This document shows, piece after piece, positions 1 through 64,000 of a stretch of 64,000 nucleotides of DNA. Source of the DNA: Endobacter medicaginis. Its GTDB lineage: Bacteria > Pseudomonadota > Alphaproteobacteria > Acetobacterales > Acetobacteraceae. The stretch lies in contig NZ_JACHXV010000002.1 in NCBI RefSeq assembly GCF_014192375.1, positions 124,001 to 188,000 on the forward strand. Direction: 5' to 3'. The notes beneath the pieces are model-generated. The model was not told the origin of the DNA and did not search any database. It saw only the letters and a list, made by a program, of their open reading frames with translations. Within the stretch, counting starts at the first letter, position 1, and every line of letters begins with the position of its first letter. A program made the translations under genes and the position numbers.

Positions 1-1
1 C

Positions 2-229
2 AGCAAGCCGAGCGTGGACAACTCCTACTCGGTGGGCGACGTGACCCTGTTCGACCTGGTGGCACGATACGATCTCGGGGTCGCCGACCGGCGCCTGAAG
101 GGCTTCGAGCTGACCGCGAACGTCAACAACCTGTTCGACCGCGCCTATATCGCCTCGTGCTATTACGGCGAGTGGTGCGGACAGGGCTATCGCCGCACGG
201 TAATGGGCGGTCTCGCCTGGCATTTCTAG
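2..229 (+). CDS. TonB-dependent siderophore receptor, C-terminal end (partial)
   Basis: Only the last 75 or so residues lie in the window; the frame is already open at the left edge. The tail has the usual closing strands of an outer-membrane TonB-dependent receptor: a V-N-N-L-F-D-R-A-Y segment, then a short loop and a last strand ending in W-H-F, where a terminal aromatic residue is the barrel-assembly signal. Two cysteines in the last loop (SCYYGEWCGQ) resemble those of FhuA/FcuA-type ferric siderophore receptors. The next gene, 10 bases downstream, is a PepSY membrane protein that commonly partners such receptors. The substrate cannot be judged from this fragment. Confidence 0.85.
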   Translation, partial: SKPSVDNSYSVGDVTLFDLVARYDLGVADRRLKGFELTANVNNLFDRAYIASCYYGEWCGQGYRRTVMGGLAWHF

Positions 230-239
230 CAGTCACCGG

Positions 240-1472
240 ATGCTGGCGTCGCGCACGACCCTGCTGCTGCTGCATCGCTGGGTCGGGCTCGCCCTGGCGG
301 CGTTCCTGGTCTGCGAGGGGCTGACGGGCAGCGTCATCGTCTTCGACGACGCGCTCGACGCATGGCTGAACCCCGACCTGTTCGACGTGGCCGCGCGACC
401 GGGCCTGCCCCCGCAGGAGCTGATCGACCATATCGAGGCGCAACGGCCGCAGGCGAGCGTGAGCTACATCATCCACCGCCCGCCGCCGGGGCGCGCGGCG
501 GTGGCGTTCCTCTCGCCACGCGGCGGTGCGCCGCTCGCCGAGGACGAGATCTTCGCCGATCCGGCCACCGGCCGCGTGCTGGGCGGGCGGCTGTACGGCG
601 GGTGCTGCGTGTCGCGGCGGGTGCTGATCCCGTTCATCTACCGTATCCACGATTCGCTCGCGCTGGGGGTGTTCGGCCAATGGCTGCTGGGCGCGGTGGC
701 GATCGCCTGGGCGCTGGATTGCATCAACGGTTTCCTGCTGACCCTGCCGCCGCATCTGGTCAGCCGACGGCAGATCGCGCTCAAGCAGTGGCGGCTGGCC
801 TGGACCATCAGCCTCGCACGAGGCGGCATCCGGCGGCTGTTCGACCTGCACCGGGCGGTGTCGCTGTGGCTGTGGGTCGTGTTGTTCGGCATCGCGATCA
901 GCGGCATCTCTCTGACCCTGCCGCGCAGCTTCGAGAGGGTGGTGGCGTATCTGCTGCCGGTCCAGGGTGCCGCGGACGATCCGCCAGCGGCTGACGCGCG
1001 ACAGCCGGGCAATCTCGACCGGATGGAGGATGCGGCCTGGCACGCGGCGCGTGCGGCGGGCTGGCAGGGCGGGCGGCCCTCCGGGTTGTTCCGGTTCGGC
1101 GGAACGACCACCTTCTACTTCAGCCAGGACGGCACGACACGCGGCACTGGTTTCGGCTCATGGCACGTGCGGATCGATGCGTCCGGCCGCACCCAGGTCC
1201 TGCATCCGGGCACCGGTCGCGCCGGCGACGTGGTACTCGCCCTGCAACTGCCCTGGCATGACGGACGCCTGATCGGGCTGACGGGACGGATCCTGGTCGC
1301 GGTGAGCGGGGTGGCGACGGCGATGCTGTCGGTCACCGGAGTGCTGATCTGGTGGCGCAAGCGCCGTTCCCGCCTGTCGATGGCGCGCCGCCGCCTGGCC
1401 GGGAGCGGCGATGCGCTAGGCAAGCGAAGGAAAAGCGACCATAGTGTAAAACGGCTGACGTTGACCGAATGA
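240..1472 (+). CDS. PepSY-associated transmembrane protein (iron-uptake linked)
   Basis: A 410-residue inner-membrane protein of the PepSY_TM (PiuB-like) family. Four hydrophobic segments are visible, near residues 8-35, 137-162, 200-225 and 345-370, the first containing the family's L-H-R-W-V-G-L motif and the third following an L-H-R-A-V-S motif, histidines that may bind heme. A large periplasmic region lies between segments 1 and 2, and another between 3 and 4. The last helix ends in a W-W-R-K-R-R basic anchor. These proteins are proposed to reduce or release iron from siderophores in the periplasm. Its position directly after the TonB receptor supports a shared transcript. The exact chemistry is inferred. 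Confidence 0.85.
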   Translation: MLASRTTLLLLHRWVGLALAAFLVCEGLTGSVIVFDDALDAWLNPDLFDVAARPGLPPQELIDHIEAQRPQASVSYIIHRPPPGRAAVAFLSPRGGAPLAEDEIFADPATGRVLGGRLYGGCCVSRRVLIPFIYRIHDSLALGVFGQWLLGAVAIAWALDCINGFLLTLPPHLVSRRQIALKQWRLAWTISLARGGIRRLFDLHRAVSLWLWVVLFGIAISGISLTLPRSFERVVAYLLPVQGAADDPPAADARQPGNLDRMEDAAWHAARAAGWQGGRPSGLFRFGGTTTFYFSQDGTTRGTGFGSWHVRIDASGRTQVLHPGTGRAGDVVLALQLPWHDGRLIGLTGRILVAVSGVATAMLSVTGVLIWWRKRRSRLSMARRRLAGSGDALGKRRKSDHSVKRLTLTE

Positions 1473-1561
1473 CAGCAAGGCAACAGCCAGCGAACGGACA
1501 GACAGCCGGCAAACGGGCTGAGACGATCCCCTGATATGGCCCGGGGAACAAGGAGCCGGCT

Positions 1562-3772
1562 ATGACCCTCATCACGGATCCCCCGGTCCTGAACCTCACC
1601 GAATGCGATCGTGAGCCGATCCACCGTCCCGGTGCCATCCAGCCGCACGGACTGCTTCTGGTCGCCGACCGACTTTCACTGGTCGTGGTCGCCTGCGCCG
1701 GCGAGGTCGAGGCGCGGCTGACGGATCCGGTTCTCGGCCGTCCCGTCAGCGAGTTGCTGGGCATCCAGGCCGCACACCACCTCGCCCGGCATTTCGCGGA
1801 CGAGGCGCCGACCGTGCCCGACCCGCTGGTCGTGCTCGACGGCACCATCGCCGGCCGCAGCGAAACCTTCGTGGCGGTGGCCCATCGCAAGGGCGAACAG
1901 ATCCTCATCGAGCTGGAACCGATGGACGAGGATCCCCGTGGCGCGATGCAGCTCCTCGCCGAGCTGGAGAGCCTGGGGCGCTGGTTCGAGGCGGCGCCGC
2001 AGATCGCCTCGCTGTGCGAGCGCGGTGCGACCGCGTTCGGCAGCATCACCGGTTTCGACCGCGTCCTGATCTACCGCTTTCTCGATGACGGTACCGGCCG
2101 GGTGGTGGCCGAGACGCGCAGCGACGCGCTGGACAGCTTCCTCAACCATCATTTCCCGGCCGCCGACATCCCGCAACAGGCGCGCGCGCTGTATCTGCGC
2201 TCGCTGGCCCGTGCGATTCCGGATGTCGGCTACACGCCCGCCCCGATCCGCCCGGAGAGTTTCGCCGGACTCGATCTGAGCGATACCGGGCTGCGCAGTG
2301 TCTCGCCGGTGCATCTGCAATACATGCGGCACATGGAGGTCGGGGCATCGGCCTCGTTCTCGATCGTGTGCGAGGACCGGCTGTGGGGGCTGGTGGCCTG
2401 TCACCACGCCATCCCGCGACGTCTGTCGCGCGAGACGGTGCTGCGCGGTGTCGCTCTGGCCGGCGTGCTGGGGCGGCAGATCCGGGCCCGCGAGCAGTCG
2501 GGCGCCTATGACGAGCGACTGCGGCTGCGCGAGGCGGTGGAAGAGCTGGCGACGCATTTCGACACCGACAAGAGCAGCGCGGCCTTGTTCGGAGGCATCG
2601 GCGACATTCTCGCACTCACCTTCGGCGCGCATGGTTTCATCCATGTGATGGGCGATGACGCCACGGCTTGGGGCATCACCCCGACCGGAGCCGATCTCGA
2701 GGGGCTGGTGGCCTGGGCCCGGGACAGCGCGATCGCTTCGCTGACAGCGCAGACTCAGGTGTTGCAGACGCAGTGCCTGTCGGCGCTCTACGCCCCCGCC
2801 CTGGCGTGGCCCGACCGGGCGAGCGGTCTGCTGTGCCTGCGCATGCCCAATCCGCACGAACTGCTGATCTGGACGCGGGTGGAGCAGCGCGAGGAAATCG
2901 CCTGGGCGGGCAATCCGCACACGGCCGACAAGAGCGATGACGACCGCAGCCTGACGCCACGCGCCTCGTTCGCGACCTGGGTGGAATCCGTGCGTGGCCG
3001 CTCGGCAGCATGGACCCAGGAGGAGGTGGATGCGGCGCGGCACTTCCAGCGTCTGCTGGCCAAGGCACAGGACGATCGTGCCGCCGCGCGTCTGAACCGT
3101 GAGCTCCAGCGCACGCTCGGCGAGCGCGACGCGCTGCTTCGGCAGAAGGATCTGCTGATGCGCGAGATCGATCACCGCATGCTCAATTCGCTCCAGCTCG
3201 TCGGCTCGTATCTGGCGTTGCAGGCGCGCGAGGCGGGGCCGGGGTCGGTGTCCGACCATCTGGTGCAGGCACAGGCGCGGCTAGCGGCGATCGGACTGGT
3301 GCACAGGCAGCTCTTCCGCCGCGAACAGACCGACACCGTCGACCTGCGCGTCTATCTCGGCGAGCTGATGCGCGATCTCGGGCAGGCGCTTGGCGGGGAG
3401 TGGGCGCCGCATCTCCGCTCGATTCTCACGCCGATCCTGATGACCGGCGACCGCGCCATGCATGTCGGCATCGTGCTGGTCGAGCTGGTGATCAACGCAT
3501 CCAAATACGCCTATGGCGGCGCGCCTGGTCCGATCGCCGTCACGCTCGGCCGCCAGGGCGGCCAGGTGCGGCTGACGGTGGCCGATCAGGGCGTCGGGCG
3601 TGATATCGCCGGAATCGAGGCCGGCGGGGGCGCGACGGGCAAGGGCACGGGCTTCGGCAGCCTGATGGTGCGCGCCACCGTCGCGCGGCTGGGGGGCACC
3701 CTCACCGACGACGCGCTGCGGCGCGGACTGAGCCTGACGCTGGTGGCGCCGATCACCGCGCCCGAGCCGTGA
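1562..3772 (+). CDS. bphP: Bacteriophytochrome, red-light-sensing histidine kinase
   Basis: 736 residues with PAS, GAF and PHY sensory domains followed by a HisKA_2-type kinase. Cys15, in L-T-E-C-D-R-E-P-I-H, is the expected thioether attachment site for biliverdin. The GAF domain has the P-A-A-D-I-P-Q-Q-A-R signature near residue 199 and the S-P-V-H-L-Q-Y-M-R-H motif near 250; the PHY tongue is seen as W-A-G-N-P and P-R-A-S-F. The phospho-accepting histidine is in E-I-D-H-R-M (about 537), the ATP-binding N box in L-V-I-N-A-S-K-Y (about 644), and the G box in G-T-G-F-G-S-L. It would signal to a response regulator, but none is encoded nearby. The ATG follows an AAGGAG ribosome-binding site. 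The heme oxygenase gene overlaps its stop. Confidence 0.96.
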   Translation: MTLITDPPVLNLTECDREPIHRPGAIQPHGLLLVADRLSLVVVACAGEVEARLTDPVLGRPVSELLGIQAAHHLARHFADEAPTVPDPLVVLDGTIAGRSETFVAVAHRKGEQILIELEPMDEDPRGAMQLLAELESLGRWFEAAPQIASLCERGATAFGSITGFDRVLIYRFLDDGTGRVVAETRSDALDSFLNHHFPAADIPQQARALYLRSLARAIPDVGYTPAPIRPESFAGLDLSDTGLRSVSPVHLQYMRHMEVGASASFSIVCEDRLWGLVACHHAIPRRLSRETVLRGVALAGVLGRQIRAREQSGAYDERLRLREAVEELATHFDTDKSSAALFGGIGDILALTFGAHGFIHVMGDDATAWGITPTGADLEGLVAWARDSAIASLTAQTQVLQTQCLSALYAPALAWPDRASGLLCLRMPNPHELLIWTRVEQREEIAWAGNPHTADKSDDDRSLTPRASFATWVESVRGRSAAWTQEEVDAARHFQRLLAKAQDDRAAARLNRELQRTLGERDALLRQKDLLMREIDHRMLNSLQLVGSYLALQAREAGPGSVSDHLVQAQARLAAIGLVHRQLFRREQTDTVDLRVYLGELMRDLGQALGGEWAPHLRSILTPILMTGDRAMHVGIVLVELVINASKYAYGGAPGPIAVTLGRQGGQVRLTVADQGVGRDIAGIEAGGGATGKGTGFGSLMVRATVARLGGTLTDDALRRGLSLTLVAPITAPEP

Positions 3773-4338
3773 GGGCGCTGCTGCGCGAGGCGACGCGGCC
3801 GTTCCACGCACGTGTCGATGCGCTCGGCTCCGGGCTCGATTTGCGCACACGCTCGGGATACGGCGCGTTGCTGTGTGCGCACGCCTCGGTGCTGCCCGGG
3901 CTGGAGACAGTGCTCTCGGCCGGGCCGGTGCCACCGGACTGGTCGCAGCGTCGGCGGACGGATGCACTGCTGGGCGATCTGAAAGTGCTGGGACTTGCCC
4001 CGGGCACGGTGCTCGTGCCTCCCGCACTCGATGATCCGGCGGCCCGGCTCGGGGCGCTGTACGTGATCGAAGGATCCCGGCTCGGCAACGAGGTCCTGCG
4101 GCGACAGGTCATCGACGCCTGGCCGGAGGCGCCGGTGGCTTTTCTCGCTCATGGAGCGAATGCCGGCCTTTGGCAGCGCTTCGTCGCATGGCTGGCCACC
4201 TTCGCAGCCGACGCTGCGGCTCTCGACGTCGCAGCGCGGGGCGCGGGCGCGGTGTTCGAGCTCTACGAGCGGGCCTTTCTCGAGCAGTTGAGCCGCGCGC
4301 GGGAGAATTCAGGCCGCGGCGGTGTCCCTGCCGGATAG
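3769..4338 (+). CDS. bphO: Biliverdin-producing heme oxygenase
   Basis: A 189-residue protein of the bacterial heme oxygenase family, which opens heme to biliverdin, CO and iron. The proximal heme histidine is in E-A-T-R-P-F-H-A-R-V-D near residue 14, and the distal helix region is recognisable around Y-V-I-E-G-S-R-L-G-N, where the family has a glycine-rich kinked helix. It starts with GTG inside the phytochrome stop codon (GTGA, 4-base overlap), so translation is coupled: the enzyme supplies the chromophore to BphP. Its stop is 18 bases from the convergent lpdA stop. Identification is by motif and context; the length fits BphO. Confidence 0.92.
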   Translation: MRALLREATRPFHARVDALGSGLDLRTRSGYGALLCAHASVLPGLETVLSAGPVPPDWSQRRRTDALLGDLKVLGLAPGTVLVPPALDDPAARLGALYVIEGSRLGNEVLRRQVIDAWPEAPVAFLAHGANAGLWQRFVAWLATFAADAAALDVAARGAGAVFELYERAFLEQLSRARENSGRGGVPAG

Positions 4339-4356
4339 GCTGCGCTCGCGACGGGT

Positions 4357-5754
4357 TCAGATGTGGATCACGCGGCCATAGGCATCAAGCACGGATTCGT
4401 GCATCGCCTCGCTCACCGTCGGATGCGGAAAGACCGTGTGCATCAGCTCTTCCTCGGTGGTCTCCAGCGTGCGCGCGATGACGAAGCCCTGGATCATCTC
4501 GGTGACTTCCGCACCCACCATGTGCGCACCGAGCAGCTCACCGGTCTTCGCATCGAAGATGGTCTTGATCAGGCCTTCGGGTTCACCCATCGCGATCGCC
4601 TTGCCGTTGCCGATGAACGGGAAGCGGCCGATCTTCAGTTCGTGGCCGGCTTCCTTCGCCTTCGCTTCAGTCAGACCCACGGAGGCCACCTGTGGACGCG
4701 CATAGGTGCAGCCCGGGATATTGCCGGTCTCGAACGGATGCGGATTCTTCCCCGCGATCGCCTCGATGCAGACGATTCCCTCATGGCTAGCCTTGTGCGC
4801 AAGCCAGGGCGGGCCGGCGACATCGCCGATCGCATACACGCCCGCCTCGCCCGTGCGGCCGAAACCGTCGACGACGATATGGGTGCGCTCGACCTTCACT
4901 TTGGTGCCATCGAGACCGAGATCCTCGACATTGCCGACGATGCCGGCGGCGACGATGACGGTGTCGACGTCGAGGGTCTCGGATTTTCCACCCGCCTCGA
5001 CGGCGATGCGCACGCCGTCGGCATGTCTCTCGGGCGTGCCGAGTTTGGCGCCGGTGACGATCCTCATCCCCTGCTTCTCGAATGCCTTGCGGGCGAAGGT
5101 GCTGATCTCGGCATCCTCGACCGGCAGGATGCGGTCGAGCATCTCGACCACCGTCACCTCCGCGCCCATGTTGCGGTAGAAGCTGGCGAATTCGATGCCG
5201 ATCGCACCGGAACCGATCACCAGCAGCCTCTTCGGCATGGCTTTCGGCACCATCGCCTCGCGATAGGACCAGAACCGCTCACCATCGATCTCGAATCCGG
5301 GCAGCACCCGGGCACGCGCGCCGGTGGCGAGGATGATGTGCTTCGCATTCAGCGTGGCGGTTGTCTTGCCGTCCTTCTCGACGAGAAGCCTGCCCGGGCC
5401 AGCAAGCTTTCCACGCCCATCAAACACCGGCACCTTGTTCTTCTTGAGCAGATGGGCGACGCCCGATGAAAGCTGCTTCGCGACCCCGCGCGAGCGCTTC
5501 ACCACTTTCTGCAGATCGAAGCCGACATTGTCGGCAGAGAACCCGAATTCGCCGAGATTGTGCAGCAGGTGGTTGATCTCCGACGAGCGCAGCAGCGCCT
5601 TGGTCGGAATACAGCCCCAGTTGAGGCAGATGCCACCGAGATGGGTGCTTTCCACCACCGCGACCTTGAGGCCCAGTTGCACACCGCGGATCGCGGTGAC
5701 GTAACCGCCCGGACCGCCGCCGACGATGATGACGTCGAAAGTCTGCTCGGCCAT
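4357..5754 (-). CDS. lpdA: Dihydrolipoyl dehydrogenase (E3)
   Basis: A 465-residue FAD flavoprotein that reoxidises dihydrolipoamide with NAD+, the last subunit of the pyruvate dehydrogenase complex. The N-terminal FAD site is I-I-V-G-G-G-P-G-G-Y; the redox disulfide is in G-G-I-C-L-N-W-G-C-I-P-T-K; a second Rossmann motif (V-I-G-S-G-A-I-G-I-E-F) binds NAD; the C-terminal H-P-T-V-S-E-A-M-H-E carries the catalytic His-Glu pair. It is the last gene of the pdhA-pdhB-pdhC-lpdA operon, starting one base after the pdhC stop. Confidence 0.97.
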   Translation of the reverse strand: MAEQTFDVIIVGGGPGGYVTAIRGVQLGLKVAVVESTHLGGICLNWGCIPTKALLRSSEINHLLHNLGEFGFSADNVGFDLQKVVKRSRGVAKQLSSGVAHLLKKNKVPVFDGRGKLAGPGRLLVEKDGKTTATLNAKHIILATGARARVLPGFEIDGERFWSYREAMVPKAMPKRLLVIGSGAIGIEFASFYRNMGAEVTVVEMLDRILPVEDAEISTFARKAFEKQGMRIVTGAKLGTPERHADGVRIAVEAGGKSETLDVDTVIVAAGIVGNVEDLGLDGTKVKVERTHIVVDGFGRTGEAGVYAIGDVAGPPWLAHKASHEGIVCIEAIAGKNPHPFETGNIPGCTYARPQVASVGLTEAKAKEAGHELKIGRFPFIGNGKAIAMGEPEGLIKTIFDAKTGELLGAHMVGAEVTEMIQGFVIARTLETTEEELMHTVFPHPTVSEAMHESVLDAYGRVIHI

Positions 5755-5755
5755 C

Positions 5756-7000
5756 TCAGATCACCAGAGTCATCGGGTGTTCGACGACTTCCTTGAATTT
5801 TGCCATGAACTCCGCTGCCAGCGCGCCATCGACGACGCGATGGTCGACCGACAGCGTGCAGCTCATCACGGTCGCGATCTCGAGCTTGTCGCCTGAGCGC
5901 ACCACCGCTCGCCGATCTCCCGCACCGAAGGCGAGGATCGCCGCCTGCGGCGGATTGATGATGGCAGCGAACTCGCGCACGCCGAACATCCCCATGTTGG
6001 AGATCGAGAACGTCCCGCCCTGGAACTCCTCGGGGCGCAGCTTGCCGGCACGCGCCTTCTCGATCAGTACGCGCGCCTCGCGGGCGACCTCGGGCAGGGT
6101 CTTGCGATCGGGGCTGCGCACGATCGGCGTGATCAACCCATCCGGGATCGAGACGGCGACCGAAATATCCACCTCGTCATAGAGGATGGTCTCGGCGTCA
6201 GTGTAGCTGGCATTGACCTTGGGCACGCGACGCAGCGTCACGGCCGCCGCCTTGATCAGCATGTCGTTGACCGACATCTTGAACGCGTCCGGGCCCTCTG
6301 CGGGTGAGAGCGCATTGAGCTGCTTGCGCAGATCAAGCAGCCGGTCGAGCTCGACGTCGATGGTGACGTAGAAATGCGGGACCTGCTGCTTGCTCTCGGT
6401 GAGCCGGCGCGCGGTGACCTTGCGGATGTTGGAGTTCCTGATCGCCTGATGCGGCGCGGCGATGCCGGTTGCGGTCGCGGGCTTTGCAGCGGCGGCAGCC
6501 GGCGCAGCCTCTGGTGCAGACTGGAGGTCGCGGCGCAGGATACGGCCGTTCGGACCGCTGCCTTTCAGCGTCGACAGATCGATGCCCTGCTCCTTCGCGA
6601 GACGCCTGGCTAGCGGCGAGGCAATGACCCGCCTGGCAGCGGGCGCTGCCGAGGTGGAGACGGGCTTCGGCGCGGGCGCCTCGGCTTTGACCGGCTCGGG
6701 TGCCGGTGTCGCCTCGGGCTTCGACGCCGCGGCCGCGGCCGATTCCGGAACGCTCTCGCCCTGCTCGACGAGAATGCCGATCGGCGTGTTGACGGCGACC
6801 GCCTCGGTGCCGTCGGCGATCAGGATCCTGCCGAGGATGCCCTCATCGACGGCCTCAACCTCCATCGTCGCCTTGTCGGTCTCGATCTCGGCGATCACCT
6901 CGCCGGATTTCACCGAATCGCCTTCCTTCTTGAGCCAGCGCGCCAGCGTGCCTTCGGTCATCGTCGGCGACAGCGCGGGCATCAGGATGTTGGTGGCCAT
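5756..7000 (-). CDS. pdhC: Dihydrolipoamide acetyltransferase (E2 of pyruvate dehydrogenase)
   Basis: A 414-residue E2 core subunit that transfers acetyl groups from lipoamide to CoA. Domains in order: one lipoyl domain (residues 1-78, with the lipoylated lysine in E-T-D-K-A-T-M-E), an Ala/Pro-rich hinge (about 85-135), a peripheral-subunit-binding domain (A-S-P-L-A-R-R-L-A-K-E onward), a second linker, and the catalytic domain ending with the active-site D-H-R-V-V-D-G. The frame is open further upstream to 7150, but that part is arginine/serine-rich shadow; the ATG at 7000 begins M-A-T-N-I-L-M-P, the normal lipoyl-domain start. It lies 13 bases after pdhB. Confidence 0.96.
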   Translation of the reverse strand: MATNILMPALSPTMTEGTLARWLKKEGDSVKSGEVIAEIETDKATMEVEAVDEGILGRILIADGTEAVAVNTPIGILVEQGESVPESAAAAASKPEATPAPEPVKAEAPAPKPVSTSAAPAARRVIASPLARRLAKEQGIDLSTLKGSGPNGRILRRDLQSAPEAAPAAAAAKPATATGIAAPHQAIRNSNIRKVTARRLTESKQQVPHFYVTIDVELDRLLDLRKQLNALSPAEGPDAFKMSVNDMLIKAAAVTLRRVPKVNASYTDAETILYDEVDISVAVSIPDGLITPIVRSPDRKTLPEVAREARVLIEKARAGKLRPEEFQGGTFSISNMGMFGVREFAAIINPPQAAILAFGAGDRRAVVRSGDKLEIATVMSCTLSVDHRVVDGALAAEFMAKFKEVVEHPMTLVI

Positions 7001-7013
7001 CTCGCTTGCCCCC

Positions 7014-8384
<1,371 letters not shown>

Positions 8385-8388
8385 CGGA

Positions 8389-9414
8389 TCAGGCCTCCAC
8401 CAGCACGTCTGTCCAGAGCTCGGAGACGTCCGGCTCAGGGCTGGACTGCGCGAACTCGGCCGCATCCAGCACGATCTTCTTGATCTCGTCCTCGATCGAT
8501 TTCAGCTCGGCCTCGCTGGTGCCGTCACGCAGCAGGGCCTGACGCACGCGTTCGATCGGATCGTGCTCGGCCCGCATCTTCTCGACTTCCTCGCGTGTGC
8601 GGTACTTGGCCGGGTCGGACATCGAATGGCCGCGATAGCGATAGGTCTGCATCTCCAGCAGATAAGGTCCCTTTCCGGCGCGGCAGTGCTCGACCGCGAT
8701 GCGGGCGGCGTCATGCACGGCTGCGACATCCATGCCATCGACCTGCAGGCCGGGAATCCCCCACGGGCTGCCGTTGCGCGACAGGTCCTTGCTGGCCGAG
8801 GCGCGCTCGACGGAGGTGCCCATGCCGTAGCGGTTGTTCTCGATGACGAAGATGCAGGGCAGCTTCATCAGGGCGGCGAGATTGAAGCTCTCGTAGACCT
8901 GGCCCTGGTTGGAGGCACCCTCACCGAAATAGGCCACCGCAACCTCGTCGGTACCGCGATACTTGTTGGCGAACGCCAGCCCGATGCCCAGGCTGACCTG
9001 GGCGCCGACGATGCCATGGCCGCCGTAGAAATGCTGCTCCTTGCTGAACATGTGCATCGAGCCGCCCTTGCCGTGGCTGTAGCCGCCCGAGCGCCCGGTC
9101 AGCTCCGCCATCACGCCCCGCGCCTCCATGCCCGTCGCCAGCATGTGACCATGGTCGCGATAGGAGGTGATGATCTTGTCGCCCTGCTTGAGCGTCATCT
9201 GCACGCCGACGACGACGGCTTCCTGGCCGATGTAGAGATGGCAGAAGCCACCGATCAGACCCATCCCGTAGAGCTGTCCGGCGCGCTCCTCGAAGCGGCG
9301 GATGAGCGTCATCTCGCGGAAGGCGGTCTTCAGTTCGTCGGGTGTGAGCTGCGGTGCGTTGCTGAGCTCACCCGCATTGGCTGCGATCTTGGTCTCTTGC
9401 GGCGCTTCGGCCAT
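8389..9414 (-). CDS. pdhA: Pyruvate dehydrogenase E1 alpha subunit
   Basis: A 341-residue thiamine-diphosphate-dependent decarboxylase subunit, first gene of the operon. Family landmarks include [25 protein letters not shown] and the phosphorylation-loop equivalent [11 protein letters not shown]. The ThDP/Mg2+ motif, normally G-D-G followed by N-N, reads G-E-G-A-S-N-Q-G through E-N-N here (Glu at about residue 163; the codon is GAG). A purine-rich ribosome-binding site (GGGAAGGGGG) precedes the ATG. Forms the E1 heterotetramer with PdhB. Confidence 0.97.
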
Positions 9415-9457
9415 CGATTTTCCCCCTTCCCGTCATCGAATGACAGTGCAGAAGGCT

Positions 9458-9485
9458 GGCATACTCCGCTGCGTGGTTTTGTAAA
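9458..9485 (-). promoter_or_regulatory. Candidate promoter of the pdhA operon
   Basis: On the minus strand a TTTACA hexamer (9485-9480) is separated by 16 bases from TATGCC (9463-9458), which would place transcription start about 35-40 bases before the pdhA ATG. The hexamers match the sigma-70 consensus only partly. No clear operator was found beside it. Confidence 0.3.
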
Positions 9486-9524
9486 AGTGGGCCGCGCGGT
9501 GTAAATTAGGTCAATTAACGATCT

Positions 9525-9697
9525 TCAACGGACCCTGACGCGGCTGGTCGCGGCACGGCCGGTGGCATCGATCATCTCCAGATGCACACAGCCTGACCCG
9601 GCCGGCGTCCAGGACGGGGCGAGCCCGCCGATCCCGGGCTGAACCCGTCGGTCAAACTGGCCCGGCGACGCTGCTGTCAACGAAGCCCGGCGCGGTC
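9525..9697 (-). pseudogene. pbpC: C-terminal remnant of a penicillin-binding protein 1C gene
   Basis: The stretch between pdhA and moaC contains a minus-strand frame of about 55 codons that ends at TGA (9527-9525) and is closed upstream by an in-frame stop near 9700. It encodes a piece with the layout W-T-P-A-G-S-G-C-V-H-L, then M-I-D-A-T-G-R-A-A, then V-R-V-R at the stop. This matches the end of the BiPBP_C domain of penicillin-binding protein 1C, where W-x-P-x-G-x-G, V-x-D-x-x-G-R and a terminal V-x-V-R repeat. No start codon or catalytic part is present, so I read it as the eroded tail of a lost gene. The rest of the gap (9415-9524 and 9698-9734) shows only the pdhA leader. It was recognised from memory of the family, not by search. 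Confidence 0.5.
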
Positions 9698-9734
9698 AAA
9701 CATCGCGGATGAGACCCGGCACCCGGCGCGCCGC

Positions 9735-10217
9735 TCAGGGCGCCGACCAGTCTCCGGAGCGGCCACCGGACTTGGCGATCACCCGCAGCCGCTCGACGCT
9801 CATGCCGCGATCGATCGCCTTGCACATGTCATAGAGCGTCAGCGCCGCGACGGAGGCCGCGGTCAGCGCTTCCATCTCGACGCCGGTGGGGCCGGTGGTG
9901 CGCACGGTGGCGCGGATGTCGATCCCCTGGCCGTCGGGGCTCGCGTCGAGCGCGACCTTGGCAGAGCTGATCGGCAGCGGGTGGCAGAGCGGGATCAGCG
10001 ACGCGGTCTGCTTGGCGGCCATGATGCCGGCGATGCGGGCGGTGGCGAGCACGTCGCCCTTGGGCATGGCGCCCGACAGGATCGCGGCGAGCGTCTCGGG
10101 GCGCATGCGGATGGTGGCGGCAGCGGTCGCGGTGCGGCTGGTGGCGGGCTTGTCGCCCACATCGACCATCGCCGCGCGCCCTTCCGCGTCGAGATGGGTG
10201 AGGCGCCCGTCACTCAT
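9735..10217 (-). CDS. moaC: Cyclic pyranopterin monophosphate synthase
   Basis: 160 residues. MoaC acts with MoaA to turn GTP into cyclic pyranopterin monophosphate, the first intermediate of molybdenum cofactor. Conserved blocks are visible in order: M-V-D-V-G-D-K, the [20 protein letters not shown] segment, [18 protein letters not shown], and the C-terminal K-S-G-G-R-S-G-D-W. The ATG at 10217 gives the usual length; a longer upstream frame runs inside trpC and is rejected. It is the last gene of trpG-trpD-trpC-moaC, 4 bases after trpC. Confidence 0.96.
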
Positions 10218-10221
10218 CGGC

Positions 10222-11052
10222 TCACGTGCCGAGCAGGGCGCGCGTCGCGGCCTCGATGTCGGGCTGGCGCAGCAGGCTCTCGCCGACCAGGAAGCACGAC
10301 GCACCCGCCCCGGCCAGATGGCGGATATCGGCATGGGTGGCGATACCGCTCTCCGCCACCGCGATGCGGTCGGGCGGCAAGGTCGGCGCCAGCGTGAGCG
10401 TGGTGTCGAGATCGGTGACCAGGGTGCGCAGGTTGCGGTTGTTGATGCCGATCAGCGGCGTATCGAGGGCAAGCGCACGCTGCAGCTCGTCGGCATCGTG
10501 CACCTCGACCAGCACGTCGAGATCGATCGCCCGCGCGATCTGCAGCATCTCGTGGGCGCGCTCGTCGGTCAGCGCCGCCATGATCAGCAGGATGCAGTCC
10601 GCACCCGCGCAGCGGCTCTCGTAGACCTGCCACGGATCGAGAATGAAATCCTTGCGCAGCACCGGCAGGGCGGTCGCCGCGCGGGCCTTCTTGAGATCAT
10701 CGAGCGAGCCGAGAAAGGACGGCCCCTCGGTCAGCACCGACAGACAGCTCGCGCCGGCGCGCTCGTAGTCCCGCGCGATCGCCACCGGATCGAAATCCGG
10801 CCGGATCAGCCCGGCCGAGGGCGAGGCGCGTTTGAGTTCGGCGATCAGGCCCGGACGGCGCTCGGCCGTCGCCTGGAGCAGGGCGGCGGCGAAACCGCGC
10901 GGGCGATCCTCGGGCGAGCGCTCGCGCAGCTTCGCTTCCAGCGCCTTCAGCGGCGTATCGAGGCGGCGGCGCTCGACCTCGACCAAGGTCTGGGCACAGA
11001 TCCGCTCCAGCACGTCCGGCAGGGGAGAGGCAGCCATCGCAGTCGGGGTCAT
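10222..11052 (-). CDS. trpC: Indole-3-glycerol phosphate synthase
   Basis: 276 residues, TIM-barrel enzyme that closes the indole ring in tryptophan synthesis. Characteristic strands: [50 protein letters not shown] and V-A-E-S-G-I. Three ATGs are possible (11082, 11052, 11037); 11052 is chosen because a weak GAGA ribosome-binding site precedes it, so the first residues are uncertain. It is a separate enzyme here, not fused to trpF. Confidence 0.94.
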
Positions 11053-11091
11053 CGGTCTCGTTTCAGCATCCGGTCGAGGCATTGCGACGGT

Positions 11092-12132
11092 TCAGGCGGT
11101 CGCATGGTCGGCCCGGGCGGCGGCCACCCGCGCCCGGAGGCGGCGCAATACGCCCTTCGCCGCCCCGGCGTCGAGACTTTCCGCAGCCAGACCCGCCCCC
11201 TCGCGCAGGTCTGCCGCGCGTCCGGCGACGATCAGCGTGGCGGCGGCGTTGAGCAGCACGATGTCGCGATAGGCCCCATGCGCCCCGTCAAGCAGGGCGA
11301 CGAGGGCGGCGGCGTTATGGGCCGGATCGCCGCCGCGAACGGCTTCCAGCGGCGCGACCGCGAGGCCGGCCTGCTCGGGATGCACCTCAAAGCGACGGAC
11401 CTCCCCCGCCTCGATCGCGGCAACCTGTGACGGGCCGGACAGGGCGAGTTCATCGAGGCCGCCCGCGCCATGCACGACCCAGGCGCGCTCGGAGCCCAGC
11501 GCGGCCAGCGTCTCGGCGAGCGGGCCGAGCCAGCGCGAGTCGTAGACGCCGACGAGCTGGCGGCGCACCCCGGCCGGATTGGCCAGCGGGCCGAGCAGAT
11601 TGAAGATGGTGCGGAAGCCGAGCGCCCGACGCGCGTTCGCGGCGTGGCGCAGGGCGGGATGGTAGGCGGGAGCGAAGAGGAAGCTCAGTCCGTCCTCGGC
11701 CAAGGCGCGCTCGGCGTCGTCATCGGAGCCATCCAGCGAGGCCGCTCCGAGAGCGGCGAGCACGTCGGCCGCACCGGTGATCGAGGACACGGCGCGATTG
11801 CCGTGCTTGGCGACCGGAACGCCCGCCCCGGCCACCACGAATGCCACCGCGGTGGAGACGTTGAGCGTGCCGTGCAGGTCGCCCCCCGTCCCGACCACAT
11901 CAACCGCATCGTGCGGGGCGGCGACGCGGCGCATCGCGGCGCGCATCGCGCGCACCGCGCCGCGGATCTCGTCGGTGGTCTCGCCGCGCAGGCGCAGGGC
12001 CATCAGCAGGGCGGCGATCTGCGCATCGTCGAATTCGCCGCGCATGATGGCGCCGAACGCGGCCTCGGCTTCGGCCTCGGACAGGGTCTCGCCGCCGGCG
12101 ACGGCCGCCAGCCAGGTCTTCGGCGTGCTCAC
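11092..12132 (-). CDS. trpD: Anthranilate phosphoribosyltransferase
   Basis: 346 residues; transfers phosphoribose from PRPP to anthranilate. The PRPP/anthranilate-binding block [16 protein letters not shown] is clear, followed by [11 protein letters not shown] and the [10 protein letters not shown] segment. The N-terminal helical domain ([14 protein letters not shown] onwards) is complete. Its ATG overlaps the trpG stop by 4 bases (ATGA), showing translational coupling. Confidence 0.96.
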
Positions 12133-12728
12133 GCGGCTTCGACCAGACGGGAGGCGCGCGCGAGGCGGAGGAAATTCTCCAGCAGCGCGTGGCCGTGCTC
12201 GGAGGCGATGCTCTCGGGGTGGAACTGAACGCCGTGGATCGGCAGCGAGCGGTGGCGCAGGCCCATGATGATGCCGTCATCGAGCTCGGCATTGACCACC
12301 AGCTCGTCGGGCAGGTCGTCGCGGCGGACGATCAGGCTGTGATAGCGCGTCGCCCGATAGGGGCTGGGCAGGCCGGCGAACACGCCGCTGCCGTCATGCG
12401 CGACGTTCGAGGTCTTGCCGTGCATCGGCGTGGTGCGGACCACCGCACCGCCGAACACCTGCCCGATCGCCTGATGGCCGAGACAGACGCCCAGCAGCGG
12501 GGTCGGGCGCGGCTGTTCGGCGACCGCGGCGATCAGGTCGCAGCAGATCCCGGCCTCGTTGGGCGTGCAGGGGCCGGGCGACAGCACGATCGCCTCGGGC
12601 CGCAACGCCAGCGCCTCGTCGGCCGACAGCGCATCGTTGCGACGCACGTCGCACTCCGCTCCGAGCTCGCCGAGATAGTGCACGAGGTTGAAGGTGAAGC
12701 TGTCGTAGTTGTCGATGACGAGGATCAT
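12129..12728 (-). CDS. trpG: Anthranilate synthase component II (glutamine amidotransferase)
   Basis: 199 residues, class I glutamine amidotransferase that supplies ammonia to TrpE. The N-terminus [15 protein letters not shown] is typical; the nucleophile cysteine is in [12 protein letters not shown], and the catalytic His-Glu pair in V-Q-F-H-P-E-S-I. It leads the trpG-trpD-trpC-moaC unit. In the ancestral arrangement trpE would lie just upstream; here an HxlR/NmrA pair separates the two subunits, so trpG needs its own promoter. Confidence 0.97.
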
Positions 12729-12786
12729 GCCGGCCCCAAGGTCAGGCCGACAAGGCTAGCCCAGATCGGCAGGCAGGTTAAGCACA

Positions 12787-13683
12787 TCAATGAGCGGCCG
12801 ACGGGATGGCGGCGAGGAACCCGGCCACGGTGTCTTGGATCGGCGTGGTGGCGCGACCGATCAGCCGGCCGAGGGCGCCGCCATCGTCGAACAGCGCTCC
12901 GCGGGCGATACCCGCATCGGTGTCGGCGAGGATTTCGGCGAATGTCTGCGGCAGGCCGCCCGCCCGCGCCGCATCGCACAGGGCGTCGGGCGCGATGTCG
13001 CGATAGGGGATCGACTCGCCTGTCAGGCGGGACAGGATGGCGGCGAGCTCGGCAAGGCTGAAGGCGGTGTCGCCGGCGAGTTCGTGAATGCGGCTGGTTT
13101 CCGTCCCCGAGACCAGTGCGGCGGCAGCGGCGGCGGCGTAATCCGCGCGGCCGGCGGACGAGATGCGGCCCTCTCCTGCTGCGCCGAACAGCACCTGCTG
13201 CCGCAGCGCCTCGGGCAGGCGCCAAGTGAAGACCTCGTTATACCAGCCATTGCGCAGCAGCACATGCGGCAGGCCGGAGGCACGGATCAGGGCCTCGGTG
13301 GCCCGATGCTCCTCGGCGAGGGCCAGCGGCGAGGTGTCGGCGCGCAGGATCGACGTATAGGCCAGCAGCTTCACGCCACGCGCCTTGGCCGCGTCGATGA
13401 CGTGGCCGTGCTGGACGACACGCTGGCCGATCTCGTTGCCGGAGATCAGCAGCAGCCGGTCGATGCCGGAGAATGCCGCCGCGAGCGTGTCGGGCCGCGT
13501 GTAATCGGCGAGGCGAAGTTCGACGCCGCGCTCGCGCAGGCTGCGGGCCACCTCGCCCTCGGGGTCGCGCACGCCGGCGACGACGGAGCCGGGCGGGACG
13601 GTGTCGAGCAGGGTGTCGATGACCAGCCGGCCGAGCTGCCCGGTGGCGCCGGTGATGAAGAGTTTCGGTGCGGACATCGACAT
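12787..13683 (-). CDS. NmrA-like NAD(P)H-dependent quinone oxidoreductase / SDR
   Basis: 298 residues with an N-terminal Rossmann motif I-T-G-A-T-G-Q-L-G and an atypical-SDR NmrA fold, similar to QOR2 (YtfG)-type NAD(P)H:quinone oxidoreductases. The segment L-L-L-I-S-G-N-E-I-G-Q-R and the later A-Y-T-S-I-L-R-A-D match that group. It is divergent from an HxlR regulator 71 bases away, a very common pairing in which the regulator controls a quinone- or aldehyde-responsive reductase. Two starts (13683 and 13677) are possible. The role in quinone detoxification is inferred. Confidence 0.88.
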   Translation of the reverse strand: MSMSAPKLFITGATGQLGRLVIDTLLDTVPPGSVVAGVRDPEGEVARSLRERGVELRLADYTRPDTLAAAFSGIDRLLLISGNEIGQRVVQHGHVIDAAKARGVKLLAYTSILRADTSPLALAEEHRATEALIRASGLPHVLLRNGWYNEVFTWRLPEALRQQVLFGAAGEGRISSAGRADYAAAAAAALVSGTETSRIHELAGDTAFSLAELAAILSRLTGESIPYRDIAPDALCDAARAGGLPQTFAEILADTDAGIARGALFDDGGALGRLIGRATTPIQDTVAGFLAAIPSAAH

Positions 13684-13692
13684 GGCTCCTGA

Positions 13693-13729
13693 CGGTCTCG
13701 AACTGATACAAACGACCTAGGCGAGACCG
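13693..13729. promoter_or_regulatory. Candidate HxlR operator (8-bp inverted repeat)
   Basis: CGGTCTCG (13693-13700) and CGAGACCG (13722-13729) form a perfect 8-base inverted repeat with a 21-base spacer, exactly in the gap between the divergent NmrA-like gene and the HxlR regulator. HxlR proteins bind dyads in the shared promoter of themselves and their target. Binding here is inferred from position and symmetry only. Confidence 0.45.
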
Positions 13730-13754
13730 CCATGACTGTGAAGGAGGCAGGAAT

Positions 13755-14174
13755 TTGGGACAGGGTGAGGCGTCAGTAACCCATCGCTCGGTCTGTACGG
13801 CCATCGCGGCGGCAGGCGCACCGCCCCGGCAGGATCAATGTCCGGTGCGCGACGTGCTCGACCGGGTCGGGGACAAATGGTCCACCCTGCTGCTGTCGGT
13901 CCTGGCGACCCGGCCGCACCGGTTCAGCGCCTTGCTGCGCGCGGTGCCGGACATCTCGAAACGGATGCTGACCCAGACCCTGCGCGATCTCGAACGCGAC
14001 GGGCTGGTCGAGCGGGAGGTATTTCCCACCAAGCCGCCGGCCGTCGAATATCGCCTCACCGCGCTGGGAGCGACGATCCTCGAACCGCTGGGCGGGCTGA
14101 TGGCATGGGCGGATCGCTCCCACGCGGCGATCCGGGCCGCGCGGGCGAGGTTCGACGCCTTGTCAGGTCTCTAG
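13755..14174 (+). CDS. HxlR-family transcriptional regulator
   Basis: 139 residues; winged-helix DNA-binding protein of the HxlR family. Motifs: [17 protein letters not shown] at about 31-47, then [31 protein letters not shown], then the V-E-Y-R-L-T-A-L-G wing. The cysteine before P-V is the position used for redox sensing in QorR/HypR-like members. It begins with TTG, supported by an AAGGAGG site at 13741-13747. Its stop shares the tetranucleotide CTAG with the convergent trpE stop. Likely controls the divergent NmrA-like reductase. Confidence 0.93.
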
Positions 14175-15739
14175 CCGGGAGAGATCTCCGCCGCCGCCAG
14201 ACGCCTGGCCTCGTCTGCGGCACGGAACAGGGCGCGGGCCTTCTGGCGGGTCTCTTCGTATTCGGCGGCCGGGTCGCTGTCGGCGACCACCCCTGCCCCG
14301 GCCTGGACATGCATCATGCCGTCCTTGAGCAGGGCCATGCGCAGGCCGATGCAGGTGTCCATCGAGCCGTCGGCGGAGAAATACCCCACGCAGCCCGCAT
14401 AGGTCGCGCGACGTGTGGGCTCCAGCTCGTCGATGATCTCCATCGCGCGGATCTTCGGAGCTCCCGTCAGCGTGCCGGCGGGAAAACCGGCCGCGAGCGC
14501 GGTCAGCGCATCCACATCGGGCCGCACCCGGCCGACCACGGTGGAGGAGAGATGCATCACATGGCTGTAGCGCTCGACGGTGAAGCTCTCGGCCACGCGT
14601 ACCGAGCCGGTGGTCGTCACCCGGCCGACATCGTTGCGGCCGAGATCGACCAGCATCAGGTGTTCGGCGCGCTCCTTGGGATCGGCGAGCAGTTCGGCCT
14701 CGAGCGCCGCATCGGCCTCGGGCGTGGCACCGCGTGGGCGGGTGCCGGCCAGCGGGCGCACCATCACCTCGCCGTCGCGCAGCCGCACCAGCACCTCGGG
14801 GGAACTGCCGGCCAGCGCAAAGCCGTCGAGCAGGAACAGGAACAGGAACGGGGCCGGGTTGACCCGGCGCAGGGCGCGGTAGAAGGCCAGTGGCGACAGC
14901 TCGAACGGGGCGGTGAAGCGCTGCGAGGGCACGATCTGGAACGCATCGCCGGCGGCGATGTAGCTTTTCGCACGCAGCACCGCGGCGATGAAACCCTCGC
15001 GGGTGAAGGTCGAGCTGGGTTCGCCCGATACGCCCCGTGCTACGGGCTGCGGAACCGGCCGCGGCAGGGGCGCCTCGAGTGCGGCGCGCGCGGTCTCGAT
15101 CAGTGAACGCGCGGCGTCGTGCAGCGCCTGCGCGCCCACGCCGCCCAGCACCGGATAGACCGGCGCGGTGAAGGTGAGCTCGTCGCGGACGTTGTCGAAG
15201 ATCACGAACAGCGACGGACGCATCAGCACACCTTCCGGTACGCCGAGATCGTTGGGCGGCGCGGCAGGAAGATGCTCGAACTGGCGCACCATGTCGTAGC
15301 CGAGATAGCCGACCAGACCGGCCGCGATCGGCGGCAGGCCGGCGGGCAGCGGAAACTGCGAGGCCTCGATCAGGGCGGCGAGGCTGTCCAGCGGGCTGGT
15401 GACCTCCGGCATGAAGCCGGTGCGCCCCGAGGGGTCGCGGTCGATCATCGCGGCGCCGTCGCGGCACTGCCAGACCAGATCGGGCAGCAGGGCGATCACC
15501 GAATAGCGGCCGCGCGCGCTGCCGCCCTCGACGCTTTCGAGCAGGCAGGCCCGCGACGAGGCCTCCGCGAGCCGCCCCGCACCGCCGGGCGCGGTGAGCT
15601 TGAGGAAGGCGGCGACCGGGGTGATGAGGTCGGCCGGCAGCGTGGTCCACAGCACGGCTGGGTGGCCGGCTTCGATGGTGTCGATGAAGGCGGCGCGCTG
15701 CGCGGCGGCACCGGCCTCGGCGTGAAGGGGTGCGCTCAC
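14171..15739 (-). CDS. trpE: Anthranilate synthase component I
   Basis: 522 residues; makes anthranilate from chorismate with ammonia from TrpG. The chorismate-binding domain shows [44 protein letters not shown] and [15 protein letters not shown]. Near the N-terminus L-L-E-S-V-E-G is the feedback tryptophan-binding motif (usually L-L-E-S). It overlaps ppiD by 4 bases (ATGA). The gene ends against the convergent HxlR gene rather than running into trpG. Confidence 0.97.
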
Positions 15740-17658
15740 GGCTGCCCCGCCGCGGAATCGACCAGCTTCTGGTTGATCGAGATCTTCGCCCGCCCCCGCA
15801 GCCAGGCGACATAGGACGCGCCGACATCCTCGCCCATCAGGCGGGTCAGCGCATCGCGCGTTTGCCCGTAGAGCAGGCGGTCGGACTGCGGATCGCCCTG
15901 CTGCGCGCCGGTGATGGTGGCGACGACGAAGGCATGCCCGTCCTCGACCATGGTGGACTGACCGACCGGGATGTCGAACGCGATCCGCGCCAGCGGGGCC
16001 GGCACGCCGGCCGGCGGCACGTTGCGACCGATCGGCGGGCTCTGTTGCACGCTGAGCCCGGTCATGCCCGAATCGTTGATCGCCTGGGCGATGCCCGGAC
16101 GATGACCATCGGTGCCCTGCGCGCGGGCGAACAGCGCCGCGGCCTGGGTGTTGGCCAGCCGACGCGCCTCCGCCTCACGCCAGCTCGCCAGCACCGCGTC
16201 ATGCGCCTGTTCGAAGCTGCGTGCCGCCGCCGGGGTGATGGATTCCACACTGAGCGCGAAATACCCGTCATTGCCGACCTGTTCGAGGCTCGGCGGGGCA
16301 CCCGGCTTGGTTGCGAAGGCCTTGGTGATGATCGCCTGGCGCAGGCTGTCAGGGCCAGGCAGCGGGGCCGGCTCGCCCTCCGGCGTGTTGCCCTGTGCAT
16401 CGAGCGAGCCGAGCAGCGGGGCGGCGCCGATCTCGGTCGGGATCGCATCGAGCCCGCCGCCGGCGATCGCGTCCTGGAGTTTGGTGGCGCGGGCCGACAG
16501 GTCGGAGCCGGCGCGCGCTTTCGCGATCTCGGCCGAGAGATCGGCCTTGGCCTGGTCGAAGGTGGTGGTCTGCGGGGCAACCACGCGGCTCACCTTGAGC
16601 ACCGCCCAGCCGCCGGCCGTCTGCACCGGGCCGGTGACGGTGTTCGGGCTGGCGGCGAACACGGCGTGGCCGATTTCGGGCGAGGGGAACTCGCTTTCCG
16701 GCGCCTCGCTCAGCGAAACCGGGGCCGCAGCGTCGCCGGCCTGTTTCTGGATGTCGGCGAACGAGGCACCCGCCTTCCACGCGGCGGCGAGGCTGGCCAT
16801 CTTCGCCTGGTCCTGGCCGATCAGGATATCGACCGTGCGCCGCGCGGGCAGGATGTAGCGCGACGAGAGCATGTCATAGGCGCGGTGGATGTCGGCATCG
16901 GGGATGGTCATGCCGCGCGCGATGGTGTCGGGGGTCAGCACCACCGCCTGGATGCGGCGGTATTCGGGGCTGCGGAACTGGTCGGCGTGGTTGTCGTACC
17001 AGCGCTTCAGCGTCGCCTCGTCGGGTGCCGCGATTGAGGCGGGTGTGGGAAAGGCGATGGTCACGAACGACGCGGTACGGGTGGCACTGGCGTAGGCGAA
17101 GGCGTTGTCGATCAACGGCTTCGGCGCCATCACCCCCGCCTGCAGCGCACCGACCAGCGCCTGCGCGGTGAGGTCCTCGCGCATCAGCGACAGCAGCACC
17201 GGCTCCGTCATGCCGATCTGGGCGAGTTTCTGATTGAACACCGTGCGGTCGAACTGGCCGTTCGCGCCTTGGAAGGCGGGGATCGCGAAGATCGCATCGC
17301 GCAGCGCGCTGTCAGGCACGCGCAGCCCCTTGGCGCGCGCCGCCTGGGTGACCACGGCCTGGCTGACGAGCTGCTCGGCCGCCTGCCGGGCCGCGAGCTG
17401 CCGGGTCGGCGCATCGAGGCTGGACGGGTCGGTATTGCGCTGCCGGGCGAGCTGGCCAAGCTGCTGGCGGTAGGCGCGATCGAAATCGGCGACCGGAATC
17501 GTGGTGCCGTCCACCCTGGCGACACCGCCACCCGCTGGCGTGAAGATGTTGGTGAGCATGTCGCCGATGCCCCAGCCCGCGAACGCCAGGATGAACAGGA
17601 TGGCGATGACCCGTCCGACCCAGGTGTCGACGATCGTGCGGCGGAGCGTGGCGAGCAT
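15736..17658 (-). CDS. ppiD: PpiD-like periplasmic peptidyl-prolyl isomerase/chaperone
   Basis: 640 residues. A short cytoplasmic head and one transmembrane helix (about residues 14-34, I-A-I-L-F-I-L-A-F-A-G-W-G-I) anchor a large periplasmic SurA_N/parvulin region. The N-terminal part V-A-R-V-D-G-T-T-I-P-V-A-D-F-D-R-A-Y is the SurA_N_3 signature; a degenerate parvulin domain lies around 240-360. PpiD assists folding of proteins leaving the Sec translocon. The ATG at 17658 (M-L-A-T-L-R-R-T) is chosen over an upstream ATG at 17715, as in alphaproteobacterial homologues. It precedes trpE, the conserved alphaproteobacterial order. Confidence 0.92.
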   Translation of the reverse strand: MLATLRRTIVDTWVGRVIAILFILAFAGWGIGDMLTNIFTPAGGGVARVDGTTIPVADFDRAYRQQLGQLARQRNTDPSSLDAPTRQLAARQAAEQLVSQAVVTQAARAKGLRVPDSALRDAIFAIPAFQGANGQFDRTVFNQKLAQIGMTEPVLLSLMREDLTAQALVGALQAGVMAPKPLIDNAFAYASATRTASFVTIAFPTPASIAAPDEATLKRWYDNHADQFRSPEYRRIQAVVLTPDTIARGMTIPDADIHRAYDMLSSRYILPARRTVDILIGQDQAKMASLAAAWKAGASFADIQKQAGDAAAPVSLSEAPESEFPSPEIGHAVFAASPNTVTGPVQTAGGWAVLKVSRVVAPQTTTFDQAKADLSAEIAKARAGSDLSARATKLQDAIAGGGLDAIPTEIGAAPLLGSLDAQGNTPEGEPAPLPGPDSLRQAIITKAFATKPGAPPSLEQVGNDGYFALSVESITPAAARSFEQAHDAVLASWREAEARRLANTQAAALFARAQGTDGHRPGIAQAINDSGMTGLSVQQSPPIGRNVPPAGVPAPLARIAFDIPVGQSTMVEDGHAFVVATITGAQQGDPQSDRLLYGQTRDALTRLMGEDVGASYVAWLRGRAKISINQKLVDSAAGQP

Positions 17659-17783
17659 GGAGTTCCAACGGATGGGGGCTGGGCAGGCGAAGGCGCGCAC
17701 CTTAGAGATGTGCACGGCGGACGGCCAGAGGGCGCCGCCGACACGTTCCGAACCGTCGTTCCATGGGGCAAGAGACCGCGCGC

Positions 17784-18524
17784 ATGACCAAGCTGATCGT
17801 CGGCAACTGGAAGATGAACGGCCGCACCGAGGCCGCAGCCTCGCTGGCCCACGCGCTGGTCGCCGGGGCGGACGGGCTGGAGGCGAAGCTGGTGGTCTGC
17901 CCGCCGGCGACCCAGCTCGCCGCGGTTGGCGCGATCGTCGCCGGCAGCCCCGTCGGCCTCGGCGGCCAGGATTGCGCGGCCGAAGCCGAAGGGGCGCATA
18001 CCGGTGACATCGCCGCCGTCATGCTGACCGATCTCGGCGCATCTCACGTCATTCTCGGCCATTCCGAGCGCCGCACCGATCGCGGCGAGACCGACGCCAT
18101 CGTGCACGCCAAGACGGATGCCGCGATCGCCGCGGGGCTGATCCCGATCGTCTGCGTCGGCGAGACGCTGGCCGAGCGCGAGGCCAATCGCGACGAGGAG
18201 GTGATCGACGCCCAGCTCGCCGCCTCGCTGCCCGACGGCTTCGCCGCTGCGGGTGGCGTCATCGCCTACGAGCCGGTCTGGGCGATCGGTACCGGCAAGG
18301 CCGCCACCGAGCAGGATGTCGCGACCATTCATGCCATGATCCGCCGCGCTCTGGTCGAGCGCTACGGCGATGCGGGGGCGAAGATTGCCATCCTCTATGG
18401 TGGTTCGGTAAAAGCCGCCAACGCCGCGAGCCTGCTCGCGGTGGCGGAGGTCGGCGGCGCCCTGGTGGGCGGCGCCAGCCTCAAGGCCGAAGAGTTCCTC
18501 TCCATCGCCCGCGCCGCCCGCTGA
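17784..18524 (+). CDS. tpiA: Triose-phosphate isomerase
   Basis: 246 residues; interconverts dihydroxyacetone phosphate and glyceraldehyde 3-phosphate. Active-site motifs: G-N-W-K-M-N-G at the N-terminus (Lys), I-L-G-H-S-E-R-R (His), A-Y-E-P-V-W-A-I-G-T-G-K (Glu plus the flexible loop) and L-Y-G-G-S-V-K. The start at 17784 (M-T-K-L-I-V) fits the family; an earlier in-frame ATG at 17763 would add seven residues. Divergent from ppiD, upstream of secG. Confidence 0.97.
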   Translation: MTKLIVGNWKMNGRTEAAASLAHALVAGADGLEAKLVVCPPATQLAAVGAIVAGSPVGLGGQDCAAEAEGAHTGDIAAVMLTDLGASHVILGHSERRTDRGETDAIVHAKTDAAIAAGLIPIVCVGETLAEREANRDEEVIDAQLAASLPDGFAAAGGVIAYEPVWAIGTGKAATEQDVATIHAMIRRALVERYGDAGAKIAILYGGSVKAANAASLLAVAEVGGALVGGASLKAEEFLSIARAAR

Positions 18525-18559
18525 TCGGGCGCCGGTTTCGCAAGATTGTCTGATCGTCG

Positions 18560-18895
18560 ATGAACACCGTCCTGCTGGTCTGCCACCTTCTCGTCACCCT
18601 CGCCCTGATCGGCGTGGTGCTGATCCAGCGCAGCGAAGGCGGCGGCCTGGGAATCGGCACGTCGCAGGGCATGGGCAGCTTCATGTCCGGCCGCGGCACC
18701 GCCAACCTGCTGACCCGAAGCACCTCGGTGCTGGCGACGCTGTTCTTCGCGCTGTCGCTGACCCTCGCGCTGATGAACCGTGGCACGGCGGGCGCTGGTG
18801 GCCACGATATTCTCGCCAGCCCGCCGCCGTCCGCGCCCGTGCAGACCGCGCCCGCCCCGCCGGCCAATCAGGCGCCTGCCGTTCCGACCCACTGA
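18560..18895 (+). CDS. secG: Protein translocase subunit SecG
   Basis: 111 residues with two transmembrane helices (about 3-22 and 53-73) and the conserved loop L-I-Q-R-S-E-G-G-G-L-G with G-R-G-T-A-N-L-L-T-R-S-T. SecG stimulates the SecYEG channel. The Ala/Pro-rich tail is typical of alphaproteobacterial SecG. The last 28 bases overlap the 3' end of the convergent PrsW-like gene. It follows tpiA by 35 bases, the usual alphaproteobacterial neighbour. Confidence 0.94.
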   Translation: MNTVLLVCHLLVTLALIGVVLIQRSEGGGLGIGTSQGMGSFMSGRGTANLLTRSTSVLATLFFALSLTLALMNRGTAGAGGHDILASPPPSAPVQTAPAPPANQAPAVPTH

Positions 18896-19716
18896 GCCCG
18901 GGCGCGTCGCTCACGCAGAAGATCGAGGGCCATGACCGCCCAGGAGGCGGTGATGGGTGCGACGGCTGCCGAGGGGCGGAGTGGAAAGAGCTTGCCCTGT
19001 CCGGGAAGCCATCCGGCCTGTCCGGCGATGACAAGAACCGGGATCAGCGCACAGGCGAGACCGACACCGCAAGACCGCGCGCTGCGCCGCACAGGGCGCA
19101 CGAGCCGGTCCGACAGCCACAGCGCGACAAGTCCGATGACGATGATGATGAGCGCGAGCGCGAAGATCTGCGCCTGCGGGCCGAGCCCGGACAGACCGGC
19201 CACACTGTCGAATTCGTCGTGCAGGAGCGCCGGCAGCGGCAGGGCCGCAAGCCATCTGCGGTCGCCGCGGGCGAACTCGAGACAAGCGACCTCGCACAGC
19301 GAGAACCAGACATGCAGCGGGGCGATGAGGGCGCGCAGCAGGACCGCCCAGGCGTACAGGCCCGGGCTCGCGTTGCCTGAGACATGTTCGGCGACCTCGC
19401 ACAGGCCGAATGTGGCGGCGATCGCCACCAGCCCGTTCAGCCGCCGCGCCGGCGGCATGCGCCTGCGGAAATCGCGGCCGAACACGATCAGCCAGGCGAG
19501 CAGCTTCGCACCTTCCTCCCGAAAACCCAGCGCCCAGGGGGCGAGGTGCATCGGCAGGCGCTGAGTCGCCCGGTAGGTCGCGCCGACGGCGATCACGGCA
19601 CAGAACCCTGCAAGCCCCGATAACAGCAGGTCGACGGCACCGGGCCGCACACCGAAGCGCAGGCTCGACCAGGTCAGGATCGCCGCTCCGACCGCTATCA
19701 GGAACAGCAGGGTCAC
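18868..19716 (-). CDS. PrsW-like intramembrane metalloprotease family protein
   Basis: 282 residues, strongly hydrophobic with seven to eight membrane segments. Four motifs typical of PrsW/CAAX-like membrane proteases occur in order: E67-E68-G-A-K71 (the E-E-x-x-K motif), F-G-L-C-E107-V-A-E-H, P-L-H135-V-W-F-S, and L-L-H166-D-E-F-D. The second motif differs from the usual F-x-x-x-E-N. It starts with GTG at 19716, overlapping the LysR stop by 4 bases (GTGA), so the two are co-translated. PrsW-type enzymes cleave anti-sigma factors in Bacillus; the substrate here is unknown. The 3' end overlaps secG by 28 bases. Call based on motif pattern and topology only. Confidence 0.7.
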   Translation of the reverse strand: MTLLFLIAVGAAILTWSSLRFGVRPGAVDLLLSGLAGFCAVIAVGATYRATQRLPMHLAPWALGFREEGAKLLAWLIVFGRDFRRRMPPARRLNGLVAIAATFGLCEVAEHVSGNASPGLYAWAVLLRALIAPLHVWFSLCEVACLEFARGDRRWLAALPLPALLHDEFDSVAGLSGLGPQAQIFALALIIIVIGLVALWLSDRLVRPVRRSARSCGVGLACALIPVLVIAGQAGWLPGQGKLFPLRPSAAVAPITASWAVMALDLLRERRARAQWVGTAGA

Positions 19717-20627
19717 GCAGATCCTCTCCAGGGCGCCTGCGACAGGCGCGCGGCGAGGTGGTCGATGACGGCGCCGACCCGGGCCGGGCGCTGGCCGGGC
19801 GGGGTGACGATCCACAGGGCGGCGTCGGGGAGCTGCCAGCCGGTCATCACCTCGACCAGACGGCCGGCCTGCAGATCGTCCCAGATCATGAATTCCGGCG
19901 CGATGGACAGGGCGAGGCCGTCGCGCAGGGCGGGCAGCGCGACCTCCGCATTGTTGGTGCGCAGCGGGCCGGACAGCGCGACCGACTCGCTTTCGCCGTC
20001 GGCGTTGACGAAGCGCATGCGCTCGGCGGCGGGGCGGTTGGCGTAGCCGACCACGCGATGGGCGGCGAGATCGGCCGGGCGCGCGGGTGCGCCGAAGCGT
20101 TCGAGATAGGCCGGCGCGCCGACCAGCGGGCGGCGCACGGCGCACAGACGCCTGGCGCGCAGCGAGGAATCGGCCAGCACGCCGATGCGCAGCGCAAGAT
20201 CGAAGCCGCCGCCGAGCAGGTCGACCACCGCGTCGTCGAGATGGATGTCGAGGCTGATTTCTGGGAAGGCCTTCATCAGCCCGGGCAGCAGCGGGGCGAG
20301 ATGGGCGACGCCGAACGAGACCGGCGCGGTGAGCCTGACCAGACCGCGCGGCACGGCGGCCTGATCCAGGGCCGCGGCCTCGGCCTGCTCGGCGGTCTCG
20401 AGCAGGCGTGCGGCATCTGCGGCGGCCTGGCGGCCGGCATCGGTCAAAGTAAGGCGATGCGCGGTGCGGTGCAGCAGGCGGGTGCCGAGGCGGGTCTCGA
20501 GCCGGGTGACGAGCTTCGACACCGTCCCCTTCGACAGCGACAGCGCCTCGGCGGCACGGGCGAAACCGCCAGTCTCCACCACCTTGGCGAACACAACCCA
20601 GGCTTCGAGGTCGGGCAGTCGGCTCAT
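19713..20627 (-). CDS. LysR-family transcriptional regulator
   Basis: 304 residues. N-terminal helix-turn-helix: L-E-A-W-V-V-F-A-K-V-V-E-T-G-G-F-A-R-A-A-E-A-L-S-L-S-K-G-T-V-S-K-L-V, with an effector-binding domain from about residue 90. It belongs to the group in which the recognition helix has S-K-G-T-V-S-K, as in CrgA/DsdC-like regulators. It is co-translated with the PrsW-like gene and divergent from wrbA, so either may be a target. Confidence 0.92.
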   Translation of the reverse strand: MSRLPDLEAWVVFAKVVETGGFARAAEALSLSKGTVSKLVTRLETRLGTRLLHRTAHRLTLTDAGRQAAADAARLLETAEQAEAAALDQAAVPRGLVRLTAPVSFGVAHLAPLLPGLMKAFPEISLDIHLDDAVVDLLGGGFDLALRIGVLADSSLRARRLCAVRRPLVGAPAYLERFGAPARPADLAAHRVVGYANRPAAERMRFVNADGESESVALSGPLRTNNAEVALPALRDGLALSIAPEFMIWDDLQAGRLVEVMTGWQLPDAALWIVTPPGQRPARVGAVIDHLAARLSQAPWRGSA

Positions 20628-20659
20628 TGCGATCGCGTCCCCGGGGTCCCTATGCTTCG

Positions 20660-20673
20660 TGTCAAAAACGACA
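20660..20673. promoter_or_regulatory. Possible LysR operator dyad between lysR and wrbA
   Basis: TGTC (20660-20663) and GACA (20670-20673) form a short dyad around an A-rich centre, in the 136-base gap between the two divergent genes, and the layout fits the T-N11-A pattern of LysR sites. It is short and may occur by chance. Confidence 0.25.
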
Positions 20674-20763
20674 ACCTGATCTTTCCGAGGTTTCCATTTA
20701 CCCGATAACAGGCCGGGACGACATTGCCGCTCATCACCGATCGCGGATCAAGGGAGAGTGTCG

Positions 20764-21363
20764 ATGACCAAGGTACTAGTGCTTTATTACTCGAGCTACG
20801 GCCACATCGAGACGATGGCCGAGGCGGTCGCCGAAGGCGCGCGTGCGGCCGGGGCGAGCGTGGACGTCAAGCGGGTGCCGGAGCTGGTGCCCGAGGAAGT
20901 GGCGAAGGCGGGTCATTTCAAGCTCGATCAGCCTGCGCCGATCGCGACCGTCGCCGAATTGGCGGCGTATGACGCGATCGTCGTCGGCACCGGCACGCGG
21001 TTCGGGCGGCTGTCGTCACAGATGGCGAATTTCTGGGACCAGACCGGGGGTCTGTGGGCGAAGGGCGCGCTGATCGGCAAGGTCGGGGCGGCATTCACCT
21101 CGACGGCGAGCCAACATGGCGGCCAGGAGACGACGCTGTATTCGATCCTGAGCAATCTGCTGCATCACGGCATGGTCATCACCGGCCTGCCCTATTCGTT
21201 CCAGGGGCAGCTCCAGCTCGATGAGGTGACCGGTGGTTCGCCCTATGGCGCGACCACGATCTCGGCCGGGGACGGCTCGCGCCAGCCTTCGGCGAACGAG
21301 CTGGATGGCGCGCGCTTTCTCGGCCGGCATGTGGCGGAACTGGCTGGCAAGCTGACCGCCTGA
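20764..21363 (+). CDS. wrbA: NAD(P)H:quinone oxidoreductase, WrbA type
   Basis: 199 residues, flavodoxin-like. FMN-phosphate site near the start ([12 protein letters not shown]), [11 protein letters not shown] and [14 protein letters not shown], all WrbA signatures. It reduces quinones by two electrons. A GTG at 20758 is in frame, but AGGGAGAG at 20751 is well spaced only for the ATG at 20764. Confidence 0.97.
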
Positions 21364-21379
21364 CGTTAGGCTGGGCGGC

Positions 21380-22189
21380 ATGACGCATCGTGCCGCCCTC
21401 GCCTGTCTCTGCCTTGCCTCTGTGGGTGCCTCCCCTGCCTCCGGGCAGGATGCGGCGGCGATCGAGCGTGCCTACCAGACACTGCACGCGGCCCGGTTCG
21501 TCGACCTGACGCACACCTTCGCACCGGGCATCCCGCACTGGAAGGAGATGCCCGACGAGACCGTCTCGCGAAAATTCACCATCGTGAAAGACGGTTTCAA
21601 CATCGACGTCTTCACCCATGCCGGGCAATGGGGCACGCATGTCGATCCGCCGGCGCATTTCCACGCCGGGATGACGACGGTGGACCGCATCGATCCACGG
21701 CAGTTCCTGGCTCGCCTGGTGGTGCTCGACATTCATGCCCGGGTGGCGACGAACCCCGATACCGTCGTCAGCATGGACGATGTGCGCGACTGGGAGCGGC
21801 GGCACGGACCGATCCCCGAGGGGGCGTTCGTGGCATTGCGCACCGACTGGTCGAAGCGCTGGCCGAGCCAGGCGGCGCTGCAGAATGTCGATGCGCATGG
21901 GGTGGCGCATTATCCGGGCTGGAGCGCGCCGGTGCTGCATTACCTCTACGAGCAGCGCCACATCACCGCGTCCGGACACGAGACCACCGACACCGATCCG
22001 GGCTCGGCGACCACGCATGACGATTACGCGCTGGAGAGCTACGTCCTCGGCACCGGGCATTTCCAGATCGAGCTGCTGACCCATCTCGACCAGGTGCCGG
22101 AAGCCGGTGCGCTGGTGATGGTGAGCTTCCCCAAGCCGAAGGACGGATCGGGCTTTCCCGCGCGGGTCGTGGCGATCACGCCGCAGTAA
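21380..22189 (+). CDS. Secreted cyclase / kynurenine-formamidase-like metallohydrolase
   Basis: 269 residues. An N-terminal signal peptide is visible (A-A-L-A-C-L-C-L-A-S-V-G-A-S-P-A-S-G cleavage near 22). The cyclase-family metal-binding motif appears as H-A-G-Q-W-G-T-H-V-D-P-P-A-H-F. D-L-T-H-T-F near residue 42 is the conserved entry strand. Such enzymes hydrolyse N-formylkynurenine or related esters and amides; with a signal peptide this one is likely periplasmic, so its substrate is open. 16 bases after wrbA. Confidence 0.85.
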   Translation: MTHRAALACLCLASVGASPASGQDAAAIERAYQTLHAARFVDLTHTFAPGIPHWKEMPDETVSRKFTIVKDGFNIDVFTHAGQWGTHVDPPAHFHAGMTTVDRIDPRQFLARLVVLDIHARVATNPDTVVSMDDVRDWERRHGPIPEGAFVALRTDWSKRWPSQAALQNVDAHGVAHYPGWSAPVLHYLYEQRHITASGHETTDTDPGSATTHDDYALESYVLGTGHFQIELLTHLDQVPEAGALVMVSFPKPKDGSGFPARVVAITPQ

Positions 22190-22246
22190 ACGCTTTCGTT
22201 GCGCGAGCGTTGGGAGCGGATCAGTGCAGCCCGTTGCGGAACGATC

Positions 22247-25076
<2,830 letters not shown>

Positions 25077-25078
25077 TC

Positions 25079-25117
25079 GTTCTTTTCTGAGGAAAAGAAC
25101 CAAAGGACTTCTGTCCG
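25079..25117 (+). repeat. Hairpin repeat element, copy 1
   Basis: A 9-bp stem GTTCTTTTC / GAAAAGAAC with a TGAG loop (25079-25100), followed by CAAAGGACTTCTGTCCG, itself a small GGAC/GTCC hairpin. The same two-part design occurs twice between recR and ybaB. Here it sits between pyrG and kdsA and could act as a terminator or RNA stabiliser. Confidence 0.7.
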
Positions 25118-25166
25118 TTTTCGGGTGAATGGCGCCGGACAAGGCCCTGCAAGAGAGAAAGAGCCC

Positions 25167-25988
25167 ATGTCTGCCGTCAAGATTCGCGATCTGACGATCG
25201 CCAACCACCTGCCCTTCGTGTTGATCGCCGGCCCCTGCCAGATCGAGAGCGCCGCACACGCTTTCGAGATGGCGGATGCGCTGGCCGGGCTGTCGCGCGC
25301 GACGGGTGTGGGCGTGATCTACAAAAGCAGCTTCGACAAGGCCAACCGCACCTCGGGCCGTGCGGCACGCGGCATCGGCATCAGCAAGGGCCTCGAGATT
25401 CTCGCGCAGGTCCGCGAGCGTACCGGCCTGCCGGTGCTGACCGACGTGCATGACGCCGCCCAGTGCGCGCCGACCGCGCAGGCGGTGGATGTCTTGCAGA
25501 TCCCGGCCTTCCTGTGCCGGCAGACCGACCTGCTGATCGCCGCCGGCGAGACCGGGGCGGCGATCAACGTCAAGAAGGGGCAGTTCCTGGCACCCTGGGA
25601 CATGGCCAACGTCGCGGCCAAGATCGCCGATACCGGCAACGAGCGCGTGCTGCTGTGCGAGCGCGGCGCGAGCTTCGGCTACAACACGCTGGTGTCCGAC
25701 CTGCGCGCACTCCCGATCATGGCGCGCAGCGGCTACCCGGTGGTGTTCGATGCCACCCATTCGGTGCAGCAGCCCGGCGGACAGGGCAGCAGCTCGGGCG
25801 GCCAGCGCGAGTTCGCGCCCGTCCTCGCCCGCGCGGCTCTTGCCGTGGGCGTGGCGGCGGTGTTCATCGAGACGCACGAGAACCCCGACGCAGCACCTTC
25901 GGACGGCCCGAACATGATCCCGTTGCACGAGATGGAAGCTCTGGTGACGCGGCTGAAGGCCTTCGATTCGCTGTCAAAAGCAGGCTAG
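25167..25988 (+). CDS. kdsA: 3-deoxy-8-phosphooctulonate synthase
   Basis: 273 residues; condenses phosphoenolpyruvate and arabinose 5-phosphate to KDO-8-phosphate for lipopolysaccharide. Signatures: [35 protein letters not shown] and D-A-T-H-S-V-Q-Q-P. Start at 25167 (M-S-A-V-K-I), with GAGAGAAAGAG upstream; a longer frame from 25125 is rejected. Stop shares CTAG with the convergent DUF3429 gene. Confidence 0.97.
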
Positions 25989-26536
25989 ACCATCCGCGAC
26001 AGTGCCGCCGCGAGCAGACAGGCCTCAACGATGACGGTCAGCAACCACCGCATCGACATATAGCCGGGCGGCAGCGCGTTCCGACGCGTGGCATAGGCTT
26101 CCACCGCCCCGGTCATCGCAAACCCGACCATCAGCACCAGCAACCCGACAAAGGGCGGCATAAGAATGCCGATCAGCAGCGACGCCCATCCTGCCAGCGC
26201 CGGCAGTACGCCCAGCATCAGCCGCCACCGCGCGAGCCGTCGGCTCGCCTCGGTGCTGCGTGGACTCGCCAGCGCGATGCCCCAGTGCACCGCGCCGATG
26301 AAGCTCAGGGTGACGGCTCCGTAGCCAAGCAGCGCCAGGCACAGCTTGGGGACACGAACCTCGCTCGGGATTGCGACCAGAGCGGTCGACATCGCCACCA
26401 CCGGCAGCGCACCGGCGAGGCCGAGCGCGTAGGCCAGCAGCGGCGTTCCACGTCGGAGCCAGGCCAGGGCCGACATGCCCCTGGCAAGCGACATGTTCGC
26501 CGTCGCCGATCGGTCTGGGGAAGCGGGATCGGACAT
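25985..26536 (-). CDS. DUF3429 membrane protein
   Basis: 183 residues with five predicted membrane helices and the DUF3429 hallmark [10 protein letters not shown] after the second helix. Function unknown in the family; it is common in Proteobacteria. It is convergent with kdsA (shared CTAG) and divergent from eno. Confidence 0.8.
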
Positions 26537-26571
26537 TCGTGACAGCGACAGTCGCGGGTGATGCGGTCTGA

Positions 26572-28008
<1,437 letters not shown>

Positions 28009-28021
28009 CCCGTCTCGGCAT

Positions 28022-28055
28022 CCGGTCGCTGTTGCAGCCGCGCAACAGCGACCGG
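28022..28055 (+). terminator. Strong hairpin after eno
   Basis: Fourteen-base arms (28022-28035 and 28042-28055) are perfectly complementary around a 6-base loop, 14 bases after the eno stop. No uridine tract follows, so it could be a pause or stabilising hairpin, or a Rho-dependent end, rather than a classical intrinsic terminator. Confidence 0.45.
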
Positions 28056-28153
28056 GCAAATCCGACAAGGACAGCCATGCCAGCCGTTCGTTAACCCACC
28101 GTTTCATGAAAATGTCGTAAGTGCAGGATGTTGCGGCGAGGAGTGGGACGGCT

Positions 28154-28480
28154 GTGTCGATCACGCGATATATCAAGCGCAAGGTCCGCGCCGCTGTCCC
28201 GCCGGCGATCTTCCTCGCCCTGGTCGGTTATTTCGGCTGGAACGCGTTCCAGGGTGCACATGGCCTGCGCAGCTACGAGGGCCGGTTACAGATGCTGGCC
28301 CAGGCACAGGCCGCACAGACGGACTCGCTTGCACTGGAAGCCGCCTGGCGCCGCCGCGTCGCCGGCCTGCGCGACAACGGACTGGACGCCGACACGCTGG
28401 ACGAGCGCGCCCGTGCGATGCTCAACCTCGCCGAGCCGAACGAGATCGTGATCCCCTACGGCCGCGACAAGCTCTACTAG
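28154..28480 (+). CDS. ftsB: FtsB/DivIC-like septum formation initiator
   Basis: 108 residues: a short cytoplasmic N-terminus rich in Arg/Lys, one membrane helix (about 14-32, P-A-I-F-L-A-L-V-G-Y-F), then a coiled coil (L-Q-M-L-A-Q-A-Q-A-A-Q-T-D-S-L) and the family tail D-T-L-D-E-R-A-R-A-M-L-N-L-A-E-P-N-E-I-V-I. It links FtsL and FtsQ in the divisome. GTG at 28154 is chosen because GAGGAG lies upstream; an earlier GTG at 28121 lacks a site. Eno-ftsB adjacency is conserved in alphaproteobacteria. Confidence 0.9.
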   Translation: MSITRYIKRKVRAAVPPAIFLALVGYFGWNAFQGAHGLRSYEGRLQMLAQAQAAQTDSLALEAAWRRRVAGLRDNGLDADTLDERARAMLNLAEPNEIVIPYGRDKLY

Positions 28481-28606
28481 GCGCAAGGCGCCTGGAACGG
28501 CCATCTGGCGCGCGTTTGCTGTGCTCCGGTGCTCACGGCCATCAAGGCCGCTCCGCGCCGGTGCTCGCAAGCCTCACGCCATCTGACCCTTCCAGACGCC
28601 TTACGC
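28481..28606. repeat. 126-bp imperfect palindrome immediately after ftsB
   Basis: The bases right after the ftsB stop read outward-symmetrically around 28543: the left arm begins GCGCAAGGCGCCTGGAACGG and the complement of the right arm begins GCGTAAGGCGTCTGGAAGGG. The match continues inward with scattered mismatches to a GGCC-ATCAA-GGCC centre. It would fold as one long hairpin. It fills the gap between ftsB and the convergent TonB receptor. Confidence 0.75.
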
Positions 28607-28642
28607 TCCGTCGCGGAGGGAGCTGTTGATCCTCTCAGGGTC

Positions 28643-30820
28643 TCAGAAATCGACTTCCAGCGAGGCCAGCACGGTCGCGGGGGCAGCGAGATAGGCGGTG
28701 TCGGCGCCGGGGCTGCCGACGATGCTGCCATCGGCGATCGAAGAGTAATAATGCTTGTCGAACACGTTCATCGCGCCCAGGCGGGCGATGAGCGGGTGAT
28801 TCGCCACATGCGTCGCGTAGCGGGCACCGAGGTCCAGCGTGGCATAGGCCGGGGCGAAAGAGTTGTTGGTGTCGGTGGCGGCGCGGTCGCTCTCGTAATG
28901 CACGGTCGCGGTCAATGCGAGGCCGCGCAGCATGGCAGGGTGCCAGTCGAGCGTGACGTCGCTCTTCCATTGCGGCACGCCGACGATCAGCTTGCCCGAA
29001 GTGGCCGGGTTGCCTGAATTCCGCAGCCGGGCATCGATATAGGTGACGCCACCGAGCACGCTTAGTGAACTCAGCACTTCGCCCTGCGCGAACATTTCCG
29101 CGCCCTGATCACGCTGCTCGCCGACCACCTGGAAGATCCCACTCGCCGGCGTGGTGGCATAGGGACGGGTCATCCGGAACAGATCGGCCGTCAGCAACAG
29201 CCGCGACAGCGGGGCGTATTTGACCCCGGCCTGGACCATCTCGTCGTGATAGGGGGCGAGGAAAGCGCTGGCATTGCGGGCATTGGAGGGCGCCTGGTCG
29301 CTCTGCTCGACGCTGCTGGCGTAGGTGACATAGGCCGTGACCTTCGCCGTCGGCGTCCAGATGCCGCTCACCGTCGGGCTGAACGCGCCATCGGTGCTGA
29401 AGCGCGAGGTGGTCGCGTCCTTCGCATTGAAGCTCTGTGAACGCAGGAAGCTCTCGCTGAACACGGCCTGGATCGCCCAGTGCGGATCGATATGCAGCGT
29501 GTCGCCCTCGATGACCGATTGCTGGCGCAACTGGCCAGCGAGATACTGTCCGCCGGTCGGCGGCCGCGCGACGGCGGGAAAGATCACCGGGTCGGCGAGA
29601 CTGGAGCGGCCGAGCGTCACCGCGATCGAGTTGCGGTAGTTGTACTGGTCGTTGATGAAGCCACTGGTCGCCAGCGTGAGGTCGTTGCGGAGGCCGAAGA
29701 GCCGCACATGGCCGTTGAGCGAGGCCTCGTTGCTGCCGACGGTGAAATGCGGCACGGCGGTGAAGTTCTTCGTCACCGTCATGTCGCCGCGATCGTCGGT
29801 CAGCGTGTTGGTGATGCCGTAGAGGTTGCGCTGCGCGTCCTGATACAGACCGCCCATCTCGAAGCGCCAGTCCGGCCCGAAATCATGGATCAGCTTGAGC
29901 AGGCCGGTGTCGGTGACCAGGTTGGTCCCTGCCCCGGGCTGGCCGAGTCCGCGCCGGGTCGGGTCTGGCGCGGGCGGCAGGACGGTGGAGTGGTTGGTGG
30001 CACTGGTGGACGAGCCGTCATAGACGATGCTGCCGGGCAGGCCGTAGCCGCTGTCCTCGTAATGGCTGCCGTTGATCTGGATCACCGTCGCGGGATCGAG
30101 ATGGATGTCGAGCGCGCCGCTGCCCAGCGTGCGGTTGGCAGTGCTGCCGCGCACGTAACTCTCGCCCTCGCCATGCACGACATCGAGCCTGTAGCCGAGC
30201 CAGCCGATGCGGCCGCCGAGATCGGCTTCCGAGGTGAACAGCCCGTTGCCGGCATAGCTGCCGACGAGCCGGGCAAGACGCGTCTCGGTCGGCCGCTTGA
30301 GGATGTAGTTGAACACGCCGGCCGGGGTCTCGGGCCCGTACAGCGCGCCGCCGACGCCGTTGAGCACTTGCACGCTCTCGAGATTCTCGACCGGCACGGC
30401 CGTGGTGCCGATGATGTTGAGCCCGTCGAGCCGCGTGTTCTGGGCGATGGTGCCCTGGAAGCCGAGCGATTGCGGGCGCGACACCTCCAGTCCCTGCTGG
30501 TCGCGCACCTGCACCGAGGGAAGTTCGCGCAGCGCGTCGTTGAGGGTGCGTATCTGCTTGTTGATCAGCAGGTCCTGCGGAATGACGGTCACCGACATCG
30601 GTGTGGTCAGGATCGGCATCGGGCCGAGCGGCCCCATCGCGGCAGTCGCCGTGTGGAGTTGCGCCTGTGCGGCATAGGGCTGTTGGCCGCGCACGACGAT
30701 GTGCTCCGTGGCGCCGGATGCGGACGGTTTGCGGGTCCCGTCATCGGCCCGGATCTCGGTGGTGATGCCGGTGGTGGCGAGCAGAAGCGCGGCCACGCGG
30801 TATCCGAACGTGAGCGCCAT
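28643..30820 (-). CDS. TonB-dependent siderophore receptor
   Basis: 725 residues. A signal peptide (A-A-L-L-L-A-T-T-G-I-T-T-E-I-R-A near 10-26), a plug domain with T-P-M-S-V-T-V-I-P-Q-D-L-L and L-N-D-A-L-R-E-L-P-S-V-Q-V, and a long 22-strand barrel ending V-L-A-S-L-E-V-D-F. The plug layout is of the TIGR01783 siderophore-receptor type (FhuE/FpvA-like). Start at 30820 gives the signal peptide; the frame continues upstream across the next gene but without receptor features. No Fur box is obvious in the 93-base gap upstream. Substrate unknown. Confidence 0.93.
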   Translation of the reverse strand: MALTFGYRVAALLLATTGITTEIRADDGTRKPSASGATEHIVVRGQQPYAAQAQLHTATAAMGPLGPMPILTTPMSVTVIPQDLLINKQIRTLNDALRELPSVQVRDQQGLEVSRPQSLGFQGTIAQNTRLDGLNIIGTTAVPVENLESVQVLNGVGGALYGPETPAGVFNYILKRPTETRLARLVGSYAGNGLFTSEADLGGRIGWLGYRLDVVHGEGESYVRGSTANRTLGSGALDIHLDPATVIQINGSHYEDSGYGLPGSIVYDGSSTSATNHSTVLPPAPDPTRRGLGQPGAGTNLVTDTGLLKLIHDFGPDWRFEMGGLYQDAQRNLYGITNTLTDDRGDMTVTKNFTAVPHFTVGSNEASLNGHVRLFGLRNDLTLATSGFINDQYNYRNSIAVTLGRSSLADPVIFPAVARPPTGGQYLAGQLRQQSVIEGDTLHIDPHWAIQAVFSESFLRSQSFNAKDATTSRFSTDGAFSPTVSGIWTPTAKVTAYVTYASSVEQSDQAPSNARNASAFLAPYHDEMVQAGVKYAPLSRLLLTADLFRMTRPYATTPASGIFQVVGEQRDQGAEMFAQGEVLSSLSVLGGVTYIDARLRNSGNPATSGKLIVGVPQWKSDVTLDWHPAMLRGLALTATVHYESDRAATDTNNSFAPAYATLDLGARYATHVANHPLIARLGAMNVFDKHYYSSIADGSIVGSPGADTAYLAAPATVLASLEVDF

Positions 30821-30913
30821 GATCTGTTGTTCCGCATCATTGCCACCCGGCGCTTGCCGGGCGTGGCTCAGTGTCGCGATAGTGGCGGCGAAGCGCAATG
30901 GGACAGGCACGCA

Positions 30914-31285
30914 ATGGACCGGACCATCATCACCGACCATAACGGCGTGCACACCGAGGTGCATTATCATACCAGCGGGCCCGTCGACTGGGCGACCCGG
31001 TGGCATCAGATGCACGCGCCCGCTTTTGCCGACTGGGTGCTGGCAGCGCTGCTCGTGATGTGGGCGGCGCTGTATGTCCTGCCGTCCCTGGTGGCACGCC
31101 TCCGCGGTGTGCATGCGTTTGGCGCGGTGGTGCTGGTCAATCTGCTGCTGGGCTGGACCATGCTGGGCTGGGTCGTCGCTCTGACCATGGCGCTGGTGAT
31201 GGAGCGGCGTGCCGATTACGAGATGCGGGTCATGGCCTACAGGGCCTGGGCTGACGGGCAGACGGCGATCGAGCGACGGGCATGA
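30914..31285 (+). CDS. Superinfection-immunity-like small membrane protein
   Basis: 123 residues. Two membrane helices (about 38-60 and 70-93); the second contains V-V-L-V-N-L-L-L-G-W-T-M-L-G-W-V-V-A-L, the hallmark of the superinfection immunity (Imm, T4-like) family found in many bacteria. The N-terminal 35 residues have several histidines (H-T-E-V-H-Y-H). Divergent from the TonB receptor, 93 bases apart. In phage T4 the relative blocks DNA entry; in chromosomes the role is unknown, and no other phage gene is nearby. Confidence 0.75.
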   Translation: MDRTIITDHNGVHTEVHYHTSGPVDWATRWHQMHAPAFADWVLAALLVMWAALYVLPSLVARLRGVHAFGAVVLVNLLLGWTMLGWVVALTMALVMERRADYEMRVMAYRAWADGQTAIERRA

Positions 31286-31316
31286 AAAAACCCCGCCCGG
31301 CACGGGCCGGGCGGGG
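31285..31316 (-). terminator. Rho-independent terminator of rpmG
   Basis: Ten-base GC arms CCCCGCCCGG (31291-31300) and CCGGGCGGGG (31307-31316) with a 6-base loop; six A on the plus strand (31285-31290) give the U-tract for minus-strand transcripts arriving from rpmG. The stop codon of the convergent Imm-like gene touches its edge. Confidence 0.85.
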
Positions 31317-31342
31317 TCTGGATCACGCGAGGGGCACCGATC

Positions 31343-31510
31343 TTACTTGATCTTGGCTTCGCGGAACGCGACGTGCTTGCGCGCGACGGGATCATACTTC
31401 CGCATCTCGAGCTTTCCGGTCTGGGCACGCGCGTTCTTCTTGGTGACATAGAAATAGCCGGTGTCGGCGCTCGACACGAGCTTGATCTGGATGGTGTTGG
31501 TCTTCGCCAT
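31343..31510 (-). CDS. rpmG: 50S ribosomal protein L33
   Basis: 55 residues beginning [27 protein letters not shown] and ending [12 protein letters not shown], the complete L33. It lacks the zinc cysteines (C-minus type). The ATG at 31510 gives the exact family length; the open frame beyond it is non-coding. Monocistronic, with a terminator 26 bases after the stop. Confidence 0.97.
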
Positions 31511-31647
31511 GGCTCTTGCCTCGCGCTGTTCGGCCCGTTCAGCCTGCGCCGTGGGCCCAGCGCGCCTTAAGGGTGTTGGATATACAGGGCGCGGAACATG
31601 CTCATCCAGACTGCCCGCGTCAAGCAGAACCTGCCACAAGACCGTTC

Positions 31648-32904
31648 ATGACCAGTGCCGATACCCCTCCGTCCGCCTTAAAGCCTCCTTCGTCGATGAT
31701 CAGCGTGGAGGAGGCACGGACCCGAATCCTTGCCCCCCTCGTGCCGGTCGGCACCGAAACCGTGGCCCTGGGCGAAGCCTGGGGGCGGGTGCTGGCGCGT
31801 GAGGTGGTGGCCCGGCTCGACAACCCGCCCGCCGACGTCTCGGCGATGGACGGCTACGCGGTACGCTCGGCCGACACGCGGGCCGGCACAGCGCTGCGGT
31901 TGATCGGGTCGGCGCCGGCCGGACATCCGTTCGGTGGCGAGGTCGGGCGCGGCGAATGCGTGCGCATCTTCACCGGCGCCGTGGTGCCGAACGGGGCGGA
32001 TTCGATCCTGATCCAGGAAGACGCGACCCGTGAGGGCGAGGCGGTGATCGCCAGTTGCGAAGCTCCGACGGGGCGCCATATCCGCCGCCGCGGACAGGAT
32101 TTCGACCGTGCCAGCGTGCTGCTCGCCCCGGGGCGTCGTCTGGGCGCACGCGACATCGGTGTCGCCGCGGCCGCCAACCATCCGTTCCTGACCGTGCGGC
32201 GCCGGCCTCGCATCGCGCTGCTGGCCACCGGCGACGAGATCGCGCTGCCTGGCGAACCGATCGGCCCGGGCGGCATCGTCAGTTCCAATTCGCTGATGCT
32301 GGCGGCCTTGATCCGCGCCGCAGGCGGGGAGCCGGTGCTACTGCCGCTGGCGACGGACGACAACGACGCCATCGGCGCGACTGCGCGCGCGGCGGCGGGA
32401 ATGGACATGCTGCTCACCATCGGCGGCGCTTCCGTGGGCGAGCACGATCTGGTGCGCACGGCCCTCGCCGCGGAGGGGCTGACACTGGACTTCTGGAAGA
32501 TCGCCATGCGGCCGGGCAAGCCGCTGATGCACGGACGCCTCGGCAGCGGCCAGCCGGTGCTGGGCCTGCCCGGCAATCCGGTTTCGGCCATGGTGTGCAG
32601 CGTGCTGTTCCTGCTGCCGGCGCTGGCGCGTCTGTCGGGCACCGGGGATGAGGGACCGACACCGGTCGAGGCAGTGCTGGAAGAGGGCGTGGGGGCCAAC
32701 GACCATCGCGCCGATCATCTGCGCGCGCGGCTGTCGGTCGGGCGGGACGGAACGCTGCTGGTGCGCGCGTTTCCACGTCAGGATTCGGCCATGCTGCGAC
32801 GGCTGGCGGAGGCGGAGGCACTGATCCTGCGTCCGCCGGGCGCGGCCGCCCTGCCCGCCGGCGCGACGGTGCAGATCCTCCGCCTTGATGGCTACGGGCT
32901 GTAG
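31648..32904 (+). CDS. moeA: Molybdopterin molybdotransferase
   Basis: 418 residues; inserts molybdate into molybdopterin. Visible: D-V-S-A-M-D-G-Y-A-V (domain III), G-A-D-S-I-L-I-Q-E (domain II), L-L-A-T-G-D-E-I, I-V-S-S-N-S-L-M-L, T-I-G-G-A-S-V-G-E-H-D and P-G-K-P-L-M-H-G-R in the molybdopterin-binding domain. ATG at 31648 or 31696. It lies upstream of lexA, the common alphaproteobacterial order, but here separated from trp/moaC. Confidence 0.95.
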   Translation: MTSADTPPSALKPPSSMISVEEARTRILAPLVPVGTETVALGEAWGRVLAREVVARLDNPPADVSAMDGYAVRSADTRAGTALRLIGSAPAGHPFGGEVGRGECVRIFTGAVVPNGADSILIQEDATREGEAVIASCEAPTGRHIRRRGQDFDRASVLLAPGRRLGARDIGVAAAANHPFLTVRRRPRIALLATGDEIALPGEPIGPGGIVSSNSLMLAALIRAAGGEPVLLPLATDDNDAIGATARAAAGMDMLLTIGGASVGEHDLVRTALAAEGLTLDFWKIAMRPGKPLMHGRLGSGQPVLGLPGNPVSAMVCSVLFLLPALARLSGTGDEGPTPVEAVLEEGVGANDHRADHLRARLSVGRDGTLLVRAFPRQDSAMLRRLAEAEALILRPPGAAALPAGATVQILRLDGYGL

Positions 32905-32946
32905 CGCCCCGCCCGGATGGCGGCGAATCGCTTGACGCACGGATGG

Positions 32947-32961
32947 GAACCGAAATAGAAC
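32947..32961 (+). promoter_or_regulatory. LexA (SOS) box upstream of lexA
   Basis: GAAC-N7-GAAC (32947-32950 and 32958-32961) is the reverse complement of the alphaproteobacterial SOS operator GTTC-N7-GTTC. It sits 77-91 bases before the lexA ATG, so autoregulation is expected. Confidence 0.85.
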
Positions 32962-33037
32962 ATCGATCAGGTTGCCGGTTTGTTCCTTGACGCTGCCGGT
33001 GTCAGGAGAGCCGTCGGCGTGTCGCCAGAGGATCTCG

Positions 33038-33865
33038 ATGCTCACCCGCAAGCAGCACGAATTGCTGATGTTCATCGACCGGCATCTGCGGGAGACCGGG
33101 TTCTCGCCGAGTTTCGACGAGATGAAGGACGCGCTGAACCTGCGCTCGAAATCCGGCATCCATCGGCTGATTTCCGCTCTCGAGGAGCGCGGGTTCCTCA
33201 GCCGTCGCCACCATCGGGCGCGCGCGCTCGAGGTGGTGCGCATGCCGGACTACGACACCCCCAGGCCGCGCGCCTCGGTGCTGCCGACGATGACCGAGTT
33301 GCGCGAGCGCGGGCTGGGCGCGAGCTACGACCCCTTGCCCGGCACGCAACGGCCGGCGGACATCACACCGGCACCGGTGCGACTGCCCGAGCCCGCCCTG
33401 GAAGCGGCGAGTTTCACGCCCAACGTCATCCGCGGCGATTTCTCCTCGCGGCTGCCCGGCGTGCGCGTCGCCGAACAGGCGAGCGCGATCGCGGTGCCGC
33501 TCTATGGCCGCATCGCCGCCGGTCAGCCGATCGAGGCGCTGCGCGACAGCGGCAGCCAGATCGAGGTGCCGATCGCGCTGCTCGGCAATGGCGAGCACTA
33601 TGCCCTGGAGGTGGCCGGCGATTCGATGATCGAGGCCGGCATCCTCGATGGCGACACCGTGCTGATCCGCAAGGAGGAAGCTTCCGAGAATGGCCAGATC
33701 GTCGTCGCCCTGATCGACGACAGCGAGGTCACGCTCAAGCGTTTGCGCCGTCGGGGGGCAGCGATCGCGCTGGAACCGGCCAATCCGAACTACGAGATCC
33801 GCGTCATCCCGGCCGACCGTGTGCGTGTGCAGGGGCGTCTGGTCGGGCTGCTGCGCCGCTACTGA
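33038..33865 (+). CDS. lexA: SOS repressor LexA
   Basis: 275 residues. N-terminal winged helix ([10 protein letters not shown] through L-E-E-R-G-F-L-S-R); C-terminal S24 peptidase with the cleavage site Ala161-Gly162 (I-A-A-G-Q-P-I-E-A), nucleophile Ser196 (A-G-D-S-M) and general base Lys234 (V-T-L-K-R-L). The linker between the domains (about 70-145) is long, making the protein larger than the roughly 200-residue E. coli LexA. The ATG at 33038 is standard. It ends 6 bases from the convergent bioC-bioD gene. Confidence 0.97.
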
Positions 33866-33871
33866 ACCGGC

Positions 33872-35242
33872 TCAGGGCGTAAATCCCCACTCGGCCACCG
33901 CGTTCGCGTCCACCCGGTCGAGCCGGGGGATCTCGGCCAGTACCCGCACCCGCCCCCACGTCTCGATCGCGCGCCGGTTGGCGACGTCCGGCGGCCCGCT
34001 GAGCACCACCCCCGCGACGGCGATCCCCCGCCTGCGCAGCGCCTCGAGGCTGAGCAGGGTGTGGTTGATGGTCCCCAGCGTGGAGCGCGCGACCAGCACC
34101 ACGGGCAGGCCGAAACGCTCGATCAGGTCGATCATCAGCGTCTGCCCGTCGATCGGCACCATCAGCCCGCCCGCCCCTTCCACCACCAGGGGACCGTCGC
34201 CCGGCGGCAGGCGCAGGGCGGCAGGATCGAGCGTGATGCCTTCGGCACGGGCTGCATCCTGAGGTGAAAGCGGGGCGGCGAGCGCAATCACCGGCGGATG
34301 CACGGCAACGCCGGCCAGTTCGGCCACGGTGGGCGTATCGCCAGCCTCGTCGGCGAGCCCGGTCTGGATCGGCTTGAAATAGCTTGCCCCCAGCGCGCGG
34401 GCGAGAATGGCGGAGACCAGGGTCTTGCCGATGCCGGTATCGGTACCGGTGACGAACACGCCCGGCCGCGGCGGCCGGCGCCACAGCCCGGTGCCGATCC
34501 TGTAGCCCACATCGCCGCCCGTGGCGGCGTCGAGACGGCGCATCGCCGCGCGCAGCCGCGCAGGATCGGGGCGGGCATTGCCGATCGCCGCGCCGATGCC
34601 GCGCAGGTCGCGCAGGAAGGCGCGCGCGCCTTCATGGGCGACGGCGATGTCGGCCGCCTCCCACACCCCGCCGGGTCCGGGCCATTCGGCCTGCAGCGTG
34701 CCGGTTTCCGGCCAGTCGGGAAGGCCGGCACCCCACGCGGCGCGCCAGTCGGCGAGGCTGCCGTCGAGCAGCGTGGTCAGCGCGATGCGTCCGCCCGGGG
34801 CGAGACGTGCGGCGAGTGCCGCCAGCGTGGCGGCGCGGTCGGGCAGCCATTGCCACACCAGGGAGCCACAGACGAGGTCGAACCGGCCGTCGAGGGCGGC
34901 GATCGCGCGGGGATCGGCAGCGTCGAGACGGCGGCGGTCGAACGCGCCCGGCAGCGTGCGCAGCCGCGTGCCGATGCGCTCCAGCATGGCGGGCGCGAGA
35001 TCGGTGACGGTCCAGTGGACCGACACGCCGAGCCCGGCCAGACGCGGCGCGAGGGCTTCGGTGAGCAGCCCGGTGCCGGCGCCGATCTCGAGGATGCGGA
35101 GTGTGGCGGGCCTTGGCGCAGCGGCGCGATACAGGCCGGTGATGCGTTCGGCGAGACGACGCGCCACCACGCGCTGCAATCCGGCATGGCGGTCATAGTC
35201 GGCGGCGACGGCACCGAAGCTGGCGGCGATGCGCGCGGTCAC
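33872..35242 (-). CDS. bioC-bioD: BioC-BioD fusion: malonyl-ACP methyltransferase / dethiobiotin synthetase
   Basis: 456 residues encoding two biotin enzymes in one chain. Residues 1-255 are a class I SAM methyltransferase like BioC (S-F-G-A-V-A-A-D-Y-D-R-H-A, L-E-I-G-A-G-T-G at 51-58, L-V-W-Q-W-L-P-D). Residues 258-456 are a complete dethiobiotin synthetase: G-T-D-T-G-I-G-K-T P-loop (266-274), Y-F-K-P-I-Q-T-G, V-V-E-G-A-G-G-L-M-V-P-I and T-L-G-T-I-N-H-T-L-L-S. No stop or frameshift lies between. GTG start at 35242 overlaps the bioH stop by 4 bases (GTGA). BioC methylates malonyl-ACP to begin pimelate synthesis; BioD closes the ureido ring. Confidence 0.9.
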   Translation of the reverse strand: MTARIAASFGAVAADYDRHAGLQRVVARRLAERITGLYRAAAPRPATLRILEIGAGTGLLTEALAPRLAGLGVSVHWTVTDLAPAMLERIGTRLRTLPGAFDRRRLDAADPRAIAALDGRFDLVCGSLVWQWLPDRAATLAALAARLAPGGRIALTTLLDGSLADWRAAWGAGLPDWPETGTLQAEWPGPGGVWEAADIAVAHEGARAFLRDLRGIGAAIGNARPDPARLRAAMRRLDAATGGDVGYRIGTGLWRRPPRPGVFVTGTDTGIGKTLVSAILARALGASYFKPIQTGLADEAGDTPTVAELAGVAVHPPVIALAAPLSPQDAARAEGITLDPAALRLPPGDGPLVVEGAGGLMVPIDGQTLMIDLIERFGLPVVLVARSTLGTINHTLLSLEALRRRGIAVAGVVLSGPPDVANRRAIETWGRVRVLAEIPRLDRVDANAVAEWGFTP

Positions 35243-35895
35243 AGCCCGGCCCCCAGGGCGAGAATCGCATCGGCGCACAGGCGGGGCGCGGTCAGCGGCA
35301 GCAGATGGCCACCCGGGATCTGGCGCAGCGCGTCGCCGAAGCAGGCGAAGGCATGCGCCCGGGTGATCAGCGCGTCATCGACGCCCGCCAGGGCTGCTTT
35401 CGGCCCGGTGAACGACGCCCACTGCGCCCGCATGTCGGCATCGATCAGCAGGCACAGATCGTCAGCCAGCCGCTCGCCTGCGATTGTGGGGGGCGGCTCG
35501 GCAAGGCCGGCCGCACCCTCGCCCTGCCCGGCGCGGAACGTGGCAAGCACCTCCGCGGGCGCGGTCTCGAGGCGGGCCAGCATGCGCGTCGGCAGCCGGC
35601 CCGGGACGCCGGCGGGGAAATCGGGACCGGCACAAAATCTGGCAAAGCCGTTGATCGACAGCATCGCGCCGGGCGGATCGCGGGGCGCGTCGGCCAGCAG
35701 ATGCAGCATCCCCATCGAATGTCCGACCGCGACGGTACCGGCGCGCGGCCCCTCGGGCCACGCCTCGGTCACCGACGCGCCGAAATAGCCGCGTTCGGCG
35801 CAGGCGACGATCGCCGACCCGGCCGGCAGGCAGGCGACCACCCCCTCCCAGAACGATGCATCGAACCCCCAGCCATGGAACAGCATCACCTTCAT
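35239..35895 (-). CDS. bioH: BioH-like pimeloyl-ACP methyl ester esterase
   Basis: 218 residues, alpha/beta hydrolase. Ser60 in G-H-S-M-G is the nucleophile; the catalytic Asp lies in A-G-V-D-D-A and the His in P-G-G-H-L-L-P near 194. Opens with F-H-G-W-G-F-D-A-S-F-W, matching BioH/BioG (H-G-W-G-x-x-x-x-x-W). Position between bioF and bioCD indicates it removes the methyl group from pimeloyl-ACP after the cycle begun by BioC. Shorter than E. coli BioH, closer to BioG, so the exact subfamily is uncertain. Stop-start overlaps link it to both neighbours. Confidence 0.85.
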   Translation of the reverse strand: MKVMLFHGWGFDASFWEGVVACLPAGSAIVACAERGYFGASVTEAWPEGPRAGTVAVGHSMGMLHLLADAPRDPPGAMLSINGFARFCAGPDFPAGVPGRLPTRMLARLETAPAEVLATFRAGQGEGAAGLAEPPPTIAGERLADDLCLLIDADMRAQWASFTGPKAALAGVDDALITRAHAFACFGDALRQIPGGHLLPLTAPRLCADAILALGAGL

Positions 35896-37112
35896 CAGGC
35901 CAGCACCTCGAGCAGGCGGTCGATATCTGCCTCGCCATGCACGCAGGAGAGCGCGAGGCGCAGACGGGCGGTGCCAGGCGGCACCGTAGGCGGACGGATG
36001 GCGACCGCCAGGATGCCGGCCGCCTCCAGCCTGGCCGCCAGCGCCAGCGCCCGGTCCGCCTCGCCCACCGCCAGCGGCACGATCTGGGTCGTGGACGCCC
36101 CCGTGTCATGGCCGAGTGCCGCCAGCCCGGCGCGCAGCCGGTCGGCGAGACCGGCGAGGTGGGCGCGTAAGGCATCGAGCCCGGGCAGGAGATCGAGCGC
36201 GGCATCGAGCGCGCCGAGCACCGGCGGCGGCAGGGCGGTGGTGTGGATCACCCCCGAGGCGCGGTTGAGCAGGAGGTCGCGCAGCCTGCGCGTGCCGGCG
36301 ACATAGGCGCCGAACCCGCCCAGCGCCTTGCTCGCCGTGCCCATCACGATCTCGTCCGGCGCCGGTTCGCCGATCGTGCTGAGCCCGGCCCCGGCGGGGC
36401 CGAGCACGCCGGTCGCATGCGCCTCGTCGAGATAGAGGATGGCGCCGAACTCGGCGGCGATGGCGCGCAGTGCGGCCAGGTCGGCGCGGTCGCCATCCAT
36501 CGAGAAGACGGTCTCGGTCAGGATCAGGCGCGCGCCCTTGCGGTCGGCACGGGCGGCGAGCAGCGTGCGCAGATGGTCGAGATCGTTGTGCCGGAAGCGG
36601 ATTTCCCGCCAGCCGGCGGCACGGCAGCCCTGATGCAGCGAGGCGTGCACCAGCCGGTCAGTGAACACCAGCGTCTCCCCCGCGCCGTCGAGCAGGCTGG
36701 CCAGCGCAGGCAACACGGTGGCATTGGCCTGCCATCCGGAGGCGAACAGCAGTGCTGCCTGGCGCTGCTTCAGCGCGGCGATCCGCGCCTCGACCGCCTC
36801 GTGCGCCTCCAGCGTGCCGCTCACCAGCCGCGAGGCGCGCGCGCCGGTGCCGAAACGATGCGCCCAGGCGGCGGCCCGCTCGGCGAGCAGCGGATGACGG
36901 GCGAGACCGAGATAGTCGTTCGACGACAGGTCGAGCAGCAGCCGTCCGTCGCGACGCAGATGGCCGGGTGGGTCGAGCGGCTGCGGCGGGTCGAGCGGAC
37001 CCACGCGGCGGCGCAGGCCGGAGGTCTCGAGACCGGCGAGACAGGCATCGATGGCACTGTCGAGGCGGATCGGAGACGGGCGGTTCGGGTTCGGGCAGGG
37101 GGAGATCGTCAC
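35895..37112 (-). CDS. bioF: 8-amino-7-oxononanoate synthase
   Basis: 405 residues, PLP-dependent alpha-oxoamine synthase joining pimeloyl-ACP and alanine. Markers: S-S-N-D-Y-L-G-L-A-R-H, G-T-G-A-R-A-S-R-L-V-S-G, E-T-V-F-S-M-D-G-D, Y-L-D-E-A-H-A-T-G and the PLP lysine in T-A-S-K-A-L-G-G-F-G. GTG at 37112 is selected over a longer ATG start at 37181, which would run into the shared promoter. Its stop overlaps the bioH ATG by one base. Confidence 0.95.
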   Translation of the reverse strand: MTISPCPNPNRPSPIRLDSAIDACLAGLETSGLRRRVGPLDPPQPLDPPGHLRRDGRLLLDLSSNDYLGLARHPLLAERAAAWAHRFGTGARASRLVSGTLEAHEAVEARIAALKQRQAALLFASGWQANATVLPALASLLDGAGETLVFTDRLVHASLHQGCRAAGWREIRFRHNDLDHLRTLLAARADRKGARLILTETVFSMDGDRADLAALRAIAAEFGAILYLDEAHATGVLGPAGAGLSTIGEPAPDEIVMGTASKALGGFGAYVAGTRRLRDLLLNRASGVIHTTALPPPVLGALDAALDLLPGLDALRAHLAGLADRLRAGLAALGHDTGASTTQIVPLAVGEADRALALAARLEAAGILAVAIRPPTVPPGTARLRLALSCVHGEADIDRLLEVLA

Positions 37113-37239
37113 GCGGCCCTTCCTGCCAAACCGGCCCGGCGGAGGCAACGCCGAGCCGCCCGGTCCGAGCCGGCGCGACACCCGACACCTTGTCGTTCAC
37201 CTATGGCAGCCGGGGCGGGGATTTGCGACACCGTCGCGC

Positions 37240-38487
37240 ATGACCGACCCACGCCCGGCCCTATGGCTTCCCTACGAGCAGATGAAGACGGCGCCGCCGC
37301 CACTCCAGGCCGCCTCCACGCAGGGCTGCCGCATCGCGCTGGAGGACGGGCGGGTGCTGGTCGACGGCATCGCCTCGTGGTGGACGGCGGTGCACGGCTA
37401 CAACCACCCCCATATCGCGGCCGCAGTGCGCGATCAGCTCGCGGCGATGCCGCATGTGATGCTGGGCGGGCTGGTGCATGCGCCGGCGTTGCGCCTGGCC
37501 GAGCGGCTGGGAGCGATCACGCCCGGCGACCTGCGGCACGTGTTCTTCGCCGAATCGGGCTCGGTGGCGGTCGAGGTGGCGATGAAGATGGCGCTACAGC
37601 TGTGGCGCAACCGCGGCATCGCCGGGCGCGAGCGGTTCCTCGCCTTCTCCGGAGGCTATCACGGCGACACGCTGGCGACGATGTCGGTCTGCGATCCCGA
37701 GGAGGGCATGCATGCGCTGTTCGCAGGCAGCCTCGCCCGGCAGGTGATCGCGCCGCTGCCGCGCGACGGGGAGGACAGGCAGCGCTTCGACACGATGATC
37801 GGCGCGTATGCGCATGAGTTGGCCGGGGTGCTGGTCGAGCCGCTGGTGCAGGGCGCGGGCGGGATGGTGTTCCACCCGCCGGAGGTGCTGCGGCGTGTGC
37901 GCGCGGCCGCCGACCGGCACGGGCTGCCGCTGATCGCCGACGAGATCTTCACGGGTTTCGGCCGCACCGGAACGATGTTCGCCTGCGAGCAGGCCGGCAT
38001 CGTGCCCGACATCATGACCGTCTCGAAGGCGCTGACCGGGGGCACCATGGCGCTGTCGGCGGCGATCGCGCGCCGATGGGTGTTCGAGGCGTTCTGGTCC
38101 GACGATCCGGCGCACGCGCTGATGCACGGGCCCACCTATATGGGCAACCCGCTCGCCTGCGCGGCGGCGAGCGCCTCGCTGGACCTGTTCGAGCGCGAGC
38201 CGCGGCTCGAACAGGCGGCGGCGATCGGCCTGGCACTGGAGGCGGGGCTGGCCCCCTGCCGGGCGATGGCGGGAGTGGTGGACGTGCGGGTGCTGGGCGC
38301 GATCGGGGTCGTGCAGCTTGCCCCCCCGGTCGATCTGGCAGCGATCAAGGCCGCGCTGGTGGCGGCCGGCGTGTGGGTACGGCCGTTCCGCGACATCCTC
38401 TACCTCACCCCGGCGCTGACCATCTCCGAAGGCGAGCTCGATGCGCTGTGCGGCGCGGTCCGCCGCGTGGTCAGGGCACGCGGGTAA
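37240..38487 (+). CDS. bioA: Adenosylmethionine-8-amino-7-oxononanoate aminotransferase
   Basis: 415 residues, class III aminotransferase using S-adenosylmethionine as amino donor. Signatures: L-V-D-G-I-A-S-W-W-T-A-V-H-G-Y-N-H-P, V-F-F-A-E-S-G-S-V-A-V-E-V-A-M-K-M-A, G-G-Y-H-G-D-T, I-A-D-E-I-F-T-G-F-G-R-T-G and the PLP lysine in T-V-S-K-A-L-T-G-G. Divergent from bioF with a 127-base shared promoter region. The final 17 bases overlap the convergent moaE. No bioB is present in the window. Confidence 0.96.
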   Translation: MTDPRPALWLPYEQMKTAPPPLQAASTQGCRIALEDGRVLVDGIASWWTAVHGYNHPHIAAAVRDQLAAMPHVMLGGLVHAPALRLAERLGAITPGDLRHVFFAESGSVAVEVAMKMALQLWRNRGIAGRERFLAFSGGYHGDTLATMSVCDPEEGMHALFAGSLARQVIAPLPRDGEDRQRFDTMIGAYAHELAGVLVEPLVQGAGGMVFHPPEVLRRVRAAADRHGLPLIADEIFTGFGRTGTMFACEQAGIVPDIMTVSKALTGGTMALSAAIARRWVFEAFWSDDPAHALMHGPTYMGNPLACAAASASLDLFEREPRLEQAAAIGLALEAGLAPCRAMAGVVDVRVLGAIGVVQLAPPVDLAAIKAALVAAGVWVRPFRDILYLTPALTISEGELDALCGAVRRVVRARG

Positions 38488-38974
38488 GCCCGGTCCCGCC
38501 GCTCTCCGCCCAGGCGGTGGCGGCGGCCTCGTCCGTCTCGCGCGCTTCCACCCAGACGCGCCGGCCGTCGGTGAATTCCTCGCATTTCCAGAACGGGGCG
38601 GAAGTCTTGAGCACGTCGATCAGCAGCTCGGTCGCCGACAGGGCGGCGCGGCGGTGCGCGGCCGCGGCCGCGGCGAGCACGATCGGCGCGCCGGGTTCGA
38701 GACGGCCGATGCGATGGATGATCGTGCAGGCCAGCAGACCGAAACGCGCGGTCGCCTCTCCGGCGATCCCGGCAAGCGCCGTCTCGGTCATGCCCGGATA
38801 ATGTTCGAGATGCAGGGCTGCGAGATCGTCGGTGGCCGACGTGCGCACCGTGCCGAGGAAGCTGGCGACACCGCCGCAATCGCGCCCGGCGCGATGCTGG
38901 AGATCGGCGAGTTCCGCGCCGGTATCGAAGGGCGCGCCCTGCACCCGGATCAGAGGCGGGGGGCGCTCAGCCAC
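38471..38974 (-). CDS. moaE: Molybdopterin synthase catalytic subunit
   Basis: 167 residues; large subunit that adds dithiolene sulfur from MoaD. Motifs: G-A-V-like entry G-G-V-A-S-F-L-G-T-V-R, L-H-L-E-H-Y-P-G-M-T-E, I-H-R-I-G-R-L-E-P-G, and the catalytic V-L-K-T-S-A-P-F-W-K-C-E-E-F. GTG at 38974 gives a start overlapping the moaD stop by 8 bases. The 3' end overlaps bioA. Confidence 0.93.
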   Translation of the reverse strand: MAERPPPLIRVQGAPFDTGAELADLQHRAGRDCGGVASFLGTVRTSATDDLAALHLEHYPGMTETALAGIAGEATARFGLLACTIIHRIGRLEPGAPIVLAAAAAAHRRAALSATELLIDVLKTSAPFWKCEEFTDGRRVWVEARETDEAAATAWAESGGTGLTRVP

Positions 38975-39236
38975 CGGTGACCGGCGGGAAGAAGGCAATC
39001 TCGTCGCCCGCCTCGATGGCCGCGTCGGGGCCGATGAAGCGCTGGTTGCAGGCCGCGCGTACACGCCGGCCGGGGGCGAAGGCGGCCACCCATTGCGGGC
39101 CGCGATCGCACAGGGCGGCGACGAGCGCGTCGATACGCGCCGGCTCGGGCAGCGCGACACACTCCTCGGACCGGCCGAGCTCTTCGCGCAGCCAGGCGAA
39201 GTAGCGGACCCGGACCTGGGGGGCGACCGCGTCTAT
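38967..39236 (-). CDS. moaD: Molybdopterin synthase sulfur carrier subunit
   Basis: About 89 residues, a ubiquitin-like fold ending in the essential Gly-Gly. The frame reads V-R-V-R-Y-F-A-W-L-R-E-E-L-G, then A-A-C-N-Q-R-F-I-G, and closes I-A-F-F-P-P-V-T-G-G-stop, the classic MoaD tail whose last glycine becomes thiocarboxylated. No ATG, GTG or TTG occurs in frame before residue 50. The coordinates use ATA at 39236, which overlaps the upstream TAG stop as ATAG and has an AAGGTG-like site 5 bases before it; a different rare start or a sequence error is possible. Neighbours moaE and mobB support the call. Confidence 0.82.
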   Translation of the reverse strand: MDAVAPQVRVRYFAWLREELGRSEECVALPEPARIDALVAALCDRGPQWVAAFAPGRRVRAACNQRFIGPDAAIEAGDEIAFFPPVTGG

Positions 39237-39802
39237 TTCTGCACCTTGATGGTGGTGACGGTGCCGTCGGGATTGATGACGGTCGCGGTGCCGTCGCCGT
39301 TGGGGATCACCACCTTGCCGCCCGCATGGCCGCTCGACGGCAGCGCATTCTTCGGCACGGTGGGCATCGCCGGCAGCGGTGCGACGCGTGCGCTCGGCAC
39401 GTCGAGGTCGCTGCCGCCGCCGGAGAAATCATTGGCACCCATCGACAGGCTCTCGCCGGGGGCGAGGGCATTCTGTTTGCCGCCACCGGGCACGTTGCCC
39501 AGAAGCGGATTGTAGCCGCCGGCACCGCCCAGCGGATGCGAGGCGACGTCCTGGAGGGTCGGGAAGGGCTTCGGCGGCCCGGGCCACACATTGCCGGGCT
39601 CCGGCATCAGCGGCGGCGTCGATACGCCGCGGCCATGCACGAGGTCGAGCGTCTCGCCGCTGCCCTGCACATCGTTCGGGTTGAGTCCCGGCGCAAGTCC
39701 GGTGTCGCGGAAGAACTTGCCGGCGCCCGAACAGCCGCCCAGGCCGACGCACAGCGCCCCGCCGACGGTCAAGCCGAGCATCCTCAACGAAACCTGCCGC
39801 AT
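39233..39802 (-). CDS. Small lipoprotein of unknown function
   Basis: 189 residues. Type II signal peptide: R-M-L-G-L-T-V-G-G-A-L-C-V-G then lipobox L-G-G-C with Cys24. The mature part is low in hydrophobicity and rich in Pro/Gly, with short motifs P-M-P-T-V-P-K and a C-terminal G-D-G-T-A-T-V-I-N-P-D-G-T-V hairpin. No known family recognised. Located between mobB and moaD, probably in the uvrC-pgsA operon. The 97 bases before it show no clear feature. Confidence 0.75.
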   Translation of the reverse strand: MRQVSLRMLGLTVGGALCVGLGGCSGAGKFFRDTGLAPGLNPNDVQGSGETLDLVHGRGVSTPPLMPEPGNVWPGPPKPFPTLQDVASHPLGGAGGYNPLLGNVPGGGKQNALAPGESLSMGANDFSGGGSDLDVPSARVAPLPAMPTVPKNALPSSGHAGGKVVIPNGDGTATVINPDGTVTTIKVQK

Positions 39803-39899
39803 TCAAGCCCCTCATGTTGTCGCCGAAACTGCCCGCATCGACCGCACGGCTGCATCCGCGAAACGACCCCTCAGCAAGTGCCATCGGCACTGGTTGCGG

Positions 39900-40412
39900 T
39901 CAACCGCAGGTCGCGGCGAGCCACGCGGCGACGGCACCGGCATCGTCGAGTGGCAGGCAGGTGCCACACCATCCCGCCGCCCGCATCGCCGCCGGCGCGT
40001 CGGTGATCAATGTGGCGATGGACGGGTCGTCCTGCCAGAGCGGGTCGCCACCCGGTTGCGACAGCCGTGCGGCGCGGCAGATCTCGGCGCGCGGGATCGA
40101 CTCGGCGCCAAATCCCTCGACCAGCACCAGATCGACCGGGCTGAGGCGGCCCAGCAGCGCGGCGAGGCCCGGCGGGTGCTCAGGCCGGCCACCATGCAGC
40201 GCCCAGCCTGAGCGTCCGGCAACCAGCGTCTCGTGCGCCCCGGCGGCGCGGTGACGGAAACTGTCCTTGCCCTCGATGTCGAGAGCGAGCGGCTTGTGGC
40301 TGTGCTTGATGGTGGACACGCGCAGGCCGCACGCGGCCAGGATCGGCAGCACCGCCTCGATCAGCGTGGTCTTGCCGCTGCCGGAGCGGCCGACCAGGCC
40401 GACGACACGCAT
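39900..40412 (-). CDS. mobB: Molybdopterin-guanine dinucleotide biosynthesis protein B
   Basis: 170 residues. Walker A G-R-S-G-S-G-K-T-T-L near the start; I-K-H-S-H-K at about 42; A-G-A-H-E-T-L-V and L-V-L-V-E-G-F-G follow. MobB is a GTPase helping MobA attach GMP to molybdopterin. Start ATG at 40412; the longer open frame upstream runs antisense-like within pgsA and is rejected. Next to pgsA, 14 bases. Confidence 0.93.
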   Translation of the reverse strand: MRVVGLVGRSGSGKTTLIEAVLPILAACGLRVSTIKHSHKPLALDIEGKDSFRHRAAGAHETLVAGRSGWALHGGRPEHPPGLAALLGRLSPVDLVLVEGFGAESIPRAEICRAARLSQPGGDPLWQDDPSIATLITDAPAAMRAAGWCGTCLPLDDAGAVAAWLAATCG

Positions 40413-40426
40413 CGCCGCGGATGACG

Positions 40427-41023
40427 TCAGCGCGCGACGGTGCCGCGGGGGGCGACGGCGCCGAGATGGCGCAGCGCCGAGGTGAGGTAGTCCCAGCCGG
40501 TGACCAGTGTCGCCCCGGCCGCCGCCCACAGCACGACGCTGCCGAGCAGGGCGATGGGCAGTCCGTCGAGCCCGAGCAGCCGCGCGGTCTCGTCGCCGGC
40601 CAGTAGCATGCCGATCGCCACCATCTGCAGGCCGGTCTTCCATTTCGCCAGCCGCGTCACCGGCAGGGTGATGCGCACGCCGCCGAGATATTCGCGCAGG
40701 CCCGAGACGAGGATCTCGCGCAGCAGGATCAGGATCGCGGCGTAGAGCCCGCCCCAGGGCAGGCGCTGGGCGGCGGCGAGCACCATCAGCGACGCGCCGA
40801 CCAGCAGCTTGTCGGCGATGGGGTCGAGCATGCGGCCGAGATCGGATTGCTGGCGGCGGGCGCGGGCGAGGTGGCCGTCGAGATAGTCGGTGATGCCGGC
40901 GATCACGAACACCAGGCAGGCGGCGGCATCGCCGACCGGCGTGCGCCACATCACCAGCCCGACCAGCAGCGGGACCGCCACGATCCGCAGGATGGTCAGT
41001 ACATTGGGCAGGTCGGAGAGCAT
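40427..41023 (-). CDS. pgsA: CDP-diacylglycerol-glycerol-3-phosphate 3-phosphatidyltransferase
   Basis: 198 residues with several membrane helices. The CDP-alcohol phosphotransferase motif is intact: D-G-H-L-A-R-A-R-R-Q-Q-S-D-L-G-R-M-L-D-P-I-A-D-K (positions about 49-72), with the D-G-x2-A-R-x8-G-x3-D-x3-D spacing. Makes phosphatidylglycerol phosphate. Follows uvrC by 31 bases, a conserved order. Confidence 0.95.
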   Translation of the reverse strand: MLSDLPNVLTILRIVAVPLLVGLVMWRTPVGDAAACLVFVIAGITDYLDGHLARARRQQSDLGRMLDPIADKLLVGASLMVLAAAQRLPWGGLYAAILILLREILVSGLREYLGGVRITLPVTRLAKWKTGLQMVAIGMLLAGDETARLLGLDGLPIALLGSVVLWAAAGATLVTGWDYLTSALRHLGAVAPRGTVAR

Positions 41024-41054
41024 GGCTCCCGCAGTCTAGCGCGACGGACGGGTA

Positions 41055-43013
41055 TCAGTCACGCCAGCCGGGATGGAAATGCGCATACACCGTGCGCGCT
41101 GTCGCCTTGTTGATGCCGGGAGCGGATTCGAGGTCGGTGAGGCCGGCCTGACGGACGCCACGGGCGGAGCCGAAATGGTTGAGCAGGGCGCGCTTGCGGG
41201 CCGCGCCGACGCCGGCGATCTCGTCGAGCTCGCTCTTCACCAGCGCCTTGGACCGGCCCGCGCGGTGGGTGGTGATGGCGAAGCGGTGCGCCTCGTCGCG
41301 CAGGCGCTGGAGGTAGTACAGCACCGGGTCGCGCGGCGGCAGCTGGAACGGCGGGCGTTCGGCGGTGTGGAACCACTCGCGGCCGGCATCGCGATCAGGG
41401 CCCTTGGCGATGGCGACCAGCTTCACATCGGTCACGCCGAGATCGTCGAGCACCGAGCGCACCGCCGAATACTGCCCCGCGCCGCCGTCGATGAGCAGGA
41501 TGTCGGGCCAGTCGGTGCGCGGTGGCGGCGCGCCGTCGCCCTCCGCCTCGCGCGCCGCCTGCTCGCGCAGGGCGCGGCCGAAGCGCCGTTCCAGCACCTC
41601 GCGCATCATCGCGAAATCGTCGCCGGGGGTGATCGGGCCCCGGATGGAATACTTGCGATAGGCGTTGCGGATGAACCCCTCCGCGCCAGCGACCACCATC
41701 ACGCCATAGGCGTTGGTGCCCATGATGTGGGAGTTGTCGTAGATCTCGATGCGCTCCGGCGAGGCCGGCAGGTCGAACAGTTTCGCGACCCCGTCGAGCA
41801 GGGCCGCCTGCCCCGCCCCCTCGGCGAGCTTGCGCTCCAGCGCCTCGCGGGCATTGGTCGCCGCATGGTCGAGCACGGCGCGCTTCTCGCCGCGCTGCGG
41901 TTGGGCGATCTCGACCTTCCGGCCGGCCTTGAGCGCCAGCGCCTCGGCGATCAATTCCTGCTCGTCGATCGGGTGGCTGGTCAGGATCTGCGGCGGCGGC
42001 GGCTTGTCGTCGTAGAACTGGGCGAGGAACGCGGCCAGCACAGCACCCGGCTCCGCGCCTTCGGCATGCGAGGGATAATAGGCGACATTGCCGTTGTTGC
42101 GGCCGCCGCGGATGAGGAACACCTGGATGCAGGAACGCCCGGCCATCTGCCACAGCGCCACCACGTCGGTGTCGTCGAGGCTCTGCGGGTTGATCACCGA
42201 GCTGCCCTGGACGTGGGTGAGCGCGCGGATACGGTCGCGCAGGGTGGCGGCGCGCTCGAACTCCATCGCCTCCGCCGCCTGCTCCATCTGGGCGGCGAGT
42301 TCCTTCTGCACGCTGCCGGCGCGACCCGACAGGAACGCCTTCGCCTCGGCGACCAGGGTGGCATATTCCGCCTCGCCGATGCGGCCGGTGCAGGGCGCCG
42401 AGCAGCGCTTGATCTGATGCAGCAGACAGGGGCGCTGGCGCGAGGCGAGCACGGAATCGGTGCAGGAGCGAAGCAGGAACAGCCGCTGCATGGCATTGAC
42501 CGTCTCGTTCGCCGCCCAGGCGGAAGCAAAAGGGCCGAACAGCGTCGCCTTGTCGCTGACCGGTCCGACGAGCGTCTGGCGCCCCTGCCGCCCGCCGCCG
42601 CGCTGCCCGCGATACTTGGCGATCTGGGGGAAGGCATGATCGCCGGTCAGGATCAGGTAGGGGTAGGATTTGTCGTCGCGCAGGATGATGTTGTAGCGGG
42701 GCTTGAGCCGCTTGATGAGGTTGGCCTCCAGCAGCAGCGCTTCCGCCTCGGTATGGGTGGTGACGATCTCCATCGACGCGGTCTGCGAGACCATCAGCCG
42801 CAGCCGCTCGTCGAGCCGGGCGAGCTGGGTGTAGTTGCCGACCCGCTTCTTCAGGCTCCGTGCCTTGCCGACATAGAGCGCCTCGCCGCGCTCATCGAGC
42901 ATCCGGTACACGCCTGGGCTGAGCGGCATGGTCGCCAGTGCCCGCTCGATCACCGTCACGCCACGCGCACCGGGCTCGGAGGCGCCGGACTCTGTCGGGA
43001 CGGTCTCGTTCAT
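41055..43013 (-). CDS. uvrC: Excinuclease ABC subunit C
   Basis: 652 residues; makes both incisions in nucleotide excision repair. Order: GIY-YIG domain ([19 protein letters not shown]), UVR motif (about 225-260), UvrC RNase H homology region with L-I-D-G-G-A-G-Q-Y, and a C-terminal helix-hairpin-helix pair ([17 protein letters not shown]). The ATG at 43013 is preceded by the AT-rich region described separately. Confidence 0.97.
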
Positions 43014-43068
43014 CGCCGTGACCTAGGCGCGCCCCGCTCCGGACTCAAGTCCCACAGACCGCCGCCGT

Positions 43069-43303
43069 GAACAAAACCGGACCTTTCATTCATCCACGAC
43101 TCCTGTGGATAAAGCTGTGGGTTCGCGGTCGATAAGGGGTGTTTCAGCCCGCAAACCGGGGCTCCGCACGGCATTGCATGTTTTTTGTGCATATCAGTCA
43201 AGTATCTGATTTTAAATCATAATTTTTCGTGAGATTGACTGAGTATGACGCTGATATTGCAAAATCGTTGAAAATCCAGCGAGTCAAGCCGCGCCGTGGA
43301 CAA
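43069..43303. other. AT-rich region with DnaA-like boxes (candidate origin-like or regulatory site)
   Basis: The 43014-43361 gap has no gene. A perfect DnaA box, TGTGGATAA (43104-43112), is accompanied by three 7-of-9 sites: TCATCCACG (43090-43098), GGTCGATAA (43127-43135), CGTGGACAA (43295-43303). Between them 43172-43275 is strikingly AT-rich for this genome, with the perfect palindrome TGATTTTAAATCA (43207-43219) and inverted arms TCAGTCAA (43194-43201) / TTGACTGA (43235-43242). A diverged direct repeat (43281-43299 and 43359-43377, 16 of 19) lies at the right. This is the composition of a replication origin, but neighbours (uvrC, folB) are not classical origin markers. The sites could also be regulatory. 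Confidence 0.3.
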
Positions 43304-43361
43304 AATCGCCGGGACGCGGTTCGGACGGCTCCTCGCGGCAAGTGGCTGATATGCCGACGAG

Positions 43362-43754
43362 TCAATCCGCTGCGTGGCGGATAATCTCGATTCCGACCGA
43401 CTCGAGCTCGGGAAACACATCGAGCTTCTCGATGCGCACCCGCACCTTGCTCACCCGCGGGTCGGCCAGGCAGCCGGCGGCGACCCGCTCGGCCAGGGTT
43501 TCCACCAGGCGCACATGGCCACGGGCGACGATGTCGCGCACCATCACCACCACCGCCTCGTAGTCCAGCACCCGCTCGAGATGGTCGGGACCCGGCGCCA
43601 GCCGGCCGGCCGCCGCTTCCGGATCATCGACCTCGAGCCACAGATTGACCCGGATGCGCTGGGTCCGGCCATGCTCATGCGCGTAGACGCCGATCTGGGC
43701 CGCCAGCATCATGTCGCGCAGGAACACCGTCCGCATGCGTCCACGCCGCATCAT
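43362..43754 (-). CDS. folB: Dihydroneopterin aldolase
   Basis: 130 residues. FolB-type fold: M-L-A-A-Q-I-G-V-Y-A-H-E-H (the I-G-V-x-x-x-E motif), R-V-N-L-W-L-E-V, L-D-Y-E-A-V-V, L-V-E-T-L-A-E-R-V-A and the closing V-R-I-E-K-L-D. Cleaves dihydroneopterin to the folate pterin precursor. ATG at 43754 overlaps the upstream SDR stop (ATGA). Downstream ATGs at 43751 and 43736 are alternatives. Confidence 0.92.
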   Translation of the reverse strand: MMRRGRMRTVFLRDMMLAAQIGVYAHEHGRTQRIRVNLWLEVDDPEAAAGRLAPGPDHLERVLDYEAVVVMVRDIVARGHVRLVETLAERVAAGCLADPRVSKVRVRIEKLDVFPELESVGIEIIRHAAD

Positions 43755-44518
43755 TCGACCGCTCCTGCACCGTCTCCGGGCGCCCATTGCAGATGCTGGC
43801 CGCCATCGAGGGCCAGCATCTGCCCGGTCACCGACGGCAGCGCCAGCAGGGCGAGAGCTGCGCGCGCCACCTCGTCCGGATCGGTGCCGTGGCGCAGCGG
43901 CGTGCTGGCACACTGGCGCTCGAACTGTGCGAGGCTCTGGCGCGGCGATGGCAGTGCCGGACCCGGCCCGATCGCATTGACCCGGATGCGCGGCGCCAGC
44001 GCCAGCGCCATCGTCCGCGTCAGAGTCCACAGCGCCGATTTCGACACCGTGTAGGAGATGAAATGCGGGGTCAGCGACCAGACCCGCTCGTCCAGCATGT
44101 TGAGCACCATGCCGCGCGCACCCTGAGGCAGCGCCTGCGCGAAGGACTGCATCAACACGAAGGGCGCCCTCAGATTCGGCTCGAGATGACGGTCCCAGCT
44201 CGCGCGGTCGGCATCGTGCCACTCGTCGCGCTCGAAGACCGAGGCGTTGTTGACCAGGACGCCGAGCGGGCCGGCGCGCCCGACCAGTGGTGCGACTTCG
44301 TCCTCGCGCGCGAGATCGGCCCCGAGCAGGGTGCAGTCCCGCCCCAGCGCGGCAATCCGCCCGGCCAGCGTCTCGGCCTGTGCCGCCGAGCTGCGGTAAT
44401 GCAATACGATGTCGAACCCCGCCCCCGCCAGCGCCAGCGCGATCGCGCCACCCAGCCGTTGCGCGCCGCCGGTGACCAGCGCGCGGCGGGGGATCAGGGG
44501 ATCGATCGGATCAAGCAC
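43751..44518 (-). CDS. SDR oxidoreductase, pteridine-reductase-like
   Basis: 255 residues, classical SDR. Cofactor motif A-L-V-T-G-G-A-Q-R-L-G-G-A-I, then L-V-N-N-A-S-V-F-E-R-D, and catalytic Y-T-V-S-K-S-A-L-W. The G-x-x-x-R-x-G and N-N-A-S-V-F-E patterns are those of pteridine reductase / FolM-like dihydromonapterin reductases. Its coupling to folB (4-base overlap) supports a pterin substrate. It also overlaps recR by 8 bases. Substrate remains inferred. Confidence 0.85.
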   Translation of the reverse strand: MLDPIDPLIPRRALVTGGAQRLGGAIALALAGAGFDIVLHYRSSAAQAETLAGRIAALGRDCTLLGADLAREDEVAPLVGRAGPLGVLVNNASVFERDEWHDADRASWDRHLEPNLRAPFVLMQSFAQALPQGARGMVLNMLDERVWSLTPHFISYTVSKSALWTLTRTMALALAPRIRVNAIGPGPALPSPRQSLAQFERQCASTPLRHGTDPDEVARAALALLALPSVTGQMLALDGGQHLQWAPGDGAGAVE

Positions 44519-45101
44519 GGCGGGCCATCAGCGCGGCCGCCAGCGTGCCGTCATCGAGCGCATCGAGCGCACCGCCCATCGGCACCCCCTGCCCGACCCG
44601 GCTGACCAGCGGCGCCTCGTCCAGGGTGGCGAGCCGGTCGGCGAGGAAATGCGCCGTCGTGGCACCATCCACCGTTGCACCCAGGGCCAGGATCACCTCC
44701 CGCACGCCACCTGCCTCGATGCGCGCCAGCAGGGGCGCGATGTTGAGATCCTCGGGGCCGGTGCCCGACAGCGCCGACAGCACCCCGCCCAGCACCTGAT
44801 ACACGCCGCGATGCACCGCGGCGCGCTCCAGCGCCCACAGATCGCCCACCCCCTCGACCACGCAGACCAGCGAACGGTCACGCGACGGGTCGGTGCAGAT
44901 CCGGCAGGGGTCGGAAGTGTCGAGATTGCCGCAGGTGGTGCAGGCGCGCACCGCACGCGCCGCGTCGCCGAGGGCGGCCGCCAGCGGCAGCAGGCGCTGC
45001 TGGGGCTCGGACAGCAAGGCCAGTGCAGCACGGCGCGCGGAGCGCGGGCCGAGACCCGGCAGGCGCGAGAGCAGCGCGATCAGGCGTTCGATCTCCGTCA
45101 T
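44511..45101 (-). CDS. recR: Recombination protein RecR
   Basis: 196 residues. N-terminal helix-hairpin-helix (L-S-R-L-P-G-L-G-P-R-S-A-R-R), zinc finger C-T-T-C-G-N-L-D-T-S-D-P-C-R-I-C, Toprim domain (V-C-V-V-E-G-V-G-D-L-W-A-L-E), C-terminal helix. Works with RecF/RecO in gap repair. ATG at 45101 just inside a hairpin repeat; an upstream open extension is repeat-derived and lysine/phenylalanine-rich. Confidence 0.97.
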   Translation of the reverse strand: MTEIERLIALLSRLPGLGPRSARRAALALLSEPQQRLLPLAAALGDAARAVRACTTCGNLDTSDPCRICTDPSRDRSLVCVVEGVGDLWALERAAVHRGVYQVLGGVLSALSGTGPEDLNIAPLLARIEAGGVREVILALGATVDGATTAHFLADRLATLDEAPLVSRVGQGVPMGGALDALDDGTLAAALMARRA

Positions 45102-45143
45102 GCTTCTTTTTCTAAAAAAAAGAAGCAAAAAGACCTTTGTCCG
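45102..45143 (+). repeat. Hairpin repeat element, copy 2
   Basis: Ten-base stem GCTTCTTTTT / AAAAAGAAGC (45102-45111 and 45117-45126), followed by AAAAAGACCTTTGTCCG. Homologous in layout to copy 1 after pyrG. It abuts the recR start, so recR's leader mRNA carries it in antisense orientation, and it faces copy 3 head-on. Confidence 0.75.
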
Positions 45144-45178
45144 TCGGGTCATGACGCGCGCCACGCACACGGGACCAA

Positions 45179-45217
45179 CGGGCAAAGGTTTTTTGGTTCT
45201 TTTTTTCAAAAAAGAAC
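45179..45217 (-). repeat. Hairpin repeat element, copy 3 (inverted to copy 2)
   Basis: Stem GTTCTTTTTT / AAAAAAGAAC (45196-45205 and 45208-45217) followed, on the minus strand, by CAAAAAACCTTTGCCCG. It begins one base after the ybaB stop and is an inverted partner of copy 2, so 45102-45217 forms a 116-base unit with inverted ends and a 35-base centre. Confidence 0.75.
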
Positions 45218-45218
45218 A

Positions 45219-45542
45219 TCAGAACGGCAGCGAGAAGCCCGGCGGCAACTGCAACCCACCGGTCGCCGACTGCATCTCGGCGGAGGTTTTCTCGTCGAGA
45301 TGACGCTTGGCCTCGGCATGCGCGGCGACGATCAGATCCTCGAGCATTTCCATCTCGGCCGGATCGGCAAGCTTGGGATCGATCTTCACCGACTTCAGCA
45401 CGCCCTTGCCGCTGAGGATGACGCGCACCATGCCTGCGCCGGCCTCGCCCTCGACCTCGAGCGATTCGAGGCGGGCCTGCATTTCGGCCATCTTCGCCTG
45501 CATCTGGCTGGCCTGCTTCATCAGGCCGGCAAGGTTCTTCAT
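45219..45542 (-). CDS. ybaB: YbaB/EbfC nucleoid-associated protein
   Basis: 107 residues, [18 protein letters not shown] onward, a helical coiled start followed by [11 protein letters not shown] and V-K-I-D-P. DNA-binding nucleoid protein, found between dnaX and recR in most bacteria. The ATG at 45542 follows dnaX by one base. Confidence 0.95.
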
Positions 45543-45543
45543 C

Positions 45544-47415
45544 TCACGCGTACTCCATCGGGTCTTCCGGATCGTAGATCGGATCGTCCTCGCCGACCGG
45601 CGCGCCGGAATCCTCGGCGAATCGCGGCTCGAACGCGAGGGCGGGTGCGAGGATTTCCGGCGGCAGGCCGTATTCGTCAAGCGAGGCGTCGCGCACCGGG
45701 CCGACCGACGCGCCAGGAAAGGCGGCCAGGATCGCCTGCACGAGCGGATGCACGCCGGCCTGTTCGTGACGGGTGCGGGCGAGGCTCGCCTCCTGCTCGG
45801 CGAGGGTCGGCTCACCGGGTGCTGCGGAAAAGGCGATCGTCCAGCGCAGGCCGCTCGCCTCGCTGAGCAGGGCGGCGAGGTTCTGGCCGAGGTCGCGCGG
45901 GGCGGCGGGCTGCACGCGCAGCTCGATCACCGGCGGTGCGAAGCGCACCAGATGCGCGGAATGGCGCAGATGGCCGTGCAGCTGCGCCTGCCGCTTCGTG
46001 GCCACGAACGCCACCACCTCGCGCCAGCTCGACCACAGCGACGGTGCCGGGGGCGCGGGAGCGGGGGCCGTCTGGGCACGGACCTCGACGCCCCCGGCAT
46101 CGGGCGACTCGCCCACGGCGCGCAGCCGGGCGACAGGCGCACCCGACGGCGATGAGGCGGGGCCCGGCGGGGCGGACGTCGACGGGGCGCCCGCGCCGTC
46201 GCCGCGCGCGGTGAGCTGGCGCACCAGATCGCCCGGGGTCGGCAGGTCGGCGACGAAACACAGCCGAACCAGCACCATCTCGGCGGCGGCGCGGCGGTCG
46301 GGGGCCTGTTCGATCTCGCCGATGCCCTTGAGCACCATCTGCCACAGCCGCGCGATCACCGGCACCGACAGACACGCGGCCAGCGCGGTGCCGCGCACGC
46401 GCTCGGCCTGCGGCAGCTCGGCGCTCTCGCGCAGGGCCGGCAAGGTGCGCAGCCGCATCACCACATGCAGCGCGTCGAGCAGGTCGGCGAGCAGCACGCC
46501 CGGGTCGGCGCCGCGCGCATAGGCGTCCGACAGCAGGCCGAGTGCCGCGGCGGCATCTCCGGCCACCACCCGCTCGAGCAGATCGAACACCAGTCCGCGA
46601 TCGGCCAGGCCGAGCATGTCGGCGACCTGGGCGGCGCTGACCGGCCCGCCGCCCTCCTGCTGGGCGATGGCCTGGTCGAGCAGCGAAAGCCCGTCGCGCA
46701 CCGAGCCGTCCGCGGCCCGGGCGACGAGTGCGAGCGCCTCCGCCTCGATCGCCACGCCCTCGCGCCCGGCGATGGCGGCGAAATGCGCCGCAAGCTGTTC
46801 GGCCGGCACTCGGCGCAGGTCGAAGCGCTGGCAGCGAGACAGCACGGTCACAGGCACCTTGCGCAGTTCGGTGGTGGCGAAGATGAAGGTCACGTGGGCG
46901 GGCGGTTCCTCCAGCGTCTTGAGCAGCGCGTTGAACGCGTTGCGCGACAGCATGTGGACCTCGTCGATGATGAACACCTTGGCCCGCGCCTGCATCGGCC
47001 GGAACCGGGTCGCCTCGATGATCTCGCGGATGTCGTCGACACCGGTATGGGACGCGGCGTCCATCTCCATCACGTCCGGGTGGCGGTCAGCGAGGATCGC
47101 GGTGCAGTTGGCGCACACCCCGCATGGATCGGCGGTCGGACCCCCTTGCCCGTCCGGGCCGATGCAGTTCAGCGCACGGGCGATGATGCGGGCGGTGGTG
47201 GTCTTGCCGACGCCGCGCACGCCGGTGAGCATGAAGGCATGGGCGACGCGGTTCATTGCGAAGGCGTTGCGCAGCACGCGCACCATCGCTTCCTGACCGA
47301 TCAGGTCGGCCAGCAGGGTGGGGCGATATTTGCGGGCCAGCACCCGATAGGGGGTCGCGGCGGCGGCTTGTGGCGGCGGGTCCCCGAACAGCCCCGGACC
47401 GGCCTCCTGAGGCAT
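45544..47415 (-). CDS. dnaX: DNA polymerase III subunit tau/gamma
   Basis: 623 residues. AAA+ ATPase of the clamp loader: Walker [12 protein letters not shown], zinc-binding C-I-G..., C-G-V-C-A-N-C, Walker B-like I-D-E-V-H-M-L-S, sensor A-T-T-E-L-R-K-V-P, then an Ala/Pro-rich middle (about 400-460) and the C-terminal tau region. Standard dnaX-ybaB-recR order. ATG at 47415 is about 90 bases downstream of the SRP RNA gene on the same strand. No programmed frameshift site was noted. Confidence 0.97.
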
Positions 47416-47504
47416 CGGCAGGGAGTCGGGATCGGTCCCGAATTCGGTGTCGGACAGGAGATCGCCCCTCTCGCTTGAGGGCCTGCGGACGCCCGGTGAA
47501 GGGT

Positions 47505-47600
47505 AGGAGGCCGGACACCGACCCGAGCGGTACCCGTTGCGGCTGCTTCCTTCCGGACCTGACCGAGTTGGCGAGGCGCACGTCCGACGCCGACCTCCCG
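47505..47600 (-). ncRNA. ffs: Signal recognition particle RNA (4.5S, bacterial small type)
   Basis: On the minus strand the sequence GGTCAGGTCCGGAAGGAAGC plus AGCC appears, the universal SRP-RNA core (tetraloop GGAA and asymmetric loop). Flanks pair into a long rod: GGAGGTCGG at the 5' side with the 3' CCGGCCTCC. Length about 96. It lies immediately upstream of dnaX, the usual position in alphaproteobacteria. It would bind Ffh for membrane protein targeting. Confidence 0.93.
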
Positions 47601-47676
47601 AGACAGCCTATAGCATGCGTCACGGCCGCGTGCACCCCCTCTGGCGCTGACGGACGGTCGGATTAGAGTGACCACG

Positions 47677-48603
47677 ATGAGCGATTTCTTCGAGACCGGT
47701 ACGGCGTTCGTGCTGGACAGGGTTCTGGACCGTGCCGGCAACGAGCGCCGTGATGCGGAATTCGCAGCCGGGCTGCTGCAGCACCCATCGACGCTGTTCG
47801 TGGTGCTGCGCGCCGGCGAGCCGCTGCTGCACGGCACCGAGGACGCCCCTGCCCTGCGCCTGCTGGCCCGCGAAGACATAGCGATCGAGACATCCGACGC
47901 CGTGTTCCTGGGTCTGCACCCCGACAGCGGACGTGCGATCTTCGCGTTGGCCGCCGGGGCGGCGGTGATGACCGGGGCGGGCTGGTTCGCCGGTTTGCGG
48001 GTCGCGCTGCTTGCACTCACCGAGCCGGAGGCCGCGCTGGTCGCGCATGCCGCCGCCCTGCTGCACTGGCGCGCGCAGACGCGGTTCTGTTCGTTCTGCG
48101 GACATGGGCTGGAGGCGCCTCCCTCCGGTCTGGTGCTGCATTGCCCGTCCTGCGGGCGGCAGCATTTCGCCCGTACCGACCCGGCGGTGATCATGCTGGT
48201 GCGCCATCGCGACGCCGACGGGATCGAGCGCGCCCTGCTCGCCCGTTCGCCACGCTTCGGCGAGCGGCGCGTGCTGTCGACGCTCGCCGGTTTCGTCGAG
48301 CCGGGCGAACGGCTGGAGGATGCGGTCCGGCGCGAGGTCGCCGAGGAGGTCGGCGTGGCTGTCGGCGAGGTGCGCTACCACTCCTCCCAGCCCTGGCCGT
48401 TCCCGGCCCAGATCATGCTCGGCTTCACCGCGCTGGCCGAGGATCGCGCGCTCACCCTCGATCCCGAGGAGATCACCGAGGCGCACTGGCTGACCCGCGC
48501 CGAGATCGTCGCGCGGCGGGACGCGGCGGGAGCGGAATTCATGCTGCCCGGCACGATTTCCATCGCCCGGCGACTGATCGAGGACTGGCTCGCCGCCGCC
48601 TGA
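47677..48603 (+). CDS. nudC: NAD(+) diphosphatase
   Basis: 308 residues. An N-terminal variable domain, then a zinc ribbon F-C-S-F-C-G-H ... H-C-P-S-C-G-R, then a Nudix box G-F-V-E-P-G-E-R-L-E-D-A-V-R-R-E-V-A-E-E-V-G, and the NADH-specific S-Q-P-W-P-F-P motif just after. Cleaves NADH, and in E. coli also removes NAD caps from RNA. An upstream GTG at 47668 is possible. Confidence 0.94.
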   Translation: MSDFFETGTAFVLDRVLDRAGNERRDAEFAAGLLQHPSTLFVVLRAGEPLLHGTEDAPALRLLAREDIAIETSDAVFLGLHPDSGRAIFALAAGAAVMTGAGWFAGLRVALLALTEPEAALVAHAAALLHWRAQTRFCSFCGHGLEAPPSGLVLHCPSCGRQHFARTDPAVIMLVRHRDADGIERALLARSPRFGERRVLSTLAGFVEPGERLEDAVRREVAEEVGVAVGEVRYHSSQPWPFPAQIMLGFTALAEDRALTLDPEEITEAHWLTRAEIVARRDAAGAEFMLPGTISIARRLIEDWLAAA

Positions 48604-48645
48604 CGGCAATGGTCAGGCGACCATCACGCCCGCACGGAGCGGCGT

Positions 48646-50223
48646 TCAGCCCAGCCGGGCGACGATGTGGTCGGCGACACGCAGCGCATTGGCGATGATG
48701 GTCAGTGTGGGATTGACCGCGCCGATCGAGGGGAAGAACGAGGCGTCGGTAACGTAGAGATTGTCGAGTTCATGGGCGCGGCAGTCGCGGTCGAGCACCG
48801 AGGATGCGGGGTCGGCGCCGAAGCGCAGCGTGCCGGCCTGGTGAGCGGTGCCGCCGATCGGGGTCTTCTTGCCGAGATAGAGTTCGCGCTGGAACAGATG
48901 CGGGTGCAGGTCGATCGCGTCGCACATCAGCTCGAGCTTGTGCTTGAGGCGCCTGAGACCTTCCATGTTGGTCTCGGTCAGGTCGAGATGCACCTGGTTG
49001 TCGCGGTAGAAGACGCGGTTTTCGGGCAGCGGCAGATCCTCGGCAGTGAGCCAGAAATCGACCGAATGGCGTGCCATCATGTCGAACGGCTTCTTCGGCA
49101 GCCATTGCAGGAACGACGGCAGGCCCTCGCCATGCACCTCGGTGCCGTCGGACTTGCCGACCATCTGGATATGGCCGAGCGGGAACTCCCAGTCGTCGGC
49201 GCCATGGTAGAAATCGTTCAGCCCCAGCGTCTTCTGGAACCGCGTGGGGTTCGGCTGCTTCGACAGCGCCATCAGGGTCAGGTTGTTGTGACGCATGTAG
49301 TTGCGCCCGACCTGGCCGGAGCGGTTGGCGAGCCCGTGCGGATGGGTGTCGTTGCCGGAGCGCAGCATCAGCAGCGCGGACGACAGCGCGCCGCAGGCGA
49401 CCACCACGAGATCGGCGGTGAAGACCTGGCGGCGCCCGTCGGCGGTTGCCTCGACGCCGGTGATCTCCCGGCCCGACGGGCTGGTCAGCAGGCGTTCGAC
49501 ATAGGTGTTGGTGAGCAGGGTGAGGTTGTCATGCGCGCGCAGGGCGGGGTCGACCGCCATCACCTGCGCATCCGCCTTGCCATCGGTCGGGCAGGGATAG
49601 CCGTCGAACGCATCGCAGCGCACGCAGCGGCTGCCGGGCAGCACGCGGCCTTGCGTCTCACCCTCCGCCTCGTCGAGCAGCACGCCGACCGGCAGATGGA
49701 ACGGGCGGTGGCCGAGCTTCGTGAGATCGTCGAACAGTTTCTGGATGCGCGGCTCGTGGCTGACCGGCTTGTAGGGATAGGGCTTCCGCGACGGCGGCTC
49801 GGTCGGGTCCTCGCCGCGCAGGCCGTGTACGTGGAACAGCTCTTCCGCCGACTGGTAATAGGGCTCGAACTCGTCGTAACCCACCACCCATTCCGGCGTG
49901 ACGCCCTCCGGATGGCGGACGGCGTGGAAATCGCTTTCCCGCAGGCGGAACAGCACCGAGCCGTAGAATTTCGAGTTGCCGCCGACGAAATAGTGCAGGC
50001 CGGGGTGGAATTCGTCGCCGTTGCTGCTGCGCCAAGTCTCCGGCGCCTGATAGACGCCGTCGACGAACACCTTCTGCGAATCCCAGTTGTCGCGGCCGCG
50101 CACCAGATAGTCGCCACGCTCGATCAGCAGGATCTTCTTGCCGGTCTGCGCCAGCCGCCAGGCCATCGAGCCGCCGCCGGGCCCTGAGCCGATGATGATG
50201 ACGTCGTAACGCGTGTCACTCAT
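48646..50223 (-). CDS. GMC-family FAD oxidoreductase
   Basis: 525 residues. FAD-binding I-I-I-G-S-G-P-G-G-G-S-M-A-W-R at the N-terminus; GMC signature near G-G-N-S-K-F-Y-G-S and a second V-V-A-C-G-A-L-S-S-A; the C-terminal P-I-G-G-T-A-H-Q-A-G-T-L with active His and V-N-P-T-L-T-I-I-A-N-A at the end. It resembles alcohol or sugar dehydrogenases; there is no signal peptide, so it is probably cytosolic. The C-R-C-D-A-F-D-G-Y-P-C cysteine cluster is present. Substrate unknown. 16 bases after pheA. Confidence 0.88.
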   Translation of the reverse strand: MSDTRYDVIIIGSGPGGGSMAWRLAQTGKKILLIERGDYLVRGRDNWDSQKVFVDGVYQAPETWRSSNGDEFHPGLHYFVGGNSKFYGSVLFRLRESDFHAVRHPEGVTPEWVVGYDEFEPYYQSAEELFHVHGLRGEDPTEPPSRKPYPYKPVSHEPRIQKLFDDLTKLGHRPFHLPVGVLLDEAEGETQGRVLPGSRCVRCDAFDGYPCPTDGKADAQVMAVDPALRAHDNLTLLTNTYVERLLTSPSGREITGVEATADGRRQVFTADLVVVACGALSSALLMLRSGNDTHPHGLANRSGQVGRNYMRHNNLTLMALSKQPNPTRFQKTLGLNDFYHGADDWEFPLGHIQMVGKSDGTEVHGEGLPSFLQWLPKKPFDMMARHSVDFWLTAEDLPLPENRVFYRDNQVHLDLTETNMEGLRRLKHKLELMCDAIDLHPHLFQRELYLGKKTPIGGTAHQAGTLRFGADPASSVLDRDCRAHELDNLYVTDASFFPSIGAVNPTLTIIANALRVADHIVARLG

Positions 50224-50239
50224 CGGCGATCAGACCCTT

Positions 50240-51094
50240 TCAGAAGGAACGGAACGAGGAGGCGGGATAGACGCCGAGAATGTCGAGATCGGCGGCGAAA
50301 TAGCGCAACTCGTCGAGCGCGTTGGCCATCGGCGCGCTGTCGGGATGGCCTTCCACGTCGCACAGGAACTGGGTTGCGGTGAAAGCGCCGTCCAGCATGT
50401 AGCTCTCCAGCCGGGTGAGGTTCAGACCGTTGGTCGCGAAGCCACCCAGCGCCTTGTAGAGCGAGGCCGGCAGGTTGCGGGTCCTGAACACCAGTGTGGT
50501 CATCATGGTTCCCCCCGCCGCGCCGATCGGCGCGGCGACACCGTCGGCATCGGGACGCGCACAGATATAGAAGCGGGTGGTGTTGTGCGCCTCGTCCTCG
50601 ACATTGCGGCGCAGGATGTCGAGCCCGTAGAGTTCCGCGGCGAGTGCGGAGGCGATCGCGGCATCGGCGGGATCGCCTCGCGCGGCGATCTGCTCGGCGG
50701 CCAGCGCGGTATCGGCCTCGATCACCGGGGTGAGGCCCAACTCGGCGATCAACCGGCGCACCTGACCCATCGCCACCGGGTGGGTGTGCAGGCGCTTCAG
50801 CCCGTCGATGGTGGCCCCGGGGATCGCCAGCAGGCAGTGCTCGACGCGCTGGAAATGCTCGCCCACGATGCGCAGGCCGGAGGTCGGCAGCAGCGCATGG
50901 ATGTCGGGCACCCGGCCGACCAGGCTGTTCTCGCAGGCGAGCATGCCCAGGCCCGCGCGACCGGAGCGCACCGCCTCGATCGCCGCCTCGAAGCTCGCAC
51001 ACGGCACCGTTGGATGGCCGGGCAGCGCGGTGCGGCAGGCAAGGTCGGAATAGGCGCCGGGCACGCCCTGGAAGGCGACAGGAGGCAGGGTCAT
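50240..51094 (-). CDS. pheA: Prephenate dehydratase
   Basis: 284 residues, monofunctional. Catalytic domain V-A-F-Q-G-V-P-G-A-Y-S-D-L-A, L-A-C-E-N-S-L-V-G-R-V, the T-T-R-F-Y motif (N-T-T-R-F-Y-I), then an ACT regulatory domain. The usual phenylalanine-binding E-S-R-P reads E-S-Y-M here, a form seen in alphaproteobacterial relatives. ATG at 51094 overlaps the kdsB stop by 4 bases (ATGA). Confidence 0.95.
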   Translation of the reverse strand: MTLPPVAFQGVPGAYSDLACRTALPGHPTVPCASFEAAIEAVRSGRAGLGMLACENSLVGRVPDIHALLPTSGLRIVGEHFQRVEHCLLAIPGATIDGLKRLHTHPVAMGQVRRLIAELGLTPVIEADTALAAEQIAARGDPADAAIASALAAELYGLDILRRNVEDEAHNTTRFYICARPDADGVAAPIGAAGGTMMTTLVFRTRNLPASLYKALGGFATNGLNLTRLESYMLDGAFTATQFLCDVEGHPDSAPMANALDELRYFAADLDILGVYPASSFRSF

Positions 51095-51849
51095 GCCGGC
51101 GCTCCGGCAGGTGTTGGCCGTCGCGCGAACCAGGCACGGGCGCGGACGAGATCGGCCTCGGTATCGACACCGAACGGGGCGGCTGCGACACGGGCGACGG
51201 CGATGCGCATCCCGGCCTCGAGCGCACGGAGCTGCTCGAGCTTCTCGCGCCGTTCCAGCAGCGATTCCGGACACGCGACGAAGCGCGCCAATGCTGCGCG
51301 GCGCCAGGCGTACACGCCGATATGGTGCCAGAGCGGCCCCGCCCCCCAGGGGATCGGCTGGCGGGAAAAATACAGCGCCCGGGTGGTCGCCTCGCCCTCG
51401 GCAAAGGCGCAGGCGATCTTGACCACGGACGCGGCGGCGGCCTCGTCTTCGGTGTGGATCTCGGCGGCCAGGGTGGCGAGGTCGATCGCGGGATCGGCGA
51501 GGGCGGCCAGCACCGCGCGCAGGTCGGCAGCCGGCATCTGCGGCAGGTCGCCCTGAAGATTGACCACCACGTCGAAACGTCCCTCGGGATCGTGGCTGGC
51601 GAGTGCCGCATGCACACGATCCGAGCCCGACGGCAGCGCGGGGTCGGTCAGCACCGCAAGGCCACCTTCCGCCTCGACGATGCGGACGAGTTCGGGCTCG
51701 GCCACCGCCACCAGCACCGGACCGATCGCCGCCTCGCGCGCGCGATCGAGCACGTGCAGCAGCATCGGGCGGCCGGCGATCTCGGCGAGCGGTTTGCCGG
51801 GCAGGCGGGTGGAGGCCATGCGTGCGGGAATGACGGTGATCGGGTTCAT
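51091..51849 (-). CDS. kdsB: 3-deoxy-manno-octulosonate cytidylyltransferase
   Basis: 252 residues; activates KDO with CTP for lipid A/core assembly. Nucleotidyltransferase motif I-P-A-R-M-A-S-T-R-L-P-G-K-P-L, D-P-A-L-P-S-G-S-D-R, N-L-Q-G-D-L-P, and a late H-H-I-G-V-Y-A-W. ATG at 51849. Complements kdsA at 25.2 kb. Divergent from the phosphatase gene. Confidence 0.95.
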   Translation of the reverse strand: MNPITVIPARMASTRLPGKPLAEIAGRPMLLHVLDRAREAAIGPVLVAVAEPELVRIVEAEGGLAVLTDPALPSGSDRVHAALASHDPEGRFDVVVNLQGDLPQMPAADLRAVLAALADPAIDLATLAAEIHTEDEAAAASVVKIACAFAEGEATTRALYFSRQPIPWGAGPLWHHIGVYAWRRAALARFVACPESLLERREKLEQLRALEAGMRIAVARVAAAPFGVDTEADLVRARAWFARRPTPAGAPA

Positions 51850-51958
51850 GGCTCGGTCCGGCTGGCTGGACAGGGTGGTTCGGCTGGGATTGAAGGGGCC
51901 GGAGATTACGCAGGGCGCGGCTGCCTGCGCAAACCGGGCAATGAGGGGGAACGACGCG

Positions 51959-52777
51959 ATGAGCCTGGCCGGGATCGAGACCGAGCGCCCCGATCCGACG
52001 CTGGCCGCGGCCCTGGCCGCGGTTGAGGCGGCCGGGGCGGCGATCCGGCCGTGGTTCCGGCGCCGGCTGGTGGCGGAGACCAAGGACGACCTCTCCCCCG
52101 TCACCCGCGCCGATCGCGACGCGGAGGCGGCGATGCGGCGCGTGCTGGGCGAGGCGTTCCCGATGGACGGCATCCTCGGCGAGGAAAACGGGCTGGAGCG
52201 GGAGGAGGCGCGAAGGTGCTGGGTGATCGACCCGATCGACGGCACCCGCGCCTTCATCACCGGCCGGCCGAGTTTCGGCGTGCTGCTGGCGCTGCTGGAG
52301 GACGGGGTGCCGAGCCTGGGCATCATCGACCAGCCGGTGACCGGCGAACGCTGGATCGGCCGACGTGGCTGTCGCACGCTGTTCACCGGACGGCTCGGTG
52401 GCGAGGCGGCGACGCGGGCCTGCGGGTCGCTGGCCGAAGCCGAGCTGTCGGCGACGGCACCGGCGATGTTCGACGCGACCGGCCGCACCCGCTTCCAGCG
52501 GCTCGAATCGGCGTGCCGGCGCGTCTATTGGGGCGGCGACTGCTACGCGTACGGTCTGCTCGCCCTGGGCTGCATCGATCTCGTCGCCGAGCAGGACCTC
52601 AAGATCTGGGACTGGGCGGCGCTGGTGCCGGTGATCGAGGGGGCGGGCGGCGTCATCACCGACTGGCAGGGATCGGCACTGCGTCAGGGCTGCGCGGGCG
52701 ACGTGCTCGCGGCGGGCGACCCTGCCCTGCATGGCGCGGCCGTCGCCAAGCTTGCGTCCGCGGGAGGCGCGCCATAG
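51959..52777 (+). CDS. hisN: Inositol monophosphatase-family histidinol-phosphatase
   Basis: 272 residues. Metal-binding motifs: G-E-E-N-G and W-V-I-D-P-I-D-G-T-R-A-F-I-T, and C-terminal I-W-D-W-A-A-L-V-P-V-I-E-G-A-G-G. Of IMPase-like enzymes it most resembles the HisN histidinol phosphatase type (D-P-I-D-G-T-R-A-F). Start at 51959 with a GAGGGGGA site; ATG at 51941 is an alternative. The 111 bases after it hold only the leader of the next gene. Confidence 0.82.
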   Translation: MSLAGIETERPDPTLAAALAAVEAAGAAIRPWFRRRLVAETKDDLSPVTRADRDAEAAMRRVLGEAFPMDGILGEENGLEREEARRCWVIDPIDGTRAFITGRPSFGVLLALLEDGVPSLGIIDQPVTGERWIGRRGCRTLFTGRLGGEAATRACGSLAEAELSATAPAMFDATGRTRFQRLESACRRVYWGGDCYAYGLLALGCIDLVAEQDLKIWDWAALVPVIEGAGGVITDWQGSALRQGCAGDVLAAGDPALHGAAVAKLASAGGAP

Positions 52778-52888
52778 GCTGCTCGACGGTGACGTATACG
52801 ACAATCCCGGCAAAGACCGGAGCGTAGACGGCTTAGCTGCCTGGTCCTGCCTCCGCGGCGGACCTGGCGGGCCAGGGAGTGAAAGTCG

Positions 52889-54241
52889 ATGAGTTTCCTG
52901 CTGTATCTCGGCAGTTCGGCCAGGAATCCAGAGGCAGCGGGGAGGCGCGCTGGGGCGCCGGTAGGCGAGGCGGAGTACAGCTACCGCTTCCTGCTCGATG
53001 CCTATCGCGACATGCTCGCCGAGACCGAAACGGTCATCGAGATCGACGATCCGGCCCAGGCCGACCGCTATCACGTTCATTTCACGGCGCTGGGCGAACC
53101 CTGCACGCTGCTGGCATTCTGTCCGCCGAACCTGGCTCCGGTCGGGCTGGCCTGTCCGACCGTGTGCCTGTTCGCCTGGGAGTTCACCACCCTGCCGACC
53201 GGCGGCTGGAGCAAGGATCCGCGCGAGGATTGGCGGCATGTGTTTCTCGCCCATGGCCGCAGCATCGCGATGTCGGAATTTGCGGCCGCGCAGGTGCGTG
53301 CCGCGATGGGCGATTACTGCGAGGTCGCGGCGATCCCTGCCCCGGTCTACGATGCCTGGGCCAGTGTCGAGCCAAGGCGGATGACAGACGGGCAGGCCCG
53401 GGTCTTGCGCATCGGCGCCGGGGTCGTGCGCGACACGCGCCTCACCGGCATCGGCCAGACCGCCCCGTTCTGGCCACTGCGGGACGCGCCGGCGCTGCAG
53501 ATCCCGCCAGTGCCGCCACTGACCGTTCCGCCGGCCCATGTGCCCGATGCCCTGCTGCATCCGGTCCACGAGATCGTATTCGACGGAATGGTGTTCACGA
53601 CCATTTTCGCGCCCAAGGATGGGCGCAAGAACTGGCGCGACCTCGTCAGCGCCTTCATCTGGGCCTTCCGCGACACCGCGGACGCAACACTGGTGGTCAA
53701 GATCATCCATCGCGAGCCGGAGTCCTTCCTGCCGCATTTCGAGAACCTGCTGTTCAAGTGCGGACCGTTCGCCTGCCGGGTCGTCGCAATCGGCGCATGG
53801 CTTGACGACGATCAGATGCGCGACCTCGCCTCGGTGAGCGACATCATCGTCAACACCTCGCATGGCGAGGGCATGTGCCTGCCGCTGGCGGAGTTCATGA
53901 GCACCGGTGCACCGGCGATCGCACCCGACCACACCGCAATGGCCGACTACATCACACCCGACAACGCCTTCATCGTGCGCGGTACGCTCGAGCACAACGT
54001 CTGGCCGCACGATCCGCAGGCGATGTTCCGTACCATGCGCTATCGCATCGAGTGGGACAGCATCGTCGAGGCATATGAATCCGCGGCGGCAATGCTGAAA
54101 GGACCACCGGAGCGCCGGCTGGCGATGTCGCACGCCGCCCGACAGACGATGCACGATTACTGTTCGCGAGCCCGGATCGGCAAGACGCTGCGCCGGTTCC
54201 TCGGTACGGCGTCATTCGCCGAGACGCCGGAGGAGGTCTGA
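52889..54241 (+). CDS. Glycosyltransferase (GT-B fold), first of tandem pair
   Basis: 450 residues, no signal peptide. N-terminal Y-S-Y-R-F-L-L, V-C-L-F-A-W-E-F-T-T-L-P, then F-A-P-K-D-G-R-K-N-W-R-D-L-V-S-A-F, and the retaining GT-B active-site E-x7-E as G-E-G-M-C-L-P-L-A-E-F-M-S-T-G. The donor-binding tail follows. Weakly similar in domain order and with the same anchor motifs as the next gene, so the two are paralogues. GGGAG lies before the ATG. Sugar specificity is unknown. Confidence 0.8.
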   Translation: MSFLLYLGSSARNPEAAGRRAGAPVGEAEYSYRFLLDAYRDMLAETETVIEIDDPAQADRYHVHFTALGEPCTLLAFCPPNLAPVGLACPTVCLFAWEFTTLPTGGWSKDPREDWRHVFLAHGRSIAMSEFAAAQVRAAMGDYCEVAAIPAPVYDAWASVEPRRMTDGQARVLRIGAGVVRDTRLTGIGQTAPFWPLRDAPALQIPPVPPLTVPPAHVPDALLHPVHEIVFDGMVFTTIFAPKDGRKNWRDLVSAFIWAFRDTADATLVVKIIHREPESFLPHFENLLFKCGPFACRVVAIGAWLDDDQMRDLASVSDIIVNTSHGEGMCLPLAEFMSTGAPAIAPDHTAMADYITPDNAFIVRGTLEHNVWPHDPQAMFRTMRYRIEWDSIVEAYESAAAMLKGPPERRLAMSHAARQTMHDYCSRARIGKTLRRFLGTASFAETPEEV

Positions 54242-54243
54242 TC

Positions 54244-55659
54244 ATGCTGATCCTCGTCTACGCGCCGACCAATTCGCGGACCATCGCGCGCGATCTCGGT
54301 CGCGCGGAATACAGCTATTATTTCGTGCTCAAGGAATTCCGGCCGCTGCTCGAGCAACTCGGCATCGTCATCGAGATCACCGATCCGGAGCACGAGGTCG
54401 ACCGTATCCACAACGCCGCGATCCGTCGCGGCATCGATTGCGTCTTCCTGTGCTTCGCGCCACCGCATCTCGTGCCGGGTGGCCTCGTCTGCCCGACGGT
54501 TCCGGTGTTTGCCTGGGAATTCGACACGCTTCCGAACGAGACGTGGTCGGACAACTGGCGCGACGACTGGAGCGCCCTGCTGCGCCGTGTCGGACAGGCG
54601 ATCACGCATAGCAGCTTCACCGTCGACGTCGTGCGAAATGCGCTGGGCCGGGCGTATCCGATCGTGAGCCTTCCGGCTCCGGTCTGGGACCGTCACGCGG
54701 CAGCCTACGATCCGACGCGCAACAGCGTGCTGACACCACCGACCCTGCTGAACGTTCGCGGTCGCATCATCGACAGCGCCACCTTCGACCTGGCCCCCTA
54801 CACCTGTGCGGCGCGTCGGCGCGACGGGCAGGCCGAGTTGCCGGGCAGCCGGCGCGAGCGGGCTCTCACCCATGCCGTAACCCTCTCGGGCGTGATCTAC
54901 ACGGCGATCTTCAACCCGAATGACGGGCGCAAGAATTTTTCCGACATGATCGCAGCCTTCGGCTGGGCGCTGCGCGACGAGCCGCGCGCCACGCTGGTGC
55001 TCAAGGCGACCAACCGCAAATGCGAGGGCGCGCTCAAGGCAATGGTCGAGGAGTTCGCCAAGGTGCAGCCCACGCGCTGCCGGATGGTGATCATCGACGG
55101 GTTTCTCGAGGAAAGCGAGTACGCGCGGCTGCTCGAGATCTCGACCTACGCGCTCAACACCTCGCTCGGCGAAGGCCAGTGTCTGCCGCTGATGGAATAC
55201 ATGAGCGCGGGCAAGCCCGCCATCTCGCCGGCGCATACAGGTATGCGGGATTACATCAGCGAGGCCAACGCCTTCGTCGTGCGCAGTTCGCTCGAACCGT
55301 TTCACTGGCCCCACGACCCGCGCGAGGCGATCCGTACCCGCAGGCACCGGATCGACCTCGAATCCCTGCTCGGCGCCTATCGGGAGAGCTTTCGGGTCGC
55401 CACGAGCGACGCCGCCAGTTATCACCGCATGGCGAGGGCCGCGCATCACGGGCTGCGCGCGCACTGCTCGCGGCAGGTGGTGCTCAAGCAGCTGACACGC
55501 TTCCTCGATCGGGTCCGTCACCGACCGGGTTCTGTGACCCATGTCAGCTCGGCGCCTGAACCTCAGACTCCGGATGTGGTGCGGCTGCGATCGGGACAGG
55601 ATGGCGGCCGCGCAGCGTCGCCATGGCAGGCCCTTGCCGATGCCGGCTCGGCGGACTGA
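54244..55659 (+). CDS. Glycosyltransferase (GT-B fold), second of tandem pair
   Basis: 471 residues. Shares with its upstream neighbour V-P-V-F-A-W-E-F-D-T-L-P, F-N-P-N-D-G-R-K-N-F-S-D-M-I-A-A-F and the E-x7-E site as G-E-G-Q-C-L-P-L-M-E-Y-M-S-A-G, plus Y-S-Y-Y-F-V-L near residue 25. Starts two bases after the previous stop. Gene duplication with divergence is the simplest reading; the pair may add successive sugars. The next acyltransferase overlaps its end. Confidence 0.8.
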   Translation: MLILVYAPTNSRTIARDLGRAEYSYYFVLKEFRPLLEQLGIVIEITDPEHEVDRIHNAAIRRGIDCVFLCFAPPHLVPGGLVCPTVPVFAWEFDTLPNETWSDNWRDDWSALLRRVGQAITHSSFTVDVVRNALGRAYPIVSLPAPVWDRHAAAYDPTRNSVLTPPTLLNVRGRIIDSATFDLAPYTCAARRRDGQAELPGSRRERALTHAVTLSGVIYTAIFNPNDGRKNFSDMIAAFGWALRDEPRATLVLKATNRKCEGALKAMVEEFAKVQPTRCRMVIIDGFLEESEYARLLEISTYALNTSLGEGQCLPLMEYMSAGKPAISPAHTGMRDYISEANAFVVRSSLEPFHWPHDPREAIRTRRHRIDLESLLGAYRESFRVATSDAASYHRMARAAHHGLRAHCSRQVVLKQLTRFLDRVRHRPGSVTHVSSAPEPQTPDVVRLRSGQDGGRAASPWQALADAGSAD

Positions 55660-56842
55660 GGTGGCCGCCCCGCCACCTCCCTGCCCTGCCCCGGGCAATG
55701 CGCGTGGGCGGATCGCCGAGATCGACGTGCTGCGCGGGGTCGCCATCCTGATGGTGCTGATGCAGCACATGCCTGACAATCTGCTTTACTGGAGCAGCGC
55801 GTTCGGCACGTTCCTGTCGCGCTACGGACAAGGCTGGACAGGGGTCGATCTGTTCTTCGTCATCTCGGGCTTTGTCATCACACGCGTTCTGCTCCCGGCT
55901 GTGGAAGGCGCGCCTCGCGGAAGCGGTCTCGGGCTGTGCGTGGCATTCTATCGTCAACGGGCCTGGCGGCTGCTGCCGTCAGCATGGCTGTGGCTTGGCC
56001 TGATCCTGCTGGGCTGCGTGGTATTCAACCGTTCCGGCGCATTCCGCTCCGTTGAGGCAAACGTTTCGGCCATCGTCGCGGCCCTGCTCAATCTGATGAA
56101 TTTCCATGAGGCGGAGACATTCGGGCGTGGCGATAGCGGCCTGGTGTTTCCGTATTGGAGCCTGTCGCTCGAGGAGCAGTTCTATGCGCTGCTGCCGATA
56201 GCGCTGTTGACGCTGCGCGGATGGGTCATGATCCCGCTGGCGGCCATGCTGCTGAGCTGCGTTCAGGTCGTCACACCGCTTGGCATGATGACACGAACCG
56301 GCGGGTTGGCCTGCGGCGTACTGCTCGCCTGGGGGTTCAGGCACCGGCCGGCAGTGATGGCGGCGCTGCGTCCCGACGCGCTCGCCGCGCTCGGCGCACG
56401 CCGCATCGCCTTGCCAGCCGCGATCGTGCTGCTGCTGGTGCTGCTGGGCTCGGAAACGTTGCGGATCGTCTCGTTCCGGCTGTTGCCGATCACACTGCTG
56501 GCGGGGTGTCTGGTCTGGGTCGCGGCCTATGACCGCGACCTGCTCATGGCGGATGGCTGGCTGCGCCGCGGGCTGGAATGGGTGGGCCTACGATCCTACT
56601 CGCTGTATCTCGTCCACATCCCGGTCTTCGCCTCGGCGCACGAACTGGTCTTCCGCTTTGCGCTCCAGTCGTCCCACCCGAAACATCTCGGGTCATGGCT
56701 GTATGTCGTGGGTACGCTCGTCGCCTGTCTGGTCGTCGCCGACCTCAATTACCGGCTGGTCGAGCTCCCGACCCGGTGGCGCGCCCGCCGTCAGTCGCCG
56801 CACGCCCTCCCTTCCCTTCGCGAAACGGTGATCGCCCGATGA
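55640..56842 (+). CDS. Membrane acyltransferase (Acyltransferase_3 / OafA-like)
   Basis: About 400 residues with roughly ten membrane helices. Opens with I-D-V-L-R-G-V-A-I-L-M-V-L-M-Q-H (the R-G-x-A-x-x-x-V-x-x-x-H family motif with catalytic His), then G-V-D-L-F-F-V-I-S-G-F-V-I-T, and P-Y-W-S-L-S-L-E-E-Q-F-Y. O-acetylates surface glycans. The start is uncertain: ATG at 55640 (overlapping the glycosyltransferase end) or GTG at 55661. Its stop shares ATGA with the next gene. Confidence 0.87.
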   Translation: MPARRTEVAAPPPPCPAPGNARGRIAEIDVLRGVAILMVLMQHMPDNLLYWSSAFGTFLSRYGQGWTGVDLFFVISGFVITRVLLPAVEGAPRGSGLGLCVAFYRQRAWRLLPSAWLWLGLILLGCVVFNRSGAFRSVEANVSAIVAALLNLMNFHEAETFGRGDSGLVFPYWSLSLEEQFYALLPIALLTLRGWVMIPLAAMLLSCVQVVTPLGMMTRTGGLACGVLLAWGFRHRPAVMAALRPDALAALGARRIALPAAIVLLLVLLGSETLRIVSFRLLPITLLAGCLVWVAAYDRDLLMADGWLRRGLEWVGLRSYSLYLVHIPVFASAHELVFRFALQSSHPKHLGSWLYVVGTLVACLVVADLNYRLVELPTRWRARRQSPHALPSLRETVIAR

Positions 56843-57636
56843 GCCAGACCCTGACCCCGATGGACATTCGAACGCCACCGCCGGAAGACGACGAGCTGGC
56901 ACATGTCGGGCTGCACGCGATCAGCCTGCATGGCTGGTTTCGCGCCGATCTCGGTCAGCTCTACCCGGGCTTTCCGGTCGGGCCTGAGGATGTGGTCGCC
57001 GATATCGGCTGCGGCGATGGCGGCGCGAGCCTGTTCTGCGCCCGGCAGGGGGCGCGGGTGATCCTGTCGGATCTCGACGCCGACCGGCTGGTCCGTGCTG
57101 GTGCCCGCGTCGCCGCCGTAGCGCCGGGCCGGGTCGAGACCAGGCACGGCAACGGCGAGGCGCTGCCGATCGCGGATGCTACGGCCACGCGCACGATCTG
57201 CATGGAAGTCATCGAACATGTGGAAGATCCCGACGCTCTCACCGCCGAGCTGTTCCGCATCACCCGTCCGGGCGGACTGCTGCTGCTCGCCTGCCCGCAT
57301 CCGCGTTCCGAGGCCGTGCAGCAGGAGATCGCGCCGCCGTCCTATTTCGCCCATCCCAACCATATCCGCATCCTGCAGCCCGAGCACACTGTTCAGCACC
57401 TTGCCAATGCCGGCTTCGAGATCGTGCGGACCGACACCTACGGGTTCTACGAGGCCGTCTGGTGGGCGATGTTCTGGAGCACGGGAGTCGAGCTTGGCGA
57501 GCGTCATCCCGTCTTCGATGCGTGGGCGACAACCTGGAAACTGATGCTGCAGACCAAGGACGGGTTGCGCGTGCAGCGCGCGCTCGACAGCGCGCTGCCG
57601 AAGAGCCAGGTCGTCATCGCGCGCAGACCAGCCTGA
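56839..57636 (+). CDS. SAM-dependent methyltransferase
   Basis: 265 residues, class I. Motif I V-A-D-I-G-C-G-D-G-G-A-S, acidic loop S-D-L-D-A-D-R, motif E-V-I-E-H-V-E-D-P-D-A, and P-G-G-L-L-L-L-A-C-P-H-P-R. Ubiquinone-type Methyltransf_11 fold. Coupled to the acyltransferase (ATGA), it probably methylates a sugar of the same glycan, perhaps a cap. The N-terminal 30 residues are acidic and unmatched. Confidence 0.8.
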   Translation: MSQTLTPMDIRTPPPEDDELAHVGLHAISLHGWFRADLGQLYPGFPVGPEDVVADIGCGDGGASLFCARQGARVILSDLDADRLVRAGARVAAVAPGRVETRHGNGEALPIADATATRTICMEVIEHVEDPDALTAELFRITRPGGLLLLACPHPRSEAVQQEIAPPSYFAHPNHIRILQPEHTVQHLANAGFEIVRTDTYGFYEAVWWAMFWSTGVELGERHPVFDAWATTWKLMLQTKDGLRVQRALDSALPKSQVVIARRPA

Positions 57637-57722
57637 CGCTGACCTACGTTGGCGGCCGCGGCAGGATGAGGTAAGGCCGACCCTCCCTCCGGGCCGTCTC
57701 CGGACGGGGATGCGGAGGTATC

Positions 57723-58970
57723 ATGTCCGACCTGCTGTCCTTTCCCCGCGACCGCATCAAGGTGCTGCTGCTGGAAGGTATCCATGACACCGCGGTCGAG
57801 TGGCTGGCCGCGCATGGCTATACGCAGGTCACCCGGCTGAAGGGCGCGCTCGAAGGTGAGGCACTCGCAGAGGCGCTGGCGGGCACACATATCGTCGGCA
57901 TCCGCTCGCGCACGCAACTCACCGAAGCGGCCTTCGCCGCCGCCGACCGACTGGTCGCGGTGGGCTGCTTCTGCATCGGCACCAATCAGGTCGATCTGGG
58001 TGCGGCACGCAGGCGCGGAATTCCGGTGTTCAATGCGCCGTTCTCCAACACCCGCTCGGTCGCCGAGCTGGTGATGGGCGAGATCGTGATGCTGATGCGC
58101 GGCATCGTCGGCAAGTCCAATGCCGCGCATCAGGGCGGCTGGGACAAGTCGGCGGCCAATTCGTGGGAGGTGCGCGGCAAGACGCTCGGCATCGTCGGCT
58201 ACGGCAATATCGGCAGCCAGCTCTCGGTGCTGGCGGAGGCCTTCGGCATGCGGGTGATGTATTATGACATCACCGACAAGCTCGGCCATGGCAACGTGAT
58301 CGCCGCCGCCAGCCTCGAGGGGCTGCTTGCCGAGAGCGACGTGGTCAGCCTGCACGTGCCTGAGACGCCCGAGACGGAAGGCATGTTCGGCGCGGCCGAG
58401 ATCGCGAAGATGAAGCCGGGCAGCTTCCTGATCAACAATGCGCGCGGGATGGTGGTCGACCTCGATGCGGCGGCGGCGGCGCTGCGGAGCGGACATCTGC
58501 TGGGCGCGGCGATCGACGTGTTCCCGGTCGAGCCGCGCTCCAACGCTGACCGCTTCACTTCGCCGCTGCAGGGCCTGCCCAACGTCATCCTCACCCCGCA
58601 TATCGGCGGCTCGACGGCGGAGGCGCAGGAGCGCATCGGCGTCGAGGTGGCCCGCAAGCTGGCCGAGTATTCCGACACCGGCGCGACCTCCGGCGCGGTG
58701 AATTTCCCGCAGGTGCAGCTTCCGGCCTCGCCGCGCGGCACGCGCTTCATGCACGTGCACCGCAACGCGCCCGGCATCCTGCGCCGGATCAACGACGCGT
58801 TCGCCGATGCGGGTGCGAACATCGCCGCCCAGTATCTTCAGACCGATGGCGAAATCGGCTATGTGGTGGTGGAAGCCGAGCTCGAGCGCGGCACCGACCG
58901 CGAGTTGCTCGACACCATCCGCGAACTGGACGGCACCATCCGGGCGCGGCTGCTGTATCGGGAAGACTGA
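57723..58970 (+). CDS. serA: D-3-phosphoglycerate dehydrogenase
   Basis: 415 residues. NAD-dependent first step of serine synthesis. Motifs: I-R-S-R-T-Q-L-T, V-G-C-F-C-I-G-T-N-Q-V-D, G-I-V-G-Y-G-N-I-G-S-Q-L, L-H-V-P-E-T-P-E-T, N-A-R-G-M-V-V and L-T-P-H-I-G-G-S-T; C-terminal ACT domain (M-H-V-H-R-N-A-P-G). The E. coli-type two-domain form with ACT. GCGGAGG before the ATG. Confidence 0.97.
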   Translation: MSDLLSFPRDRIKVLLLEGIHDTAVEWLAAHGYTQVTRLKGALEGEALAEALAGTHIVGIRSRTQLTEAAFAAADRLVAVGCFCIGTNQVDLGAARRRGIPVFNAPFSNTRSVAELVMGEIVMLMRGIVGKSNAAHQGGWDKSAANSWEVRGKTLGIVGYGNIGSQLSVLAEAFGMRVMYYDITDKLGHGNVIAAASLEGLLAESDVVSLHVPETPETEGMFGAAEIAKMKPGSFLINNARGMVVDLDAAAAALRSGHLLGAAIDVFPVEPRSNADRFTSPLQGLPNVILTPHIGGSTAEAQERIGVEVARKLAEYSDTGATSGAVNFPQVQLPASPRGTRFMHVHRNAPGILRRINDAFADAGANIAAQYLQTDGEIGYVVVEAELERGTDRELLDTIRELDGTIRARLLYRED

Positions 58971-58993
58971 ACCCGCACACCGGGAGAAAGCGG

Positions 58994-59890
58994 ATGCCCC
59001 TCGTCGAACTCGAGATCGAGCAGCGCCGGCGCTCGCTCGGCGGTGGGCTGGAGGTGGGGCGCGTGCTGCCTTTCGCGCGGCGGCGGATGGTCGGGCCGTT
59101 CGTGTTCTTCGACCATATGGGCCCGATCGACCTCGCGCCCGGCACCCATCACGGGCTCGACGTTCGCCCGCACCCGCATATCGGGCTGTCGACCATCACC
59201 TATCTGTTCGCCGGTGAGGTGATGCACCGCGATTCGATTGGTTCTGAGCAGGCGATCCGGCCTTCGGAAGTCAACTGGATGACCGCCGGGCGCGGCATCA
59301 CCCACTCTGAACGCTTCGAGCGCGCGCAGCGGGTCGGCGACCACCTGCACGGCATCCAGGCCTGGGTGGCACTCCCGGTGGGCGACGAGGAGGCCGAGCC
59401 CTCCTTCACCCATCACGAGGGGGCGGACCTGCCGCAATGGAGCAGCGACGGCGTCCACGGGCAGCTCATCGCCGGCGAGGCCTACGGGCTGCGGGCCGGC
59501 GCGCGCACCCATTCGCCGCTGTTCTACGCGCATCTCGACCTGGAGGCGGGTGCGAGCGCGGAGATCCCCGCAGGCCACGCCGAACGTGCGGTCTATGTCG
59601 CGACCGGCAGCGTCGAGCTCGGCGACCGCACCGTGGCTGCGGGCAGGATGGCGGTGGTGGCCGGACATGCCTCGCGGCTGCGGGCTCTGGAACGATCGAC
59701 GGTGATGGTGCTGGGGGGTGCACCGCTCGGTGAACGGTTCCTGTACTGGAACTTCGTCTCGTCGTCGAAGGACCGGCTGATACAGGCGGCGTCGGACTGG
59801 AAGGCGGGGCGGATGGCGCTGCCCCCGGCCGACCACGAGGAGTTCATCCCCCTGCCTGACGACCCGCTGCCGTCGCCGACGCCGATGTGA
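58994..59890 (+). CDS. Pirin-family protein
   Basis: 298 residues, cupin-type. N-terminal pirin H-x-H box: H-P-H-I-G-L-S-T-I-T-Y-L-F-A-G-E, then M-H-R-D-S, M-T-A-G-R-G-I-T-H-S-E and a second cupin domain. Some pirins are quercetinases, others regulators. The end overlaps the convergent MFS gene by 47 bases. 23 bases after serA. Confidence 0.9.
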   Translation: MPLVELEIEQRRRSLGGGLEVGRVLPFARRRMVGPFVFFDHMGPIDLAPGTHHGLDVRPHPHIGLSTITYLFAGEVMHRDSIGSEQAIRPSEVNWMTAGRGITHSERFERAQRVGDHLHGIQAWVALPVGDEEAEPSFTHHEGADLPQWSSDGVHGQLIAGEAYGLRAGARTHSPLFYAHLDLEAGASAEIPAGHAERAVYVATGSVELGDRTVAAGRMAVVAGHASRLRALERSTVMVLGGAPLGERFLYWNFVSSSKDRLIQAASDWKAGRMALPPADHEEFIPLPDDPLPSPTPM

Positions 59891-61169
59891 GCGGCGTGGC
59901 CGGCGCGAGTTCCGGATCGGTGCTGCGCGCCAGCAGGGCGAGGCCGCCGGCCAGCGCGATCGCTGACGCCACCACATAGACATGCGCCGGCCAGAGCGGG
60001 TTGCCGTCGAATGCGTTGAGCCAGCTCAGCAGCGCCGGTGTCGTCGCCCCGCAGGTGGCGACCGCCAGCGCATAGACCAGTCCGAACCCGGTGGCCCGCT
60101 CGGCGGGCGCAAACGCGGTCAGCATCGCCAGCAGCAACGGCGCGAACGGCATCGCGCCGACCAGCCCGATCAGCGACTGTGCGATCGCCAGCACCCCCCA
60201 GCTCCGGTCCGCCGCCGCCCAGGCATAGAGCGGCTCGCAGATCAGCATCGACCCGAGCAACGCGACGATGGTCAGCGTCCGCGCACCGAGCCGGCGGGTG
60301 AGGATCAGCCCTGCGATCATGCCCACCACCGAAGATGCCAGCCCCAGCGCCATCGCCGCCATCGCCGCACGCGGATGCATGCGCAGCACGGTGATGCCGT
60401 AGGTCACGCCATAAGCGCGACCATAGGCCATCGACGTGGTGCCGAGCATGGTGCACAGCACCAGCGCGTGCCGTGCGCCGAGCCGGGTTTCGCTCTCCGC
60501 TGCACTGCGGCCCACGGTCTCGCCGACATCGAGCCCACGCCGCAGCCACAGGCCGAATGGCACGATCGCCAGCCCCGCGGCCAGCGCCACCCGCCAGCCC
60601 CAGGCATAAAGAGCGGCCTCCGACAGCCAGGCGGACAACACAAGGCCGACACAGACCCCGGTCGTGGCGGCGGCGTTCTGGGTGATGAACTGCAGCAGCA
60701 CCAGCCCCATCCGCCGCCCGGGCGGTGCAATGTCGAACAGTGCGACCGAGGCCGGCCCGACCTCGCCGCCGTCGGAAAAGCCCTGCAGCAGCCGGCCGGC
60801 AATGGTGATCGCGGTGGCGATCCAGCCGATCCGCCCATAGCCGGGGCAGAACGCCACCATTGCGGAGCCCAGCCCCATCAGCCCGAGGCTGGCAAGCAGT
60901 GCCAGCCGGCGTCCGCGCCGCTCCGCCACCCTGCCGAGCGCGACCGCACCGAGCGGACGGGCGATGAACGAGATCGCGAATGCGCTCCACGCCACCACCG
61001 ACTGGCTCGCCGCTCCGCCCTGCGGCAGCAGGGAATGGCCGATCATCGGCGCGAAGGTGGAGAAGACGAGGAAATTGTAGAATTCGAGGAAATTGCCGAG
61101 CCCGACCGCGAGGGTCTTCCTCCGGGTCACGCCCGGATTCGTGTCGCGGCGCACGGGCCTTGCAGTCAT
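59844..61169 (-). CDS. MFS transporter, metabolite:H+ symporter type
   Basis: 441 residues, 12 membrane segments. Start G-L-G-N-F-L-E-F-Y-N-F-L-V-F-S and F-S-D-G-G-E-V-G-P-A-S-V-A-L-F are the MHS/citrate-tricarballylate-like landmarks, together with G-R-V-A-E-R-R-G-R-R between segments 2 and 3. ATG at 61169 overlaps the LysR stop (ATGA). Likely imports an organic acid controlled by that regulator. The 3' end overlaps pirin. Confidence 0.88.
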   Translation of the reverse strand: MTARPVRRDTNPGVTRRKTLAVGLGNFLEFYNFLVFSTFAPMIGHSLLPQGGAASQSVVAWSAFAISFIARPLGAVALGRVAERRGRRLALLASLGLMGLGSAMVAFCPGYGRIGWIATAITIAGRLLQGFSDGGEVGPASVALFDIAPPGRRMGLVLLQFITQNAAATTGVCVGLVLSAWLSEAALYAWGWRVALAAGLAIVPFGLWLRRGLDVGETVGRSAAESETRLGARHALVLCTMLGTTSMAYGRAYGVTYGITVLRMHPRAAMAAMALGLASSVVGMIAGLILTRRLGARTLTIVALLGSMLICEPLYAWAAADRSWGVLAIAQSLIGLVGAMPFAPLLLAMLTAFAPAERATGFGLVYALAVATCGATTPALLSWLNAFDGNPLWPAHVYVVASAIALAGGLALLARSTDPELAPATPLTSASATAAGRQAGG

Positions 61170-62167
61170 GACGCACCGTCCCCCGCCGGCGCGGCCTCCC
61201 AGGGCAGGCACAGCGCCATCCTGATTTCTTCGGCCACCACCTCCTTCAACCAGACCACGCCTGGATCGGCCACCCCGTCGCGATTGGTCATGAGCGCGAT
61301 CTGAAGCGCCGGGATCGCCACTGGCGCCTCCGACAGCGACAGTGCCGGCGAGACCGCCGCCATCGACCGCGCCGCATAGATCGGCACCGTACCAACCGCC
61401 CGCATGCCGATCAGGAACGCCGGCAGGGCGGAAAAATGCGTCACCGCCGACGCCACCCGGCGCTCGCGCCCGATTGCGCGCAACGCGAGATCGACCGGCC
61501 CGTCGCGGCGCGCGCCGGACGCCAGCACATGCGGTAGCGCAAGGTAGGACTCGAGATCGAGCGGCAGGCACACGCCGCAGGCCTCGGCATCGAGGATGCA
61601 GGCGAAGCGCACCGATCCGAGCATGTCCTGATGCAGCCGCGTCGGCCGGCTCGACAACGTGCCCACCCCGATTTCCACGGCACGCGATTCGATCAGCGCC
61701 GGCAGCTCGGCGTCGCTGCATTCGCGGAACCGCACGCTGACCTGCGGGGCGAAATCCAGCAGCCGGCGCAGGATCGCCGGGCCGACCGCCGACTCGAGCC
61801 CGGCCACCAGCCCGAGCACGAACTGCCGCCGCGCGCGGCGCGGGTCGAACCGCGCATCACCCAGCATGGCCTGGCGCAGCAGACCGACCGCCTCTGCCAC
61901 CGGCTCGGCCATCGCCAGCGCGCGGCGGGTCGGCACCATGCCGTCGCGGCGTGATCGGATGAACAACTCGTCGCCGCACAGCAGCCGCAATCGGCGCAGC
62001 GACGCGCTGACTGCGGACTGGGTCAACGAGAGGTGGTCGGCGGCTTGGCTCACGCTGCCCTCGCGGAGGATGGCCAGGAAAGTGAGGGCAAGGTTCAGAT
62101 CGATCCGGCGTCGCGATGAAGCGCGATCGACCCCCGGATCTATATGAACTGCATTCATAGTTCCCAT
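61166..62167 (-). CDS. LysR-family transcriptional regulator
   Basis: About 333 residues. HTH: L-N-L-A-L-T-F-L-A-I-L-R-E-G-S-V-S-Q-A-A-D-H-L-S-L-T-Q-S-A-V-S-A-S-L-R-R-L-R. Two starts, 62167 and 62158, are possible. It is divergent from a TonB receptor (122-base gap) and co-translated with an MFS transporter, so it probably controls both. Confidence 0.92.
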   Translation of the reverse strand: MGTMNAVHIDPGVDRASSRRRIDLNLALTFLAILREGSVSQAADHLSLTQSAVSASLRRLRLLCGDELFIRSRRDGMVPTRRALAMAEPVAEAVGLLRQAMLGDARFDPRRARRQFVLGLVAGLESAVGPAILRRLLDFAPQVSVRFRECSDAELPALIESRAVEIGVGTLSSRPTRLHQDMLGSVRFACILDAEACGVCLPLDLESYLALPHVLASGARRDGPVDLALRAIGRERRVASAVTHFSALPAFLIGMRAVGTVPIYAARSMAAVSPALSLSEAPVAIPALQIALMTNRDGVADPGVVWLKEVVAEEIRMALCLPWEAAPAGDGAS

Positions 62168-62186
62168 GATGAGAAACAATTTGAAC

Positions 62187-62204
62187 GCATTGTTGCGCGA
62201 ATGC
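62187..62204. promoter_or_regulatory. Candidate LysR operator (GCATT-N8-AATGC dyad)
   Basis: GCATT (62187-62191) and AATGC (62200-62204), spaced by 8 bases, in the divergent gap between lysR and the TonB receptor. The spacing and inverted arms fit LysR operator geometry; binding is inferred. Confidence 0.4.
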
Positions 62205-62289
62205 AAATCTTTCGGAAAGCGGACGATCAGAGCCGCGACACAAACGGGACAGACACGTCGGCCAGACCTCACCTCCGTGGAGAGACAAC

Positions 62290-64000
62290 GTGCCGAGATT
62301 TTCGCGTTACCGATCAGGCCTGGTCGCCACCAGCACGAGACTGGGCGCCTGCGCCGCACTGCTGCTCGCCTCGACCGCCCTCGCCGGTCACGCCCATGCA
62401 CAGCACGCGCCCGTCAAGGCCGCGCGTCCGGCAGGCAAGGCGAAGCCGGCTTCGGCCTCGCGCTATCATTCGGATTTCCTCGAGCACAGCCATGTCGATC
62501 CCGGTCAGACCGAGATCATGGTCCATGCAGGGATCGGCAGCGCCAACGGCGTGACCAACACCACGCCGGGTGGTGGCCTGATGCCCAAGCAGACCGCCCC
62601 GATCTCGATCAGCGCCGTCACCCGCGACTACATCGCCAAGCAGTCGCCGACCTCGAACCCGATCGCGCTCGTCAAGGCGCTCCCCGGCGTGGTGTCGGCG
62701 AGTGCCGATCCGCTTGGTCAGACCTCGACCTATCTCTCGATCCGCGGGCTTGACCAGACCGAGATCGGCTTCGTCTACGAGGGCGCGCCGATCAGCGATT
62801 CAATCAACTACACGCCGTTCACCCAGAACGTCGTCGATACCGACAACATCGCCCGCGTCACCATCACCCAGGGTGCGCCCGACCTGACCGCACCGGTCTA
62901 CAACGAGGCGGGTGGACTGATGTCGATCACCCTTCGGCCCGCACAGCAGAAGACGGGCGGCACGCTCGATGTCAGCGGCGGCTCGAAATCGCTCTATCGC
63001 ACCTTCCTGCGCCTCGATTCCGGCGAGCTCGGCCAGAGCGGCATCCGCAGCTTCGTGTCGTTCTCGGCCAGTGGCAACGACCAATGGCGCGGTGTGGGCA
63101 CGCAGCGCAAATACCATCTCGACGCTCAGGCGATCCGCGAATGGGGCGACGGCAACTCCGCAGCCCTGATCGTGTCGTGGGACGACTATTTCGCCAACTC
63201 GTTCCGCAATCCGACGATGGCGCAGTGGAAGCAGTACGGCAGCGGCTTCAACTATACCGGCGGCTACACGCCAGGCGCGATCTATTCGGCAAGTCTGAAC
63301 ACCTACACACGTGATTCGCTGTTCGTGATCGCGCCGACGGTGTTCCGTCTGACCGACGAGCTCACCCTGCATGCGACGCCGACCTTCGCACGCTTCAACG
63401 AGTACTACGACAGCGGCACCACGCTGGCCAACAACAGCTATTTCGGCAACCAGCTGGTGAACCTCAACCTGCCTTACACCACCAAGGGGGTTGCGACCGT
63501 GCAGAGCATCAACCCGGTGCCGCAGCGCACCGGCATCCTCAGCACGTATCTGACCTGGGAGCACGGCCACAACACCTTCCAGGCCGGCACGGTCTATTCC
63601 TATCTCGATCTCGACGAGCCGATCTATTATGGAGTCGCGGATTTCCAGGGCGGGGTCGCCAACCGCTATCTCGACCACAATATCCTGATGCCGGATGGCA
63701 GGAAATACGCCACCCTGGACATGAACTTCATCCAGCAGCTCAACAGCCCGTTCGTGTTCGACACGCTCAAGCTGTTCGGCAACCGGCTGTCACTGAGCGC
63801 GGGGCTGAAGATGGTTCTGGTGAGCCGCTATTCGACCAACCTGATCCCCGGCGCGGTCTATCATCACGGTGCGAGCTACGACCAGCCGCTGCCACAGGTC
63901 GCGATGAGCTGGCAGCTCGGCCCGCACGACCAGATCTACGCCGATGGATACACCACCTATCGCGCCCCGGCCTCGGTTCAGGTCTATGGACAATTGTTCT
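62290..64000 (+). CDS. TonB-dependent receptor (partial, runs off the window)
   Basis: At least 570 residues visible. GTG at 62290 behind a GGAGAG site; signal peptide A-A-L-L-L-A-S-T-A-L-A-G-H-A-H-A near 22-37; plug domain with I-S-A-V-T-R-D-Y-I-A-K-Q-S-P and V-K-A-L-P-G-V-V-S-A, S-I-R-G-L-D-Q-T-E-I-G; then many barrel strands. The periplasmic linker is rich in lysine and alanine. No stop before the right edge. Its substrate may be the same as that of the MFS transporter across the divergent gap. Confidence 0.92.
   Translation, partial: MPRFSRYRSGLVATSTRLGACAALLLASTALAGHAHAQHAPVKAARPAGKAKPASASRYHSDFLEHSHVDPGQTEIMVHAGIGSANGVTNTTPGGGLMPKQTAPISISAVTRDYIAKQSPTSNPIALVKALPGVVSASADPLGQTSTYLSIRGLDQTEIGFVYEGAPISDSINYTPFTQNVVDTDNIARVTITQGAPDLTAPVYNEAGGLMSITLRPAQQKTGGTLDVSGGSKSLYRTFLRLDSGELGQSGIRSFVSFSASGNDQWRGVGTQRKYHLDAQAIREWGDGNSAALIVSWDDYFANSFRNPTMAQWKQYGSGFNYTGGYTPGAIYSASLNTYTRDSLFVIAPTVFRLTDELTLHATPTFARFNEYYDSGTTLANNSYFGNQLVNLNLPYTTKGVATVQSINPVPQRTGILSTYLTWEHGHNTFQAGTVYSYLDLDEPIYYGVADFQGGVANRYLDHNILMPDGRKYATLDMNFIQQLNSPFVFDTLKLFGNRLSLSAGLKMVLVSRYSTNLIPGAVYHHGASYDQPLPQVAMSWQLGPHDQIYADGYTTYRAPASVQVYGQLF

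Follow-up and report, generated by a model that had tools for sequence, protein, structure and literature searches.

Why should two enzymes of biotin synthesis whose reactions do not follow one another be joined in a single polypeptide chain? The question is raised by bioCD of Endobacter medicaginis (33872..35242, minus strand), a gene in the window, by which we mean the whole 64,000-nucleotide stretch of DNA that was analysed. An earlier note, made from the sequence alone, had described its product as an uninterrupted fusion of a BioC-like methyltransferase with dethiobiotin synthetase (BioD) in a compact biotin operon, had remarked that the two steps are not consecutive, and had taken the fusion as a hint of co-regulation rather than channelling. 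Our analysis indicates that bioCD probably encodes a bifunctional enzyme that arose from translationally coupled neighbours, and that co-expression, and not channelling, is what has been conserved.

Results

The bioCD frame runs from a GTG start codon at 35242 to a TGA stop codon at 33872–33874 without any internal stop and encodes 456 residues, so that the single chain described before is borne out, and the gene is further supported by family matches and full-length homologues. The BioC domain (residues 1–255; 34478..35242, on the minus strand like all parts of the gene), supported by its match to TIGR02072, a fold match and an alignment with E. coli BioC, is complete through the final beta strand (residues 244–255). 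It is followed by a linker of five residues (256–260; 34463..34477), as seen in an AlphaFold2 model and in a junction alignment of 30 fused proteins, and by the BioD domain (residues 261–456; 33875..34462), identified by TIGR00347 and by the BioD structures found in sequence and fold searches. The AlphaFold2 model of the fused chain has a pLDDT of 93.3 and a pTM of 0.90; a fold search with the BioC half gave A. baumannii BioC (8x8j/8x8i) as the top match, and the best solved folds for the second half were those of BioD. Pfam recognizes methyltransferase domains and AAA_26, and together with the NCBIfam matches this confirms the proposed order of BioC followed by BioD. Two complete biotin domains are thus encoded without interruption in a single frame, an arrangement that is kept in other species as well. 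A sequencing error or a chance open frame could be ruled out, because dozens of other genomes carry the same two-domain chain, with 37–59% identity.

The two halves match their families to different degrees. TIGR00347 (BioD) matches residues 263–415 with 126.8 bits, above its cut-off of 83.3, and alignment with E. coli BioD showed that G8, T11, K15, T16, K37, S/T41, D54, and E115 (E. coli numbering) are retained or conservatively replaced. These include the P-loop residues K15 and T16, K37, and the Mg ligands D54 and E115. The P-loop GTDTGIGKT that had been read from the sequence is indeed present at residues 266–274 (34421..34447, minus strand), with K273 and T274, the counterparts of K15 and T16, invariant in 24 fused proteins; the equivalent of N175 is a serine in the window protein and in some relatives. 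The NCBIfam model TIGR02072 (BioC) matches residues 8–233 over 218 of its 244 positions with 101.3 bits (E 7e-29), below the curated cut-off of 184.95. Nevertheless, the SAM-binding and BioC motifs FGxxAxxYxxHAxLQ, GxGxG, DLxPxM, QW, TTLxxGSL, and GIGA are present in the alignment with E. coli BioC, and the fold is that of BioC. We therefore call the N-terminal half BioC-like and presume that it acts like BioC, a name that rests on motifs, fold, and context and not on the NCBIfam cut-off. Judged by the alignments, both halves seem to have kept their catalytic residues, although the BioC half may be weakened, given the score below the trusted cut-off and the long branch of the window protein in the tree (0.66).

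The gene neighbourhood agrees with the description in the earlier note. The stop codon of a bioH-like gene and the start codon of bioCD share the four bases GTGA (35239..35242, minus strand), and the bioH-like gene (35239..35895, minus strand; 218 residues) in turn overlaps by one base with bioF (35895..37181, minus strand), which encodes 8-amino-7-oxononanoate synthase and matches TIGR00858 with 403 bits, just below the cut-off of 426; the true bioF start may be internal, at a GTG near 37112. Divergent from these genes lies bioA (37240..38487, plus strand), whose matches to PRK05964 (568 bits) and TIGR00508 (514 bits) exceed the respective cut-offs, so that the order is bioA in opposite orientation and then bioF-bioH-bioCD. 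The designation as a compact biotin operon holds for bioF-bioH-bioCD with its overlaps of one and four bases but does not extend to bioB, which is found outside the operon in two full-length copies (G000:C1:216863-217777 and G000:C27:6182-7102). Between bioF and bioA, a search for a BirA or BioR operator gave no convincing palindrome, and we do not claim a regulator. The operon is flanked in the window by moeA (31657-32904) and lexA (33038-33865) on one side and moaE (38471-39160) on the other, and the lexA-moeA pair downstream of bioCD is kept in several Acetobacteraceae. Elsewhere in the window, at 47502-47599 on the minus strand, there is a bacterial small SRP RNA.

The bioH-like gene product is very divergent: it is an alpha/beta-hydrolase that reaches only 22.5 bits with TIGR01738, for which the cut-off is 207, and it has no Pfam match. 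However, its triad Ser60-Asp174-His197 is invariant in 22 orthologues, and its position upstream of bioC is conserved. This constant neighbour of bioC may represent an esterase class of its own.

The earlier note had suggested searching for the 456-residue protein in other Acetobacteraceae, and we found full-length fused frames in 31 of 200 genomes and adjacent split genes in 17 of the 200. Fused carriers include Gluconacetobacter, Komagataeibacter, and Commensalibacter, and the genes are split in Gluconobacter frateurii. Among 250 genomes from the Alcaligenaceae, the Bordetella/Achromobacter family to which Bordetella trematum belongs, 37 have a fused frame; fused carriers by name are Pigmentiphaga kullae, B. 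trematum itself, and an Achromobacter. Azospirillum plasmids also carry the fusion, as does a Zymomonas MAG. The protein of Azospirillum brasilense Sp7 (WP_035682570.1, 469 residues) has the same BioC-BioD architecture with 52% identity, and bioF and an alpha/beta hydrolase gene likewise lie before it, but there bioA and bioB come after it in the same orientation; its BioC half is unannotated, as the RefSeq label reads only "dethiobiotin synthase". No full-length fusion turned up outside the window's family in 398 sampled Pseudomonadota, 247 genomes from the Balneola phylum, and 146 from the cyanobacterial phylum of Synechococcus; such sampled absence is weak evidence and no proof, as the class and phylum samples missed Azospirillum.

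Among the relatives, the same neighbours are joined in other ways. The most unusual relative found is a frame of 764 codons in the Bordetella family (L235:2583-4874, genome G974) that comprises BioH, BioC, and BioD, with no start codon near either junction, and whose product may be a trifunctional biotin protein. In four further genomes of this family (L226, L227, L230, L233), BioH and BioC share one frame and bioD is separate, the joint in L226 being a linker rich in Ala, Ser, and Pro, and a Leptolyngbyaceae MAG (L080) contains a hydrolase-BioC frame. Two BioD-only genes of Achromobacter (L236, L237) match the fused chain from near its residue 233 onwards and thus seem to retain a short relic of the BioC C-terminus; bioF, bioH, or bioA gave no match near them. 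In four Acetobacteraceae (L178-L181), bioD has neither bioC nor bioH adjoining, and in three of these (L179-L181) it directly follows bioF; another route, or genes at other loci, must supply their pimelate.

Such remnants raise the question of whether only BioD still works in E. medicaginis, with the BioC half as a decaying passenger. The TIGR02072 score below cut-off, the BioC tail that is all some Achromobacter retain, and the several Acetobacteraceae that have BioD without an adjacent BioC would fit this. We nevertheless consider it highly improbable: neither the frame nor the BioC motifs are disrupted, TIGR02072 matches all 24 fused proteins, the neighbouring bioH-like esterase retains its triad, and no other close BioC was found in the genome, the second match reaching only E 1.7e-7.

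When a tree was built from both domains, almost every fused protein fell into a single clade, made up of Acetobacteraceae, Alcaligenaceae, and Azospirillum (support 92-94); the exception (L031) sits on a long branch. Before Azospirillum was added, a two-state model gave Acetobacteraceae and Alcaligenaceae a fused ancestor (P 0.97), and a free model fitted far better than one with fusion and no fission (lnL -35.9 vs -61.6; 2 x delta lnL ~51). The starred branches of the tree force at least six changes between fused and split, a count to be read with the short tree search, the uneven support inside the clade, and the over-representation of fused-protein relatives in the sampling. The split genes of Gluconobacter and of Bombella-like bacteria are nested within the fused clade, and the tree favours, in a model-dependent way, a single old fusion followed by repeated fission in these lineages. 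An alternative that concerns the history and not the function is convergence, with several independent fusions instead of one fusion and later splits. The parsimony outcome hinges on the costs, and with fission at twice the cost of fusion it is 14 gains and one loss; moreover, in-frame adjacent or overlapping bioC and bioD genes are common, so that fusing them is easy. Convergence nonetheless appears unlikely to us in view of the strong likelihood preference for fission, the confinement of all fused proteins except L031 to the one three-family clade, and the BioC-tail relic on BioD-only genes.

Many split relatives have bioC and bioD next to each other in different frames, either with a common ATGA or with a gap of a few bases. 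E. coli has the same enzymes in the same order, but as two separate polypeptides from genes in different frames that overlap by eight bases. In Bombella-like bacteria (L172-L174), the two genes are in the same frame, with one TAA and 15 codons between them. What the fused and the split forms have in common is the tight gene order, which seems to have survived several losses of the covalent link. BioA of Acetobacteraceae shares 58-70% identity with that of Alcaligenaceae and only about 39-42% with that of other alphas, and together with the tree this would suggest horizontal transfer of the operon between the two families. An AU test, however, left grouping by class standing (p 0.096), so that we draw no conclusion on such a transfer.

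Discussion

The most plausible history starts from adjacent, translationally coupled genes in a bioF-bioH-bioC-bioD operon, in which an indel or a substitution at the overlap would have joined bioC to bioD. Coupling would then have turned into fusion and back, with the gene order mostly unchanged. The N-terminal half would start pimelate synthesis by SAM-dependent methylation of malonyl-ACP, and the C-terminal half would use ATP and CO2 to close the ureido ring of dethiobiotin. As known BioD is dimeric, a BioD-centred dimer bearing two BioC domains is the most likely arrangement. Since the fusion seems to have been reversed several times with the order mostly kept, the conserved element is co-expression and not the covalent link. 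The adjacent or overlapping order in many split relatives and the apparent repeated loss of the link favour co-regulation over channelling, as the earlier note had suggested.

BioC competes with fatty-acid synthesis for malonyl-ACP, and it could be imagined that the link itself is selected, with the tether of BioC to BioD, and to BioH in one relative, forming a small assembly unit or tying the amount of BioC to a low amount of BioD. The fusion is old and retained in many lineages, the linker is very short and the overall arrangement confidently predicted, and the same neighbours are joined elsewhere as BioH-BioC and as BioH-BioC-BioD, the latter lacking a start codon at both junctions. Against this stand the non-consecutive reactions and the apparent repeated loss of the link in lineages that retain the operon, and we regard a selected link as distinctly unlikely. 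The same low probability applies to a multifunctional protein built around a BioD dimer that would keep BioC, with or without BioH, at a fixed ratio, limit the drain on malonyl-ACP, and coordinate the first with the late steps; if this were true, the triple fusion L235 would represent its fullest version. With co-expression of once separate neighbours as the preferred explanation, bioCD looks like an ordinary operon fusion and not like a new machine.

Fusions that join consecutive steps are known from BIO3-BIO1 (BioD-BioA) of plants and fungi, a natural di-domain biotin enzyme. BioWF is, like bioCD, a natural di-domain biotin enzyme, but it also joins consecutive steps (PMC9544090). Unlike in these two, fatty-acid cycles, BioH, BioF, and BioA lie between the steps of bioCD, which upholds the earlier remark that they are not consecutive. 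Closer to bioCD is BioG-BioC of Bacteroides fragilis, for which both activities were shown experimentally and whose steps, as its authors remark, are separated by fatty-acid cycles (PMC3494674). In both cases, BioC is fused to a biotin enzyme of a non-consecutive step and encoded among operon neighbours, but in the Bacteroides protein the esterase BioG is N-terminal and connected by a ten-residue Ala/Pro linker (PMC3494674), and bioCD is known from sequence. Our literature search found no paper on BioC-BioD or BioH-BioC-BioD fusions.

In conclusion, the BioC-BioD fusion is real, conserved, and mostly unremarked, and the two architectures BioC-BioD and BioH-BioC-BioD extend the set of biotin fusions from the already known BioGC, BioWF, and BioD-BioA. 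In genome annotation, the RefSeq label "dethiobiotin synthase" can mask BioC, so that a genome seems to lack the first step of pimelate synthesis. The fused, split, triple-fused, and BioC-lost genes of these bacteria represent a natural set for asking whether the linking of non-consecutive enzymes matters.
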